From the NCBI RefSeq assembly GCF_025200715.1, contig NZ_CP104143.1:2046001-2110000 (forward strand): a stretch of 64,000 nt of DNA. The letters run 5' to 3'. The position numbers and the translations under genes were made by a program. This document shows, piece by piece, positions 1 to 64,000 of the stretch (within the stretch, counting starts at the first letter, position 1; each line of letters begins with the position of its first letter). The notes beneath the pieces are model-generated. The model ran no database searches. It saw only the letters and a program-made list of their open reading frames with translations, and was not told where the DNA came from. This stretch comes from Rhizobium sullae (GTDB taxonomy: Bacteria; Pseudomonadota; Alphaproteobacteria; Rhizobiales; Rhizobiaceae).

Positions 1-543
1 CTTGCGAAGCGTCGCGGCGCCAAGGTCACCTGCGGCATCTCGATCAACAACCTGGCGCTCAACGAAAACGACATCGGCGAATACCGCACCTTCTTCAAGC
101 TCTATCCGCCGCTGCGGGCCGAAGACGACCGCGTGGCGATGGTGGAAGCGTTGGCGAGAGGCGCGATCGACATCATCGTTTCCTCGCATGACCCGCAGGA
201 TGTCGATACCAAGCGCCTGCCCTTCAGCGAAGCGGCCGACGGCGCGATCGGCCTCGAAACCATGCTTGCGGCCGCCTTGCGCCTCCACCACAGCGGCCAA
301 GTGAGCCTGATGCGGCTGATCGATGCGATGTCGACGCGCCCTGCGCAGATCTTCGGCCTCGATGCCGGAACGCTGAAGCGGGGAGCAAAAGCCGATATCG
401 CGCTGATCGATCTCGACGAGCCTTGGCTTGTCTCGGAAGACATGCTTCTCTCGCGTTCGAAGAACACGCCTTTCGAGGATGCACGCTTCAGCGGACGGGC
501 TGTCGCGACCTATGTCGCGGGACAGTGCGTGCATTCTCTTTAA
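1..543 (+). CDS. pyrC: Dihydroorotase (PyrC), C-terminal part, cut by window edge
   Basis: The frame is open from base 1 to the stop at 541-543, so only the last 180 residues are present. The product resembles the C-terminal half of type I dihydroorotases, amidohydrolases that form dihydroorotate from carbamoyl aspartate in pyrimidine synthesis. Visible hallmarks are the metal/active-site region with SSHDPQD near residue 60 of the fragment, and the closing signature where [19 protein letters not shown] precedes the last beta strands. Some rhizobial copies are PyrC-like partners of an active dihydroorotase, and the metal-binding N-terminus that would decide this is outside the window. plsY follows 23 bases later on the same strand. 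Confidence 0.85.
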
Positions 544-566
544 GAACAGGGGTCCGGGAGGGGACG

Positions 567-1187
567 ATGATATCCGATCTTACCACTTGGCAGATTACGC
601 TGCCGCTGGCGCTCGCGGCGGCCGTCATCGGCTACCTTCTGGGCTCCATCCCCTTCGGCCTTGTCCTGACGCGGGCGTCCGGGCTCGGTGACGTGCGCAA
701 CATCGGCTCGGGCAACATTGGTGCAACGAACGTATTGCGTACCGGCAACAAGAAGCTTGCGGCAGCGACGCTTCTGCTCGATGCGCTGAAGGCCTCCGTC
801 GCTGCCTGGATCATGACCTATTTTGCTGGTGAGGAAGCGGGCATCATTGCCGGCTTCTTTGCTTTTATCGGCCACCTCTTCCCGGTCTGGATCGGTTTCA
901 AGGGTGGTAAGGGCGTTGCGACATACATCGGCACGCTGCTCGGCATCGCACCGGTCATGGTCCTCCTTTTCGGCGCCGTATGGCTCGCGGTTGCCTTTTC
1001 GACGCGTTATTCCTCGTTGTCGGCGCTGGTTGCGATGCTAGTCATTCCGGTTGCATTGTGGATGTTAGGGGCCGAGAAGGTTGCAGCTGTCATGGCGATC
1101 ATGTCGGCCATCTCCTATTACAGGCACAAGGCCAACATCTCCCGCCTGCTGAGCGGGACGGAAAGCAAGATCGGGGCGAAGGGATAA
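567..1187 (+). CDS. plsY: Glycerol-3-phosphate acyltransferase PlsY
   Basis: A 206-residue integral membrane protein that transfers an acyl group from acyl phosphate to glycerol 3-phosphate, the first step of phospholipid synthesis. It shows the PlsY loop motifs: [12 protein letters not shown] near residues 44-55 and [18 protein letters not shown] near 104-121, between about five hydrophobic segments. The frame stays open upstream into pyrC, but the ATG at 567 is preceded by GGGAGGGGACG, a strong ribosome-binding site, and starts right before the first membrane span. The next ATG, that of the dprA remnant, comes one base after the stop. Confidence 0.93.
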
Positions 1188-1188
1188 G

Positions 1189-1554
1189 ATGGACGCGGCA
1201 AGCGCAAGGCCACAGGGACTTGCGCTGACGGAACGGCAACGGATTTGCCCGGCTGAGGCTGATCCGCTCCGACAAGGTCGGTCCCGCCACCTTTCGCGAT
1301 CTTATCAATCATTTCGGCTCAGCGGAAACGGCGCTTTCGATGCTGCCTGCCCTTTCCTCGCGTGGCGGCGCGACGCCCGAAGATGTGGTCGAGACGCTAG
1401 CACCGCTGTCGCAGCTCGATCTTTTTTCGGCACCGGTTGCCGGCATACTGGGCTCTCCGCCTCGGCGGTTTATCTCGTTCTGCTCGAGCTCGATATCCCC
1501 GGAAGGCGGCACCGGCATCCCGGCGGCCTCGTCTCCCTTGCGATGGGTGACTAA
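1189..1554 (+). pseudogene. dprA: dprA remnant (DNA processing protein A), frameshifted and internally deleted
   Basis: The reading frame opens like DprA (LTERQRI near residue 13), is then frameshifted around 1241-1248, where an extra base next to GGATTT breaks the frame, and continues in the second frame as [14 protein letters not shown] and [13 protein letters not shown] to about base 1440. It finally returns to the first frame as [17 protein letters not shown] and [11 protein letters not shown], the DprA C-terminal winged helix, with a stop at 1552. Full DprA is about 380 residues and here only about 120 codons remain, so the Rossmann-fold core that loads RecA onto single-stranded DNA is gone. 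The position between plsY and topA is the usual rhizobial place of dprA. Confidence 0.85.
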
Positions 1555-1559
1555 GCCTC

Positions 1560-1667
1560 TTACATGCGGTTGTGAAGTTCGCCGGCCTCGACATAGGCCA
1601 TTTCCAAGAGATAGCAGAGCATATCCGCCTTTTCCTTTTCGGCGACCTGGCGCAGCTCGGCAAGCAT
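1560..1667 (-). CDS. Possible 35-residue small protein of unknown function
   Basis: Reading leftward from an ATG at 1665-1667 gives 35 codons beginning [16 protein letters not shown] and ending ELHNRM, with an acidic/basic helix-like composition and codon choice like neighbouring genes. The frame stays open upstream of the ATG, so a TTG or other start further right is possible. No good ribosome-binding site is seen. The gene converges on the dprA remnant. I do not recognise a family, and chance cannot be excluded at this length. Confidence 0.35.
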
Positions 1668-1875
1668 CTGACCACACTTGAAAAGCGATAACTCAAATAT
1701 CGTAAATTGCAATGCGTTTATAATCGCCCGCTGGTAGTATCGCGTTGCAACGCCTAAAATTCAGCAAACCCCTTGACCGGAACGATTTCCCTGTCCATGT
1801 CGGGGGGCCGGTATTCTTCGAGCGGCAAGTATTACGCTCTCCTCCTCGCCGGGCGCGGTAGTTTTTTAGAGAATC

Positions 1876-4521
1876 ATGATGAATGTTGTAGTGGTGGAAT
1901 CGCCTGCCAAGGCCAAGACGATCAACAAGTATCTGGGCCCCGGATACAAGGTGCTCGCCTCCTTCGGCCATGTTCGCGATCTGCCTGCCAAGGACGGCTC
2001 TGTTCTTCCTGACCAGGATTTCGAAATGCTTTGGGAGGTCGACAGCGCCTCGGCCAAGCGCATGAAGGACATCGCCGATGCGGTGAAGTCTTCCGACGGG
2101 CTCATCCTCGCAACCGACCCGGATCGCGAGGGTGAAGCCATCTCCTGGCACGTGCTCGACGTCCTGAACAAGAAGCGCGTGCTGAATGGCAAGCCGGTGA
2201 AGCGCGTCGTCTTCAACGCCATCACCAAGAAGGCGGTTTTGGACGCGATGGCCGAGCCCCGGGACATCGACGTACCGCTGGTCGATGCCTATCTCGCGCG
2301 CCGTGCGCTCGATTACCTCGTCGGCTTCAATCTTTCGCCCGTCCTCTGGCGCAAATTGCCGGGCGCCCGCTCGGCCGGCCGCGTGCAATCGGTGGCGCTA
2401 CGTCTCGTTTGCGACCGCGAAACCGAGATCGAGCGCTTCATCTCGGAAGAATACTGGAACATCTCGGCTCTCCTGAAGACACCACGCGGTGACGAATTCG
2501 AGGCCAAGCTGGTGGCAGCCAATGGCAAGCGGTTGCAGGCGCGCTCGGTGGGCAACGGCGAAGAGGCCGGCAAGCTGAAGGCGCTGCTCGAGGGTGCTGC
2601 CTATGTTGTCGACAGCGTCGAGGCAAAGCCGGTCAAACGCAACCCGGGACCGCCGTTCACGACTTCGACGCTGCAGCAGGCGGCGTCCTCCAAGCTCGGC
2701 TTCTCGGCATCGCGCACCATGCAGATCGCCCAGAGACTATATGAAGGTGTCGATATCGGCGGCGAGACTGTCGGTCTCATCACCTATATGCGTACCGACG
2801 GCGTGCAGATGGCGTCCGAAGCGATCGATGCGGCGCGCCACGCCATCGTTGATCAGTTCGGCGAGCGCTACATGCCGGAAAAGGCCCGCTTCTATTCCAC
2901 CAAGGCGAAGAACGCCCAGGAAGCCCACGAAGCGATCCGCCCGACAGATTTCAACCGTTCGCCCGACCGCGTCCGGAAATTCCTCGATGCCGATCAGATC
3001 AAGCTATACGACCTGATCTGGAAGCGCGGCATCGCAAGCCAGATGGCGTCTGCCGAAATCGAGCGCACGACCGCCGAAATCACCGCCGACAACAATGGCC
3101 AGAAGGCTGGCCTGCGCGCCGTCGGCTCGGTGATCCGCTTCGACGGCTTCATCGCGGCCTATACCGACCAGAAGGAAGACGGCGAGCAGAGCGACGACGC
3201 CGAAGAGGGCGGCCGCCTCCCGGAGATCAATGCGCGCGAGAACCTCGCAAAGCAGAAGATCAATTCCACGCAGCATTTCACCGAACCGCCGCCGCGCTAT
3301 TCGGAAGCGACGCTGATCAAGAAAATGGAAGAACTCGGCATCGGCCGTCCTTCCACTTACGCGGCAACGCTCGCAACGCTCCGCGACCGCGAATATGTGA
3401 CCATCGACAAGCGCAAGCTGATCCCGCATTCCAAGGGACGGCTGGTGACGGCGTTCCTCGAAAGCTTCTTCACCAAATATGTCGAATACGACTTCACGGC
3501 CGACCTGGAGGAGAAGCTCGACCGGATTTCGGCAGGCGAGCTCAACTGGAAGCAGGTGCTTCGCGATTTCTGGAAAGACTTCTTCGCGCAGATCGAGGAC
3601 ACGAAGGAACTGCGCGTCACCAACGTACTCGACTCGCTGAACGAGTCGCTTGCGCCGCTCGTCTTCCCGAAGCGGGAAGACGGCAGCGATCCGCGCATCT
3701 GCCAGGTCTGCGGCACCGGCAACCTGTCGCTGAAGCTCGGCAAATACGGCGCCTTCGTCGGCTGCTCGAACTATCCGGAATGCAACTATACCCGCCAGCT
3801 CTCCTCCGAAAACGGTGGGGAAGCCGAAGGCGGGGCACAGAACGAGCCGAAGAACCTCGGCACCGATCCCGTGACCGGCGAGGAACTGACGCTGCGCTCC
3901 GGCCGCTTCGGTCCATACATCCAGCGCGGCGACGGCAAGGATGCCAAGCGCGCCTCGCTGCCGAAGGGCTGGAAGCCGGAAGACATCGACTACGAGAAGG
4001 CGATGGCCCTGATCTCACTGCCGCGCGATATCGGCAAGCATCCCGAAACCGGCAAGATGATTTCCTCCGGCATCGGGCGCTATGGGCCGTTCCTCCTGCA
4101 CGACAGCGGTTATGCCAACCTGGAAAGCGTCGAGGACGTGTTTTCGATCGGCCTCAACCGCGCAGTGACGCTGATTGCCGAGAAAGCGAACAAGGCGCCG
4201 GGCGGCCGTGGAACACCAGCTGCGCTGAAGGCGTTGGGCGAACATCCCGATGGCGGAGCGATCACCGTTCGTGATGGTAAGTACGGCCCCTATGTGAGCT
4301 GGGGCAAGGTGAACGCTACGCTGCCAAGGGGCAAGGACCCGCAGGCAATCACGGTCGAGGAAGCGCTGGCGCTGATCACCGCCAAGGCCGGCAAGGCGCC
4401 GGTGGCAAAGGGCAGAGCAAAACCGAAGGCAAAGGCCGCCGCGGCCGAAGGCAAGGCGGCGAAGACGGCCGCCAAACCAAAGGCAAAAGCAAAGGCGCCC
4501 GCGAAAACGAAGAAGAGCTGA
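1876..4521 (+). CDS. topA: DNA topoisomerase I
   Basis: An 881-residue type IA topoisomerase that relaxes negative supercoils. The Toprim domain starts at once (VVVESPAKAKTI, residues 4-15) and has its metal-binding DPDREGEAIS at 81-90. The catalytic tyrosine is Tyr304 in GLITYMRTDG. A four-cysteine zinc finger (CQVCG to CSNYPEC) lies near residues 612-635, followed by further topoisomerase C-terminal repeats without cysteines and a lysine/alanine tail from about 840 that should contact DNA. Two ATG codons stand at the start and either could be used. rnr begins two bases after the stop, suggesting one transcript. Confidence 0.97.
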   Translation: MMNVVVVESPAKAKTINKYLGPGYKVLASFGHVRDLPAKDGSVLPDQDFEMLWEVDSASAKRMKDIADAVKSSDGLILATDPDREGEAISWHVLDVLNKKRVLNGKPVKRVVFNAITKKAVLDAMAEPRDIDVPLVDAYLARRALDYLVGFNLSPVLWRKLPGARSAGRVQSVALRLVCDRETEIERFISEEYWNISALLKTPRGDEFEAKLVAANGKRLQARSVGNGEEAGKLKALLEGAAYVVDSVEAKPVKRNPGPPFTTSTLQQAASSKLGFSASRTMQIAQRLYEGVDIGGETVGLITYMRTDGVQMASEAIDAARHAIVDQFGERYMPEKARFYSTKAKNAQEAHEAIRPTDFNRSPDRVRKFLDADQIKLYDLIWKRGIASQMASAEIERTTAEITADNNGQKAGLRAVGSVIRFDGFIAAYTDQKEDGEQSDDAEEGGRLPEINARENLAKQKINSTQHFTEPPPRYSEATLIKKMEELGIGRPSTYAATLATLRDREYVTIDKRKLIPHSKGRLVTAFLESFFTKYVEYDFTADLEEKLDRISAGELNWKQVLRDFWKDFFAQIEDTKELRVTNVLDSLNESLAPLVFPKREDGSDPRICQVCGTGNLSLKLGKYGAFVGCSNYPECNYTRQLSSENGGEAEGGAQNEPKNLGTDPVTGEELTLRSGRFGPYIQRGDGKDAKRASLPKGWKPEDIDYEKAMALISLPRDIGKHPETGKMISSGIGRYGPFLLHDSGYANLESVEDVFSIGLNRAVTLIAEKANKAPGGRGTPAALKALGEHPDGGAITVRDGKYGPYVSWGKVNATLPRGKDPQAITVEEALALITAKAGKAPVAKGRAKPKAKAAAAEGKAAKTAAKPKAKAKAPAKTKKS

Positions 4522-4523
4522 GT

Positions 4524-6884
4524 GTGAGCAGGATCCCGCGCGAAAGAACGAAGACCATGGGCAAAATCGGCCGCGCGAGCCCGGATGCCCCCGCGGTCGA
4601 GCCGCTGAACATCGTGCACGGCGCCTTGCCGTCGCGCGAAGTCGTCCTGCGCTTCATCGCCGAGCATCCGCAAAAGGCGTCCAAACGCGAGCTCGCCAGG
4701 GCATTCGGGCTCAAGGGCCATAGTCGCGTCGAACTCAAGCACATGCTGCGGGATCTCGAACAGGAAGGCATGCTGCAGAAGACGCGCAAGTCTCTCATCC
4801 GGCCGGGCGCGCTGCCGCCTGTGACGGTGCTCGACATCACGACGCGCGACAAGGACGGCGAACTGATCGGCCGGCCGGCGGAATGGCCGGAGGATCAGGG
4901 CGTTGCGCCCGCTGTCGCGATCCGACAGACGTCGCCGGCCGGGCGTCAGGGCAAAGGCAAGGCCCCTGTTGCCGGCATGGGCGACCGCGTGGTGGCGAAG
5001 ATATTTCCGGCGGCCGACCGCGGCGGGCCGGCCTATACCGCGCGCATCATCAAGATCATCGACAAGCGCCGCGGCGCGACCATGGGCGTCTTCCGCACGG
5101 CACCCGGCGGCGCCGGACGGCTGCTGCCGATCGAACGGCGCGGCGAGGAAATGCTGATCGATCCGGATGATACCGGCGGCGCCAAGGATGGCGATTTGGT
5201 CGAAGTCGAGATCGCGCGCCTCGGACGCATCGGCCTACCGCGCGCAAAGGTGCTGTCGGTCGTCGGTTCCGTCGCCTCGGAGAAGGCGCTCTCGATGATC
5301 GCGATCCACGCGCACGGCATTCCGCATGTCTTCCCGCAGGCGGTGATCGATGAAGCCGAAGCGGCGAAGCCCGCGACCATGTCGCATCGCGAAGACTGGC
5401 GCGACGTGCCGCTGATCACGATAGACCCGGCCGATGCGAAGGACCACGACGACGCGGTCTATGCTGAACCGGACCCCTCCCCCGACAATCCCGGCGGCGT
5501 GATCATCACCGTGGCGATCGCCGACGTATCCTACTATGTGAGATCCAATTCGGCACTCGACCGCGAAGCGCTGAAGCGCGGCAATTCGGTTTATTTCCCG
5601 GATCGTGTCGTGCCGATGCTGCCGGAGCGCATTTCCAACGACCTCTGCTCGCTGAAGGAACGCGTCGACCGCCCGGCGCTTGCCGTGCGCATGGTCTTCT
5701 CGAAGGATGGCCGGAAGGCCGGGCATACGTTCCACCGCGTCATGATGAAGAGCGCGGCGAAGCTCTCCTACAGCCAAGCGCAGGCGGCGATCGACGGCAC
5801 GCCGGATGACAAGACCGGGACGATGCTGGAACCGATCCTGAAGCCGCTCTGGCATGCCTACGAGATAATAAGACGCGGCCGCGACAAGCGCCAGCCGCTC
5901 GAGCTCGACATGCCCGAGCGCAAGATCCTGCTGAAGCCGGACGGCACAGTGGACCGCGTCTTCGTGCCGCCGCGGCTCGACGCGCACAAGCTCATCGAAG
6001 AGATGATGATCCAGGCCAATGTCTGTGCGGCCGAAACGCTCGAAAAGAAGCGCCAGTTGCTGATCTATCGCATCCACGATAGCCCGACGCTTGCCAAGCA
6101 GGAGATCCTGCGCGACTTTCTGGCGACGCTCGGCATCTCGCTTGCCAAGGGCGGCAATGTGAGGGCGAACAGCTTCAACGGCATCCTGGCAAAGGCCGAG
6201 AACACGCCGCATCAGACGATGGTCAACGAGATGGTGTTGCGCTCGCAGAGCCAGGCGATCTACAGCCCGGAAAACATCGGCCATTTCGGGCTGAACCTGA
6301 TGAAGTATGCGCACTTCACCTCGCCGATCCGGAGATATGCGGACCTGATCGTCCACCGCGCGCTGGTCGGCTCGCTTGGTCTCGGCGAAGGCGCCATCAC
6401 GCCGGAGGAGGAAGCCGCACTCGACGACATCGCCGCCGAAATCTCCACCTTCGAGCGCCGTGCAATGGCCGCGGAGCGTGAGACGGTCGACCGGCTGATC
6501 GCCCACCATCTCAGCACGCGGGTCGGCGAAGAGTTCAAGGGGCGCGTATCAGGCGTCACGAAATCGGGACTATTTGTCGCCCTCCCTGACTATGGAGCCG
6601 ACGGCTTCGTACCTATATCTACGCTCGGTACGGACTACTTCATCTACGACGAGGCGCATCAGGCGCTGTCGGGTGAGAAGACCGGACTGGGCTACCGTCT
6701 CGGAGATGATGTCACCGTGAAGCTTGCCGAAGCGATCCCGCTCGCCGGCGCGCTTCGTTTCGAGATGGTCAGCGAAGGACGCAACATGCCGACGGCAGTG
6801 CGCTCGTTCCACAAGGCAGGCCGCCGGGACAACCGGCAGGCCCGCAAGATGGCCGGAACAAGGCCGCCAAGAGGGCGGCGATAG
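4524..6884 (+). CDS. rnr: Ribonuclease R
   Basis: A 786-residue 3'-5' exoribonuclease of the RNB family that degrades structured RNA and helps ribosome and tmRNA quality control. An N-terminal winged-helix region with cold-shock-like domains covers about residues 20-270. The RNB catalytic domain begins with DPADAKDHDDAVY near residue 300, whose aspartates bind the metal. An S1 domain (GRVSGVTKSGLFV) starts near 672, and the tail is arginine-rich. The start shown is a GTG two bases after topA. An ATG at 4557 (MGKIGR) would remove 11 residues and is equally possible. Confidence 0.95.
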   Translation: MSRIPRERTKTMGKIGRASPDAPAVEPLNIVHGALPSREVVLRFIAEHPQKASKRELARAFGLKGHSRVELKHMLRDLEQEGMLQKTRKSLIRPGALPPVTVLDITTRDKDGELIGRPAEWPEDQGVAPAVAIRQTSPAGRQGKGKAPVAGMGDRVVAKIFPAADRGGPAYTARIIKIIDKRRGATMGVFRTAPGGAGRLLPIERRGEEMLIDPDDTGGAKDGDLVEVEIARLGRIGLPRAKVLSVVGSVASEKALSMIAIHAHGIPHVFPQAVIDEAEAAKPATMSHREDWRDVPLITIDPADAKDHDDAVYAEPDPSPDNPGGVIITVAIADVSYYVRSNSALDREALKRGNSVYFPDRVVPMLPERISNDLCSLKERVDRPALAVRMVFSKDGRKAGHTFHRVMMKSAAKLSYSQAQAAIDGTPDDKTGTMLEPILKPLWHAYEIIRRGRDKRQPLELDMPERKILLKPDGTVDRVFVPPRLDAHKLIEEMMIQANVCAAETLEKKRQLLIYRIHDSPTLAKQEILRDFLATLGISLAKGGNVRANSFNGILAKAENTPHQTMVNEMVLRSQSQAIYSPENIGHFGLNLMKYAHFTSPIRRYADLIVHRALVGSLGLGEGAITPEEEAALDDIAAEISTFERRAMAAERETVDRLIAHHLSTRVGEEFKGRVSGVTKSGLFVALPDYGADGFVPISTLGTDYFIYDEAHQALSGEKTGLGYRLGDDVTVKLAEAIPLAGALRFEMVSEGRNMPTAVRSFHKAGRRDNRQARKMAGTRPPRGRR

Positions 6885-6922
6885 GGCGTCCTTCTTTCGG
6901 GATGCTCTGCATTTGAAGTAAG

Positions 6923-6978
6923 GAGCGTCCCTTGCCCGCGAGGCGGGCTTGCGGCGCTCCATGCGTGTAGGGACGCTC
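6923..6978. repeat. Structured inverted-repeat element upstream of the DUF983 gene
   Basis: Perfect 9-bp arms GAGCGTCCC (6923-6931) and GGGACGCTC (6970-6978) enclose a second perfect hairpin, GCCCGC-GAG-GCGGGC (6934-6948). No thymine run follows on either strand, so it is not an ordinary terminator. Shape and length recall the palindromic intergenic elements of rhizobia, but I cannot assign a family without a search. Confidence 0.6.
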
Positions 6979-6992
6979 GAAAAGGAACGATC

Positions 6993-7454
6993 ATGACCAC
7001 TGCCTCGACCGAACAACCGGTCCGCTATGGGGATGCAGAAAAGACCGAGCGTCCGCTCGGCCGCTCCATCATTCGCGGCATGCTGAACCGCTGTCCGCAC
7101 TGCAACAGCGGCAAGCTTTTCAGGGCTTTCCTGAAGCCTGTCGACCATTGCGCCGCCTGCGGCGAGGCCATGCACCACCACCGCTCCGACGACTTGCCGC
7201 CTTATCTCGTGATCCTCGTTATCGGACACGTCGTGGTCGGCGGCTACATGATGACTGACATGATCTGGCCGCTGCCGCTCTGGCTGACGCTGGCAATCTG
7301 GGCTCCTATCACCGTTCTGACCGCCCTGGCCTCGATCCAGCCGATCAAGGGCGGCGTGATCGGCCTGCAATGGGCGCTGCGCCTGCATGGTTTCGGCGGC
7401 CAGAGCGATGACCACGATGATTACGATATCCCCGGCCGCGGGCGCTCATCGTAA
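6993..7454 (+). CDS. DUF983 family membrane protein
   Basis: A 153-residue protein of the DUF983 family. The N-terminal part carries two CxxC pairs (CPHCNSGKLF near residue 34 and CAACGEAMHHH near 52), which look like a small zinc-ribbon. Two hydrophobic helices follow (about 70-90 and 95-120). The function is not established. The start has a good ribosome-binding site (AAAGGA) 5 bases upstream. The gene sits between rnr and an MFS transporter on the same strand, without obvious coupling to either. Confidence 0.85.
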   Translation: MTTASTEQPVRYGDAEKTERPLGRSIIRGMLNRCPHCNSGKLFRAFLKPVDHCAACGEAMHHHRSDDLPPYLVILVIGHVVVGGYMMTDMIWPLPLWLTLAIWAPITVLTALASIQPIKGGVIGLQWALRLHGFGGQSDDHDDYDIPGRGRSS

Positions 7455-7511
7455 GCAGTCCTGCACCTTCACCGTCCAGACATAATTCGCGTGTAGTGGG
7501 CAACGCTCGCC

Positions 7512-7533
7512 GGCGCTGCAAGGTTGCAGCGCC
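7512..7533. repeat. Perfect 10-bp palindrome downstream of the DUF983 gene
   Basis: Arms GGCGCTGCAA and TTGCAGCGCC flank a GG centre. It lies 58 bases after the DUF983 stop and about 150 bases before the MFS gene. There is no thymine tract, so a factor-independent terminator is unlikely. It may be an operator for the MFS gene or a factor-dependent terminator stem. Confidence 0.5.
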
Positions 7534-7686
7534 AGTCCTGAGTGAACATGAGCTGGATTATTTGATCTATTGCCATCGGCGCCGGACTTTCCATAAAGCA
7601 CAGCCCGTCACTTGGATTTGGCACGCATGTGCCTTTCTATGTGCCACAAAACGGGCGATTCGTTTCAGTCATTCAAGGATGGATTC

Positions 7687-8871
7687 ATGTCTCAGCCGAG
7701 AAACGGCACACCTGGCGATGTCGAAGAAATCCATTGGCCGTCGCTGGTTGCCGCCGTCTCGTCGATTTCCGCTGTCGGCATCGCGATCGGCCTCGGCCTT
7801 CCGCTTCTCAGCATCATCCTGGAAAAACGCGGCATCCCCTCAACGCTCATCGGCCTGAATACGGCCATGGCGGGGGTCGCCGCCATGGCCGCCGCCCCGA
7901 TCACAACGAAACTCGCGCATCAATACGGAGTGGCCCCTACCATGCTCTGGGCGGTGGTGATTTCGGCGCTCAGTTCGCTCGGATTTTACTACGCCGAGGA
8001 TTTCTGGCTCTGGTTTCCTCTTCGCTTTGCCTTCCACGGTGCGACGACCACCCTGTTCATCCTGTCCGAGTTTTGGATCAACGCCGCCTCACCGCCCACG
8101 AAACGCGGATTCGTGCTTGGTATTTACGCGACGGTGCTTTCGCTCGGCTTCGCGGCGGGGCCTCTGCTCTTTTCGATTCTCGGCAGCGATGGAATTCTCC
8201 CATTTATTGTCGGTGCGGCCGCGATTCTGCTTGCGGCCATTCCGATCTTTATCGCGCGGCACGAAAGCCCGATCCTCGAAGAGAAGCCGGAACTGCATTT
8301 CATGCGCTACGTCTTCCTGGTGCCGACGGCAACAGCCGCGGTCTTCATTTTCGGCGCGGTCGAGGCGGGTGGCCTTTCGCTGTTTCCAATCTATGCGATC
8401 CGCGCGAACTTCACCGAATCTCAGGCGGCACTGCTGCTGACGGTCATGGGCATCGGCAACGTCATCTTTCAGATCCCGGTCGGAATGCTCTCCGATCGGA
8501 TTTCCGACAAGCGCCCGCTGCTTGCCGCCATGGCCTTCATGGGCCTCATCGGCTCGCTGATGCTGCCGCTGCTCTCCCACAGCTGGATCATGATGGCAGG
8601 GGTCTTGCTCTTCTGGGGCGGCTGCGTTGCCGGTCTCTATACCGTCGGCCTCAGCCATCTCGGCTCCCGGCTAACAGGATCCGACCTTGCGGCGGCGAAT
8701 GCCGCCTTCGTCTTCTGTTATGCGGTCGGCACCGTTGCCGGCCCGCAGGCGATCGGAGTTGCTATCGACGTTGCCGGAAACAATGGTTTTGCATGGGCGA
8801 TTGCCTGTTTCTTCGGCCTTTATGCCTTGCTGGCGGGCATAAGGCTGCTTTTCCTCCGAAAGCGGGCTTGA
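7687..8871 (+). CDS. Major facilitator superfamily transporter
   Basis: A 394-residue protein with about twelve hydrophobic helices, typical of MFS carriers, here of the YcaD/UMF-like group of small-molecule exporters. The loop between helices 2 and 3 and that between 8 and 9 (GMLSDRISDKRPLL) carry the usual glycine/aspartate/arginine signature. The frame is open 75 bases further upstream, but the ATG at 7687 has AAGGA eight bases before it and gives a conventional cytoplasmic N-terminus. The substrate cannot be told. rpmG follows after about 90 bases. Confidence 0.85.
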   Translation: MSQPRNGTPGDVEEIHWPSLVAAVSSISAVGIAIGLGLPLLSIILEKRGIPSTLIGLNTAMAGVAAMAAAPITTKLAHQYGVAPTMLWAVVISALSSLGFYYAEDFWLWFPLRFAFHGATTTLFILSEFWINAASPPTKRGFVLGIYATVLSLGFAAGPLLFSILGSDGILPFIVGAAAILLAAIPIFIARHESPILEEKPELHFMRYVFLVPTATAAVFIFGAVEAGGLSLFPIYAIRANFTESQAALLLTVMGIGNVIFQIPVGMLSDRISDKRPLLAAMAFMGLIGSLMLPLLSHSWIMMAGVLLFWGGCVAGLYTVGLSHLGSRLTGSDLAAANAAFVFCYAVGTVAGPQAIGVAIDVAGNNGFAWAIACFFGLYALLAGIRLLFLRKRA

Positions 8872-8964
8872 CTTTTCGGGCTGGATTCGTAGTTTCGCGC
8901 CAGAATTTGCCGTGGAGCCCATCCGGCTTTCCACGGCTTTCATTTTCTTAAAGGCAGGACGACC

Positions 8965-9132
8965 ATGGCCAAGGCTACCACAATCAAGATCAAGCTGCTG
9001 TCGACGGCCGACACCGGTTTCTTCTACGTCACGACGAAGAACAGCCGTACGATGACGGACAAGATGACGAAGACCAAGTATGACCCGGTTGCTAAGAAGC
9101 ACGTTGAGTTCAAGGAAACCAAGATCAAGTAA
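8965..9132 (+). CDS. rpmG: 50S ribosomal protein L33
   Basis: A 55-residue basic protein starting [20 protein letters not shown] and ending [10 protein letters not shown]. Length and sequence are those of L33 of the large ribosomal subunit, in the form without the zinc-binding cysteines found in some bacteria. A clear terminator follows 26 bases after the stop. Confidence 0.96.
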
Positions 9133-9157
9133 CCCTTGATTTCAGGTTCTTTCAGGA

Positions 9158-9187
9158 AGCGCGCGCCACATGGTTGCGCGCTTTTTT
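9158..9187 (+). terminator. Factor-independent terminator of rpmG
   Basis: A stem of AGCGCGC (9158-9164) and GCGCGCT (9176-9182) is followed directly by a run of six thymines. Confidence 0.85.
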
Positions 9188-9214
9188 CATTTCTGGATTG
9201 TTATTTTCCGCAAA

Positions 9215-9412
9215 AGCGCAAACAAAAACGCCGTCTTTCCCTATGATGGGAACGACGGCGTTTTTCCGATAAGGGGTCGGCCAGCAGGCAACGCGGCACG
9301 AGGAACCGCGTAAGTTGCATGCTAGCCGACCGACCCCACGACCCAGGAGATGCGGCGGACCTGAGCATCATGGGGTATGCGGGCTCCTCAAGAGGGAGCA
9401 CTTTCTCTTATG
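9215..9412 (-). ncRNA. Candidate small RNA between rpmG and pleD
   Basis: No protein frame fits here, yet the region is highly structured. Reading leftward there is a possible promoter (TTGATT at 9442-9447, 18-bp spacer, AATTAT at 9418-9423). A long imperfect hairpin follows, closed by GGGGTCGG/CCGACCCC (9330-9337 with 9273-9280). The end is a strong terminator stem, arms 9224-9235 and 9254-9265, with a thymine run. That gives an RNA of about 190 nt. The terminator is nearly symmetric, so a rightward transcript is possible, but the promoter-like sequence favours the minus strand. I cannot name the family and did not find SRP RNA or tmRNA signatures. Confidence 0.5.
9224..9265. terminator. Strong bidirectional terminator stem
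   Basis: AAAAACGCCGTC and GACGGCGTTTTT pair perfectly and the stem extends inward through TTCCC/GGGAA. Adenines on one side and thymines on the other let it work in both directions. It ends the candidate small RNA and insulates pleD from rpmG. Confidence 0.75.
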
Positions 9413-9874
9413 AGCCGATAATTTGCGCAAAAAAGAAAGAAAATCAACAAATTCTTAATGATGAGAAATTCCTGCCTGCTCCTATGGTTAAAAGTCCAAT
9501 TTTGGGGCAGGTGGAGATCAGCCGAATGACTTAGGCGCTCAGGAAATGAACCAGTTTTGCGAAGAAACCTATAGGCACATAGCAGTAACTTTGTCGGATA
9601 CTGACGTTACGTAATGTCGCAACATTTTCGCTGAGGAAATAGCACTGCTTGCACAGTTACCGGTCGCGATGGGTGTATTCTTTGGCGGTACGCCTTTGTT
9701 CTTCCCGCCGCCGGAGATGCACCATAAGAAGGTCACCGAAGGCAGAAATCCATTTCCAGATCTTTTCCACAAAAGAAATATGTCTTTTGCCTGCGCGACG
9801 ATTACAAATTTGTAAGCTTCACCCTTTTCCGGTGGAAAACGGTGTCCGGAGCCGTTCTTGAAACAGTATTGCCG

Positions 9875-11248
9875 TCAAGCCGCAGCAGCAACGACGCGGT
9901 TCCGGCCGGTGTTCTTTGCTTCATAAAGAGCAAGATCAGCCTGCTTCATAAGCTGATCCGGCGTGATGACCGAAGAGAGGCGCGAAGAAATGCCGAAGGA
10001 GGCGGTGACCTTCAGCTCCTGCCCCGCCGATTTCAGCTCGAAAGGAATGCTTTCGACGGAGGCCCGCAGACGCTCGGCAACCGCAGCGGCCACCTCGGGC
10101 GACGTATCCGGCATCACCACGACGAACTCTTCGCCGCCGTAGCGGCAGGCGAGATCGGCGCCGCGGACGGTCGAGCGGATGCGATTGGCAAATTCCTTGA
10201 TCACTTCGTCGCCAGCATCGTGGCCGTGCGTGTCGTTCACCTGCTTGAAGCGGTCTATGTCGGTGATGAGCACGGAAAGCGGCCGGCCCCGCGCCATCGA
10301 GCGGTTGAAGAGAACCTTGAGATGATTGTCGAGATAGCGGCGGTTGTTGAGGCCTGTCAGCGGATCGGTGACAGCAAGTTCGATCGTCTGCTTGACGCTC
10401 GCGCGCAGACGGTCGTTGAAACGCTTGCGGCGGATCTGCGTCAGGCTGCGGGCGACGAGTTCATTCGGATCGACCGGACGGACGATGTAGTCGTTGACGC
10501 CGAGATCGAGCGCCCGGATCACCATGTCATCTGCGCCCTGCTCCGTCATGATCAGGATCGGCAGAAAGCGGGTACGCTCCAGCGAGCGGAACTGGGAGCA
10601 GAGCCGCAAGGGATCGTAATTGTCGAAATTGGCATTGACGATCACAAGTTCGAAGGCGTTCTCGGCGGCTTCGAACAGAGCTGCCTGCGGGTCGGAGATG
10701 GCGGTCACGTCGGCAATCGGCTTCAGCGCCTTGATGACGCGCTCCTGCGAATTGGCGCGGCTGTCGACCAGCAAAATCTGACCGGCCTCTTCCGGACGTG
10801 TTTCGCCGGCGCGGATGAGGTCGTCGATCCCCATCGTCTCAGCCGTTTCGGCGCGGATACGCAGTTCATCGCTCAGCGTCTTCAGGCGCAAAAGGCTCTT
10901 TACGCGGGAGATGAGCTGCAGGTCGTTCACCGGCTTGGTTAGGAAATCGTCCGCGCCCGCCTTCAGGCCTCGCACGCGGTCGGCCGGCTGGTCGAGCGCC
11001 GTGACCATCACGACGGGAATATGCGAGGTCTTCGCGTTCGCCTTCAGGCGCGCGCAGACTTCGAAGCCGTCGAGCCCCGGCATCATCACGTCGAGCAGGA
11101 CGAGATCGACCTGGTTGCGCTCGCAAATCGCCAGCGCCTGATAACCGTCGGCGGCCGTCAGCACGTCGAAATATTCAGCGAGGAGCCGCGCTTCGAGCAG
11201 CTTCACATTCGCCGGAATATCATCAACCACCAATATGCGCGCCGTCAT
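9875..11248 (-). CDS. pleD: Response regulator and diguanylate cyclase PleD
   Basis: A 457-residue cell-cycle regulator that makes cyclic di-GMP when phosphorylated. Domain order is receiver (about 1-120, phospho-acceptor Asp53 in LLDVMMPG), a second receiver-like adaptor (about 155-270) and a GGDEF domain (about 290-455). The active-site GGEEF lies near residue 370 and is preceded by RGAD, the RxxD inhibitory product-binding site. divK lies 18 bases upstream on the same strand, so both are probably one operon, as in other alphaproteobacteria, where DivK and PleD act downstream of the DivJ/PleC kinases. Confidence 0.96.
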   Translation of the reverse strand: MTARILVVDDIPANVKLLEARLLAEYFDVLTAADGYQALAICERNQVDLVLLDVMMPGLDGFEVCARLKANAKTSHIPVVMVTALDQPADRVRGLKAGADDFLTKPVNDLQLISRVKSLLRLKTLSDELRIRAETAETMGIDDLIRAGETRPEEAGQILLVDSRANSQERVIKALKPIADVTAISDPQAALFEAAENAFELVIVNANFDNYDPLRLCSQFRSLERTRFLPILIMTEQGADDMVIRALDLGVNDYIVRPVDPNELVARSLTQIRRKRFNDRLRASVKQTIELAVTDPLTGLNNRRYLDNHLKVLFNRSMARGRPLSVLITDIDRFKQVNDTHGHDAGDEVIKEFANRIRSTVRGADLACRYGGEEFVVVMPDTSPEVAAAVAERLRASVESIPFELKSAGQELKVTASFGISSRLSSVITPDQLMKQADLALYEAKNTGRNRVVAAAA

Positions 11249-11266
11249 AAACGTCTTTCAGATGCG

Positions 11267-11638
11267 CTATGCATCACCGAGATAAGTCTTGATCGTTTCA
11301 ATGAATTTCGGAACCGAGATGGGCTTGGACACGTAAGCTTCGCAGCCGCCCTGACGGATACGCTCCTCGTCGCCCTTCATGGCAAAGGCGGTCACCGCGA
11401 TCACCGGGATGACATGCAGTTCGTCGTCTTCCTTCAGCCATTTGGTGACCTCCAGGCCGGAAACCTCCGGAAGCTGGATATCCATCAGGATCAGGTCCGG
11501 CTTGTATTTTCGAGCAAGATCAAGCGCTTCCATTCCGTTACGGGTCTGAATCGTCGTATAGCCGGACGCCTCGATCAGGTCGCGAAAGAGCTTCATGTTG
11601 AGCTCGTTATCTTCTACAATCATCACCTGTTTGGGCAT
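11267..11638 (-). CDS. divK: Single-domain response regulator DivK
   Basis: A 123-residue stand-alone receiver domain. The acidic pocket is at residues 9-10, the phospho-acceptor Asp53 lies in [10 protein letters not shown], and the conserved lysine is in YVSKPIS near 105. In alphaproteobacteria DivK controls the DivL-CckA-CtrA pathway and thereby cell division and asymmetric fate. It is the first gene of the divK-pleD unit and its start faces the DUF3572 gene across about 130 bases that must hold both promoters. Confidence 0.96.
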
Positions 11639-11770
11639 TGCACGCTTGTCCCTACGTCTCGTCCCTGCAGCCGATCGCGCCGTGACAGAACACTGCGCGC
11701 GCGAATCCGGGAAACCGATAGTGGTAAACTACCGGTATTTGGTTGAAGAAAAGGTAACTTACCCAGCGAA

Positions 11771-12079
11771 ATGCAAAGCAACTTCAAGACTTCCAAACAT
11801 TTAGCCACAGACCCGCAGGAAACGGCGATCGCCGTTCTCGGCTGGCTGGCAAACGAGCCCGACATGTTCTCGCGTTTCCTGGCGCTGACGGGCGTGGAGC
11901 CTGCCCAGGTCCGCAACGCCATCAACGATCCGGGCTTCCTTGCCGGCATGCTGGATTTCCTGATGAACCACGAGCCGACGGCGGTGGCTTTCTGCCAAAC
12001 GACCGGCACGGCGCCTGATACGCTCACTGCCGCGTGGCGGCATTTCTCCTCTCCCGGCCTCGATTCCGGAGAATACTGA
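11771..12079 (+). CDS. DUF3572 family protein
   Basis: A 102-residue acidic, soluble-looking protein, recognisable as DUF3572 by the AIAVLGWLANEPDMFSRFL stretch near residues 20-38 and the DPGFLAGMLDFL segment. The function is unknown. It is divergent from divK and followed after five bases by the conserved unknown gene at 12085, so these two are probably co-transcribed. Confidence 0.8.
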   Translation: MQSNFKTSKHLATDPQETAIAVLGWLANEPDMFSRFLALTGVEPAQVRNAINDPGFLAGMLDFLMNHEPTAVAFCQTTGTAPDTLTAAWRHFSSPGLDSGEY

Positions 12080-12084
12080 GCGCA

Positions 12085-12768
12085 ATGGAGACCGTGACCT
12101 TCGACATCTCGCATGTGCGGCTCGGCGACCGGCCGCTGATCGTCTGCGACGTCGATGACGTCGTGCTGCAGTTTATCGATCCTTTCCAGCGGTTTCTTCT
12201 CAGCGAAGGGCATGAGCTTTTGCCGCGTTCCTTCCGTCTTCATGGCAATATCGTTTCTAAAGATGGGGTTGCGCTCGAGGATATCCACGTCAGCCGGCTG
12301 GTCGAAACCTTCTTCGAACGGCAGGAAGAGTGGCAGTTGCCGGTTTCACTGGCCGCGGAGACGCTCAGCAGGCTCTCCGCCGAGGCCGATATCGTTTTCC
12401 TGACCGCAATGCCGCCGGTCTATGCCGATCAGCGGCGGCGGCTGCTCGACCGCTTCGGCCTGACCCACCCTCTTTTGGCGGCGCGTGAGCCGAAAGGGCC
12501 GATCGTCAAGATGCTGCATGGCGCTCGCCCCCTGCCCGTCGCTTTCATCGACGACATGGCGGTCAATCTTCATTCGGTGCGCGAACATGTCGATAACTGC
12601 CTTCTGCTACATCTGATGCCGGTCTCCGAAATTCACCGTTTCGCGCCTGCGGCGATGGACGGCACTCCACGCGTCAACAACTGGAACGAAGCCGCATCCA
12701 TGATCGGACGGCATTTTGCCGAAGCCAACGCGGCTCGAAGCCTCACTGCTGCAATTCCAGCCGCATAA
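12085..12768 (+). CDS. Conserved unknown protein with HAD-like motifs
   Basis: A 227-residue protein. The segment PLIVCDVDDVVLQFIDPF near residues 17-34 resembles motif I of haloacid-dehalogenase hydrolases (DxD), FLTAMPP near 110 could be motif II, and VAFIDDMAVNLHSV near 153 resembles the motif IV aspartate pair, so a phosphatase-like HAD fold is inferred. No substrate can be named. The frame extends upstream into the DUF3572 gene, but the ATG at 12085 follows that gene's stop directly. Its last 26 bases overlap the convergent acetyltransferase. Confidence 0.7.
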   Translation: METVTFDISHVRLGDRPLIVCDVDDVVLQFIDPFQRFLLSEGHELLPRSFRLHGNIVSKDGVALEDIHVSRLVETFFERQEEWQLPVSLAAETLSRLSAEADIVFLTAMPPVYADQRRRLLDRFGLTHPLLAAREPKGPIVKMLHGARPLPVAFIDDMAVNLHSVREHVDNCLLLHLMPVSEIHRFAPAAMDGTPRVNNWNEAASMIGRHFAEANAARSLTAAIPAA

Positions 12769-13336
12769 GCGGCCGGCCGTCCTTTCGCCGCGCCACCGGC
12801 TCGAAGCCCGCCGCATCGAAGATCGCGGTCGAGCCGATGCAGAGCGTGACCGACTTTGATTGCTTCGTATGATCGATGGGGCAGCCTTCGAGATAGCGCG
12901 CGCCGTTCTGCCTCGCGTGGTCGATTGCGCCCTGCAGCAGATGGTGGCTGAGGCCCTTGCCGCGCAACGGTGCTGCAAGAAAGAAACAGCTGATCGCCCA
13001 GATGGACGCGTCCAGTGCATCGCCATCCTCTAGCGGCCGGGAAACGACGCGCGGTGAGTTGAACTGCGGAACGTCATGGCGCGGACCGATCTGCACCCAG
13101 GCGACCGGCCGGTCATCCGCATAGGCGAGAATGCCGGGCGGCGGACCGGCGGCGATGCGGCTTTTGATATGCTCTTTCCGCTCCTCCGGCCGCATTTTGG
13201 TGCGCACCGCATGCGGCAGCCTCAGCGCCACGCACCAGCAGTCGCAGAACGCGCCGCGCGGACCGAAGAGCGTCTCGAAATCCGTCCAGCGCTCCGGCGT
13301 CACCGGCTCAAAACGCAGATCGATGTCCAAAGCCAA
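12743..13336 (-). CDS. GNAT family N-acetyltransferase
   Basis: A 197-residue protein. The central part AISCFFLAAPLRGKGLSHHLL (about 113-133) carries the acetyl-CoA-binding R/Q-x-x-G-x-G/A-like loop (PLRGKGLSHHLL) of the GNAT fold. The N-terminus (CDCWC) and the C-terminal EGCPIDH segment are typical of a subgroup of unknown target. The 3' end overlaps the end of the convergent gene at 12085 by 26 bases. It diverges from dinB, sharing a 72-base intergenic region that contains a LexA box. Confidence 0.8.
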   Translation of the reverse strand: MALDIDLRFEPVTPERWTDFETLFGPRGAFCDCWCVALRLPHAVRTKMRPEERKEHIKSRIAAGPPPGILAYADDRPVAWVQIGPRHDVPQFNSPRVVSRPLEDGDALDASIWAISCFFLAAPLRGKGLSHHLLQGAIDHARQNGARYLEGCPIDHTKQSKSVTLCIGSTAIFDAAGFEPVARRKDGRPLMRLELQQ

Positions 13337-13385
13337 ACCTCTCCCGTCTCTTGAGACTCGGAAGCTTAAGGCGTAATCTCTCGAT

Positions 13386-13400
13386 GTTCAATCTTTGTTC
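13386..13400 (+). promoter_or_regulatory. LexA (SOS) box upstream of dinB
   Basis: An exact match to the alphaproteobacterial LexA operator GTTC-N7-GTTC, with the second half-site ending 8 bases before the dinB ATG. It predicts repression of dinB until DNA damage. The divergent acetyltransferase start is 50 bases away and could also be affected. Confidence 0.8.
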
Positions 13401-13408
13401 TCATCACG

Positions 13409-14701
13409 ATGACGCCAACGCCTGACAAGACACCCGGCTTCTGTCGCGACTGCCTTGCCGAGCAGAAGGGCGAGGCACGCCGCTGCATGGCCTGCGGCAG
13501 CCCGCGTCTCGTGCGGCACAGGGAGCTTTACGATCTGACGCTCGCGCATATCGATTGCGACGCCTTCTACGCCGCGGTCGAAAAGCGCGACAATCCGGAG
13601 CTTGCCGACAAGCCGGTCATCATCGGCGGCGGCAAGCGCGGCGTCGTGTCCACTGCCTGCTATATCGCCCGCATCCACGGCGTCCGCTCCGCCATGCCGA
13701 TGTTCAAGGCGCTGGAGGCGTGCCCGCAGGCGGTCGTCATCCGCCCCGATATGGAGAAATACGTCAAGGTCGGCCGCGAGATCCGCACCATGATGCAGGA
13801 GCTGACGCCGCTGGTGCAGCCGCTTTCGATCGACGAGGCATTCCTCGAACTCGGCGGCACCCAGCGCCTGCACCACGATCCGCCGGCGCGGACGCTGGCG
13901 AAATTCGCCCGCCGCGTGGAAAAGGAGATCGGCATCACGGTTTCCGTCGGGCTGTCCTACTGCAAGTTCCTCGCCAAGGTGGCTTCCGACCTGCAGAAGC
14001 CGCGGGGCTTTTCCATCATCGGCCGCGAAGAAGCCGTGGCGTTTCTGGCGCCGCGGCGGGTGACGACCATCTGGGGCGTTGGCAAGGCCTTTGCGGCAAC
14101 GCTCGAAGCGGACGGCATCCGCACGATCGGCCAGCTTCAGACGATGGAGGAGACCGATCTGATGCGCCGCTACGGCAGTATCGGCCAGAGGCTTGCCCGC
14201 CTTTCGCGCGGCATCGACGACCGCAAGGTGCACCTCAACGATCCGGCAAAGAGCGTCTCCTCGGAGACGACCTTCTTCGACGATATTTCGCGCTATGAGG
14301 ATCTGGTGCCGATCTTGCGCAGTCTCTCCGAGAAGGTCTCCTGGCGGCTGAAGAAGAGCGGCATTGCCGGGAGCACCGTCGTGTTGAAAATGAAGACGGC
14401 GGACTTCAAATCCCGTACACGCAACCGCAAGCTGGAGGACCCAACGCAGCTTGCCGACAGGATTTTCCACACCGGCATCGAGCTTCTGGAGAAGGAAACG
14501 GACGGCACGAAATTCCGCCTGATCGGCATCGGCGTCACCGACCTTTGCGACCCGGCACGCGCCGACCCGCCGGATCTCATCGACCAGCAATCCACGCGTC
14601 GGGCGGCGGCGGAAGCCGCGATGGACAAGCTGCGCGAGAAATTTGGCAAGAAGACCGTGGAGACCGGCTCCACGTTCGGCAGCGGCAAACGCGACGGATA
14701 A
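13409..14701 (+). CDS. dinB: DNA polymerase IV (Y family)
   Basis: A 430-residue translesion polymerase. After an N-terminal zinc-ribbon-like CxxC-N10-CxxC (Cys12, 15, 26, 29), the Y-family palm begins at [13 protein letters not shown] (Asp49, Asp51) and the catalytic SIDEAFLEL provides Asp142 and Glu143. Thumb and little-finger regions follow to about residue 390. The extra N-terminal cysteine module is seen in rhizobial DinB copies and is absent from the E. coli enzyme. The ATG has no clear ribosome-binding site and sits just after a LexA box, so transcription may start very near it. Confidence 0.95.
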
Positions 14702-14838
14702 TCTGGCAATCGCAACTACATGCTGAGCCGGCTATAGATCACCAATGCGTGAACGCCGATCCAGCGACCAATGCTCAAGCCTTCCTTAAGCATCGTGCCG
14801 TAATATGCCGGTCAAGTATTGCGTATTGGTTGGCTAAC

Positions 14839-16080
14839 ATGTTCTCGCGTTTTGTTTTCGGCCTCGGCTTGCTGTCGGCGACCGCACTCGTGCATCACCC
14901 CGCTTTTGCGGCGGATGCCCGCACGCTGCAAATCTTCGTTTCAAAGGACAAGCAGTCGCTTGCCGTCTATGACGGCGCGGATGTGATCGCAACGTCGAAA
15001 GTCTCGACCGGCAAGGCCGGCCACACGACGCCGAGCGGCATCTTTTCCGTGCTCGAGAAGCAGAAATATCACGAGTCCAACCTCTACTCGGCGGCTCCGA
15101 TGCCGTGGATGCAGCGGCTGACCTGGTCCGGCATCGCGCTTCATGAATCGAATTCTGTGCCGCGCAATCCGGCCTCCCACGGCTGCGTGCGCATGCCCGC
15201 CGCCTTTGCCAAACAGCTCTACCAGATGACGAGCCTCAGCGTGCCGGTCATCATCAGCGATGCGGAAGTGGCGCCCGAGCCGGTTGCGCATCCGAATCTC
15301 TTCCGTCCCGATCTGCCGGAACCGCCGCTGCTGCTTTCGGATGCGGCACTGCGTCCGGCGATCGGCGAAACCGGCGGCGAGCCGGTTCGACTGGCGATGA
15401 ACAGCGCAGTGCCTCCTCCGGTCGCGCGGGCCGCAGTACCGGAAAACACCAATCCGATCCGCATTCTCATCACCCGCCGCACCGAGCGCGAGACGGTGAT
15501 CAATATCCAGACCTATCTCAACCAGCTCGGCTTTTCCGCCGGCGCTCCTGATGGGCTTCTCGGTGCTGCAACCATTCAGGCCATCAATGCCTTCAAAGCG
15601 CTTCGATCCATGCAGTTCAAGGACGACAAGGCGCTCGTCAGCGACACTCTCCTGAGGGAAATTTACGCGGCGGCAGGCAAGGGCGAACCGCCGAATGGCG
15701 TCATCATGGTGCGCCAGGATTTCAAACCGGTCTTCGAGGCGCCGATCACGATCGGCAATCCGCGGCAGGCGCTCGGCACGCATTTTTTCACGCTGCACGC
15801 CGTCGACGTCGAAAACGGCAGGGCTGACTGGCTGGGCGTGACGCTCAAGAACAATCTTTCCAGGCAGGCGATGAAGCGGCTCGGGATCGTCGCCAACGAG
15901 AGCTCGATCGTGACCGGCGGTACGCCGATCGCCGATGCGCTCGACCGCATCACAATACCAGACGGAACACGCAGCCGGATCGACGGCATGCTGGCCAAAG
16001 GCTCGACGCTGACGATCTCCGACACCGGCATCGGCCCGGAGACCGGCGCCGGCACGGATTTCATCACGATCACGCGTTAG
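14839..16080 (+). CDS. L,D-transpeptidase with peptidoglycan-binding domain
   Basis: A 413-residue exported protein. Residues 1-25 form a signal peptide ending AFAA. The YkuD domain covers about 29-140, with the active site HESNSVPRN-PASHGCVRM (His114, Cys116), the enzyme type that makes 3-3 cross-links or attaches proteins to peptidoglycan. A peptidoglycan-binding type 1 repeat (INIQTYLNQLGFSAGAPDG) lies near 220-270, and a C-terminal domain of unknown role follows. The frame is open upstream into dinB, but the ATG at 14839 begins the signal peptide. Rhizobiales rely heavily on L,D-transpeptidases for polar growth. Confidence 0.88.
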   Translation: MFSRFVFGLGLLSATALVHHPAFAADARTLQIFVSKDKQSLAVYDGADVIATSKVSTGKAGHTTPSGIFSVLEKQKYHESNLYSAAPMPWMQRLTWSGIALHESNSVPRNPASHGCVRMPAAFAKQLYQMTSLSVPVIISDAEVAPEPVAHPNLFRPDLPEPPLLLSDAALRPAIGETGGEPVRLAMNSAVPPPVARAAVPENTNPIRILITRRTERETVINIQTYLNQLGFSAGAPDGLLGAATIQAINAFKALRSMQFKDDKALVSDTLLREIYAAAGKGEPPNGVIMVRQDFKPVFEAPITIGNPRQALGTHFFTLHAVDVENGRADWLGVTLKNNLSRQAMKRLGIVANESSIVTGGTPIADALDRITIPDGTRSRIDGMLAKGSTLTISDTGIGPETGAGTDFITITR

Positions 16081-16157
16081 AGTGCCGCTACACGCAAGAT
16101 GCGGCGAAGGCGCTCAAACGACCTTCGCTTGAGAGCGAGCGCAGGAAATCTTGATTT

Positions 16158-16775
16158 ATGCACATGGCCCTGATGAGATTCAGCATGAGCAAGCGCACGC
16201 CGTTCGATCTCGATGGATACCTGCGTGATATCACGACACGGCCCTGCTTTATCTGCGGTGTGGTGAGCGGAGATCCCGCGTTCTTCCATCATCGCATTTT
16301 CGAGGATGAGGAGACAATCATCTTTCTCAGCAAGTATCCAACATTGCCCGGATACTGCTTGGTTTCCCCGAAGAAACACCGCGAAGACTTGGCGCAGGAT
16401 CTCTCGACCGAAGAATACCTGCGATTGCAAAGGCATATACACGTCTTGTCTCGTGCTCTGAAAAAGCTACTCAAGGCCGAAAGGATCTACGTTCTTTCGC
16501 TGGGCAGCCAGCAAGCCAACAGCCACATCCATTTCCATGTGGTCCCTCTGCCCGCAGGCGTTCCGCTCCAGGAGCAACAGTACCACGCACTCATGGCCGA
16601 GCATGGCGTGCTGCAGATTCCGGCCGACGAGATGGCACGGCTAGCGGAGCAGATCACCCAAGCTTTCCTTGAAGAACTGAGCGCTTCAAAGTGCAGGTTC
16701 AGTTCACGACCTAGACAAGCTCGACATCGACAATGCCGGGGGCGGCGCGCAAGGCGGCGGCGATTTCCGGCGTGA
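16158..16775 (+). CDS. HIT family protein
   Basis: A 205-residue histidine-triad nucleotide-binding protein, probably a nucleoside-phosphate hydrolase or transferase. The triad HIHFH lies near residues 123-127 (NSHIHFHVVPL), and CFIC near residues 30-33 is a possible zinc pair. An internal ATG at 16185 (MSKRTPFD) is another possible start. The last 20 or so residues, arginine-rich and unlike the family, are read from the antisense of the dnaE end, an overlap of 65 bases, so the stop was probably lost or shifted. Confidence 0.8.
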   Translation: MHMALMRFSMSKRTPFDLDGYLRDITTRPCFICGVVSGDPAFFHHRIFEDEETIIFLSKYPTLPGYCLVSPKKHREDLAQDLSTEEYLRLQRHIHVLSRALKKLLKAERIYVLSLGSQQANSHIHFHVVPLPAGVPLQEQQYHALMAEHGVLQIPADEMARLAEQITQAFLEELSASKCRFSSRPRQARHRQCRGRRARRRRFPA

Positions 16776-19700
16776 TGCGGTATTTCTGCGGCAGCTCCAC
16801 CTCGACCTCGCGCTTGCCGTCCTCCTTGATGACGATGAAGGAGACGAGGCCGTCGCCCTTGGCGTTCAGATGTGCTGCAACGGCGCGCAGCGGGCCGGAA
16901 TCGCGAACATAAACGCGCAGCGCCTTCTGCATCTGCAGCGATTTCTCCTCGAGCGACTGGATCGTCTGCAAGCGCAGCCCTACGCCTTCCGGACGCTCTT
17001 CGCCGGTGGCGGTGAGCACGAAGGATTTCCCGGCCTCCAGCACATCGCGGTACTGGTTCAGCATTTCGGAGAACAGCACGGCTTCGAACTGTCCGGACGA
17101 ATCCGAAAAGACGATGATCCCCATCTTGTTGCCGGTGCGGGTCTTGCGCTCCTGCTTCGAAATCACAGTTCCGGCAAGGCGGGCATTGGTTGCTCCCTGC
17201 TTCACTGCGGCGGAGAACTCCGCAAAGGTCTGGACCCGCATCTTCTGCAGGATGTTGTTGTAGCTGTCGAGCGGGTGCGCCGTCAGGTAGAAGCCGAGCA
17301 CCTGGAACTCCTTGAGCAGCTGCTCGGAGGCGAGCCAGGGCGAAAACGGCGGCAGCGCGATCTTCTCCGGACCGGACGACAGCGCGCCGCCGAAGATATC
17401 CGACTGGCCGCTCAGCTTGTTTTCCTGCGCGCGCTGGGCATAACCCAGAATTCGATCAAGGCCGGCGGCGAGCTGGGCGCGATCCTGGCCGAAGCAATCG
17501 AAGGCGCCGGCATAGATCAGGCTTTCCAGCACGCGACGGTTGACCTGGCGCGGATCGATACGCAGGCAGAAATCCTCGATACTGGTAAAAGGCTTGTCGC
17601 CGCGCACCTCGACAATGTGATCGACGGCATTTTCGCCGACGCCCTTCAGCGCCGCCAGTGCATAATAAATGCGGTTGTCGCCCGTTTCAAATTGGCGGAA
17701 TGAGCTTTGAACCGAAGGCGCAATGACCTCGATGCCTAGGCGCTTGGCATCCTGCCGGAAATCATTGACCTTATCCGTGTTCGACATGTCGAGCGTCATC
17801 GACGCGGCGAGGAACTCGACCGGATAATGCGCCTTCATATAGGCCGTCTGATAGGAGACGATGGCATAAGCTGCTGCGTGCGACTTGTTGAAGCCGTAAT
17901 TCGCGAACTTCGCCAGCAGTTCGAAGATGTTATCGGCCTGCGGTTTCGAAACGCCGTTGCGGATGGCGCCGTCGACGAAGCGTTCGCGCTGCTGGTCCAT
18001 TTCCGCCTTGATCTTCTTGCCCATGGCGCGGCGCAAGAGATCGGCTTCGCCAAGCGAATAGCCGGACAGGACCTGGGCGATCTGCATCACCTGTTCCTGA
18101 TAGACGATGACGCCCTGCGTTTCCTTGAGCAGATGGTCGATCATCGGATGGATCGACTCGAGCTCTTCCTCGCCATGCTTGCGGGCATTGTAAGTCGGGA
18201 TGTTTTCCATCGGGCCCGGGCGATAGAGGGCGACGAGGGCGATGATATCCTCGATGCAGTCCGGCTTCATGCCGATCAGCGCCTTGCGCATGCCGGCACT
18301 TTCCACCTGGAACACGCCGACCGTTTCGCCGCGCGAAAGCATCTCGTAGGTTTTCTTGTCGTTGAGCGGGATTGCAGCGAGGTCGATGTTGATGCCGCGC
18401 TTGGCGACGAAATCAACGGCGACCTTCAGCACAGTCAGCGTTTTCAGGCCGAGGAAGTCGAACTTGACGAGGCCGGCCTGCTCGACCCATTTCATATTGA
18501 ACTGGGTAACCGGCATATCCGAGCGGGGGTCGCGATACATCGGGACCAGCTTCGAGAGCGGCCGGTCGCCAATGACGATGCCGGCGGCATGCGTCGAGGC
18601 ATGGCGGTAAAGGCCCTCGATCTTCTGGGCGATATCGAGCAGGCGCGCCACCACGGGCTCCTTTGCCGCTTCCTCCTGGAGCTTAGGCTCCTCTTCGATC
18701 GCCTTGGAAAGCGGCGTCGGATTGGCCGGGTTGTTCGGCACTAGCTTACAGATCTTGTCGACCTGGCCATAGGGCATTTCCAGCACGCGGCCGACATCGC
18801 GAAGGGCGGCCCGCGCCTGCAGCGAACCGAAGGTGATGATCTGCGCCACCTGCGCGCGACCGTATTTCTGCTGGACGTAGCGGATCACCTCTTCGCGGCG
18901 GTCCTGGCAGAAGTCGATATCGAAGTCGGGCATCGAGACGCGTTCCGGATTGAGGAAGCGTTCGAAAAGCAGCGAGAAGCGCAGCGGATCGACGTCGGTG
19001 ATCGTCAGCGCATAGGCGACGAGCGAGCCCGCGCCCGAGCCGCGGCCGGGACCGACCGGGATACTATGCTGCTTCGCCCATTTGATGAAGTCCGCAACGA
19101 TCAGGAAGTAGCCGGGGAACTTCATGCGCTCGATGACGCTGAGTTCGAATTCCAGCCGTTCGCGGTAATCCTTCTCCTCATAACCGGGCGACATGCCGAG
19201 GGTGGCGAGGCGCATGTCGAGCCCCTCCTCGGCCTGCCGGCGGAGCTCGAGCGATTCGGCGCGGTCCGCCTCCTCCGGATCGTCGGTGGCGCCGGTAAAG
19301 CGCGGCAGAATCGGCTTGCGGGTCTTCAGCACGAAGGAGCAGCGCCGGGCGATCTCGACCGTGTTTTGCAGCGCCTCCGGCAGATCGGCAAAGAGCTTCG
19401 CCATTTCGGCGCGACTCTTCAGATAATGGTCCGGTGTCAGGCGGAAGCGGCTGTCGTCCGACACGATGGCGTTATGGGCAACGGCCATCAACGCGTCATG
19501 GGCATCGTAGTCGTCGCGTGCCGGGAAGAATGCCTCGTTGGTCGCCACCAGCGGCAGATCGTGCTCGTAGGCAAGCCCCACGACCCTCTGCTCATGACGC
19601 TTGTCGTAGGTTCCATGGCGCTGCAATTCGACATAGAGCCTGCCAGGGAAAAGGCGCTTCATGGCGAGCAGCCGGTTTTCCGCTTGTGCGGCATGCCCCT

Positions 19701-20196
19701 GCTTCAGTGCCACATCGACGGGACCGCCAAGCGCTCCCGTCAGCGCGATCAGGCCCTCCGTTCCCGCCTCCTCCAGCCAGGAGGCGCGGATATGGACCGC
19801 CTGATCGTCGCCGCCGCCGAGATAGGCGCGGCTGACGATATCAACCAGGCGCTCGTAACCTGCCGCGGTCGAGGCAAGCACGACGATCGCCGGTAGCTTG
19901 GCCAGCGCCTGGTGGCCGCCGCGCCTTTCGGTCTCCAGACCGTCTTCCATGTCGATCGACAGCTGGCAGCCGATGATCGGCTGCAGCCCCTCTTCCATCG
20001 CTTTCTGCGAAAACTCGAGAGCGACGAACAGGTTGTTGGTGTCGGTGATGGCGATCGCCGGCTGGCTGTCGCCCGATGCCTTGTAGAGAATCTTCTTCAG
20101 CGGCAGCGCGCCTTCAAGCAGCGAATAGGCCGAGTGGACGCGCAGATGCACGAAACCCGGAGTCCCGCTGACAAAGCCGCTCTCCGCATCCGCCAT
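16711..20196 (-). CDS. dnaE: DNA polymerase III alpha subunit
   Basis: An 1161-residue replicative polymerase of the DnaE1 type. The PHP domain starts at FVHLRVHSAYSLLEGALPLK (about 13-32), the palm has PDFDIDFCQDRR near residue 430 with the catalytic aspartates, and the C-terminal part holds the helix-hairpin-helix and OB regions. Length and domain order match DnaE1 rather than the shorter mutagenic DnaE2. The frame extends 30 codons further, but the ATG at 20194-20196 has GGAAGG seven bases upstream and begins the conserved N-terminus. The 28-codon SOS peptide gene lies 116 bases upstream on the same strand. Confidence 0.95.
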   Translation of the reverse strand: MADAESGFVSGTPGFVHLRVHSAYSLLEGALPLKKILYKASGDSQPAIAITDTNNLFVALEFSQKAMEEGLQPIIGCQLSIDMEDGLETERRGGHQALAKLPAIVVLASTAAGYERLVDIVSRAYLGGGDDQAVHIRASWLEEAGTEGLIALTGALGGPVDVALKQGHAAQAENRLLAMKRLFPGRLYVELQRHGTYDKRHEQRVVGLAYEHDLPLVATNEAFFPARDDYDAHDALMAVAHNAIVSDDSRFRLTPDHYLKSRAEMAKLFADLPEALQNTVEIARRCSFVLKTRKPILPRFTGATDDPEEADRAESLELRRQAEEGLDMRLATLGMSPGYEEKDYRERLEFELSVIERMKFPGYFLIVADFIKWAKQHSIPVGPGRGSGAGSLVAYALTITDVDPLRFSLLFERFLNPERVSMPDFDIDFCQDRREEVIRYVQQKYGRAQVAQIITFGSLQARAALRDVGRVLEMPYGQVDKICKLVPNNPANPTPLSKAIEEEPKLQEEAAKEPVVARLLDIAQKIEGLYRHASTHAAGIVIGDRPLSKLVPMYRDPRSDMPVTQFNMKWVEQAGLVKFDFLGLKTLTVLKVAVDFVAKRGINIDLAAIPLNDKKTYEMLSRGETVGVFQVESAGMRKALIGMKPDCIEDIIALVALYRPGPMENIPTYNARKHGEEELESIHPMIDHLLKETQGVIVYQEQVMQIAQVLSGYSLGEADLLRRAMGKKIKAEMDQQRERFVDGAIRNGVSKPQADNIFELLAKFANYGFNKSHAAAYAIVSYQTAYMKAHYPVEFLAASMTLDMSNTDKVNDFRQDAKRLGIEVIAPSVQSSFRQFETGDNRIYYALAALKGVGENAVDHIVEVRGDKPFTSIEDFCLRIDPRQVNRRVLESLIYAGAFDCFGQDRAQLAAGLDRILGYAQRAQENKLSGQSDIFGGALSSGPEKIALPPFSPWLASEQLLKEFQVLGFYLTAHPLDSYNNILQKMRVQTFAEFSAAVKQGATNARLAGTVISKQERKTRTGNKMGIIVFSDSSGQFEAVLFSEMLNQYRDVLEAGKSFVLTATGEERPEGVGLRLQTIQSLEEKSLQMQKALRVYVRDSGPLRAVAAHLNAKGDGLVSFIVIKEDGKREVEVELPQKYRITPEIAAALRAAPGIVDVELV

Positions 20197-20279
20197 CTTA
20201 TACCCTTCCAATCGCCCGAATGAATCGATTTGCATTGTCGGTGTTGATGACGGCGATGTCCAGAAGCGGTCCCTTGCGC

Positions 20280-20303
20280 GGACCACATGAAGCGATGCGG
20301 TCC
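20280..20303. repeat. Hairpin between the small SOS peptide gene and dnaE
   Basis: GGACCACAT and ATGCGGTCC pair over nine positions (one G-U) around a six-base loop, nine bases after the peptide stop. No thymine run follows in the direction of dnaE, so it looks like a stabilising 3' stem or weak attenuator rather than a full terminator. Confidence 0.45.
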
Positions 20304-20312
20304 CCTGAAAAA

Positions 20313-20399
20313 TTACATTGCCATGAGAATCAGTGAGAAGCTGGCAACAAACATTGCGATGGAGGTGAATGCTGCGATATCACGGATCATGTCAGTCAT
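20313..20399 (-). CDS. 28-residue SOS-regulated membrane peptide, SidA-like
   Basis: The frame begins MTDMIRDIAAFTSIAMFVAS and ends FSLILMAM. It has a short charged N-terminus and one hydrophobic segment of about 20 residues, so an inner-membrane peptide is inferred. A good ribosome-binding site (AAGGAGAG) precedes the ATG. The promoter, TTGACA at 20450-20455, contains an exact LexA box. In Caulobacter the SOS gene sidA encodes a 29-residue inner-membrane peptide that stops division through FtsW/FtsN. Size, topology and control agree, but orthology is not proven. dnaE follows 116 bases downstream. Too short for ordinary gene calling, it is probably missing from annotations. Confidence 0.75.
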   Translation of the reverse strand: MTDMIRDIAAFTSIAMFVASFSLILMAM

Positions 20400-20426
20400 C
20401 TTGCTCTCCTTACTCGTTATGTTTCC

Positions 20427-20455
20427 AATTTGTTCCGCTATTGTTCTGTTGTCAA
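20427..20455 (-). promoter_or_regulatory. SOS promoter: TTGACA, LexA box and weak -10
   Basis: On the minus strand a perfect -35 TTGACA (20450-20455) is followed after 17 bases by CAAATT (20427-20432). Between them lies the LexA operator GTTC-N7-GTTC (20432-20446, plus-strand sense), placed to block RNA polymerase. A possible rightward promoter (TTGTCA 20449-20454, ATAGTT 20472-20477) overlaps, so the gene at 20501 could share the control. Confidence 0.75.
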
Positions 20456-20500
20456 CAGGGATCTTTTCCGCATAGTTAACGGCCGAACCGGAGGAGAATC

Positions 20501-21076
20501 ATGAGGACCGCCATCGCATTCATCGCCATTCTCGCTGCAACGGCGACATCGGCTGCGGACATAGACGCTGGCCATATCGTCGATGCCGCGACCGGAGACT
20601 GGAACGGCGACGGCAAGCCGGATCTCGCAATCCTCGCCGGACCGGCCGAAGCTGCAAGCGACGAGCAGATCGGCATCTATATCTATTTGCGCGACGCCGA
20701 TCACGAGCTGCTCAGGCTTTCGGCGAGAGCGCCCGACAAAATCTGGGGCAGCACGGATGCAGACGGCGTCCTCGGTCAGGAACCGTCGATCAAGGCGGCC
20801 GGGAAGACCTCCATTGCCGTCCGTTCCCAGAACAGCGCGATCGGCCGCGAGCGCTGGGACCAGACGCTGACGCTCGCCTATCGTAACAAGCAGTTCGTGG
20901 TAGCCGGTTACACCTATAATCACTACGACACGCTCGCCAATGCCGGCGGTTCCTGCGACTACAATGCGCTGACTGGCAAGTTGCAGAAGGACGGAAAGGA
21001 CGTGAAGACCGTGCCGCGCGTCATCGCGATCGAGCAATGGAGCGACGAGACCGGTCAATCGATCTGCGGCCAGTAG
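20501..21076 (+). CDS. Secreted protein of unknown function with an FG-GAP-like segment
   Basis: A 191-residue protein with a signal peptide (residues 1-18, cleavage after TATSA). DWNGDGKPDLAIL near residues 34-46 is the calcium-binding loop type of FG-GAP/VCBS repeats, here as a single copy, and two cysteines lie in the second half. GGAGGAGAA gives a strong ribosome-binding site. The function is unknown. The upstream region is shared with the SOS promoter of the 28-codon gene. Confidence 0.75.
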   Translation: MRTAIAFIAILAATATSAADIDAGHIVDAATGDWNGDGKPDLAILAGPAEAASDEQIGIYIYLRDADHELLRLSARAPDKIWGSTDADGVLGQEPSIKAAGKTSIAVRSQNSAIGRERWDQTLTLAYRNKQFVVAGYTYNHYDTLANAGGSCDYNALTGKLQKDGKDVKTVPRVIAIEQWSDETGQSICGQ

Positions 21077-21146
21077 TGACGAGTTCTCATTTTGTTCTTT
21101 ACAGGCATACGTTTTTCGGAGAGGTTCGGCGCGGGGGCCGAGCGCT

Positions 21147-21611
21147 ATGAATCTTGCAGCATTGAACAGCTTTATCGTCGAAGCGAAGGCAAATACCTAT
21201 GTCGGCGGCGGGAAAACGTTAGGCGCCTGCCGCGCCGGGTCGCACGACATCGGCTACGAGCGCGGAGATTGGCGCTATCTCGACAGCTACTTTGGCGGAA
21301 CGGATTTCGCCGGACAGGAAGTCGTGTGGCTGAGCGGCGAGCCTATCTGGGTGATGAATTATTTCGGCCGCATCGTCGAGCCGTCGCTGATCGATGGGCA
21401 GAAGGCAGGCGTGGTGATCAAGGCTGCGCTTTCGACGATGTATGCCGAGCACCAGCGCTTTCTGGGCGGCATGGAATTTGAACATGCCTTCGGCTTCTAC
21501 GCCGACGACAGCACCGGCGATTGCGACCACTTCAGCGGGCGGGAAATGATCATCGTCGAGGAGCGGAGAGCCTACGAGCTGGACTATCGCGGCGGCCTCA
21601 TCCGCCCCTAA
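21147..21611 (+). CDS. DUF5680 domain protein
   Basis: A 154-residue protein without signal peptide or membrane segment. FIVEAKANTYVGGG near residues 9-22 and HDIGYERGDWRYLDSYFGG near 33-51 mark the DUF5680 family, which occurs alone or fused to transcription regulators and has no settled function. It ends exactly where the convergent lolD gene ends, with the two stops adjacent at 21611/21612. Confidence 0.8.
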   Translation: MNLAALNSFIVEAKANTYVGGGKTLGACRAGSHDIGYERGDWRYLDSYFGGTDFAGQEVVWLSGEPIWVMNYFGRIVEPSLIDGQKAGVVIKAALSTMYAEHQRFLGGMEFEHAFGFYADDSTGDCDHFSGREMIIVEERRAYELDYRGGLIRP

Positions 21612-22307
21612 TCAGAATTCGACGATCTTGCCGTCGCTGATGGTCACGCGGCGGTCCATGCGGCCGGCGAGTTCGTGGTTGTGGGTGGCGATCAGCGCTG
21701 CGAGACCGGACTGGCGCACCAGCGCCTCCAGCGCGTCAAACACGTAATGCGCGGTTTCCGGATCAAGGTTTCCGGTCGGCTCATCGGCGAGAAACACGGT
21801 CGGCGCATTGGCAACGGCGCGCGCAATCGCGACCCGCTGCTGCTCGCCGCCCGACAGCTCGCCGGGACGATGATTGGCGCGATGGCCGATGCGCATATAG
21901 TCGAGCAACTGCTTAGCGCGCTCGGCCGCCTCCTTGCGCGGCAAACCGGCGATCAACTGCGGCATCATGATGTTTTCGAGCGCCGAGAACTCCGGCAGGA
22001 GATGGTGGAACTGGTAGACGAAGCCGATCTCGCTGCGGCGGATTGCCGTGCGCTTCTCGTCGTTCAGCCCTTCGCAGGCTTGACCATTGACGGCGACTTC
22101 GCCGCCGTCCGGATGCTCCAGCAGGCCGGCGACATGCAGCAACGTCGATTTGCCTGTGCCCGACGGAGCGACCAGCGCGACGATCTCGCCGCTGTGGAGA
22201 ACAAAATCGGCCCCCTTCAGAATGGTGAGCACGGTATCGCCCTGGCCATAGTGACGCTCGACGCCCGAAAGCTTGAGAACGACATTCCGTTTCATTGAAA
22301 TCAGCAT
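21612..22307 (-). CDS. lolD: Lipoprotein-releasing ABC transporter ATP-binding protein LolD
   Basis: A 231-residue ATPase that powers release of outer-membrane lipoproteins from the inner membrane. Walker A is APSGTGKST at 47-55, the signature LSGGEQQR lies near 150-157, and Walker [13 protein letters not shown] is near 171-182. A second ATG, four codons in, gives MKRNVVL and may be the true start. Three bases separate it from lolC upstream, so the two are one operon. Confidence 0.93.
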
Positions 22308-22310
22308 TCC

Positions 22311-23618
22311 TTATTCGTAGCGGAGCGCCTGCACCGGATCGAGCTTCGAGGCCCGCCAAGCTGGGAAAATGGTCGCGAGAAAGGAGAGCGACAGCGCCAT
22401 GACAACGACAGAGACCGTCTCGCCAATGCTCATCTCGGCTGGCAACTGGCTCAGGAAATAGAGCTGCGGATTGAAGAGCACAGTGCCCGTAATCCAGGAG
22501 AAGAACTGGCGGATCGACTCGATATTGATGCAGACGACGACGCCGAGCAGCACGCCGGCAATGGTGCCGACGATGCCGATCGCAGCACCGGTCATGAAGA
22601 AGATGCGCATGATGGCGCCGGACGTCGCACCCATAGTGCGCAGGATCGCGATGTCGCTGCCCTTGTCCTTCACCAGCATGATCAGGCCGGAGATGATGTT
22701 TAGCGCCGCAACGAGCACGATCAGCGTCAGGATCATGAACATCACGTTGCGCTCCACCTGCAGAGCGGAAAAGAAGGTCTGGTTGCGCTGGCGCCAATCG
22801 GTGATGCCGATCTGGCGGCCGGCCGCTTCCTCCACCCTGGGGCGGAGATTGTCGATGTCGTCGGGATTGTTGGCGAAGAGCTCGATCGACTGAACGAGGC
22901 CCTCGGCATTGAAATAGAGCTGCGCCTCTTCGAGCGGCATATAGATGATCGCCGCATCATATTCCGACATGCCGATCTCGAAGATACCGGAGACGGTGTA
23001 GGATTTGACCCGCGGATTGATGCCCATCGGCGTCACGTCGCCTTCGGGGGAAATCAGCGTGATGGTATCGCCTGCCTGCAGGCCGAGTTGCTCCGCCATG
23101 CGCGAGCCGACGAGAACGCCCTGCCCCGAAGCGAAACCGACGAGGTCTCCGGACTTGATGTTGTCGGAAACCGTCTTGAGCTTGGTGAGATCTTCAGCGC
23201 GGATGCCACGCACCAGGGCGCCGGTCCCGGCACCCGCCTGGCCGGAGGCCAGCGTCTGACCTTCGACCAGCGGCAGCGCCATCCTGATGCCGGGCACCGC
23301 CGCGAACTTGTCGGTCAATGCCGCATAATCATTGAAAGGCCCGTCCACCGGCTGGACGATCATATGACCGTTGATGCCGAGAATGCGCGAGATCAGCTCG
23401 GTTCGGAAACCGTTCATGACCGCCATGACGATGATCAGCGTTGCGACGCCCAGCATAATGCCGACGAAGGAAAAGCCCGCGATGACCGAGATGAAGGCCT
23501 CCTTGCGGCGAGCGCGCAGATAGCGCCACGCCACGAGGCGTTCGAAGGCGGAAAATGGCCTGCCCGCCGGACCGAGGCCGGATTTCGAACCCCGCTGGTC
23601 CACCGCCGCATCTGCCAT
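22311..23618 (-). CDS. lolC: Lipoprotein-releasing system permease LolC/LolE
   Basis: A 435-residue permease with one N-terminal membrane helix, a large periplasmic MacB-like domain (about 65-290) and three C-terminal helices, the FtsX/LolCE topology. The start region RLVAWRYLRARRKEAFISVIAGFS is characteristic. Only one permease gene is present, so the transporter is probably a homodimer of this protein with LolD, as in most bacteria outside the gammaproteobacteria. proS ends 17 bases upstream. Confidence 0.92.
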   Translation of the reverse strand: MADAAVDQRGSKSGLGPAGRPFSAFERLVAWRYLRARRKEAFISVIAGFSFVGIMLGVATLIIVMAVMNGFRTELISRILGINGHMIVQPVDGPFNDYAALTDKFAAVPGIRMALPLVEGQTLASGQAGAGTGALVRGIRAEDLTKLKTVSDNIKSGDLVGFASGQGVLVGSRMAEQLGLQAGDTITLISPEGDVTPMGINPRVKSYTVSGIFEIGMSEYDAAIIYMPLEEAQLYFNAEGLVQSIELFANNPDDIDNLRPRVEEAAGRQIGITDWRQRNQTFFSALQVERNVMFMILTLIVLVAALNIISGLIMLVKDKGSDIAILRTMGATSGAIMRIFFMTGAAIGIVGTIAGVLLGVVVCINIESIRQFFSWITGTVLFNPQLYFLSQLPAEMSIGETVSVVVMALSLSFLATIFPAWRASKLDPVQALRYE

Positions 23619-23635
23619 TTCGCCTCCGTTCGGCC

Positions 23636-24958
23636 TTACGCCAAGAGCTTGTTGATCGCCGCGTCGATCGTCATCGTTTCGCGGGCACCGGTCTTGCGGT
23701 CCTTGAGTTCCACTTCGCCGTTTGCGACCGCGCGCGGGCCGGCGATGACCTGCACGGGTATGCCGATCAGGTCAGCGGTGGCGAACTTCGTTCCGGCGCG
23801 ATCATCGGTGTCGTCATAGAGGACGTCCTTGCCGGCCTTCGAAAGTGCCGCGTAGATTTTATCGCAGACACCGTCGCAGGCGGCATCGCCCGCCTTCATG
23901 TTGATTACGATCGCATCGAACGGCGCAACAGAAGCCGGCCAGATGATTCCGTTGTCGTCATGCGATGCTTCGATGATGGCGGGAACAAGGCGGGTCGGCC
24001 CGATACCGTAGGAACCCATGTGGACGGTGTGTTCCTTGCCGTCCGGACCCTGCACCTTAGCGCCCATTGGCTCGGAGTATTTGGTGCCGAAATAAAAGAT
24101 GTGGCCGACCTCGATGCCGCGGGCGGAAAGACGCTCGCCTTCCGGAAGGGCGTTGAACGCAGCTTCGTCGTGCATCTCCGAGGTGGCCGCATAAACAGAG
24201 GTCCACTTGTCGAAAATCGCATTCAGGCCGGCGACATCGTCGAAGTCGGTGTCGGCCGGCGGGATATCGAAATTGACGAAATCCTTGTGGCTATAAACTT
24301 CGGATTCGCCGGTTTCCGCGAGAATGATGAATTCGTGGCTGAGATCGCCACCGATGGGACCGGTGTCGGCGCGCATCGGAATGGCGCGCAGGCCCAGGCG
24401 GTCGAAGGTGCGCAGATAGGCCGCGAACATTTTCTTATAGGAGTGCTCGGCGCCTTCGCGCGTCAGGTCGAAGGAATAGGCGTCCTTCATCATGAACTCG
24501 CGCGAGCGCATGGTGCCGAAACGCGGACGGATCTCGTCGCGGAACTTCAGCTGGATGTGATAGAGGTTCAGCGGCAGGTTCTTGTAGGACTTGACGTAGG
24601 AACGGAAGATATCCGTCACCATCTCCTCATTCGTCGGTCCATAGAGCATCGGCCGGTCCTGGCGGTCCTTGATGCGCAACATCTCCTTGCCGTAGGCGTC
24701 GTAGCGCCCGCTCTCCTGCCAGAGCTCGGCGGACTGCAGCGTCGGCATGGAAAGCTCGATTGCGCCGCTGCGGTTCTGCTCCTCGCGGATAATGGTGTTC
24801 ACCTTGTCGAGAACGCGCTTGCCTAGCGGCAGCCAGGAATAAATGCCCTGCGATTGCTGGCGGATCATGCCGGCGCGCAGCATCAGCCGGTGGGAGACGA
24901 TTTCCGCCTCCTTGGGGTTTTCCTTGAGGATAGGCATGAAATAGCGGGACAGTCGCAT
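23636..24958 (-). CDS. proS: Prolyl-tRNA synthetase
   Basis: A 440-residue class II synthetase that charges tRNA-Pro. The short form lacks the large editing insertion of the E. coli enzyme, as is normal for alphaproteobacteria. Class II motifs are visible: motif 2 in [22 protein letters not shown] (residues about 132-153) and motif 3 in [16 protein letters not shown] near residue 330. The frame extends 25 codons upstream, but [15 protein letters not shown] is the conserved start. It belongs to the leftward run with lolCD. Confidence 0.94.
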
Positions 24959-25159
24959 GACGGATTCCAGAGCAGTTGGGATTCCGCATCTCATGCGGAA
25001 TCGACAGCAATCGTTGATATCGGGTGCGTTCATAACCGCTTCGCGGCCGGAAAGAAACCCGCGTGACGCGCGAGCAGCCTATCGTAGACGCAAGTTTGCG
25101 GCCGAAAAATGCCAATGCAAAGAAAAGCGGGCGTTTCTAAAGGTTTGCATCAAAATGTT

Positions 25160-25388
25160 GTCAACAGGAATTTTTTTCTGAAGTGTAGCAAAAATGCAAA
25201 AAAAGCTGGTGACAAAGCTTATTCTTTGAGCTAGCTTTAGCTCACAAAACAGGCAGGGAGATTAAATTCCTGTCGAATTCGCGGTCAAGTCTTGGGAGGA
25301 TCAGATCTTAGGCGCGCTCGTCGCAGCCCCGGCAACGGTTACAGATCACGCGATACTTAAAACAAGGCTTTCAGCCTTGTTTTTTTTT
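25160..25388 (+). ncRNA. Candidate small RNA between proS and the DUF1467 gene
   Basis: The 592 bases between proS and the DUF1467 gene hold no convincing protein frame. A strong terminator (25361-25388) with a nine-thymine run points rightward, yet no rightward gene lies to its left, so a non-coding transcript is inferred. A possible promoter (TTGTCA near 25156, AAGTGT 17 bases later) and a small stem GAGCTA/TAGCTC near 25230 support it. As I recall, the rhizobial alpha-r9 (Smr9C) RNA lies beside proS in Sinorhizobium meliloti, and this may be its counterpart. Ends and strand are uncertain. Confidence 0.4.
25361..25388 (+). terminator. Strong terminator, AACAAGGCT stem
   Basis: Perfect nine-base arms around a TTC loop are followed by nine thymines on the plus strand. 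Leftward it is followed by only four thymines, so it could also weakly end the DUF1467 transcript. Confidence 0.8.
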
Positions 25389-25550
25389 GGTTTTTCGACC
25401 TGCTCGTTCGCAGAAAAACCGTCTTCATTCCCTCACGGCACGTTTCTCATGCCGTAGCGTGAGTTCCATGCAGCAATTCCATGACACGTGCATGACAGCT
25501 CCGAAGCCCTCGGAGTTACACATGCCCAAAGTTTGAGCAAAAGCTCCGCC

Positions 25551-25826
25551 TCACCGGAAGCTTGGGCCTATCTGCGGGAGAGCGTCAAAACCCCAGCCGA
25601 AATAGGTCGAGGAGATATACCAGGCGCCGTAGATGACCGCGGAAACGATGGTCGTCAGCGAGAAGGTGAAGAGCGCCCGAAAACGCGTCGGCGCGCTCGG
25701 TACAGTGCCGAGAACCACGTCATTGTCCTCCGCCTGCGTGCGCAGGCCGATCGGCAGCACGGCAAAAAGCGTGATCCACCAGACGATGAAATAGACGGCA
25801 AAGCCCTGTAGAAAAACCTGCAGCAT
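25551..25826 (-). CDS. DUF1467 family membrane protein
   Basis: A 91-residue protein with two hydrophobic helices (about 5-27 and 53-75) joined by a polar loop, RTQAEDNDVVLGTVPSAPTRF, the DUF1467 pattern found mainly in alphaproteobacteria. The start at 25826 (MLQVFLQGFAVYFIVWW) leaves the first helix at the N-terminus; an upstream ATG would add twelve non-conserved residues. The role is unknown. It sits in the run mce - unknown - DUF1467 - proS. Confidence 0.82.
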   Translation of the reverse strand: MLQVFLQGFAVYFIVWWITLFAVLPIGLRTQAEDNDVVLGTVPSAPTRFRALFTFSLTTIVSAVIYGAWYISSTYFGWGFDALPQIGPSFR

Positions 25827-25944
25827 TTCCTGTGTCCTAAGACGCCGTTGCAAACATTGCAACAGACGCGCTTATAGAGCGAAATGGCGGATAGCTCAAA
25901 TGGTGTCCGGCCGCCTTGCGCAGTCGGTTCGCTCTGCCGCAGCA

Positions 25945-26334
25945 TCAATCTTCATGCAGCGCCCGGTCATAAAGCTCTTTGCATGCTGGGAGCCTATCCG
26001 TCAGCCGCCGTGCTTCATTATTTTCGGCAAGCTTAATGTATTGGGTGATGCTGGCCTTCATAAGTCTGTCTGCGTCCGTCGCCGCATTGCCGGCGCGCTG
26101 CAGGTTACGGCGGCCAACGCTTCGCAAGAGTACATAGCGGTCATTCATGCTTTCGCGTCGTATCGTCTGCCAATTGGCGGGATAAATCTCGACCAGCAGC
26201 CGGTATAAGGCCGCACATTCCAACTGCCGTGTGCCCTTCTCCTGAACTGGGGGCAGTCTTTCTTTCGCCGCCGAAAAGGTGGGGCTCCAAACCACAAGCA
26301 ACATAGCAAGCAAAATGGCTGCTGAACCTCGCAT
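25945..26334 (-). CDS. Small secreted protein of unknown function
   Basis: A 129-residue protein with a signal peptide (MRGSAAILLAMLLVVWSPTFSAA), then an alpha-helical, arginine-rich domain with cysteines at CAALY and ACKELY. ATG codons further upstream in frame are possible, but the one at 26334 starts the signal sequence and has GGGA before it. I do not recognise the family. Confidence 0.65.
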   Translation of the reverse strand: MRGSAAILLAMLLVVWSPTFSAAKERLPPVQEKGTRQLECAALYRLLVEIYPANWQTIRRESMNDRYVLLRSVGRRNLQRAGNAATDADRLMKASITQYIKLAENNEARRLTDRLPACKELYDRALHED

Positions 26335-26415
26335 GTCGATCCCTCTGTTCTTCATGAACGGACAGCACCAAGCACTGAAAGCAACCAAGAGTGGTGGATT
26401 CTTAGAGAATTCGCC

Positions 26416-26820
26416 TCAAATCTGTTCCAACTCGATCAGCGTGCCGAAGAAGTCCTTCGGATGCAGGAAGAGCACGGGCTTTCCATGGGCACCAGTCTGA
26501 GGTTCGCCGCTGCCGAGCATCCTTGCCCCTGATTTCACAAGTTGCTCGCGCGCGGCAATGATGTCCGAAACCTCGTAGCAGATGTGGTGCATGCCGCCAG
26601 AAGGATTTTTTTCGAGGAAGGCGGCGATCGGCGAATATTCGCCGAGCGGCTCCAGCAGCTCCACCTTCGTGTTCGGCAGTTCCACGAAGACGACGGTGAC
26701 GCCGTGTTCAGGCAAAACTTGCGGCTGCGAGACCCTGGCGCCCAAGGTATCGCGGTAGCTTGCCGTTGCTGCGGCAAGGTCGGGAACGGCGATGGCTATA
26801 TGGTTGACGCGGCCGAGCAT
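26416..26820 (-). CDS. mce: Methylmalonyl-CoA epimerase
   Basis: A 134-residue VOC-fold metalloenzyme that interconverts the two methylmalonyl-CoA epimers in propionate and odd-chain or branched metabolism. The paired beta-alpha-beta repeats start at LGRVNHIAIAVPDLAAA (metal His7) and GGMHHICYEVSDI (second histidine), with the metal-binding glutamate in FFGTLIELEQI at the end. The start lies three bases after the rnj stop, so the two are co-transcribed. Confidence 0.9.
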   Translation of the reverse strand: MLGRVNHIAIAVPDLAAATASYRDTLGARVSQPQVLPEHGVTVVFVELPNTKVELLEPLGEYSPIAAFLEKNPSGGMHHICYEVSDIIAAREQLVKSGARMLGSGEPQTGAHGKPVLFLHPKDFFGTLIELEQI

Positions 26821-26823
26821 CGA

Positions 26824-28503
26824 TCAGACCTTTGTGATGAACGCGGTTACGATCGGCTTCTTGCCCCAGGTCTGGTTTGCCGCGGCACGGACTGCGCGGC
26901 GCACCGCTTCCTGCATCATGTCGAGGTCCTTGCGGCGGGCACGCGGGATGCTTTCTATGGCGCCGACGACAGCGTCGAAGAGTGTGTCTTCCATTTCGTC
27001 GCCCTCGTCGTCGTAGTCCGGCAGGCCGATCGCGACGAGATCAGGATCGCCAACGATGTCGTAGCGGCTGTCGATCACGACGTTGACCGCGACGTGGCCG
27101 ACATAGGAAAGCTTCTTGCGATCGCCGATGCCCATCTCATCGAAATCGCCGATCAGCGAGCCGTCCTTGTAGATACGCCCGTGCGGCGCCTCATCGATGA
27201 CTTCGACCGGACCGGGCGCAAGCCGCAGGATGTCGCCGTTGCGCACGCGCGGAACGATGCCGATGCCGGATTGTTCCGCCAGCTCCTTATGGGCCGACAG
27301 ATGTATCGCCTCGCCGTGCACGGGCACGACAATCTTCGGACGCGTCAGCTCGTACATTTTCTGCAGCTCGTTGCGGCGCGGATGGCCGGAGACGTGAACG
27401 AGGGCTTCGTTGTCGGTGATGACGTGCACGCCCTGCTCCGTCAGGCCGTTCTTGATATCCTGGATCGCCTTCTCGTTGCCGGGAATGGCGCGGGAGGAGA
27501 AGACGACGATATCGCCGGCGGCAAGCGCCACGTTGCGCATCTCGTCGCGCGACAGCTTGGCAAGCGCGGCGCGCGGCTCGCCCTGGCTGCCGGTCAGGAT
27601 GACCACAACCTTGTCGCGCGGAATGTAGCCGTATTCGTCCTCGGAGATGAAGGGCTTTACGCCTTCCATCAGGCCAACATCACGCGAAACGTCGACGACG
27701 CGCTTCAGCGAGCTTCCGAGCAGCAACACCTCACGGCCCGCGGCTTCGGCGGCCTCAGCAATAGTGCGGATACGGCCGACGTTCGACGAGAAGCTGGTGA
27801 TTGCCACCCGACCTTCGGCATTCTCGATGATCCTGCTCAGGCTTTCCGAAACGTCCCTTTCGGACGGCGAGACGCCGTCGCGCAGCGCGTTGGTGGAATC
27901 GCACATCAGTGCCAGCACGCCTTCGTCGCCGAGCTGGCGGAAGCGGGTCTCGTCGGTCAGCGGCCCGAGCGACGGTTCGTGATCGATCTTCCAGTCGCCG
28001 GTGTGGATCACATTGCCCAGCGGCGTGCGGATCATCAGCGACATCGGCTCTGGAATCGAGTGATTGACGGCCACGCCTTCGATGCTGAAGGGACCGGCAT
28101 TGATCGTATCGCCCGCCTTGAACATCGTCACGGGCACTTCGCCGATCGCATCCTTCTCGAAATTGCGCTTAGCCTCGAGCAGGCCCGCGGTGAAAGGCGA
28201 GCCGTAGACGGGAACATTCAGGCCCGGCCAGAGATCGGCCAACGCACCGTAGTGATCCTCATGCGCATGCGTGATGATGATCGCCTTGAGGTTCTTGCGC
28301 TCGGCGGCGAGAAAGCGAATGTCGGGCAGCACCAGATCGACGCCCGGGAGATCCGGACCGGGGAAGGTGACGCCGCAATCGACCATGATCCACTGGCGGT
28401 TTCCCGCCGGGCCGTAACCGTACAGCGCGAGATTCATGCCGATCTCGCCGACACCGCCCAAGGGCAGAAATACCAGTTCGTCCTGCTTAGCCATAAGCTC
28501 CAC
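26824..28503 (-). CDS. rnj: Ribonuclease J
   Basis: A 559-residue metallo-beta-lactamase/beta-CASP ribonuclease with endo- and 5'-3' exonuclease activity. The metal site THAHEDHYG lies at 78-86, further ligands are in VIHTGDWKIDHEP near 170, and the beta-CASP domain holds NVGRIRTIAEAA and the GSQGEPR motif. In S. meliloti RNase J matures rRNA. The GTG shown overlaps the birA stop (TAGTG), suggesting translational coupling. The ATG three codons on (MAKQDEL) is the alternative start. Confidence 0.92.
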   Translation of the reverse strand: MELMAKQDELVFLPLGGVGEIGMNLALYGYGPAGNRQWIMVDCGVTFPGPDLPGVDLVLPDIRFLAAERKNLKAIIITHAHEDHYGALADLWPGLNVPVYGSPFTAGLLEAKRNFEKDAIGEVPVTMFKAGDTINAGPFSIEGVAVNHSIPEPMSLMIRTPLGNVIHTGDWKIDHEPSLGPLTDETRFRQLGDEGVLALMCDSTNALRDGVSPSERDVSESLSRIIENAEGRVAITSFSSNVGRIRTIAEAAEAAGREVLLLGSSLKRVVDVSRDVGLMEGVKPFISEDEYGYIPRDKVVVILTGSQGEPRAALAKLSRDEMRNVALAAGDIVVFSSRAIPGNEKAIQDIKNGLTEQGVHVITDNEALVHVSGHPRRNELQKMYELTRPKIVVPVHGEAIHLSAHKELAEQSGIGIVPRVRNGDILRLAPGPVEVIDEAPHGRIYKDGSLIGDFDEMGIGDRKKLSYVGHVAVNVVIDSRYDIVGDPDLVAIGLPDYDDEGDEMEDTLFDAVVGAIESIPRARRKDLDMMQEAVRRAVRAAANQTWGKKPIVTAFITKV

Positions 28504-29270
28504 TATCCAAAAAATACATCCCCGGCGGCAATCCGCATCATATTGCCCGCGCCGGTTTCGAGCATCAACACGCCATTATCATCAATCCCGGCGAATTGTC
28601 CGGAAATCGAGCGGTCCGGCAGGTTGACCGTGATCTTTTCGCCGATGCCGCAGGCCACATCTCGCCAGCGGGCGGCGATCTCGCGAACGCCGCGCCCCTC
28701 GTTCCAGATATCGAGCACCTCGGCCATCGAAGCGAAGAGATGGGCGAAAAGTTCCTCGGGGGCGGCGGTACTTCCCTCTTGGCGCAGGCAAGTCACCGGG
28801 TAGAGCGAATTGTCGGGCATGACCGAAACGTTGATGCCGATGCCGATCACCAGCGCATAGCGCCCATCCGCAAGCTTTTCACCTTCGACGAGGATCCCGC
28901 AGGTCTTCCTGCGCCCGATCAGGATATCATTCGGCCATTTCACCTCAAGCGGTGCAGCGCCGGGCGGCAGAACCATGCGGATCGCTCGATGCACGGCAAC
29001 GGCGATCGCCAGCGGGAGCGACGAAAGACGCTCCATCGGCGCCGGATCGATCAAGAGAAGGGAGGCGTAAAGATTGCCGCGTTCCGAAGCCCAGGTGCGG
29101 CCGCGGCGGCCACGGCCGCTCGTCTGCTTCTGCGCGGTCACCCACAGGAAACCGCCGTCCCCTGCCCTGGCGCGGGCAAGGCATTCGCTGTTGGTGGATG
29201 ATGTCTCCGACAGCGCCTCGTGCCGGAAATCGCCGAGCGATATCCGGCGCCGCGCGGGAGACATCATCAA
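28503..29270 (-). CDS. birA: Biotin--[acetyl-CoA-carboxylase] ligase
   Basis: A 255-residue ligase that attaches biotin to the carboxyl carrier protein. The biotinyl-AMP loop GRGRRGRTW (about 51-59) and the catalytic lysine in [10 protein letters not shown] (about 109-118) are present, and a short C-terminal domain follows. There is no N-terminal DNA-binding domain, so it should not be a repressor like E. coli BirA. The start overlaps the nuoN stop by four bases and the end overlaps the rnj start. Confidence 0.92.
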
Positions 29271-30712
29271 AAGAGCGTCGCAGCCGCGAGTTCGGCCGCC
29301 CCGCCGATCGGCCCGCCGATGACGACATAGGCAAGAACGAACAGCCCGGAAAGGCCGAAGACGAGGCGAAGCGGACCGGAAACGCGGGCAAACTCATCCG
29401 TCGCCTCATCGAACCACATCAGCTTGATGACACGCAGATAATAGTAGGCGCCGACGACCGATGCGAGAACGCCGATGATGGCGAGGGCATAGAGCTTGGC
29501 TTCGATGGCGGCGACGAAGACGAAATACTTCGCGAAGAAGCCTGCAAGCGGCGGAATGCCGGCGAGCGAGAACATCAGGATCGTCAGCACCGTCGCCATG
29601 AAGGGGTTCGTGCTGGAAAGACCTGCCAGATCGTCGACGGCTTCGACGATCGTGCCGTCCTTGCGGCGCATCGACATGATGATCGCAAACGAGCCGAGCG
29701 TCATGACCATGTAGATGACCATGTAAAGCATGACGCCAGTCACACCCGTCTGGTTGCCGGCGGCAAGGCCGACGAGCGCGTAGCCCATGTGACCGATCGA
29801 GGAATAGGCCATCAGCCGCTTGATGTTCCGCTGACCGATGGCGGCGAAGGCGCCGAGCAGCATCGAAGCGATCGAGATGAAGACCACGACCTGCTGCCAG
29901 TCGGCAGCGACCGGCTGGAAGGCAGTGATGACGATACGCGTCATCATGGCCATGGCGGCAACCTTCGGCGCGCTAGCCAGAAAGGCGGTGACCGGGGTCG
30001 GCGCACCTTCGTAGACGTCCGGCGTCCACATGTGGAAGGGAACGGCCGAGATCTTGAAGGCGATGCCTGCGAGGATGAAGACCAGACCGAAGACCAGGCC
30101 GAGCGAGCGGGCGCCTTCAGCGGACAGCGCCTGGGCGATATCGGCGAAATGCGTGTGGCCGGTGAAGCCGTAGACCAGCGACATGCCGTAGAGCAGCAAG
30201 CCCGAGGAAAGCGCGCCTAGAACGAAGTACTTGAGACCCGCTTCCGTGGACTTCAGGTTTTCCCGGTTGATCGCCGCCACGACGTAGATCGCCAGCGACT
30301 GCAACTCGAGGCCGAGATAGAGGGCGATCAGGTCGTTTGCCGAGATCATCAGCATGATGCCGAGCGTGCAGAGCACGAGCAGGACCGGGAACTCGAACTT
30401 GTCGAGCTGGTTTTCCCTGGCAAGGCCGATCGACATGAAGAGCGCCGCGAAGGAGCCGACGAGCGCGGTGATCTTCATGAAGCGGGAGAAGCCGTCTGCC
30501 TGGTAGACGTCGCCATAAGCAAGGCCATCGCCGGGCACGAAGATCAGCCACAGCGCCGAAGCCGCAAACAGGATCAGCGCTAGAACGCTCACCATGCGGC
30601 CCGACCGCTCGCCCGCAAAGACGCCGATCATGAGCAGGACAAGGGCGCCGACCGCGAGGATGATCTCCGGCGCGGAAAGATACAGGCTTGCGAGAATGGT
30701 TTCAGCAGTCAT
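29267..30712 (-). CDS. nuoN: NADH-quinone oxidoreductase subunit N
   Basis: A 481-residue antiporter-like membrane subunit of complex I with about fourteen helices. The lysine in [16 protein letters not shown] and the [18 protein letters not shown] loop near 220-240 are part of the proton channel. Last gene of the nuo series; it overlaps birA by four bases. Confidence 0.96.
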
Positions 30713-30730
30713 GTGCAAAAAGTCCCGTCA

Positions 30731-32242
30731 TCATTTCATCGACAGCGCAACGTCGTGCGCGGCGTTTACAGCGGCCGTATAGTTGTTCACCAGCAGGTCC
30801 ACGGAAGCGGCGGTCGCATCGAAGACCGGGGCTGGATAGACGCCGAAGAAGATCGTCAGCGCCACCAGCGGATAGAGGATCATCTGCTCACGCGGCGAAA
30901 GATCGAGAAGCGCCTTCAGCTTTTCCTTCTCCAGCGCGCCGAAGATCACGCGGCGATAGAGCCAGAGAGCGTAGGCCGCCGATAGGATCACGCCGGTTGC
31001 AGCGAAGAGCGCTACCCACGTATTGACGCGGAAGACGCCGATCAGCGTCAGGAATTCGCCGATGAAGCCCGAGGTGCCCGGAAGGCCGACATTCGCCATG
31101 GTGAAGACCATGAGGGCCACGGCATATTTCGGCATGTTGTTGACCAGCCCGCCATAGGCCACGATCTCGCGGGTATGGGTGCGGTCATAGATGACGCCGA
31201 CGCAGAGGAAGAGCGCGCCGGAGACGATGCCGTGCGACAGCATCTGGAAGATGGAGCCTTGCACGCCCTGCATGTTCGCCGCGAAGACGCCCATGGTGAC
31301 GTAGCCCATGTGGGCCACCGAGGAATAGGCGATCAGCTTCTTGATATCGTCCTGCATCATCGCGACGAGCGAGGTATAGATGATGGCAATGACCGACAGG
31401 GCGAAGACCAGCGGCGCAAAGAAATCGGACGCGACCGGGAACATGCCGAGCGAGAAACGGATGAGCCCGTAGCCGCCGAGCTTCAGCAGCACGCCTGCCA
31501 GGATGACGGAACCAGCCGTCGGCGCCTGGACGTGCGCATCCGGCAGCCAGGTGTGAACCGGCCACATCGGCATCTTGACGGCAAAGGAGGCGAAGAAGGC
31601 AAGCCACAGCCAGGTCTGCATGGCCGGCGGGAACTTATAGGCGAGCAGCGCGGAAATATCCGTCGTGCCGGCCTGCCAGTACATCGCCATGATCGCGAGC
31701 AGCATCAGCACGGAGCCGAGCAGCGTATAGAGGAAGAACTTGTAGCTCGCGTAAACGCGGTCCTTGCCACCCCAGACGCCGATGATGAGGAACATCGGAA
31801 TGAGGCCGGCTTCGAAGAAGACGTAGAAAAGCACGATATCAAGCGATACGAAGACGCCGACCATCATCACTTCAAGGATGAGGAAGGCGATCATGTATTC
31901 CTTCAGGCGCTTCTCGATGGAGAGCCAGCTCGCCAGAATGCAGAAGGGCATGAGGACCGTCGTTAGGATGACGAACAGCATCGAGATGCCGTCGACTCCT
32001 ACGTGATAGCCGATGCCGGTGCCGAGCCAACCGTGCTTCTCGATCATCTGGAAGCCCGGATTCGCATTGTCGAAGCCGATCCAGATGAACAGCGAAACGA
32101 TGAACGTGACGATGGTCGTGACCAACGAGATGTTGAGCACGTTGCGCCGGCCGCTCGGGCCGTTTTCGTTCATCAGCAGCAGAAGCACCACGCCGACGAG
32201 CGGCAGGAAGGTGACCGTTGAAAGAATGGGCCAATCGGTCAT
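30731..32242 (-). CDS. nuoM: NADH-quinone oxidoreductase subunit M
   Basis: A 503-residue antiporter-like proton-pumping subunit with about fourteen helices. [16 protein letters not shown] near 170 and [21 protein letters not shown] near 230-250 carry the channel lysine and histidine. The start codon overlaps the nuoL stop by one base. Confidence 0.96.
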
Positions 32243-34242
32243 CAGAAGGAACTCCCGAGCATCATCCAGGTAACGAGTGCGGCAATGCCGATCAGCATCG
32301 CGAAGGCATAGTGATAGAGGTAACCGGTCTGCAGGCGGACGACGCGATTGGTGACGTCGACGACGCGGGCGGCAACGCCGTTCGGGCCGTAAGCGTCGAT
32401 GACGCCGATATCACCCTTCTTCCACAGGAAGCGGCCGAGCGCCTTGGCGGAACGGACGAAGAGGAAATCGTAGAGCTCGTCGAAGTACCACTTGTTGAGC
32501 AGGAATTGATAGAGCACGCGGTGCTGCTGCGCCAGAACACGGGGCGTCGAGGGCGACTGGATATACAAGTACCAGGCCGTGACGAAGCCGAGGAGCATCG
32601 CGATGAAGGGGCTGAGCGCCACCCAGGCCGGAACGTGGTGGAATTCTTCCAGCAATTCATTCTCGGCACCGGTGAAGAGCGCGCCCTTCCAGAACTCCGC
32701 ATAGTCGTGGCCGTAGAAGTAGCCTTCGAACACGACACCCGAGAGAACCGCGCCAATCGCCAGAAGGTAGAGCGGCACGAGCATGACCTGCGGCGATTCG
32801 TGGACGTGGTGCATCACCTCGTGGGAAGCACGCGGGGTGCCGAAGAAAGTGAGGAACGCCAGGCGCCAGGAATAGAAGCTCGTGAACAGAGCCGCGATCA
32901 CCAGCAGCGTGAAGGCAAAGCCTGCGACCGGCGAATGCGAGGCGTAGGTCGCTTCAATGATCACGTCCTTCGAGAAGAAGCCCGCGAAGCCGATCGGGGT
33001 AAACGGAATGCCAACGCCGGTGAGCGCCAGCGTGCCTATCGTCATCATCCAGAAGGTGACCGGGATGTGGGTGCGAAGGCCGCCCATGTAGCGCATGTCC
33101 TGCTCGCCATCGACGGCATGGATTACCGAGCCGGCGCCGAGGAAGAGCAACGCCTTGAAGAAGGCGTGCGTGAAGAGGTGGAAGATCGCCGCGCCGTAGG
33201 CCCCTACTCCCAGGGCCACGAACATGTAGCCGAGCTGCGAGCAGGTCGAATAGGCGATGACGCGCTTGATGTCGTTCTGCACGAGACCGACGGTCGCCGC
33301 GAAGAAGGCGGTTATCGCACCGATGGAGGTGACGAAGACCAGCGCATCGGGCGACAGTTCGAAGAGCGGTGACATGCGGGCGACGAGGAAGACGCCGGCG
33401 GTGACCATGGTTGCGGCATGGATGAGCGCCGAAACCGGGGTCGGGCCTTCCATGGCGTCTGGCAGCCAGGTGTGCAGCAGGAACTGCGCCGACTTGCCCA
33501 TCGCGCCCATGAAGAGCAGCAGGCAAATGCCGGTCAGCGCATGCGCCTTGTCGAGCTGCATGCCGAAGAGGTTGAGGACGACATCGCCCGCCGCTTCGGC
33601 GCCTTCTTGCGGCGCGAAGCTCGAGGCATTGGCGAAAATCGTGTCGAGGTTGATCGAACCGAAGAGAACGAAAATACCCGCAATACCAAGCACGAAGCCG
33701 AAGTCGCCGACGCGGTTGACGACGAAGGCCTTGATGGCGGCCGCGTTTGCCGACGGCTTCTTGTACCAGAAACCGATGAGCAGATACGAGGCCAGACCCA
33801 CGCCTTCCCAGCCGAAGAACATCTGGGCGAGGTTATCGGAGGTCACCAGCATCAGCATGGCGAAAGTGAAAAGCGAGAGATAGGCGAAGAAGCGCGGGCG
33901 ATGCGGATCATGATGCATGTATCCGATCGAGTAGACGTGCACCAGCGTCGAGACCGTATTGACGACGATCAGCATGACGGAGGTGAGCGTGTCGACACGC
34001 AGCGACCAGGAAGCATCGATGCCACCGGACTGGATCCAGCGCAGAACCTCGACCTTGATCGGTCCGCCTTCGAGATGGCCCATGCCGACGGTGACGAAGA
34101 CGTACCAGGACAGGACGGCAGCGACGATCATCAGACCGCAGGTGACGTATTCCGATGCCTTGGCGCCGATCGCACGACCGAAGAGGCCGGCTATGATCGC
34201 GCCGATCAAGGGAAGAAAGACGATAGCCTTATAGAGGAACAT
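32242..34242 (-). CDS. nuoL: NADH-quinone oxidoreductase subunit L
   Basis: A 666-residue subunit, the most distal proton pump of complex I, with about sixteen helices and the long lateral helix at the C-terminus. [20 protein letters not shown] near 250-270 is the conserved antiporter loop. Seven bases separate it from nuoK. Confidence 0.96.
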
Positions 34243-34249
34243 GAGCCGC

Positions 34250-34558
34250 TCAGCCCTTCATCATATTGACGTCTTCGACCGCGATCGAGCCGCGGTTGCG
34301 GTAGAAGACAACAAGAATTGCAAGACCGATCGCCGCTTCAGCCGCAGCAACCGTCAGAATGAATAATGCGAAAACCTGGCCGACGATATCGTTCAGGAAC
34401 GACGAGAAAGCGACCATGTTGATGTTGACCGAAAGCAGGATAAGTTCGACCGACATCAGTATGATGATGACGTTCTTTCGATTGAGGAAGATGCCGAAAA
34501 TGCCAATCGTGAAGAGGATGGCACTGACCGTCAGGTAGTGGGAAAGACCGATGACCAT
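34250..34558 (-). CDS. nuoK: NADH-quinone oxidoreductase subunit K
   Basis: A 102-residue, three-helix membrane subunit. The channel glutamates lie in helix 2 ([11 protein letters not shown]) and helix 3 ([11 protein letters not shown]). Length is exactly that of the family. It is separated from nuoJ by 24 bases. Confidence 0.96.
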
Positions 34559-34582
34559 GTTCTTTGTTCCTTATCCCTGCCT

Positions 34583-35197
34583 TTAGAGGCCCTGCCCCGG
34601 CTTGACCGTGACCACCTCGACGGCGGTCGCAGGCGTGCGGGCAACCTGCCTCGGAATATTCTGCCGCTTGATGTTGGTGCGGTGCCTCAGCGTCAGCACG
34701 ATCGCACCGATCATGGCGACGAGAAGGATCAGGCCGGCGATTTGGAAGAAGTAGATGTAATTCGTATAGAGCACGTCGCCGAGAGCGGCGGTATTGGTGC
34801 GCTCGGTGATGGCCGGGATCGGCATCGCGACAGTCTTTGCCACTTCCGGAGAGATCACGCTGCCGCCAACGACGACGATGAGTTCGGCCGCAAGAACCAG
34901 ACCGATCAGGCCGCCGATCGGGGCGTATTCCAGAACGCCCGCGCGTAGCTCCGTGAAGTCGATGTCGAGCATCATGACCACGAAGAGGAAGAGGACCGCG
35001 ACCGCGCCGACATAGACAACGAGCAGGATCATCGCCAGGAACTCGGCGCCGAGCAGCAGGAAGAGGCCCGCGGCATTGAAGAAGGTCACGATGAGGAAGA
35101 GAACCGAATGAACCGGATTCTTCGCCGAGATGACCATGAACGCCGACGCTACCGCGACAAAGGCGAAAAGATAGAAAAATAGAGCCTGCAGACCCAT
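34583..35197 (-). CDS. nuoJ: NADH-quinone oxidoreductase subunit J
   Basis: A 204-residue, five-helix membrane subunit. The conserved VVYVGAVAVLFLFVVMMLD helix, which bears the pi-bulge of complex I, is at about 54-72. The frame is open 47 codons upstream, but the conserved start MGLQALFFYLF at 35197 follows a purine-rich AAAAAGG site. 141 non-coding bases separate it from nuoI. Confidence 0.95.
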   Translation of the reverse strand: MGLQALFFYLFAFVAVASAFMVISAKNPVHSVLFLIVTFFNAAGLFLLLGAEFLAMILLVVYVGAVAVLFLFVVMMLDIDFTELRAGVLEYAPIGGLIGLVLAAELIVVVGGSVISPEVAKTVAMPIPAITERTNTAALGDVLYTNYIYFFQIAGLILLVAMIGAIVLTLRHRTNIKRQNIPRQVARTPATAVEVVTVKPGQGL

Positions 35198-35338
35198 GTT
35201 GGTGCCTTTTTCATCTTCCCCCGGGCAGCCGGGAGGTTCCCTGCCCGATGAAGCTTCGCAAGACGTCAAGCCAGCAAAGCTCCGGTGCATGTTGACCGCG
35301 GGAGGCGAGTGCCCGCCGCGCGGCATTTCCAATTCCAA

Positions 35339-35830
35339 TCAGCGGTACGGCGCGTCGATCGCCATGTTGCGGGCGATTTCGCGTTCCCACCGGTCGCCAT
35401 TGTCCAGAAGCCGCTGCTTGTCAAAATAAAGCTCTTCGCGGGTTTCCGTGGCGAATTCGAAATTCGGGCCTTCGACGATCGCATCGACCGGGCATGCCTC
35501 CTGGCAGAAGCCGCAATAGATGCACTTCACCATATCGATGTCGTAGCGCACCGTGCGGCGGGTGCCGTCGTTGCGGCGGGGACCTGCTTCAATGGTGATC
35601 GCCTGAGCGGGACAGATCGCTTCGCAAAGCTTGCAGGCGATGCAGCGCTCTTCGCCGTTCGGGTAACGGCGCAGCGCATGTTCACCGCGGAAGCGCGGGC
35701 TGACCGGACCTTTTTCGAAAGGATAATTGATCGTCGCCTTCTGGCGGAAGAAATAACGCATCGACAAGACGAATGCGCCGACGAATTCCTTGAGGAACAG
35801 CGAGCTGACGGCGCTGGACAAGCTTGCCAT
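35339..35830 (-). CDS. nuoI: NADH-quinone oxidoreductase subunit I
   Basis: A 163-residue ferredoxin-like subunit with two 4Fe-4S clusters, [12 protein letters not shown] (about 62-73) and [12 protein letters not shown] (about 101-112), carrying electrons toward NuoB. The start [13 protein letters not shown] is the usual alphaproteobacterial one; an upstream ATG would add twelve residues. Confidence 0.96.
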
Positions 35831-35870
35831 CTTCAACCTCCAAATTTGCTGGAAACGAGAGCGCACGTCA

Positions 35871-36914
35871 TCATGCCCATCCCATCAGTTTCAGCACGAA
35901 TGCAACGATGACGACCATAGCGAGCGATAGCGGAAGGAAGACCTTCCAGCCGAGGCGCATCAGTTGGTCGTAGCGGTAGCGCGGCACGAAGGCTTTGACC
36001 ATCGCGAACATGAAGAACACCAGGCAGGCCTTCAGCGTGAACCAGATGATGCCCGGCACCCAATTCAGGAACCAAACGTCAACCGGGGGCAGCCAGCCGC
36101 CGAGGAAGAGGATCGTCGTCAGCGCGCACATCAGGCAGACGGCCGCATATTCGCCGAGCATGAACATCATGTACGGCGAGGAGCCGTATTCGACCATGAA
36201 GCCGGCGACCAGTTCCGATTCCGCTTCCGGAAGATCGAAGGGCGGACGGTTTGTTTCGGCAAGGGCGGAAACAAAGAAGATGATGAACACCGGGAACAGC
36301 GCCAGCCAGTGCCAGTCGAGGAAGGACGCCGGCAGGCCGAGCATCGTTCCAAGGCCGTCATGCTGCGCATTGACGATGTCGGTCAGGTTCAGCGAGCCGA
36401 CGCAAAGCAGGACGGTGACGATGACGAAGCCGATCGAGACTTCGTAGGAAACCATCTGCGCAGCAGAACGGAGCGCACCGAGGAACGGATACTTCGAGTT
36501 CGAAGCCCAGCCGCCCATGATGATACCGTAGACCTCAAGCGAGGCGATCGCGAAAATATAGAGGATGCCGACATTGATGTCGGCAATCACCCAGCCGTCC
36601 GCGAGCGGCACGACCGCCCAAGTGGACAGTGCCAGAAGCACGGCGACGAGCGGCGCAAGTAGGAAGACGACCTTGTTTGCGCCCGCCGGAATGACGGGCT
36701 CCTTGAAGACGAACTTCAGAAGGTCGGCGAAGGATTGGAACAGGCCGAAAGGGCCGACGACGTTCGGGCCGCGGCGAAGCTGCACCGCCGCCCAAATCTT
36801 GCGGTCGGCAAGGAGCACGTAGGCGATGAAGACCAAAAGGCAGACCAGCAGGAGAAGCGACTGGCCGACCATGATGATCCCCGGCCAGACATATGTGGAA
36901 AAGAAAGAGTCCAT
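35871..36914 (-). CDS. nuoH: NADH-quinone oxidoreductase subunit H
   Basis: A 347-residue membrane subunit with eight to nine helices that forms the quinone-binding chamber with NuoB and Nuo[19 protein letters not shown] near 41-58 and [19 protein letters not shown] near 217-235 are the conserved loops. The ATG at 36914 is chosen because the conserved start follows; nuoG ends 11 bases upstream. Confidence 0.96.
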
Positions 36915-36925
36915 CGTCCCTGCCC

Positions 36926-39007
36926 TTACTCTGCCGCGACTTTGAAGTTGTTGCGGGCCAATGCCGAGCATTCGGCCATGACAGCCGAGGCGCGTGCGAT
37001 CGGGTTCGTCAAATAGAAGTCTTTGACCGGTGACGCAAACCCGGATTTGTTCATCTTCCCGGCTTTTTTGGCCAGTGCGGCAATTTTGGCGCTGTCGCTT
37101 TCGGCAATCTCATCGATGGCGGCGAAATGCGGGAACGCGGCGTAGAGTTTCGAGCGCAGTTCGGCAAGCGAATCAAAGGGAAGCTTCTTGCCGAGGACGT
37201 CGGAAAGCGCACGCAGGATCGCCCAGTCTTCGCGGGCATCGCCCGGTGCGAAACCGGCGCGGCCGCCCATCTGGACGCGGCCTTCGGTATTGACCCAGAT
37301 GCCCGACTTTTCGGTATAGGCGGCAGCCGGCAGGATGACATCGGCATAGTGCGCACCGTTGTCGCCGTGCGAGCCGATATAGACCGTGAGCTTGGCCTTC
37401 TTGGCGGAGAGGTCGAGTTCGTCGGCGCCGAGCAGGAAGAGCACGTCCATCGAGCCCAGCATCTCGGCCGCGTTGACGCCCTTGGTGCCTGGCACGAAAC
37501 CGAGGTCGAGGCCGCCGACACGCGATGCGGCCGTATGCAGGACGGCAAAACCGTTCCAGCCTTCGACGACCGCGCCTACATTGACGGCGAGCTTTGCAGC
37601 ACTTGCCAGAACGCCTGCGCCATCCGTGCGCGAAAGCGCGCCCTGGCCGATGATGATCAGCGGCTTCTTGGCATCGGTCAGGACCTTGGCGAAGGCATGG
37701 TTGCCATCCACCAGATCCTTCAGCGTATCCGGACCGGCGCCGAGATATTCGTAGTCATAACGCAGGTCGGCGCCTTCGCCGATCACGCCGATCGGGAAGC
37801 CGCCGCGGCGCCAGCGCTTGCGGATGCGGGCGTTGAGCACGGCTGCCTCGAAGCGCGGATTGGCGCCGATGATGAGCAGCGCGTCGGCCTGTTCGATGCC
37901 TTCGATCGTCGGGTTGAAAAGGTAGCTTGCGCGGCCGAGCGACGGATCAAGTGCCGTCCCATCCTGGCGGCAGTCGAGGTTCCCGGAACCCAGCGACTTC
38001 ATCAGCTCGGAGAGCGCATACATTTCCTCGACCGAAGCGAGGTCACCGGCAATCGCGCCGATCTTTTCGCCGGTCGTCTTGGAAACTGCGGTCTTGATGG
38101 CGCTGAAGGCTTCCGCCCAGGTCGCAGGCTGCAGACGGCCGCCCTTGCGGACATAAGGCCGGTCCAGGCGCTGCGTCTTCAGGCCGTCCCAAATGAAGCG
38201 GCTCTTGTCGGAGATCCACTCCTCGTTGATCGCCTCGTTGACACGCGGCAGGATGCGCATGACTTCGCGGCCGCGGGTATCGACGCGGATGGCGGAGCCG
38301 AGCGCGTCCATGACGTCGATCGATTCCGTCTTGTTCAATTCCCACGGACGAGCCGTGAAGGCGAAGGGCTTCGAGGTCAGCGCGCCGACCGGGCACAGGT
38401 CGACGACGTTGCCCTGCAGCTCGGAGGTCATCGCCTGCTCGAGATAGGTGGTAATTTCGGCGTCTTCGCCGCGGCCGATCAGGCCAAGCTCCGAAATGCC
38501 GGCGACTTCCGTCGTGAAGCGGACGCAGCGCGTGCAGTGGATGCAGCGGTTCATGACCGTCTTGACGAGCGGGCCGATATACTTGTCCTCGACGGCGCGC
38601 TTGTCTTCCTGGTAGCGCGAGGTGTCAATGCCGAAGGCCATCGCCTGGTCCTGCAGGTCGCATTCGCCACCTTGGTCGCAGATCGGGCAATCGAGCGGAT
38701 GGTTGATCAGAAGGAATTCCATCACGCCTTCGCGGGCCTTCTTGACCATCGGCGTGTTGGTGAAGACCTCAGGCAGTTCACCGTTCGGGCCACCGCGGAT
38801 ATCGCGCACGCCCATGGCGCAGGAGGCCTGCGGCTTCGGCGGGCCACCCTTCACTTCGACAAGGCACATGCGGCAATTGCCGGCGACCGACAGCCGCTCG
38901 TGGAAGCAGAAGCGCGGAACTTCAGCGCCGGCTTCCTCACACGCCTGAATGAGCGTGTAGTGATCCGGGACTTCGATCTCGTTGCCGTCAATCTTCAGTT
39001 TTGCCAT
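36926..39007 (-). CDS. nuoG: NADH-quinone oxidoreductase subunit G
   Basis: A 693-residue iron-sulfur subunit. N-terminal ferredoxin domain with the 2Fe-2S site [15 protein letters not shown] (about 34-48), the histidine-ligated cluster [17 protein letters not shown] near 103-119, and a 4Fe-4S site with [10 protein letters not shown] near 155. The large molybdopterin-oxidoreductase-like C-terminal domain has lost its cofactor, as in all NuoG. The start [13 protein letters not shown] is preferred over an ATG two codons upstream. Confidence 0.96.
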
Positions 39008-39204
39008 CGTCACTCAGTCCTGTTTCCTGTTCGCCGGATGGCGGCAAACAAACCTATCCTGCAACATTGCCGCTGCCATGCGGGGATTTTGTCCCCGCAA
39101 GCACCGGTGTCGCCCAAATTGTCTTTCCGGCTTGCAGCTCAAAGGCGCTTGCCCGTTTGCCGCTTCGCCATCTCCTTCCGCCTGCTTGGGTCAGCCGGAA
39201 AAAA

Positions 39205-39822
39205 TCACGTCCGCTTCCGGCCCTTCGCAGAAAGCGCCTTCGCCTGACCGGTCCAATCGTCGCGTGCGATGCGGCCGTTGAAACCAAGTTCGCCGTCGAG
39301 CTTTGCGATTTGCGCATCCGTCCAGGACGCGATCTCGGCGAACGTGCGGATGCCCTTTGCGTTCAGCACCTGCTCGAGCTTCGGGCCGATTCCTGCAATC
39401 AGCTTCAGATCGTCAGCCTTTTTCGCCCGCGCCGCCGGATTCTTCGGTGCCGTAGGCTTTGGGCCGGTTCCGGTTGCGCCGACAATCGAAAGCTTGGCCT
39501 TCTTCGCGGCTGCCGGCCGGATATTCTCCGGCTTGATGCGCACTTCCGGCTTCGACTCTTCCGGCGCCGTGTCGTCGAGCGCCTCCGCCAGCTTATGAGT
39601 TGCCTCAAACGCACCCTGCAAAGCGCCGAAGAACGCGCTTGCTATCTGCGTCGAGAAACCAAAACCGATCGCGGTTGCCGCAGCCATCGCGGCTACGGGA
39701 GGCCCCATCAACGGATGCACCGGTAAAGCCCGTTCCAGCATCCCGGCAGCAAGACGGCCGAAGTCAGCTGCGAATTCGGCTGCTCCGTCCTTCCTTGTTG
39801 TGCTGTCGGATGCCTTCGTCAT
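39205..39822 (-). CDS. Helix-hairpin-helix protein inside the nuo cluster, related to the NuoE C-terminal extension
   Basis: A 205-residue protein of unknown function lying between nuoF and nuoG. Residues about 15-85 are hydrophobic and alanine-rich and resemble phasin-like amphipathic helices. The C-terminal 70 residues, from DDLKLIAGIGPKLEQVLNAK to DDWTGQAKALS, form a helix-hairpin-helix domain. Nearly the same domain ends NuoE in this window (DDLKLISGVGPKIEGILNEL to DDWVKQAKAL), so the two are paralogous. nuoF starts four bases before this gene's upstream end, so it is surely co-transcribed. A role in complex I assembly is only an inference. Confidence 0.8.
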   Translation of the reverse strand: MTKASDSTTRKDGAAEFAADFGRLAAGMLERALPVHPLMGPPVAAMAAATAIGFGFSTQIASAFFGALQGAFEATHKLAEALDDTAPEESKPEVRIKPENIRPAAAKKAKLSIVGATGTGPKPTAPKNPAARAKKADDLKLIAGIGPKLEQVLNAKGIRTFAEIASWTDAQIAKLDGELGFNGRIARDDWTGQAKALSAKGRKRT

Positions 39823-39825
39823 CTC

Positions 39826-41130
39826 TTATTCCGCAGCCTCCAGAACCGCACCGTGATCCATCGCGCTCGCCGTGTACTGGTCGATGCGCGCTTCGATCTC
39901 CGGGCGAAAGTTACGGATCAGACCCTGCACCGGCCATGCGGCGGCATCGCCGAGCGCACAGATGGTGTGACCTTCGATCTGCTTGGTGACCTGGAAGAGC
40001 ATGTCGATTTCGCGCTTGTGCGCATTACCTTTGGCCATGCGCTCCATCACGCGCCACATCCAGCCGGTGCCTTCGCGGCACGGCGTGCACTGGCCACAGC
40101 TCTCATGCTTGAAGAAAGCCGAGATGCGGGCGATCGCCTTGATGACGTCCGTCGACTTGTCCATGACGATCGCGGCGGCCGTGCCGAAGGACGAGCCGAC
40201 AGCGCGCAGGCCGTCGAAATCCATCGGGCAATCGATGATGTCCTTGGCGGGCACGATCGGGCAAGAGGCGCCACCCGGAATGACAGCAAGCAGGTTGTCC
40301 CAGCCGCCGCGGATGCCGCCGGCGTGACGATCGACGAGTTCGCGGAAAGTGATGCCCATCTCTTCTTCGACGGTGCACGGCTTGTTGACGTGACCGGAGA
40401 GCATGAAAAGCTTGGTGCCGACATTGTTCGGACGGCCGATCGAGGAAAACCAGCCGGCGCCGCGGCGAAGAATCGTCGGGGCAACGGCGATCGACTCGAC
40501 GTTGTTGACCGTCGTTGGACAGCCGTAGAGACCCATGTTGGCCGGGAATGGCGGCTTCAGACGCGGCTGGCCCTTCTTGCCTTCCAGGCTTTCGAGCAGC
40601 GCGGTTTCTTCACCGCAGATGTAAGCGCCGGCGCCGTGATGAACAAAAATGTCCATATCCCAGCCGAGCTTGTTGTTTTTACCCAACAAACCGTAATCGT
40701 AGCATTCGTCGATGGCGGCCTGCAGCGCCTCGCGCTCGCGGATATATTCGCCGCGGACGTAGATGTAAGCGGCATTCGCACCCATGGCGAAGCTCGCGAT
40801 CACGCAGCCTTCGATCAGCGTATGCGGATCGTGGCGCATGATGTCGCGATCCTTGCAGGTACCGGGCTCCGATTCGTCGGCATTGACGACGAGGTAATGT
40901 GGGCGGCCGTCGCTTTCCTTCGGCATGAAGGACCACTTGAGACCGGTCGGGAAGCCGGCGCCGCCGCGTCCGCGAAGGCCGGATGCCTTCATCTCGTTGA
41001 CGATCCAGTCACGGCCCTTTTCGAGGATCTGCTTGGTGCCGTCCCAGTGGCCGCGGCTCATCGCACCTTTCAGGGACTTGTCCTTGAGGCCGTAGATGTT
41101 GGTAAAGATGCGGTCTTTATCTTGTAACAT
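39826..41130 (-). CDS. nuoF: NADH-quinone oxidoreductase subunit F
   Basis: A 434-residue flavoprotein that binds NADH and FMN and a 4Fe-4S cluster. [18 protein letters not shown] near 54-71 and [19 protein letters not shown] near 168-186 are the nucleotide-binding motifs. The cluster cysteines are in [11 protein letters not shown] near 350, with the fourth in a C-ALGDAAAW segment near 393. It follows nuoE by 12 bases. Confidence 0.96.
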
Positions 41131-41142
41131 ACTTCACACCTC

Positions 41143-42273
41143 TTACCGCGGCTTCTTGCCGAAGACCTTGATATATTCCGCTTCGCCGCCCTTGGCGAGC
41201 GCCTTGGCCTGCTTGACCCAGTCGTCGCGCTCGACACGGCCCTTGAAATTCAAGTATCCATCGACCCATTCGCGTTCGGCCTTCTTCCAGCCCGCGACCT
41301 GCGCGTAGGTGAAGATGCCGAGTTCGTTCAAAATGCCTTCGATCTTCGGACCGACGCCGGAGATCAGCTTGAGGTCGTCCGGAGCCGCCGGCTTTGCAAC
41401 GCCCGCCGGGCGGTTCTTGTCAGTCAGCGTCGGCTTGCTAGCGGCCGCCGCAGCGGCGGCCTTTGCAGGCTTTTCAGCCGGTGCAGGTAGCGGCGCGGCC
41501 TCGACGGCCTTGGCATTCTTGGCAGCAGCCTTCGGCGCCGTATGCGGCGTCTTCAGCGACGGGTTGGTTTCAGCGTCCCCGCTCTTCGGGCGGCCGGCCT
41601 CGGAGGGCGGAAGGCTGACGGCATCCTGTACAGCCTTCTTCGCGGAAGGCTTCGGCTTCGGATCCGGCGCCAGAAGCGTCGTCGGGCCGCCTTCGGGCGA
41701 GGAAAAATGACGGTCGATCTGCGGGCCGGGCTTGATGCTTGCGCCGTTGCCGTCATTGAAAGTGTCAATGATCTCTTCCAGACGCTCCGGCGTCAGGTCT
41801 TCATAGGTATCCTTGCCGATCATCACCATCGGTGCGTTAACGCACGCCCCGAGACATTCGACCTCTTCCCAGGAGAGCGTGCCTTCGGCATTGCGCTCGA
41901 ACGGGTGATCGTGGATCTTGCTCTTGCAGACCTTCATCAGGCCCTCGGCACCGCGCAGCATGCAGGGCGTCGTACCGCAGACCTGCACATGGGCGCGCGT
42001 GCCGACCGGAGCAAGCTGGAACTGCGTGTAGAAGGTCGCGACCTCGAGCACGCGGATATAGGCCATGTCCAGCATGTCGGCGATCTTCTCGATCGCCGCG
42101 CGGGTGACCCAGCCGTCCTGCTCCTGCGCCCGCATCAGCAGCGGGATGACCGCCGACTGCTGACGGCCCGCGGGATATTTCTTGACCGTCTTGTCCGCCC
42201 AAACCGCATTTTCGTCATTGAAGGCGAATGCGGCGGGCTGGAATTGATCTTCGGCTAGTCGACGAACGGACAT
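41143..42273 (-). CDS. nuoE: NADH-quinone oxidoreductase subunit E with C-terminal helix-hairpin-helix extension
   Basis: A 376-residue protein. The first 170 residues are ordinary NuoE, with a thioredoxin-like 2Fe-2S domain whose cysteines are in CGTTPC-MLRG (about 99-104) and CLGACVNAP (about 140-144). E. coli NuoE stops there. Here an alanine/lysine/proline-rich linker (about 195-300) leads to a C-terminal helix-hairpin-helix domain, residues about 305-370, shared with the protein at 39205. Such long NuoE forms occur in Rhizobiales. The role of the extension is unknown. Confidence 0.95.
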   Translation of the reverse strand: MSVRRLAEDQFQPAAFAFNDENAVWADKTVKKYPAGRQQSAVIPLLMRAQEQDGWVTRAAIEKIADMLDMAYIRVLEVATFYTQFQLAPVGTRAHVQVCGTTPCMLRGAEGLMKVCKSKIHDHPFERNAEGTLSWEEVECLGACVNAPMVMIGKDTYEDLTPERLEEIIDTFNDGNGASIKPGPQIDRHFSSPEGGPTTLLAPDPKPKPSAKKAVQDAVSLPPSEAGRPKSGDAETNPSLKTPHTAPKAAAKNAKAVEAAPLPAPAEKPAKAAAAAAASKPTLTDKNRPAGVAKPAAPDDLKLISGVGPKIEGILNELGIFTYAQVAGWKKAEREWVDGYLNFKGRVERDDWVKQAKALAKGGEAEYIKVFGKKPR

Positions 42274-42289
42274 TCTTCCTCACGCCTTG

Positions 42290-42562
42290 TCAGTTTAGGG
42301 TCCCACACCGCGAGGCTGTCAGAGACTGCATCTCGCAAGCATAGGCCGACTGGTCTTTCTGCATAAACACAACGAACTTGTTGCCGTTCGGAACGGCAGC
42401 CTTGATTTCATAGCCCCTGGACAACAACTCACCCATCGAGGCCTGGCCGCCCGGAGGCGGCGCATCCTGCGCGCCCAGCTTCTGGCCGAATCCCTGATTG
42501 TCCTGAGCAAGCGCTCCGGATGCCACAAGGAAAACGGCTGTTGAAAGCGCGGCAAGCTGCAT
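42290..42562 (-). CDS. Small secreted protein coupled between nuoD and nuoE
   Basis: A 90-residue protein with a signal peptide ([20 protein letters not shown]) and a mature part of about 70 residues containing two cysteines (ACEMQ and RCGTL). Its ATG overlaps the nuoD stop (TGATG), so it is translated together with nuoD. It has no known function, and a periplasmic protein in the middle of complex I genes is unexpected. Confidence 0.8.
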   Translation of the reverse strand: MQLAALSTAVFLVASGALAQDNQGFGQKLGAQDAPPPGGQASMGELLSRGYEIKAAVPNGNKFVVFMQKDQSAYACEMQSLTASRCGTLN

Positions 42563-43752
42563 CAGCGGTCCACCTCGCCGAACACGATGTCGAGCGAGCC
42601 GAGAATGGCGGCAACGTCAGCCAACTGGTGGCCGCGGCACATGAAATCCATCGCCTGGAGGTGGGCATAGCCCGGAGCCTTGATCTTGCAGCGATACGGC
42701 TTGTTGGAGCCGTCTGAAACAAGATAGACGCCGAATTCGCCCTTGGGCGCCTCGACGGCGGCGTAAACTTCGCCGGCTGGGACGTGGTAGCCTTCGGTAT
42801 AGAGCTTGAAGTGGTGAATCAGCGCTTCCATCGAGCGCTTCATCTCGCCGCGCTTCGGCGGAACGACCTTGCCGTCGATCGAGGAGAACGGACCGGTCTT
42901 GGCATCGCCGAGCAGGCGGTTGACGCACTGCTTCATGATGCGGACCGATTCACGCATTTCGATCATTCGGATCAGATAGCGGTCATAACAGTCGCCGTTC
43001 TTGCCAATCGGAATGTCGAACTCTAGATCGGAATAGCACTCGTAAGGCTGCGCGCGGCGCAAGTCCCAGGCTGCACCCGAGCCGCGGACCATGACGCCTG
43101 AGAAGCCCCAGGCCCAGGCATCCTCCAGCGAGACGACGCCGATATCGACGTTGCGCTGCTTGAAGATACGGTTGCCGGTGAGCAGGTCGTCGATGTCGTC
43201 CAGCGCCTTCAGGAACGGATCGCACCAGTCGCCGATATCCTGAACGAGCTTTTCCGGCAAGTCCTGATGGACGCCGCCCGGGCGGAAGTAAGCCGCATGC
43301 ATGCGCGAACCAGAAGCGCGCTCATAGAACACCATCAGCTTTTCGCGCTCTTCGAAGCCCCAGAGTGGCGGCGTCAAGGCACCGACGTCCATTGCCTGCG
43401 TCGTGACGTTCAAGAGATGCGACAGGATACGGCCGATTTCCGAATAGAGCACGCGGATCAGCTGACCGCGGATCGGTATCTCGATGCCGATCAGTTTCTC
43501 GACGGCTAGAGCGAAGGCGTGCTCCTGGTTCATCGGCGCCACGTAGTCGAGGCGGTCGAAGTAGGGAACGGCCTGCAGATAGGTCTTCGTCTCGATCAGC
43601 TTCTCAGTACCGCGATGCAGCAGGCCGATGTGCGGATCGACCCGCTCCACAATTTCGCCGTCAAGCTCCAGAACAAGACGAAGAACGCCGTGCGCCGCCG
43701 GATGCTGCGGTCCGAAATTGATGTTGAAGTTGCGGACGTTATGTTCGGTCAT
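42562..43752 (-). CDS. nuoD: NADH-quinone oxidoreductase subunit D
   Basis: A 396-residue hydrogenase-like subunit that lines the quinone site. [23 protein letters not shown] near 11-33 is the family signature, and the quinone histidine lies in GPQHP. The separate nuoC and nuoD genes differ from the nuoCD fusion of E. coli. The start [12 protein letters not shown] is chosen over an ATG two codons upstream. Confidence 0.96.
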
Positions 43753-43812
43753 TTGCAACGCGCTCCGCGCCTGTAGGGATCAGCCCGTAGCCAGTAGGCG
43801 ATAGGGCTTTGA

Positions 43813-43982
43813 TTAACTCTTGCGATCATTCCGTTCATCCTGCAAAGCGTGGATCAGCGACTTCAGCATTTTGCCGATTTCCTCACCCAATCGCGATCTC
43901 CAGCTTAGCTGTAGAAACAAGTCCGACGCGCGAGGAAAGTATCAAATGCGTTTCCAACTCCTTCAGGGACCCTTGCCTATCT
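43813..43982 (-). pseudogene. Remnant of a four-helix-bundle (23S rRNA intervening-sequence type) gene between nuoC and nuoD
   Basis: The 230 bases between nuoC and nuoD contain leftward coding residue. One frame reads GSLKELETHLILSSRVGLVS from about 43972, the typical C-terminal helix of small four-helix-bundle proteins, and hits a stop near 43890. The next frame then continues with GEEIGKMLKSLIHAL and ends at 43813. The two parts join into one plausible C-terminus of about 50 residues if one base is shifted. The N-terminal half of the gene is missing. The assignment rests on the ELETHLIL and EIGKML patterns and needs a search. Confidence 0.55.
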
Positions 43983-44585
43983 CTACTGCTTCGCCTTCTC
44001 ATCCCCCGGCAGCACGTAATCGGTGCCTTCCCAGGGCGACATGAAATCGAAGTTGCGGAATTCCTGCTTCAGTTCCACCGGTTCGTAAACGACGCGCTTT
44101 GCCGCATCGTCGTAGCGGACCTCCACGAAGCCGGTCGTCGGGAAGTCCTTGCGCAGCGGATGGCCTTCGAAACCGTAGTCGGTCAAGATGCGGCGGAGGT
44201 CCGGATGGCCCGTGAAGAGCACGCCGTACATGTCCCAGACCTCGCGCTCGAACCAGTCGGCGCCGGGATAGACGGAGCATGCGGACGGCACCGGCGTATC
44301 CTCGTCAGTCGCGACCTTCACGCGGATGCGTTGGTTCTGCTTCGGCGACAGAAAATGATAGACGACGTCGAAACGCAGCTCGCGCTGCGGCCAGTCGACG
44401 CCGCAGATGTCCGTCAGGTTGACGAAATCGCATCTGGCGTCGTCGCGCAGGAAGGTCAAAAGCGCGATCAGGTTTTCACCCGTCGTCGTCAGCGTAAGCT
44501 CGCCGTACTTCAGCTGCGAGGCGGCGATCAGGTTGCCACGCGCTTCCGAGAGATAGGACGAAAGCTCAGTGAGGGCTTCGCTCAT
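43983..44585 (-). CDS. nuoC: NADH-quinone oxidoreductase subunit C
   Basis: A 200-residue subunit of the peripheral arm (30-kDa family). The signature [22 protein letters not shown] near 116-138 and [14 protein letters not shown] after it are intact. The start [12 protein letters not shown] follows nuoB after 18 bases. Confidence 0.95.
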
Positions 44586-44603
44586 AGTTCTTGTCCTCAA
44601 CCC

Positions 44604-45188
44604 TTACCGTTCGATCGTGCCGGTGCGCCGGATCTTCTTCTGCAGCAGAAGCACGCCGTAAAGGAGCGCTTCGGCCGTGGGGGGACAGCCCGGCACATAG
44701 ATGTCGATCGGTACGACGCGGTCGCAGCCGCGCACCACCGAGTAGGAATAGTGGTAGTAGCCGCCGCCGTTGGCGCAGGAGCCCATCGAGATGACGTAAC
44801 GCGGCTCCGGCATCTGGTCGTAAACCTTGCGGAGCGCGGGCGCCATCTTGTTGGTCAGCGTGCCGGCGACAATCATCACGTCCGACTGACGCGGCGAGGC
44901 ACGCGGCGCAAAACCGAAACGCTCGACATCGTAGCGCGGCATGGAGAGCTGCATCATCTCGACGGCGCAGCAGGCAAGACCGAAGGTCATCCACATCAGC
45001 GAGCCGGTACGAGCCCAGTTGATCAGTTCATCGGTCGAGGTGACGAGAAAACCCTTGTCGGCGAGCTCGTTGTTGATCTCGCCGAAGAACGCGTCGTTGC
45101 TGCCGATCGGCTTGCCGGTTGCGGGATCGATGATCCCCTTCGGCTGCGGCGCCACGAGCGTGTGGGCGCTTGCGGAGGTCACTGCCAT
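44604..45188 (-). CDS. nuoB: NADH-quinone oxidoreductase subunit B
   Basis: A 194-residue subunit binding the terminal 4Fe-4S cluster N2. Ligands are the adjacent cysteines in [10 protein letters not shown] (about 62-71), one in [10 protein letters not shown] near 130, and one in [11 protein letters not shown] near 160. It overlaps the nuoA end by ten bases. The start [10 protein letters not shown] is chosen as the conserved one. Confidence 0.96.
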
Positions 45189-45544
45189 TCCAGGGCTCCC
45201 TTCTTCCATTCATAGATAAAGCCGACGGTCAGCACAGCTAAGAAGACCATCATGGACCAGAAGCCGAACCAGCCGATAGCGCCGAACGAAACGGCCCAGG
45301 GGAAGAGGAAGGCAACTTCGAGGTCGAAGATGATGAAGAGAATCGACACGAGATAGAAGCGGATGTCGAACTTCATGCGGGCATCATCGAAGGCGTTGAA
45401 GCCGCATTCGTATGCGGAAAGCTTTTCCGAATCAGGCGCCTTGAAGGCCACGGCAAACGGCGCAATCAGAAGCGCCAGGCCGATAACGAGGGCAATGCCG
45501 ATGAAGATAGCGATCGGAATATAGGAACTGAGCAGTTCAGTCAT
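45179..45544 (-). CDS. nuoA: NADH-quinone oxidoreductase subunit A
   Basis: A 121-residue, three-helix membrane subunit, the first gene of the complex I run. [32 protein letters not shown] near 46-77 is the family signature. Several ATG codons cluster at the start; AGGGATGAAC supports one of the two at 45544 or 45547. The promoter must lie in the 246 bases between here and the tRNA-Asp pair. Confidence 0.95.
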
Positions 45545-45790
45545 CATGTTCATCCCTGCTTGCCGGATGCGCCAGGCAGCGCAACGGGCAAATGCCCGGC
45601 AAGCGAACGTGCGTTGCAACAAGCCGTGGTTAGCGCAGCCGGAGCCAGGGCGCAAGACTTTTAGAAGGCCAATTCCGCCTGTGAGGATGCGACATTATCA
45701 AGCAGATGCAACGATGTCGCGACAAATACGCACAAGTTGCGAGAGGCTGCATGGCAGCCAACCAAAAACTGCATAGCTCGGAGAAAAGAA

Positions 45791-45867
45791 TGGCGCGAGT
45801 GACGGGGCTCGAACCCGCGACCTCCGGCGTGACAGGCCGGCACTCTAACCGACTGAGCTACACCCGC
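45791..45867 (-). tRNA. tRNA-Asp (GTC), copy 1
   Basis: A 77-nt cloverleaf with encoded CCA. Acceptor GCGGGTG pairs with CACTCGC, the anticodon loop CTGTCAC gives GTC (aspartate), and the T arm contains GGTTCGAGC. It is identical to the copy at 45900-45976, separated by 32 bases, and transcribed second. Confidence 0.97.
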
Positions 45868-45899
45868 GCATGGCGGAGGAAAGGCCGAAAACCTCGAAA

Positions 45900-45976
45900 T
45901 GGCGCGAGTGACGGGGCTCGAACCCGCGACCTCCGGCGTGACAGGCCGGCACTCTAACCGACTGAGCTACACCCGC
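45900..45976 (-). tRNA. tRNA-Asp (GTC), copy 2
   Basis: Identical in all 77 positions to the copy at 45791-45867, with the same GTC anticodon and encoded CCA. It lies nearest the promoter at 46046-46074 and is read first. Confidence 0.97.
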
Positions 45977-46045
45977 ATTTCATTTCAAGCAATCCGGAGG
46001 CTTTCGCATCCTTGTCAAAGCGGACTGGCCGCTTCGATGAGCGGC

Positions 46046-46074
46046 TAACTAAGGGGTTAGCATTTGAGTGTCAA
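46046..46074 (-). promoter_or_regulatory. Likely promoter of the tRNA-Asp pair
   Basis: On the minus strand TTGACA (46069-46074) is followed after 17 bases by TAGTTA (46046-46051), about 70 bases before the first tRNA. A second TTGACA at 46013-46018 has only a weak -10. Confidence 0.5.
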
Positions 46075-46195
46075 GCAGCTTTGGAGACAAAACCATGACA
46101 GTCCGGAAATTGTTTTCAAAGCGAACTCGGGCCGCCGCGCAGGAGCTTAGCATTGACAGGACTTCCGGTGCATTTTCCTGTTGTCTGAAGCCGCC

Positions 46196-46597
46196 TCACG
46201 CCTTTCCGGCATATTGCTCGTCGCTGACCTGCTCCATCCAGTCCGCAACGTTGCCGTTCAGCGATTCCTGGATGGCGATGTGTGTCATCGCTGTTTCCAG
46301 GGCGGCACCATGCCAGTGCTTCTCGCCGGGCGCGAACCAGACGGTGTCGCCCGGCCGGATTTCGCGAATTTCGTCGCCCCAGCTCTGCACGAGACCTTTG
46401 CCGGACGTGACGATCAGGGTTTGCCCCAGAGGATGCGTGTGCCATGCGGTACGCGCGCCCGGCTCGAATGTCACATGCACAACCCTCACGCGGGCCGGAT
46501 CCGGCGCTTCGATCAGCGGATCAAGCCGCACGGTGCCGGCGAAATAGTCCGCCGAAGCCTTCGCCGATGGCCGGGAACCGGCCCTCTTGATTTCCAT
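46196..46597 (-). CDS. Cupin domain protein
   Basis: A 133-residue single-domain cupin. The metal site is [17 protein letters not shown] (about 48-64) with further ligands in EKHWHGA near 92-98. The fold resembles the cupin-type hydroxynitrile lyases and carboxymuconolactone-linked cupins; the activity is unknown. An upstream extension of 61 codons exists but is unlike the family. It diverges from the aldo/keto reductase. Confidence 0.82.
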
Positions 46598-46768
46598 GGT
46601 GTTTGCCTCTTTTGTTTGATCCGGCGTGCTCATAGGTAAGTAGGTTATCGATCCGCTCATTTGAAGTGCAGCGAGACGCCCTATCTCCTCCCCCTGCGGG
46701 TGCTTGCCCGACCGCTGCCCGGCTGATAGTTGCCGCGCGAGCTTTTCAGCACGAATGGAGGATTCCCC

Positions 46769-47755
46769 GTGAAACAGCATTCTTTCGGCCGCATGCCGTT
46801 TTCAATCACCAATGTCGGGTTCGGCGCATGGCAGATCGGCGGTTCCTGGGGAGATGTCAGCGAGGCTGACGGCCGGGCAGCACTCAATGCCGCGCTCGAC
46901 GCCGGCATGACCTTCATCGACACGGCCGACGTTTATGGCGACGGCCGGTCTGAGAAGATCGTCGCCGATGTTCTGAAGAGCCGTAGCGGCACGCGCCCGA
47001 TGGTCGCCACCAAAGCGGGCCGAAGGCTGAATCCGCATGTCGCCGACGGCTATACGAAGGCCAATCTCGAAGGCTTCATCGACCGTAGTCTGAGGAACCT
47101 GCAGGTCGACAGCCTCGACCTTGTCCAGCTCCACTGCCCTCCGACGGAAGTTCTCTACCGGCCCGAAGTGTTCGAGGGTCTTAACGAGTTGCAGAAGGCC
47201 GGCAAGATCAAGGGCTACGGCGTCAGCGTTTCGACGGTGGAGGAAGGCCTGAAGGCGATCGAGTTTCCCGGCGTTGAAAGCATCCAGATCATCTACAACA
47301 TGTTCCGTCAGCGTCCCGATCGTCTGTTCTTCCAGGAAGCCCGCCGCAGGAACGTCGCGGTGATCGCCCGCGTCCCGCTCGCAAGCGGCCTGCTTTCCGG
47401 CAAGATCACCCGCAACACCAAGTTCGCCAGCGACGACCACCGCAATTTCAACCGCCACGGCGAGGCCTTCGATGTCGGTGAAACCTTCGCAGGCGTTCCC
47501 TTCGAGGTCGGCCTGCAGGCGGTCGAGGAAGTGCGCAAGCTGGTGCCGCAGGGCGCCACCATGGCCGCCTTCGCGCTTCGCTGGATCCTGATGAACGACG
47601 CCGTCACCGTGGCCATCCCCGGCGCACGCAACGCCGAACAGGCAAGGGCCAACGCTGCGGCTGCCGATCTCGCGCCGCTCTCCCACGATGCCATGGAGGC
47701 GATCCGCGAGATCTACGAGCGGTTGATCGCCCCGCATGTGCATCAGCGCTGGTAA
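46769..47755 (+). CDS. Aldo/keto reductase
   Basis: A 328-residue NADPH-dependent reductase with a TIM-barrel fold. The catalytic tetrad is visible: Asp and Tyr in [14 protein letters not shown] (about 49-62), Lys in MVATKAGRR near 81, and His in DLVQLHCPP near 123. The GTG at 46769 is preferred because GGAGGA lies 7 bases before it; an upstream ATG would add 13 residues. The substrate is unknown. It diverges from the cupin gene with the two starts about 170 bases apart. Confidence 0.85.
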
Positions 47756-47822
47756 GTGTATCCTTTCGGAAACAGAAATGGCCGGGATTTGACCCCGGCA
47801 ATTTCGGTTCGATCCGGAGACC

Positions 47823-50021
47823 TTAGTTCGTGCCGACCAGATCGACCGGGAAGAACAACGTTTCGCCCGAAGAATCGCTGACGCCGTCGTTATCGGTGAC
47901 GGCATAAGCCTTGCCGCCGGCGTCGAAGGTGAAGCCTTCGATCTTGTCGAGCACGTAGCCGTTGGTGGCGGTCTTCAGCTCGTTCAGGAAGTCGTAGGCT
48001 TCGGTCTTCTTGACGGCCGGAAGCTCGCCGCCGAGCTCGGCGGGCTTGAGATCGGTGATCGCCACCTTGTAGAGCTTCTTCAGCTTTGCGGCATCGCCGA
48101 CGAGGTTGTCGCGCTCGATGATGTAGACATTGTCGCCATGAGCGGAGATTTCCGAAAGACCGACCCAGCCGTTTTCGGACTTGTCGAGCGGGTAGCGCAC
48201 GGCGCCCCATTCCTTGCTCTTCGGATTGTAGGACACGAGCTTCACGAAGCCCTTCTCGTCGTCCTTCCATTCGCGCTGAATGGCCATCCAGAGCGTTGCA
48301 TCATCGCCGGAGCCGATGATCGTCACACCTTCGAAACCGTAGCGGATTTCGTTGGCAGTCAGTTCCTTCGGCAGCGCGACCTCGGCCTTGATCTCGCCCT
48401 TCGGATTGACGTGGTAGAGCGCGTGCGGCAGCAGCTTATCGCTGTTGCCTTCTGACGCGAGCCAGAACCAGCCCTTCTCGTCGACGGCGATGCCCTCGAT
48501 GTCGAGCTTCTGGGCGGCAGCACCGTCACGCTTGACCGTCAGCGTTTCGGTGATGACGGCGGGCCTTTGCGTCGCATCGATCGTGTAGATCGTCGGCTGC
48601 ATGCCGAGCACGCTGTCGCTGACCGCAAAGAGCTTACCGGGCTTTTCCGGAACGGCCGCAAGGCCCGAAAGGGCGGCAAAGCCGACCGGATTGCTATCCT
48701 TCTCGGCCGCGACGATCTGCGGATAGGCCTTCTCGCCTTCGGAAAGCTCGTAGATCATGACATGCGAGCGCGGGCCGCCATCCTCGCCGAGATCAACTTC
48801 GTTGGCTGTCGCAAAGAGGTTGCGCGAGGGAATGGCTACGGCGCCTTCCGGCGAAACGCCCGAGGGAAGGATCTGCGAGAGTTCCGGATCGGCACCGGTA
48901 TCCTTGTACACGCCGACAACTGAAGCGCGCTCGGCAAGCACGAAGAAATACTGCTGGCCGCCGAAGGTCGCGGCTTCCAGGCCTTCCGGCTCGACGCCCT
49001 TCGACCCTGAGCGGCCATCCGGATAGTGGCCGAGATCGGCAACGGCACGCTCGAAGGAGCTGCCGGATTCGTAGAGAACCCTGCCGGTCTTGTCGAAGAT
49101 CGTGAAGCCGCGCGAGCCGCCTTCATAATCGCCTTCGTTGGCGACGATGAGACGGTTGCCGTCCAGCCACTTCACGGCGTCGGGTTCGCGCAGCACGCCC
49201 TTCAGCTCGCCAGCAAACTTCAGCGCGCCGTCCCTCTTCGTGTCGATACCGGCAAGGTCCGTGCTGCCGGCGGAGAAATGTGTCTTCACCTGAGCGGTCT
49301 TGGCGTCGATGATGACGATCTCGTTGTTTTCCTGCAGCGTCAGGGCGATCTCGTCCTGGCTGTTGAAGGAAACGAATTCGGGCTCCGGGTCCTCGGGGGC
49401 GACGGCGGAGAGGCCGGTCAGCGCAATGTGCTTGATCGTACCGCAATCGACCGTACCGTCTTTGACCTGGAAGATCACGAGATCGCCTGCCGGCATCTGC
49501 GGGATCTTGCCGTCGTTGACGTCTTCGTCACGCTCGTTTTCGATGGCGATCGTGCCGAGCGTCTTGTCCTTGTTGAGCGCGATCGAATCCGGCTGGCCGC
49601 CGAGATCGCAGGTGTTCTCGATCTTCTTGGTGGCAACGTCGACGATTACGAGACGGCCGGAGGGCTTCTGCTTGCTCTCGCCGGTGTTGACGGCGACGAG
49701 CGCCTTGCCGGCTGCCGACGTAACGGAGGTCGGTTCTCCGTCCATCATCAGCGCCCCGCCGGCCTTCGGGGCCTTGGCATCAGTGATGTCGACGAAGCCT
49801 ATCGCGCCGAGCGGGCTGTCGCTGTAAATCAGAGTCTTGCCATCATCGGTGGCGGTGATGATTTCGGCGGAGGTTGTGGAAAGCTTGTCCTTGCCGGCGG
49901 GCAGGTTTGCGGCAACCGGGAAGGACGCGATACGATTGAAAACAGGCTCCGCAGCAGCCGGAAAAGCAACGGATGCGAGAAGAGCGGCAGCCAGCGCTGC
50001 CTTGCGCGATGAAATGGTCAT
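47823..50021 (-). CDS. Exported phytase-like esterase, probably in the Pho regulon
   Basis: A 732-residue protein with a signal peptide (residues 1-24, cleavage after AAA). Residues about 40-360 look like a beta-propeller or choice-of-anchor-I type domain (IVDVATKKIENTCDLGGQPDS). The C-terminal half, from about 385 (GLEAATFGGQQYFFVLAER to DKIEGFTFDAGGKAYAVTDNDG), matches the esterase-like activity of phytase family. A perfect PhoB box lies 50 bases upstream, so it should be made under phosphate limitation to release phosphate outside the cytoplasm. A long hairpin sits just before the start. Confidence 0.8.
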   Translation of the reverse strand: MTISSRKAALAAALLASVAFPAAAEPVFNRIASFPVAANLPAGKDKLSTTSAEIITATDDGKTLIYSDSPLGAIGFVDITDAKAPKAGGALMMDGEPTSVTSAAGKALVAVNTGESKQKPSGRLVIVDVATKKIENTCDLGGQPDSIALNKDKTLGTIAIENERDEDVNDGKIPQMPAGDLVIFQVKDGTVDCGTIKHIALTGLSAVAPEDPEPEFVSFNSQDEIALTLQENNEIVIIDAKTAQVKTHFSAGSTDLAGIDTKRDGALKFAGELKGVLREPDAVKWLDGNRLIVANEGDYEGGSRGFTIFDKTGRVLYESGSSFERAVADLGHYPDGRSGSKGVEPEGLEAATFGGQQYFFVLAERASVVGVYKDTGADPELSQILPSGVSPEGAVAIPSRNLFATANEVDLGEDGGPRSHVMIYELSEGEKAYPQIVAAEKDSNPVGFAALSGLAAVPEKPGKLFAVSDSVLGMQPTIYTIDATQRPAVITETLTVKRDGAAAQKLDIEGIAVDEKGWFWLASEGNSDKLLPHALYHVNPKGEIKAEVALPKELTANEIRYGFEGVTIIGSGDDATLWMAIQREWKDDEKGFVKLVSYNPKSKEWGAVRYPLDKSENGWVGLSEISAHGDNVYIIERDNLVGDAAKLKKLYKVAITDLKPAELGGELPAVKKTEAYDFLNELKTATNGYVLDKIEGFTFDAGGKAYAVTDNDGVSDSSGETLFFPVDLVGTN

Positions 50022-50060
50022 GAAATCCCCACGTGTCGAATATTCGAAACGTGGGATTTT
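50022..50060 (-). promoter_or_regulatory. Leader hairpin that covers the ribosome-binding site of the phytase-like gene
   Basis: CCCACGT-N-TCGAAT meets its complement at 50028-50055 (13 of 14 pairs). The stem continues outward through AAATCC/GGATTT with a single bulged base, giving about 18 pairs that end at the start codon. The GGGG used as ribosome-binding site is inside the stem, so translation should depend on its opening. Confidence 0.6.
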
Positions 50061-50072
50061 TGCGGCACGGCG

Positions 50073-50090
50073 ATGACAGACGCATGACAG
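50073..50090 (-). promoter_or_regulatory. PhoB box
   Basis: On the minus strand two perfect CTGTCAT repeats are separated by four bases (GCGT), matching the PhoB-binding consensus exactly. It lies 52-69 bases upstream of the phytase-like start. Confidence 0.85.
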
Positions 50091-50114
50091 GTAGTGCGTT
50101 TTGCACTGCCTTGT

Positions 50115-51014
50115 CTATGTTGCCGTTCGCTCGCGGCTGAGTTCGTTGCGCATGATAAAAAGCGAGGCGCAGAGGATCAGTGCGGCGCCGAGCCATAGAT
50201 AACCTGTGGGCGCATAACCGAAGACGAGCCAGCCCGCAAAGACGTTCAGCGGCAGCTTGAGGTCGTCGAAAGGCTGCACATAGGCAGCGTCGGCCACCGC
50301 ATAGGCAAGTGTGAGAAAATACTGCGCGAGCACGGTCAGCAGGCCGGCAAACATGAAGAGCCCAACCGTGATATCCATCGGCACCTCGAAGCCAGCCGCC
50401 AAGGCAAGCCCGCCATTGATGGGCGTCAGCAGCACCAGCAGCCAGGCCGTTATGGTTTCGGGCCGCTCGATTCCCGTGAGGTTCTTCGTGATCAGCGAGG
50501 CTGCGCCCCAAAGCAGCGCCGAAAGCACCGGCAGCAGGGCCGCCCAGGTGAAACTGTCCGACCAGGGCTGCAAGATGATCATCGCGCCCGCAAAGCCGGC
50601 GGCCGTTGCCGCCCAGCGCGCCGGGCCGACGCGTTCCCCGAGGAAGAGACGCGCACCGAGGATGATGAAGAACGGCGAGGTCATCACCAGCGCGATCGCC
50701 TGCCAGATCGGCACGGAGGCGAGACCAGAGACCCAGGCTTCGACGCCGAGGGCGGCAAAAGCGACGCGCACGATATGGCGCCAGGGATAATTGGTGCGCA
50801 TCGCCGAGAAGCCGACGCGATAAAGGAACGGCAGCGAGAAGACGAGCGCGAAGGCATATTGCCAAAAGGCGGCGGAAGCGGCCGGGAAGGCAAGCGTCAT
50901 CGTCAACGATTGCGTGACGACATTGAGGATCGAGAAGGCCACGCCGGCGAGCACCATCCAGGCGGCACCCGCCATGGCACGCGACCTGGAAATGCTGAGG
51001 GAAGTCTGATTCAT
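50115..51014 (-). CDS. ribN: Riboflavin transporter RibN (DMT/EamA family)
   Basis: A 299-residue carrier with ten hydrophobic helices in two EamA repeats (about 12-140 and 155-290). The family is broad, but the FMN riboswitch at 51106-51247 directly upstream makes a flavin substrate very likely; RibN, first described in Rhizobium leguminosarum, is this family with this leader. In-frame ATG codons exist at 51014 and 51023. The gene is alone, away from the rib genes, as expected for an uptake system. Confidence 0.87.
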   Translation of the reverse strand: MNQTSLSISRSRAMAGAAWMVLAGVAFSILNVVTQSLTMTLAFPAASAAFWQYAFALVFSLPFLYRVGFSAMRTNYPWRHIVRVAFAALGVEAWVSGLASVPIWQAIALVMTSPFFIILGARLFLGERVGPARWAATAAGFAGAMIILQPWSDSFTWAALLPVLSALLWGAASLITKNLTGIERPETITAWLLVLLTPINGGLALAAGFEVPMDITVGLFMFAGLLTVLAQYFLTLAYAVADAAYVQPFDDLKLPLNVFAGWLVFGYAPTGYLWLGAALILCASLFIMRNELSRERTAT

Positions 51015-51105
51015 GTCATTCATCCAGAACAAAAGGACCAACACAAATCAGGACGCATGAGCGCAACAACACCGCCGGCAGTTCCCTGCCCTTCGTGCCT
51101 GCGAT

Positions 51106-51247
51106 CATTCTCTTTCATCCGGACTGTAACCGTCGGCTCCGGCATCGCACCGGATCTGCTGACCCTTCCGCACTGAGCAAGGAAGGCGCTCGCGGGCTCG
51201 GGCAGAGACCCTTACCGCCGGTGGGGACTTTCACCCCGCCCTGAGAA
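51106..51247 (-). promoter_or_regulatory. FMN riboswitch
   Basis: Read leftward, the region shows the conserved RFN elements in order: AGGGCGGGGTGAAAGTCCCC, ACCGGCGGTAA, GCCCGCGAGCGC, GGTCAGCAGATCCGGTG, CCGGAGCCGACGGTTACAG and TCCGGATGAAAGAGA. All six helices can form. Nearly 90 bases of expression platform separate it from ribN. Binding of FMN should reduce ribN expression. Confidence 0.96.
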
Positions 51248-51296
51248 CAGAAAAGCCGTAAGTGAAACTTGAGAGCCCTGCAAGATCCTGCAGAAA

Positions 51297-51328
51297 ATCG
51301 AAAAGGGTCCGGCTTTCGCCGAACCCTT
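51297..51328 (-). terminator. Terminator of the HU gene
   Basis: Read leftward, AAGGGTTCGGC and GCCGGACCCTT pair around a GAAA tetraloop, followed by TTCGATTTT. It separates the HU gene from the ribN riboswitch. Confidence 0.75.
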
Positions 51329-51376
51329 CCAAACCTGGACTGCCGGTCTCGTTATCCGGCGGCCAAGCAAATCTCA

Positions 51377-51652
51377 TTAGCCGTTGACAGCGTCCTTCAG
51401 GCCCTTGCCGGGCGTGAATTTCGGCACGTTGCGAGCCGGAATATTGACTTCAGCGCCCGTGGACGGGTTGCGGCCCTTGGTGGCAGCGCGATGAGAAACG
51501 GTGAAGCTGCCGAAGCCGGCGAGACGAATGTCGCCCTTATTCTTCAGTTCACCCTGGACAACGTCGAAAACAGCGTCGACAGCAGAAGCAGCGTCAGCCT
51601 TGGTGAGGCCAGCCTTTTCGGCAACTGCGGACACGAGTTCATTCTTGTTCAT
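51377..51652 (-). CDS. hupB: DNA-binding protein HU
   Basis: A 91-residue histone-like protein. MNKNELVSAVAEKAGLTKADA starts the helical body, and the DNA-binding arm GRNPSTGAEVNIPARNVPKF (about 61-80) with its tip proline is intact. The frame extends upstream, but the ATG at 51652 with GGGGTGG before it is the family start. It follows lon in the same direction behind a terminator, so it has its own promoter. Confidence 0.95.
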   Translation of the reverse strand: MNKNELVSAVAEKAGLTKADAASAVDAVFDVVQGELKNKGDIRLAGFGSFTVSHRAATKGRNPSTGAEVNIPARNVPKFTPGKGLKDAVNG

Positions 51653-51782
51653 GTTTCCACCCCTTTCAATGGTTCGAAACGACTCAATCTGTAAGCCAGG
51701 CACAGAATAGGTTTCATCAGGCCCGCCGCAACCCAAAAGCCCTGCAAATCAAGGAAAAGCAAGCGGCTCTGTGACGTTTTCA

Positions 51783-51815
51783 CAAAAAAGGCTGGCGTTT
51801 TAAGCCAGCCTTTTC
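51783..51815 (-). terminator. Terminator of lon
   Basis: Read leftward, AAAAGGCTGGC and GCCAGCCTTTT form a long stem around TTAAAAC, ending in six thymines. Confidence 0.85.
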
Positions 51816-51856
51816 CGAGTTTTGCAGCATTTTGACATAAATGTGGCAGACAGCGC

Positions 51857-54274
51857 TCAATGAGCGATGGCTGCACCTGTCTCATCGAGGCCCTCGACCG
51901 TCGCGATGACCGGTGTTTCAACCGTTCCATCCCATTCGATCGGCTCGGGCCTGCGAACCAGCGCATGCTTGATCACCTCGCCCATGCGGGATACCGGGAT
52001 GATCTCCATGTTGTTCTTCACGTTGTCCGGAATCTCCGCCAGATCCTTGGCGTTTTCTTCCGGGATCAGCACCTTCTTGATGCCGCCGCGAAGCGCCGCG
52101 AGCAGCTTTTCCTTCAGACCGCCGATCGGCAGAACGCGGCCGCGAAGGGTGATCTCGCCGGTCATGGCGACATCCTTGTTGACCGGAATGCCGGTCATGA
52201 TCGAGACGATCGCGGTCGCCATGGCGACACCCGCCGACGGACCATCCTTCGGAGTGGCACCTTCCGGCACGTGCACGTGGATGTCGCTCTTGTCGAAGCG
52301 CGGCGGCTCGATGCCGAAATCGACGGCGCGCGAGCGGACATAGGATGCCGCCGCCGAAATCGATTCCTTCATGACTTCCTTCAGGTTGCCGGTGACCGTC
52401 ATGCGACCCTTGCCCGGCATCATCACGCCTTCGATCGTCAGCAGCTCGCCGCCGACTTCCGTCCAGGCAAGACCGGTGACGACGCCGACCTGATCCTCGC
52501 GCTCGGCCTCACCATGGCGGAAGCGAGGAACACCCAGATAGTCATCGATGTTTTCGGCTGTGACGTGAACGGACTTCGCCTTGCCCTTGATGATCTCGGT
52601 TACCGCCTTGCGGGCGAGCTTCATCAGCTCGCGTTCGAAGTTACGGACACCGGCCTCGCGGGTGTACTGCTGGCTGATCGCCATCAGGGCGCCGTCGCTG
52701 ACCGAAAACTCTTCTGGCTGCAGCGCATGCTCCTTAATGGCCTTCGGCAGCAGGTGCCGCTTGGCAATCTCGCGCTTTTCGTCTTCGGTATAGCCGGCGA
52801 TACGGATGATCTCCATGCGGTCCATCAGGGGCGCAGGAATGTTCAGCGTATTCGCCGTCGTGATGAACATCACGTCCGACAGGTCGTATTCGACTTCCAG
52901 GTAGTGATCCATGAAGGTCATGTTCTGGGCCGGGTCGAGCACTTCAAGTAGGGCCGAGGACGGGTCGCCGCGGAAATCCATGCCCATCTTGTCGATCTCG
53001 TCGAGCAGAAAGAGCGGGTTGGACTTCTTCGCCTTCTTCATCGACTGGATGACCTTGCCGGGCATCGAGCCGATGTAGGTGCGGCGGTGACCGCGGATTT
53101 CGGCTTCGTCGCGCACGCCGCCGAGCGCCATGCGGACATACTCACGGCCGGTCGCCTTGGCGATCGACTGGGCGAGCGAGGTCTTGCCGACGCCCGGAGG
53201 ACCGACGAGGCACAGGATCGGGCCCTTGAGCTTAGTCGCACGCGCCTGCACGGCGAGATACTCGACGATCCGCTCCTTGACTTTGTCCAGGCCGAAGTGA
53301 TCGGCCTCGAGGATCTGTTCAGCATGGTTGAGGTCAGACTTGATCTTCGACTTCTTGCCCCACGGAATGCCAAGCAGCCAGTCGAGATAGTTGCGGACGA
53401 CCGTCGCCTCAGCAGACATCGGGCTCATCTGACGCAGCTTCTTCAGCTCCGCGTCGGCCTTTTCACGGGCTTCCTTGGAAAGCTTGGTCTTGGAGATGCG
53501 CTCTTCCAGTTCGGCCATCTCGTCGCGACCCTCTTCGCCGTCGCCGAGCTCCTTCTGGATCGCCTTCATCTGTTCGTTCAGGTAGTATTCGCGCTGGGTC
53601 TTTTCCATCTGGCGCTTGACGCGCGAGCGGATGCGCTTTTCGACCTGCAGGACCGAAATCTCGCCTTCCATGAAGCCGAGCGCCTTTTCCAGGCGGGCCT
53701 TGACGCTGGTGGTTTCCAGCATCTCCTGCTTCTCGGTGATCTTGATCGACAGGTGCGAGGCGACCGTATCGGCGAGCTTGGAATAATCGTCGATCTGGCT
53801 GGCTGCACCCACCACTTCAGGCGAAATCTTCTTGTTGAGCTTCACATAGCTTTCGAACTCCGAAACGACGGAGCGCGAGAGCGCTTCCAGTTCGACCGCA
53901 TCGTCATGTGGTTCTTCAAGCACATGGCCGAGCGCTTCGTAGAAATCGTCGCGGCTGGTATAGGCATCGATCTCGGCACGGGCGCGGCCTTCGACAAGAA
54001 CCTTTACGGTGCCGTCAGGTAGCTTCAGGAGTTGCAGAACATTGGCAACCGTGCCGACATTATGAATTGCGGAAGGATCCGGATCATCATCGCTGGCGTT
54101 GATCTGGGTGACGAGCATGATCTGCTTGTCGGAACCCATGACCTCTTCAAGCGCACGGATCGACTTTTCCCGTCCGACGAACAGTGGCACGATCATATGG
54201 GGGAAGACCACGATGTCGCGCAGGGGCAAAACAGGATAGGCAGTGCTGTTCGCTACAGACGTTTTCTTCGTCAT
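51857..54274 (-). CDS. lon: ATP-dependent protease Lon
   Basis: An 805-residue protease. The N-terminal substrate domain runs to about 310, the AAA module has Walker [10 protein letters not shown] near 357 and Walker [12 protein letters not shown] near 415, and the protease domain has its catalytic serine near 679 in [11 protein letters not shown] and the lysine about 43 residues later. It degrades damaged proteins and regulators such as CcrM in alphaproteobacteria. It lies downstream of clpX and has a heat-shock-like promoter. Confidence 0.97.
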
Positions 54275-54354
54275 TTTTATTTCCTTTCCATCGTCCCGTT
54301 TCCGGGCTCTCTGGCGCGGCCATGCGACCGGCCGGCACTCTCACTTGGGGCTAC

Positions 54355-54383
54355 AAGTGGAGGTTCTGACTAAGCATTTCAAG
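54355..54383 (-). promoter_or_regulatory. Possible RpoH-type promoter of lon
   Basis: CTTGAA (54378-54383) and, 14 bases on, CCTCCACTT (54355-54363) resemble a heat-shock sigma-32 promoter about 80 bases before the lon start. The -10 match is partial. The rest of the 402-base clpX-lon gap (54275-54676) shows only the clpX terminator. Confidence 0.4.
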
Positions 54384-54613
54384 CCACGCTAACGCCCGCG
54401 TTCCCCGGTTGTGACAGCTTTATTACAATAGAACGCAGGTACAATGAAGCGCATAACTGGATCGGTGCTTACCGCTTCCGAACCGCCTAAAGCACAAGGC
54501 CGGAAAACCCGCTATGGAATCATTCCATCATCGCCAAGGACGGCACATTCCGCAACGTCAGCAACAGCGTTTTCCCAGTCTTGCCAGCCATTATTAACAG
54601 GACCGTGCACGAT

Positions 54614-54651
54614 TTTTCAAATAGAAAGGGGCCTGCCTTCGGCAAGCCCCT
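54614..54651 (-). terminator. Terminator of clpX
   Basis: Read leftward, AGGGGCTTGCC and GGCAGGCCCCT pair around GAA (one mismatch), followed by a T-rich stretch. Confidence 0.7.
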
Positions 54652-54676
54652 AAATCTAACCATACGAGGACCGGCA

Positions 54677-55954
54677 TCAGGCCGAGGCGTTTGCCTTTTC
54701 CTCCTGACGGTCCGCATAAATGTAAAGCGGACGGGCAGAGCCGCGCACGACCTCCTCGGAGATGACAACCTCGCGGACACCTTCGAGCGTCGGCAATTCG
54801 AACATCGTGTCGAGCAGGATCTTTTCCATGATCGAACGGAGGCCACGGGCGCCGGTCTTGCGGATGATCGCCTTGCGGGCGATTTCGCGAAGCGCGTCTT
54901 CGTGGAAGTTCAATTCCACGTCCTCCATCTCGAACAGGCGCTGATACTGCTTGATGAGCGCGTTCTTCGGCTCGGACAGTATCTGGATCAGAGCATCCTC
55001 ATCGAGGTCTTCGAGCGTTGCGAGAACCGGCAGACGGCCGATGAATTCCGGGATGAGGCCGAACTTGACCAGATCTTCCGGCTCGAGTTCGCGCAGCACT
55101 TCGCCGACGCGCCGGTCATCCGGGGCCTTGACGGACGCGCCGAAGCCGATCGAGGTCTTTTCGCCGCGGGCAGAGATGATCTTGTCGAGGCCTGCGAAGG
55201 CGCCGCCGCAGATGAACAGTATGTTCGTCGTGTCGACCTGCAGGAATTCCTGCTGGGGATGCTTGCGGCCGCCCTGCGGCGGTACGGAAGCGACCGTGCC
55301 TTCCATAATCTTCAGAAGCGCCTGCTGCACGCCTTCGCCTGACACGTCGCGGGTGATCGACGGGTTGTCGGACTTGCGGGAGATTTTGTCGACTTCGTCG
55401 ATGTAGACGATGCCGCGCTGTGCGCGCTCGACATTGTAGTCCGCAGATTGCAGAAGCTTCAGGATGATGTTTTCGACGTCTTCGCCGACATAGCCGGCTT
55501 CCGTCAGCGTCGTTGCATCGGCCATCGTGAAGGGAACGTCGATGATGCGGGCGAGCGTCTGGGCGAGATAGGTCTTGCCGCAGCCGGTCGGGCCGACCAA
55601 CATGATGTTCGACTTCGCCAGCTCGACTTCGCTGTTCTTGGTGGCGTGCGCCAGGCGCTTGTAATGGTTGTGGACAGCAACCGACAGGATCTTCTTCGCC
55701 TGCCGCTGACCGATGACGTATTCATCGAGAACCTTGATGATGTCCTGCGGCGTGGGAACGCCGTCGCGGGACTTGACCATCGAGGATTTGTTTTCCTCGC
55801 GGATAATGTCCATGCAAAGCTCGACGCATTCATCGCAGATGAAGACGGTCGGTCCCGCAATCAGTTTCCGGACTTCGTGCTGGCTCTTTCCGCAGAACGA
55901 ACAATACAGGGTATTCTTGGAGTCGCCGCCGTTGCTGCCGCTGACCTTGCTCAT
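54677..55954 (-). CDS. clpX: ATP-dependent Clp protease ATP-binding subunit ClpX
   Basis: A 425-residue unfoldase. The zinc-binding domain has [10 protein letters not shown] and [10 protein letters not shown] (about 19-48), Walker A is GPTGCGKT near 121, Walker B is [10 protein letters not shown] near 185, and [18 protein letters not shown] follows. The IGF-type loop that docks on ClpP is present near 271 (SIGFGASV). In alphaproteobacteria ClpXP degrades CtrA, linking it to DivK. clpP lies upstream on the same strand. Confidence 0.97.
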
Positions 55955-56125
55955 ATCACTTTCCTTCCAGCACGCCGCATTTCAAGGTGAAATTGCGGTC
56001 CACTCAATGGCCCGCCGGCCTGCTCCCACCGGAGCATCAGCCGGCCAAGGCTTTAAGGGGTAAGAACCGGTACCCAACCAATCATGCCCGGGTTCCGGCG
56101 GCAACGAACTCCCCTTCGAATGCCG

Positions 56126-56158
56126 AATGCTATGTCATAAAAAATCAAACATAGCATT
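56126..56158. repeat. Inverted repeat between clpP and clpX
   Basis: Perfect 10-base arms AATGCTATGT and ACATAGCATT lie 13 bases apart in an A+T-rich patch of the 302-base gap 55955-56256. Without a GC-rich stem it is a poor terminator and could be an operator. No other element is clear in this gap. Confidence 0.5.
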
Positions 56159-56256
56159 AATAGTTACTATTAGCGCCTTCGCTACCGCATTAAACCCCTT
56201 GTTCAATCACAAATGGGATAGAACTGTGGCGGCAAAAACACCATCCCTATTAATTA

Positions 56257-56886
56257 CTAGGCCGTCTCGCCTTCGATTTCGATGCGCGAGGTCAGAACCT
56301 TGTCGATCACGCCCCAGATCTGAGCCTCGTCGGCATCCATGAAGTGGTCGCGGTCGAGGGTCCTTTCGACTTCCTCGTAGGTGCGGCCCGTATGCTTCAC
56401 GTAGACCTCGTTCAGGCGGCGCTTCATCTTCAGGATGTCCTTGGCATGGCGTTCGATGTCGGACGCCTGGCCCTGAAAGCCGCCGGAGGGCTGGTGAACC
56501 ATGATACGGGCGTTCGGCGTCGCAAAGCGCATGTCCTTGTGGCCGGCCGCCAGAAGCAGTGAACCCATCGAAGCGGCTTGGCCGATGCAAAGCGTCGAAA
56601 CCGCCGGCTTGATGAACTGCATCGTGTCATAGATGGCCATGCCGGCACTCACGACGCCGCCCGGCGAATTGATGTAGAGCGCGATTTCCTTCTTCGGGTT
56701 TTCGGCCTCGAGGAAGAGAAGCTGGGCGCAAACGAGCGTTGCCATCTGGTCCTCGACAGTACCCGTCAGGAAGATGATGCGTTCCTTCAGCAGGCGCGAA
56801 AAGATGTCGTAGGAGCGTTCACCGCGATTGGTCTGTTCCACGACCATCGGCACGAGGGCCATAGCGGTATCGACTGGGTTTCTCAT
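56257..56886 (-). CDS. clpP: ATP-dependent Clp protease proteolytic subunit ClpP
   Basis: A 209-residue serine peptidase. Catalytic Ser106 lies in [11 protein letters not shown], His131 in [12 protein letters not shown], and the aspartate in [13 protein letters not shown] near 180. The oligomer contacts ClpX/ClpA by its hydrophobic clefts. AAAGGA before the ATG is a good ribosome-binding site. A heat-shock-like promoter lies about 65-90 bases upstream. Confidence 0.97.
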
Positions 56887-56948
56887 GTGCGTCCTTTGTC
56901 AAGGTCTTGCCGGCGGCAGCCGGGAATCAAAGAAAATGTATCATCCCT

Positions 56949-56978
56949 ACATAGAGTGTCACTGCCCTCCTCTTCAAG
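56949..56978 (-). promoter_or_regulatory. Likely heat-shock promoter of clpP
   Basis: CTTGAA (56973-56978) and CTATGT (56949-56954) are 18 bases apart on the minus strand, the pattern expected for rhizobial RpoH promoters with a sigma-70-like -10. The remainder of the 367-base region 56887-57253 must also hold the promoter of the rightward GGDEF gene, but no clear site is seen. Confidence 0.5.
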
Positions 56979-57253
56979 GCACGCATAAGGATAACGTTAA
57001 AGAAACGGCCCGAAGGCAGAATGCACTTCATAACAGCCCTATTCCCCGCCCGCCGCAGGAGTGCGAGAGGCCGGCAAGCGCCCTCACAGCTTTTCTCAGC
57101 GACAGGATGAAGGAATTCTAAACACATTCGCATCGACCTTCGGGCGTTTACCTTGCGGAAAGCCTAATGGCGAATATAGGGCAGCGGAGGCCCCGGAATT
57201 AATGGGCTGTCGAACTTCGGCAGTGAGAATGCCTGCATCTAAGGGGTGTTGCC

Positions 57254-58507
57254 GTGTTTAATGTCGCTACAGGATTATCGATCTGGTGTTCGGAAGCCAT
57301 GACGCTTGCTTTGTTGCTGTTCATGGCCTGGCGCCATAACGTCCGCAGCAAGGCCTATCTTTATTGGGGCCTCGGATTCTTCCTGAGCGGTACCGGTTTC
57401 GCCATGATCGCGCTGCGCGGCCAAATCCCCGATATCCTGTCGATCGAGGCTGGCAACGCGACTGCGTTGCTTGGACAGAGCGCCTGGGTTGCGGGTTTCA
57501 TGGCGCTCGACCGCCGGAAGATCGAATGGTGGGCGCTGCTGCCGCCTGCCGTGTGGCTTGCCGGCGTCTACCTGCCATGGGTCAACGACGATTACGGCAA
57601 CCGTGTCATCCTCTACAATCTTGCCTCAGCGACCGGGGCCACCGGCCTTGCCACGGCCGTCTGCAGCGCCGGCATACGCCGGGAGCCGACACGCGGTAAG
57701 CTTGCCGCCGTCTTCGTCATCCAGGCATGTCTATGCTTTGCTATTGCTTTTACGATGGCCGTGACCTTGCCGAGCGACGTGGAAGCAACCAATTACAGCG
57801 GCGCAGCCGCCATGGCGAGCGCCTTCCTGCTGACCATCGCGTTCGCATTCACCTGCCGCTTGATTATGGAACGTTCGGAAAGGCATTTGCGCGCCTTGAG
57901 CCTCACGGATTCGCTCACCGGCGTCTGGAACCGCCGCGGCCTCTTCGCCCAATTCGACGCCTTTCGTCAGCGAGCCTTCGATGACAAGCGTCAGATCGCC
58001 GTTCTGCTTTTCGATCTCGATCATTTCAAACGCGTCAACGACCGTTTCGGCCACCAGGCAGGCGACGCCGTTCTTTCCGCTTTCGCGAGGACCGCGCGCC
58101 AGTTCGTTCCGAACAACGTCTTCGGCCGCATGGGCGGCGAGGAATTCGCGGCCTTCACGATCGTTGCCGACCAGACGGAAGCAGAAGCGCTTGCTGAATC
58201 GATCCGCGCCGAATTCTGCCGCGTGCCGGTCGCAACCGGCGAGGCGATCGTTCCGGCCACCGTCAGCATCGGCATTGCGCTCAGCTCTGCGGCCGAAGCC
58301 AATATGGACAGGCTGATTTCCGCAGCCGACCGCGCGCTCTACGCGGCAAAGGGCGCGGGCCGGAACTGCAGCGTCGTTTTCGGCGCGGAAGAGACTGCCG
58401 CCCCCGCGCCGGCGGAAATGGACAAGAACGCCGGCGAGCTGGTCCCGACGGTCGATGACCAGGTCGACGCGCTTCGCAGGATGGGCTCGCTGTCGCGCGC
58501 CGTCTGA
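57254..58507 (+). CDS. Membrane-bound diguanylate cyclase (GGDEF)
   Basis: A 417-residue protein. About six hydrophobic helices (residues 8-205) form a sensory membrane region of unknown ligand. A GGDEF domain (about 215-380) follows, starting SLTDSLTGVWNRRGLF, with an intact GGEEF near 297, so it should make cyclic di-GMP. There is no RxxD inhibitory site five residues before it. The tail is rich in alanine and acidic residues. The start is a GTG. No EAL domain is present. Confidence 0.88.
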   Translation: MFNVATGLSIWCSEAMTLALLLFMAWRHNVRSKAYLYWGLGFFLSGTGFAMIALRGQIPDILSIEAGNATALLGQSAWVAGFMALDRRKIEWWALLPPAVWLAGVYLPWVNDDYGNRVILYNLASATGATGLATAVCSAGIRREPTRGKLAAVFVIQACLCFAIAFTMAVTLPSDVEATNYSGAAAMASAFLLTIAFAFTCRLIMERSERHLRALSLTDSLTGVWNRRGLFAQFDAFRQRAFDDKRQIAVLLFDLDHFKRVNDRFGHQAGDAVLSAFARTARQFVPNNVFGRMGGEEFAAFTIVADQTEAEALAESIRAEFCRVPVATGEAIVPATVSIGIALSSAAEANMDRLISAADRALYAAKGAGRNCSVVFGAEETAAPAPAEMDKNAGELVPTVDDQVDALRRMGSLSRAV

Positions 58508-58557
58508 CCTTCCGATCGGTCTTTTCGGGGCCGGGCAAATCCGCTAAGCCTCGGAAC

Positions 58558-59802
58558 ATGATGATAGCGCCTTTTTTCTCGATCGATCCAGCCACCCGCC
58601 GCGTGTCCCTCGACAGCGGCAATCGGACTTTCTACGGCAATCCGAACGCCGTCTATGCGGCGCTGCACAGCCATTGTCCGACCTTCTATTGGGAACAGCA
58701 GAAGCAGTGGTTCTTCACCGGCTACGACCATGTGAACGGGTTGCTACGCGACCGGCGCTTCGGCCGCCAGATTCTGCACATCGCGACACGCGAAGAGCTT
58801 GGCCTTGCCGAGCCAGAAGAGCATCTGGCGAATTTCGATCTCGCCGAGCGCTACTCGTTGCTCGAACTCGAGCCGCCGGAGCACACGCGCCTGCGCACCC
58901 TGGTCAACCGCGCCTTCGTCTCGCGGCATGTCGAGAAGATGAAGCCGGAGCTTGCCGAACTCGCGAATAGGCTCATAGACGGCTTCGAGGACAAGCGCGA
59001 GGTCGAATTGCTTTCCGCCTTCGCCGACGTCATCCCGGTCACGATGATCGCCCGGATGATCGGCATTCCGGAAGACATGGGACCGCAGCTTCTTGCTTGG
59101 TCGCATGCCTATATCCGTATGTACCTTTTCGGCCGCACGCGCGAGGACGAGGTCGGCGCCGAGGGAGCGGCAAGAGAATTTTCCGATTACGTGAAGACGG
59201 TGATCGCCGAGCGCCGCGCCAACCCGCGCGACGATCTGCTGACGCATATGATCCACACCGAGCACAAGGGCCAGTATCTGACCGATGAAGAGCTGGTCTC
59301 GACGACGATCGTGCTCCTCAATGCCGGCCACGAAGCGACCGTGCACCAGATCGGCAATTCGGTACGGGTCATCCTGGAAAGCGGCTGCGATCCCGCCGAA
59401 CTGTTCAAGGACGAAGCGGCGACGGAGCGGACGGTCGAGGAAACGCTGCGCATCTGCGCGCCGGTCCATATCTTCCAGCGCTGGGCCCTGGAGCCCGTCG
59501 AGATCGACGGCGTCTCCTTCAAGCGGGGCGACAAGGTGAGCCTGATCCTTGCCGCCGCCAATCTCGACCCGGCTAAATTCACCGATCCTTTGAGCTTCAA
59601 GCCCGACCGCAACGAGGCGCCGAACCTCTCCTTCGGGGCCGGCATCCATTTCTGCATCGGCGCGCCGCTGGCACGGCTCGAACTCAACGTCGTCCTGCCG
59701 ATTCTCTTCGCGCGCCTGCCGGGGCTCAGAATGGCGAAGACACCGGCTGTGAAGGACGTCTACCACTTCCATGGACTGGACCGGCTGGACCTCGACTGGT
59801 GA
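58558..59802 (+). CDS. Cytochrome P450
   Basis: A 414-residue soluble bacterial P450. The I-helix AGHEATVHQIG near 256-266 has alanine-glycine but histidine-glutamate-alanine-threonine in place of the usual AGxDT/S (EAT is kept). The ETLR of the K-helix lies near 301, and the heme signature FGAGIHFCIGAPLAR has the thiolate Cys366. It needs a ferredoxin and reductase that are not adjacent. The substrate is unknown. It follows the GGDEF gene by 50 bases on the same strand. Confidence 0.92.
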   Translation: MMIAPFFSIDPATRRVSLDSGNRTFYGNPNAVYAALHSHCPTFYWEQQKQWFFTGYDHVNGLLRDRRFGRQILHIATREELGLAEPEEHLANFDLAERYSLLELEPPEHTRLRTLVNRAFVSRHVEKMKPELAELANRLIDGFEDKREVELLSAFADVIPVTMIARMIGIPEDMGPQLLAWSHAYIRMYLFGRTREDEVGAEGAAREFSDYVKTVIAERRANPRDDLLTHMIHTEHKGQYLTDEELVSTTIVLLNAGHEATVHQIGNSVRVILESGCDPAELFKDEAATERTVEETLRICAPVHIFQRWALEPVEIDGVSFKRGDKVSLILAAANLDPAKFTDPLSFKPDRNEAPNLSFGAGIHFCIGAPLARLELNVVLPILFARLPGLRMAKTPAVKDVYHFHGLDRLDLDW

Positions 59803-59820
59803 CGATTGTCCTCCAGAACT

Positions 59821-60603
59821 TCACCGATGCGGCACCCGGTTCGTGATCGCTGCGATTTCGCTCATGTTGGAAATTTCGCGCAGAAGCTTCCGGAAGATCG
59901 CCGATGAATATTGTTCGGGAGCTGCAACCGGCTCCGCAAAGGCGCCCGGGCCGCCGATCACCTCGCGGCGGAAATAGGCCAGCAGGCTTTCGGGCGATAT
60001 GGCTTCCTCGTCAACACCCTGTAATCCGCCATATACAACGGGCAAGGCATTGATGGTGATGCCGCCGGCAAGCACGCCGCCGCGGACGGGCGCGACATCG
60101 CGCCCCTTGTTGTTGACGCCGTCGCCGGAGATGTTGATGAGCGAGCGCGTCGCCTTATAGCCGCTGGAGCGGATCAGATAATCGGCATAGGAAAGCATGC
60201 CGCTGATCGATGTGCCCCGGTGTATCTTTGCCGGTGAATTCACCTCAAGCTTCAGCGAAAACAGCCAGGAATCCATCTCATTCGTGATGATGGTCCATGG
60301 AATGACCAGCCTTCGCTGCTCGCCGCCCCATTCGACATAAGTGACGGCGATCCGGCCATTCCTACCTGCTGTGATCGCTTCGATGATTTCCGGGCGCCGG
60401 AACGCTTCGACGAAGCCCCGCTGCTGCAGCGCTTTTTCCTCCGCATCCATTGATGTCGATACGTCAGCTGCGATCACGAGCTGCATATCCACACGCTCAC
60501 CGGCCTCGGCGGCGGCGCACATAGCAACGGAAAGCAAAAGGCCGGGAATCAATTTCGCGGCGATACGGCGTTTTCCTTTGCATGCTTCCTCCCGCAGAGG
60601 CAT
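59821..60603 (-). CDS. DUF1194 protein with von Willebrand A-like fold
   Basis: A 260-residue exported protein, signal peptide to about residue 35 (CAAAEAG). DMQLVIAADVSTSMDAEE near 39-56 has the DxSxS metal-binding (MIDAS) motif, and ISGDGVNNKGRD near 158 supplies another aspartate. DUF1194 proteins are common and unexplained in Rhizobiales. It ends 18 bases from the convergent P450 stop. Confidence 0.82.
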   Translation of the reverse strand: MPLREEACKGKRRIAAKLIPGLLLSVAMCAAAEAGERVDMQLVIAADVSTSMDAEEKALQQRGFVEAFRRPEIIEAITAGRNGRIAVTYVEWGGEQRRLVIPWTIITNEMDSWLFSLKLEVNSPAKIHRGTSISGMLSYADYLIRSSGYKATRSLINISGDGVNNKGRDVAPVRGGVLAGGITINALPVVYGGLQGVDEEAISPESLLAYFRREVIGGPGAFAEPVAAPEQYSSAIFRKLLREISNMSEIAAITNRVPHR

Positions 60604-60990
60604 GTCGCTCTCCTAAAACGTGTTGATTGAATGCCTGAAGAAAGAAGCATGGACGAAAACGCCAGGCGCGAAGATCGGGCCGGACGATGTTCAATATTGG
60701 AAAGCGACCCAACAATAAATTAGTCAAATGTAATATAACGACCGACGCGATTTGCCATCAGCCAATTTCAGTAATACTTTGGAAGTAACTCGCTTTGGTA
60801 GAAACGCGCCGCAACATTGCTTCAGGAAGCCGCTTCGAGCGAGGTTGAGATTTGTGTCGAACGATGGGAAGCGGCGCATTGGCGCGAGGGGAATCGGCAG
60901 CGCTGCGCGATGCGATACCGCATCGCTTCGCCAGACTCTGCAAAGAAGTTAGCCGCCGGCCCTGAAAAGGACTGACCGAAGCTCTGCGCT
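60604..60990. other. Intergenic region with one strong palindrome
   Basis: No gene is seen in these 387 bases. GCGATGCG and CGCATCGC (60907-60926) form a perfect 8-bp stem with a four-base loop, without a thymine run. A+T-rich sequence around 60700-60760 probably holds the promoter of the DUF1194 gene. Confidence 0.5.
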
Positions 60991-61335
60991 CTAAACCCGG
61001 ATCACATAGTCTTTACGAGTGGTTTCAACAACTTCCCAGATTCCCTTGAAGCCTGGCTTCAGGATCATCCGGTCGCCTGCTTTCAGATGCACCGGCTCAC
61101 CGCCGTCCTCGGTCACGATCGAATGGCCGGAGAGCACGCTGAAATATTCCCACTCGTCATAGGAAATCCGCCACTTGCCGGGCGTCGCCTCCCAGACGCC
61201 CGCATAGAGGCCGCCTTCGGCCTCCTCCAGATTCCAGGTGCGAAATTGCGGGTCGCCGGAAATGATACGGTCCGCATCCAGCGCGCCAAATTCGGGTTCG
61301 GTGCCGTCTATGCCGAGGATGATGTGGTTTGCCAT
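60991..61335 (-). CDS. Cupin protein (DUF861 type)
   Basis: A 114-residue single-domain cupin. GKWRISYDEWEYFSVLSGHSIVTEDGG near 54-80 and LKAGDRMILKPGFKGIWEV near 85-103 are the two cupin strands of the (S)-ureidoglycine aminohydrolase-like DUF861 group. The activity is unknown. The ATG at 61335 lies seven bases after the sulfhydrylase stop, so both are co-transcribed. Confidence 0.8.
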   Translation of the reverse strand: MANHIILGIDGTEPEFGALDADRIISGDPQFRTWNLEEAEGGLYAGVWEATPGKWRISYDEWEYFSVLSGHSIVTEDGGEPVHLKAGDRMILKPGFKGIWEVVETTRKDYVIRV

Positions 61336-61342
61336 GGAACCC

Positions 61343-62626
61343 TCACACCTTCGAAAGCGACTGTTCGAGGTCGGCGATGATATCCTTGACGTCCTCAATG
61401 CCGATCGAGAGGCGGACGACATCGGGGCCGGCTCCGGCGGCGGTCTTCTGTTCGTCGGTCAGCTGGCGATGGGTCGTGGAGGCCGGGTGTATCACCAAAG
61501 AGCGCGTGTCGCCGATATTTGCGAGGTGGGAGAAGAGTTCCAGCCCTTCCACCAGGGCCTTGCCCGCGTCGTAGCCGCCCTTGACGCCGAAGGTGAAGAC
61601 GGAGCCGGCGCCCTTCGGCGAATAGCGGCTCTGCAGGGTATGGTTCGGATCGTCTTCGAGCCCGGCATAATTCACCCAGGCAATCTTGCTATGCGCCTTC
61701 AGCCATTTGGCGACAGCAAGCGCATTGTCGCTGTGGCGCTGCATCCTGAGCGGCAGCGTTTCGATGCCGGTGAGGATCAGGAACGCATTGAAGGGCGAGA
61801 TAGCTGGACCGAGATCGCGCAGGCCGAGCACGCGGGCGGCGATCGCGAAGGCGAAATTGCCGAAGGTCGAATGCAGCACCATGCCGTTATACTCCGGGCG
61901 CGGAGTGGACAGCATCGGATAGTTGCCGGACTTCGACCAATCGAAGGTGCCGCCGTCGACGATGATGCCGCCCATGGAATTGCCATGACCGCCGAGGAAC
62001 TTCGTCAGCGAATGCACGATGATATCGGCGCCATGCTCGATCGGCCGGATGAGGTAAGGCGTCGCCATCGTATTGTCGACGATCAGCGGTAGGCCGCGTC
62101 TGTGCGCCACCTCGGCGATCGCGGAGATATCGACGAAGGTGCCGCCCGGATTGGCAAGGCTCTCGATGAAGATCGCCCGCGTCTTCTCGTCGATTTGGCT
62201 TTCGAAGCTTGCCGGATCGGCGGAATCGGCCCAGCGCACCTGCCAGCCGAAATTCTCGAAGGCATTGCCGAACTGATTGATCGAGCCGCCGTAAAGCTGC
62301 CTTGCCGCGACGAAATTCTCGCCCGGCCGCATGATCGTATGAAAGACGATGACCTGCGCGGCATGACCGGACGCCACGGCAAGCGCTGCGGTGCCGCCCT
62401 CAAGGGCCGCCACGCGCTCCTCCAATACCGCCTGCGTCGGGTTCATGATGCGCGTATAGATATTGCCGAAGGCCTGGAGGCCGAAGAGCGAAGCGGCGTG
62501 ATCGGAATCGTTGAAGATGAAGGCTGTCGTCTGGTAGATAGGCGTCGCCCGCGCCCCCGTCGCAGGGTCGGGCTGCGCACCGGCATGGATTGCCAGCGTA
62601 TTGAAACCCGGATCGTTCTTCGCCAT
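61343..62626 (-). CDS. metY: O-acetylhomoserine aminocarboxypropyltransferase (sulfhydrylase type)
   Basis: A 427-residue PLP enzyme of the Cys/Met metabolism family, making homocysteine from O-acetylhomoserine and sulfide. The PLP lysine is in HSLTKFLGGHG near 209, YTRIMNPTQAVLEERVAALEGG near 57-78 is the family signature, and PHP-like SGHAAQ near 87 holds the phosphate. The 427-residue length fits MetY better than the shorter MetZ, but substrate choice cannot be read safely. Upstream is a short hairpin, not a SAM riboswitch. Confidence 0.85.
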   Translation of the reverse strand: MAKNDPGFNTLAIHAGAQPDPATGARATPIYQTTAFIFNDSDHAASLFGLQAFGNIYTRIMNPTQAVLEERVAALEGGTAALAVASGHAAQVIVFHTIMRPGENFVAARQLYGGSINQFGNAFENFGWQVRWADSADPASFESQIDEKTRAIFIESLANPGGTFVDISAIAEVAHRRGLPLIVDNTMATPYLIRPIEHGADIIVHSLTKFLGGHGNSMGGIIVDGGTFDWSKSGNYPMLSTPRPEYNGMVLHSTFGNFAFAIAARVLGLRDLGPAISPFNAFLILTGIETLPLRMQRHSDNALAVAKWLKAHSKIAWVNYAGLEDDPNHTLQSRYSPKGAGSVFTFGVKGGYDAGKALVEGLELFSHLANIGDTRSLVIHPASTTHRQLTDEQKTAAGAGPDVVRLSIGIEDVKDIIADLEQSLSKV

Positions 62627-62730
62627 GTCGTCCTCCCGTCGCTATCGATGGCGGGAGCATAGACTACGATCCGCAAAAGTTAACCGCTTTGCGTTTCAGC
62701 CATCGGACGTTCCCCGAAAAATCCATGCAC

Positions 62731-63159
62731 TCATGCGGCAAGGCGCGGGATTTCGATTGCGGGGCAGCGGTCCATCACGACCTTTATACTGGCCGCTTCT
62801 GCCTTCGCCGCGGCAGCATCGTCGCGCACGCCAAGCTGCGACCAGATTACCTTCGGCCTCCATATAAGCGTCAGAGCCTCATCCACCACGCCCTGGAGAT
62901 ATTCGGAGGCGCGAAACACATCGACCATATCGACCGGCACTGGGATATCGGCGAGCCGGGCGTAGACGAGCTGGCCCTGGATCTGCTTGCCTGCCTGCCC
63001 GGGATTTACGGGAATGACATTGTAGCCGCGCGACAGGAGATAGCCCATCACGCCGTTGCTCGGCCGTGCCGGATTGGGCGACGCGCCGGTCAGCGCAATC
63101 GTCTTCACGGAGTTCAGAATTCCGGCAATGTAATCATCAGGATAACGGTCGTGGTTCAT
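62731..63159 (-). CDS. CoA-binding domain protein
   Basis: A 142-residue Rossmann-fold protein of the YccU/CoA-binding type. VKTIALTGASPNPARPSNGVMGYLLSRGYNVIPVNPG (about 18-54) is the nucleotide loop, and VIWSQLGVRDD near 104 is the second conserved part. The function is unknown. GGAGGAAAG supports the ATG at 63159 over upstream extensions. It starts back-to-back with the secreted protein at 63257. Confidence 0.85.
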   Translation of the reverse strand: MNHDRYPDDYIAGILNSVKTIALTGASPNPARPSNGVMGYLLSRGYNVIPVNPGQAGKQIQGQLVYARLADIPVPVDMVDVFRASEYLQGVVDEALTLIWRPKVIWSQLGVRDDAAAAKAEAASIKVVMDRCPAIEIPRLAA

Positions 63160-63216
63160 CGGCTTTCCTCCAGCCGCCACTATCTGCAGAAAGTTGAAAC
63201 CGGCGGCTTTTTTCGG

Positions 63217-63230
63217 GCGTATATATACGC
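63217..63230. promoter_or_regulatory. Palindromic operator-like site before the small secreted protein
   Basis: GCGTATATATACGC is a perfect 14-bp palindrome 26 bases before the start at 63257, overlapping where a -10 would be (TTGAAA at 63194-63199). Confidence 0.4.
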
Positions 63231-63256
63231 GCTCAGGATCCAAGGAGGAACAACCC

Positions 63257-63580
63257 ATGAAAAAACTTGCTCTCGCCGCAGCACTTGTCCTTGCGGCCGC
63301 GCCGGCACTGGCGATCTCCCGCTACAATCCGCTTTCCATGACCTGCCAGAGCGCGCGTGCCACCATCCACAATCAGGGCGCCGTCATCTTCCGCTGGACC
63401 TCGCCGCGCGGCCTGCCGCTTTACGATCGTTACGTCCGCAACAGCCGCTACTGCGATGCCAACGAATACGCGGAGTGGAAGAACATACCGACAAGAGACG
63501 ACCGATCCTGCCCGGTTCTCAATTGCCAGAGCATCGACAACCTGGACGGGATGTTCTTTGTGCCGGACAATTACTTGTAA
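63257..63580 (+). CDS. Small secreted cysteine-containing protein
   Basis: A 107-residue protein with a signal peptide (MKKLALAAALVLAAAPALA). The mature part of about 88 residues has four cysteines (MTCQS, RYCDA, RSCPV, LNCQS) that could form two disulfides, and the basic-aromatic pattern RYVRNSRYC. I know similar small periplasmic proteins of unknown role in Rhizobium. AAGGAGGAA is a strong ribosome-binding site. Confidence 0.78.
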   Translation: MKKLALAAALVLAAAPALAISRYNPLSMTCQSARATIHNQGAVIFRWTSPRGLPLYDRYVRNSRYCDANEYAEWKNIPTRDDRSCPVLNCQSIDNLDGMFFVPDNYL

Positions 63581-64000
63581 TCCTCCGCAGCGATGCGAAA
63601 ACGATTTCGTAAAGGCCGGAACCAATCAGCAGCCGACTTTTGGCTGTTCGAAATGATTCGAATTACTACTTGGGTTTGCATCAAAATGGATATAGCAAAA
63701 TTATAGAACAATCTCCTTATTACAGAAGTATAAATCGAAGGAGGACTAAGCGGAGAAATATTATCATCTATTAAGCTTCTTTCGTCTTCCTTTTGTTCCT
63801 TTTTCGTTCGCATATCTATTAGAAACATCTCATAGTTGAATAAGTATGACTAAAATAAACGCATGTCGAGCGCACGCTTTACGGGCCGATTTTGCAATGC
63901 TTTAACCGCGGAATTTGAATGTCACAATTCCCATTTCTGAACAGAAGGCCAGCCGCTGGTTGCAAAATACGCCCCGCAAGATTGATTTCTACGTGAACGC
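63581..64000. other. Gene-free A+T-rich right end
   Basis: No convincing gene is seen. Bases about 63650-63850 are strongly A+T-rich compared with the rest of the window. A leftward frame of 85 codons there has no ribosome-binding site and codon use unlike the neighbours. Confidence 0.5.

Follow-up and report, generated by a model that had tools for sequence, protein, structure and literature searches.

A 28-codon membrane peptide preceded by a LexA-type repeat upstream of dnaE in Rhizobium sullae, a putative ortholog of the Caulobacter division inhibitor SidA

Introduction

SidA of Caulobacter (locus tag CCNA_02004, PMC10769358; NCBIfam model NF033228) is described as an SOS division inhibitor of 29 residues that sits in the inner membrane and acts on FtsW (PMC4211646). 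Changes at FtsW F145 and A246 are reported to suppress both Caulobacter inhibitors, with A31 as a SidA-specific suppressor site (PMC4211646), and AlphaFold 3 models of 2026, not of high confidence, place SidA at FtsW TM7 (PMC13396833). SOS division inhibitors vary by lineage, and the rhizobial one was not named in the literature searched: no paper was found that combined SidA with rhizobia, LexA and division, nor one that combined SidA with dnaE, and searches for SidA homologs and for S. meliloti SOS and division gave no title on a rhizobial SidA.

In C. crescentus, dnaE (CC1926; PMC1839093, table) is counted as SOS-regulated (PMC3323433, section 8), and comparative genomics of multi-chromosome alphaproteobacteria, with a species set including Agrobacterium, Brucella and S. 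meliloti, found genes earlier reported as SOS-regulated, dnaE among them (PMC3323433). Sections 7 and 8 of that paper make no mention of the micropeptide, and the term 'cell division inhibitor' is absent from its main text. In S. meliloti, translation of a small ORF in the dnaE1 5'-UTR, sORF25, was detected by ribosome profiling (PMC10117765); no specific function is assigned to it in the passages of that paper that concern it, and neither 'SOS' nor 'LexA' occurs in the main text.

Here, a stretch of 64,000 nucleotides of the Rhizobium sullae genome (hereafter the window) was analysed around a 28-codon ORF upstream of dnaE. The encoded peptide resembles SidA in length (28 versus 29 codons), in its single hydrophobic helix, in the LexA repeat 5' of its gene and in its place directly upstream of dnaE; it differs in being without the Caulobacterales W19-M-M-C segment, in not being recognised by NF033228 and in having a Met in its own FtsW at the position of A31. 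Judged by place, sORF25 is probably the same gene. Compared by description, DidA of Caulobacter is likewise a small damage-induced single-pass division inhibitor on FtsW/FtsI/FtsN, but it has 71 residues, is SOS-independent and binds FtsN (PMC4211646). YneA, ChiZ, SosA and SulA are also damage-induced division inhibitors, the first three being membrane proteins with a reported or modelled link to FtsW (PMC13396833), but all four have other domains or targets and the analogy is one of description.

Methods

The 137 family loci comprised 30 genus-level loci, 27 family-level loci and 80 taken from the family-search matches as far as about E 0.012; further matches of that search, many from genera already represented, were left out. 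L101 and L102 (44 aa, no repeat and no dnaE) were rejected as false positives and stay in the count of 137.

For the Caulobacterales, an LpxI query from PDB chain 4ggm, a Caulobacter protein, gave 80 matching loci, most of them from Caulobacter and Phenylobacterium, with C. vibrioides DSM 9893 matching at 100%. A dnaE search in 26 of the 80 LpxI-matched genomes then gave 26 Caulobacterales dnaE loci.

As decoys for the profile comparisons, 633 hydrophobic ORFs of 25-45 codons were taken from the same loci, none of them upstream of dnaE and none sharing a 10-residue word with any family member; no removal by eye was applied.

A class-level search with the peptide family gave weak matches outside the family. 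When 28 of these (L138-L165) were checked, just L143 and L161 lay by dnaE, so the survey was anchored on dnaE instead and exact repeats were recorded up to 650 bp upstream of it. At the order level, 68 loci of the 91 genomes matched were used, two of which were same-family genomes; at the class level, 89 hand-picked loci, mostly the nearest in dnaE, were used out of 236 matched genomes, four of them of the same order.

Results

The ORF and its expression signals are listed in Table 1. The ATG, the 28 codons, the Shine-Dalgarno sequence and the one hydrophobic segment were all found as stated in the earlier note. The best 19-residue Kyte-Doolittle mean of the peptide was 2.19 (residues 8-26), with values of at least 1.95 in 103/103 distinct rhizobial 28-mers, 92 of which have K/R at position 6, with no other K/R anywhere. 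Read on the plus strand, the LexA-type repeat (20446..20432) is GTTCCGCTATTGTTC, that is GTTC-N7-GTTC. TTGAC stands directly 5' of the repeat in 30/30 genus loci, and purine-rich sites resembling AAGGAG were also seen in the other loci inspected for them. The TTGACA and the exact LexA box claimed earlier were present. The -10 is poor, and a sigma-70 scan of the window did not flag the peptide promoter. Given the weak -10, the placing of the box between the -35 and the -10 depends on the position of the -35.

Table 1. Features at the peptide-dnaE locus, in window coordinates.
Feature	Position	Strand	Remarks
28-codon ORF with stop, putative SidA-family single-pass membrane peptide MTDMIRDIAAFTSIAMFVASFSLILMAM	20313..20399	-	ATG at 20399
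LexA-type direct repeat GAACAATAGCGGAAC	20432..20446	-	exact GAAC-N7-GAAC
-35 element TTGACA	20450..20455	-	TTGAC kept in genus loci
Weak presumptive -10, CAAATT	20427..20432	-	17-bp spacing from the -35
Shine-Dalgarno AAGGAG	20406..20411	-	six bases 5' of peptide ATG
dnaE, DNA polymerase III alpha	16711..20196	-	NF004226, 1507 bits
TGGACA-N17-GACAAT, likely dnaE's own promoter	20234..20262	-	promoter scan
Hairpin past peptide stop, no U tract	20280..20303	-	fold z-score -1.32

The peptide was matched in 37/37 genus genomes, own genome included, with one match per genome, and in 1/24 genomes of other families (E 0.15), where the lone match (G049) sits just upstream of that genome's dnaE. In the family search, 195/297 genomes were matched at E up to 1, many weakly. 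The earlier proposal to look for conservation of the frame, the membrane segment and the LexA box next to dnaE was borne out across the 137 family loci: exactly 28 codons in 130, the exact GAAC-N7-GAAC between 60 and 15 bp upstream of the ATG in 120 (reversed orientation 0/137), and dnaE on the same strand no more than 800 bp downstream in 128, at 84-665 bp. A one-mismatch repeat was present in 14 of the 17 loci without the exact one. As a named case among rhizobia, Shinella sp. PSBB067 has TTGACA, the repeat, a 28-codon peptide of 71% identity and dnaE downstream. Six family members have the peptide and the exact repeat with no dnaE within 800 bp; dnaE follows 1.4 and 1.7 kb downstream in L125 and L132, respectively, and L112, L115, L134 and L137 showed none in the roughly 3 kb looked at. 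In L115, L134 and L137, the peptide and the LexA repeat are followed after 74-93 bp by an ORF of 420-548 aa, and these ORFs are similar at the N-terminus by eye.

In the 30 genus loci, mean pN was 0.057 and mean pS 0.355, with a pN/pS of 0.16 (407 of 435 pairs, restricted to pS below 0.75), and the first, second and third codon positions had 5, 2 and 22 variable columns, respectively; across all 130 28-codon sequences (6369 pairs) the pN/pS was 0.43. A frame lost while its flanks were kept, named earlier as the pattern that would speak against the peptide, was the opposite of what was seen, the ungapped pairwise identity being 0.872 for the ORF and 0.29-0.56 for the neighbouring 84-nt blocks, where indels lower the values. 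From these substitution patterns, the peptide frame is judged to be under purifying selection. On all the evidence taken together, the ORF almost certainly encodes a real SOS-controlled peptide.

Significance from the number of repeats alone was rejected, the 64-kb window holding 5 against 2.15 expected (not significant alone) and the genome 136/129 against 116/119 for a reversed-pattern control; the significant feature is the fixed position of the repeat 5' of a conserved ORF. Sixteen own-genome stretches around repeats, mostly with AT-rich spacers, were fetched from the first approximately 100 of 265 places listed. Among them, one repeat starts 64 bp 5' of the lexA ATG, another lies between uvrA and ssb, and further ones precede a UvrD-type helicase and a radical-SAM gene, all five proteins being confirmed by Pfam. 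The GAAC-N7-GAAC type is the predicted LexA box of this organism. No recognised repair gene adjoined the remaining copies among the 16 stretches, so the repeat alone is no proof of SOS control.

Several further repeats were observed in passing. One copy (L435, G000:C1:416464) is identical in 15/15 bases to the uvrA/ssb copy and starts 65 bp 5' of an ORF with a PEP-mutase domain. In the window, the gene of a Y-family (IMS, DinB-type) DNA polymerase at 13409-14701 (+) has an exact GTTC-N7-GTTC at 13386-13400 (+), 8 bases ahead of its ATG; it is probably the second SOS gene of this stretch, and its leader would be very short. Another repeat with an AT-rich spacer, at 21083-21097, lies 49 bp 5' of a DUF5680 gene at 21147-21611 (+) that adjoins an FG-GAP gene, and this may be a further SOS gene. 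L035-L039, L062, L063 and others have a tandem overlapping pair of LexA repeats, at about -47 and -36; the offset of 11 bp, one helical turn, suggests that LexA binding is cooperative or doubled in several genera.

The likely dnaE ATG at 20196 lies 116 nt past the peptide stop, the ORF list starting dnaE at GTG 20286. TGGAC[AT] occurs between the peptide and dnaE in 30/30 genus loci, and the full TGGAC[AT]-N15-19-GACAAT in 21/30; because this motif is conserved, dnaE is likely to be transcribed from its own promoter, and the SOS promoter may also induce it by read-through. For the hairpin past the peptide stop, which has no U tract, a terminator role is doubtful, as its fold z-score is weak on its own and the terminator scan found none. 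Of the genus loci, 15/30 have a perfect stem of at least 8 pairs there, the window's own copy being without one.

In C. vibrioides, a 29-codon ORF lies directly upstream of dnaE. Its ATG is preceded by the same LexA repeat, here GAACATCTTGTGAAC, which starts at a distance of 64 bp, and 35 bp separate the end of the ORF from the dnaE start, a position that was estimated by alignment. Of the Caulobacterales sequences, two were run against NF033228 ('cell division inhibitor SidA'), and this ORF matched the model at 2e-20 and 72.4 bits against a cut-off of 35. SidA therefore adjoins dnaE, in the position that the peptide has in rhizobia. A SidA-type peptide was found at 26/26 Caulobacterales dnaE loci examined, with the exact repeat in 19 and a near-match by eye in L285, L292, L296, L298, L300, L301 and L305.

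A profile of Caulobacterales SidA (18 distinct sequences) gave 10.2 bits on the window peptide. The best of the 633 decoys reached 3.0 bits, and 92/103 distinct rhizobial 28-mers scored higher (AUC 0.996); with this and the C. vibrioides ORF, the earlier SidA-like reading was supported beyond its original grounds. When the dnaE-upstream ORFs were left among the decoys (708 in total), the top score of 56.3 came from a Caulobacterales SidA, and the five further ORFs that exceeded 3.1 were dnaE-adjoining peptides, or longer forms, of other families. In the reverse test, which was weaker, the rhizobial profile gave 6.7-14.5 bits on the 18 Caulobacterales sequences, none of them above the best decoy at 29.6 (AUC 0.993); four decoys away from dnaE scored 29.6 (twice), 20.0 and 14.8. 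Composition-matched shuffles gave an AUC of 0.983, or 0.966 with residues 9-28 alone shuffled, and since single shuffles rose to 8.8 and 17.0 bits, as high as true members, individual scores are not decisive.

The start-anchored ungapped profile comparison gave P 1e-4 by permutation of all columns, and 0.008 by permutation of columns 8-28 only, using the 13 Caulobacterales sequences of exactly 29 residues. With longer Caulobacterales forms trimmed to the last 29, the columns common to both groups, in the same register, were R6 (K/R), D/E7, A10, F/L11, S13, I/V14, F17 and V18; conservation of one helix face fell short of significance (P = 0.069). NF033228 itself gave no match on the window peptide, and among 53 rhizobial relatives it touched two (best E 0.026). 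Homology of the rhizobial peptide to SidA is very likely on these comparisons, and by sequence and place the peptide is classed as a homolog and positional ortholog of SidA that the curated model NF033228 does not cover.

Beyond the family, the exact repeat was found upstream of dnaE in 34 of the 68 order loci and 18 of the 89 class loci (reversed orientation 5 and 7, respectively), against 0.82 and 0.62 loci expected from shuffles, and was absent in 71/89 class loci and in half of the order loci. It was followed by a short membrane ORF in 32 and 17 loci, respectively. The repeat together with an ATG-started ORF was observed in 32 (order) and 15 (class) loci and in none of the shuffles. These peptides are 24-47 residues long, and W-x-[DE] near the C-terminal end was noted by eye in 14/32 order peptides. 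The Caulobacterales profile separated them moderately from another decoy set (AUC 0.82 for the order and 0.75 for the class), from which 13 peptides had been removed by eye and which tilts toward the SidA reading, so the case at these levels rests more on place and LexA-type control than on sequence. The arrangement of peptide, repeat and dnaE recurs in other alphaproteobacterial families.

Discussion

The ORF, the LexA-type repeat, the conserved frame, length and place and the homology to SidA are observed features of the locus. As a working model we consider it likely that the peptide is the rhizobial ortholog of SidA, released from LexA control to hold the FtsW/FtsI/FtsN septal synthase inactive; the model predicts that LexA binds the repeat in the cell and that the peptide is induced, as well as its membrane orientation and its target in division. 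In an undamaged cell, LexA would occupy the GAAC-N7-GAAC repeat and block the peptide promoter. Upon DNA damage, RecA would trigger LexA cleavage and the 28-residue peptide would be made and would insert a single helix into the inner membrane, whose orientation, judged by K/R at position 6 with no basic residue after it, is probably N-in. The peptide would then bind the FtsW/FtsI/FtsN synthase and keep it inactive until repair was done. By analogy with SidA, a role as division inhibitor is probable, and the arrest would act through FtsW/FtsI/FtsN. The FtsW of the same genome is identical to that of Caulobacter at 175/381 positions and keeps F145 and A246, and with Met in place of A31, the peptide-FtsW contact may have co-diverged.

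A leader peptide (uORF), whose translation would regulate dnaE in cis and whose amino acids would matter little, is unlikely. It would accord with the 84-665 bp between the peptide and dnaE in 128/137 loci, with the hairpin past the stop in some genus loci and with the listing of sORF25, in the dnaE1 5'-UTR, among possible uORFs (PMC10117765), but residues rather than bases are conserved (pN/pS 0.16), a promoter-like TGGAC[AT] stands between the peptide and dnaE, and a place always directly before dnaE is contradicted by the six members with peptide and repeat and no dnaE within 800 bp. SidA itself, moreover, works in trans (PMC4211646).

A TisB-type SOS toxin, which would depolarise the membrane and slow growth by a lower proton-motive force, is quite unlikely. 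The 29-residue SOS peptide TisB is similar in size, and the single hydrophobic helix and the LexA-type control would also fit; however, 0 Pfam families matched the peptide at E up to 1, although Pfam includes a TisB family, the sequence homology points to SidA, and in contrast to the patchy spread of type I toxins, one copy was present in a fixed place in each of the 37 genus genomes.

That the repeat serves dnaE, a LexA-regulated alphaproteobacterial gene by comparative genomics (PMC3323433), and that the ORF is a passenger, perhaps translated and with no function of its own, is highly unlikely in view of the fixed 28-codon length, the residue-level conservation family-wide and the place of the repeat before the peptide's own -35, Shine-Dalgarno and ATG rather than before the dnaE promoter.

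The reading as a SidA ortholog provides a one-gene candidate SOS division inhibitor across the Rhizobiaceae. The LexA site that the literature assigns to dnaE would probably be primarily the operator of the peptide, which suggests a reason for the presence of dnaE in alphaproteobacterial LexA regulons. It is reasonably likely that SidA is an ancient alphaproteobacterial SOS micropeptide by dnaE, the owner of the 'dnaE' operator, of 24-47 codons and drifted past the curated models, that many rhizobia carry this checkpoint unrecognised, and that at least one copy is prophage-like. Many natural SidA variants would allow mapping of how a single helix shuts down FtsW, and a relevance to bacteroid development, where rhizobia cease dividing, may be speculated.

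A phage collection searched for SidA-like peptide copies gave no match. Among the family loci, L118 (G134, match about 3000) encodes a SidA-like 29-residue peptide, without a LexA repeat, in a prophage-like recombination module that contains members of the PHROG NinB/Orf and exonuclease families and an SSB, and this peptide is possibly a phage-borne division inhibitor.
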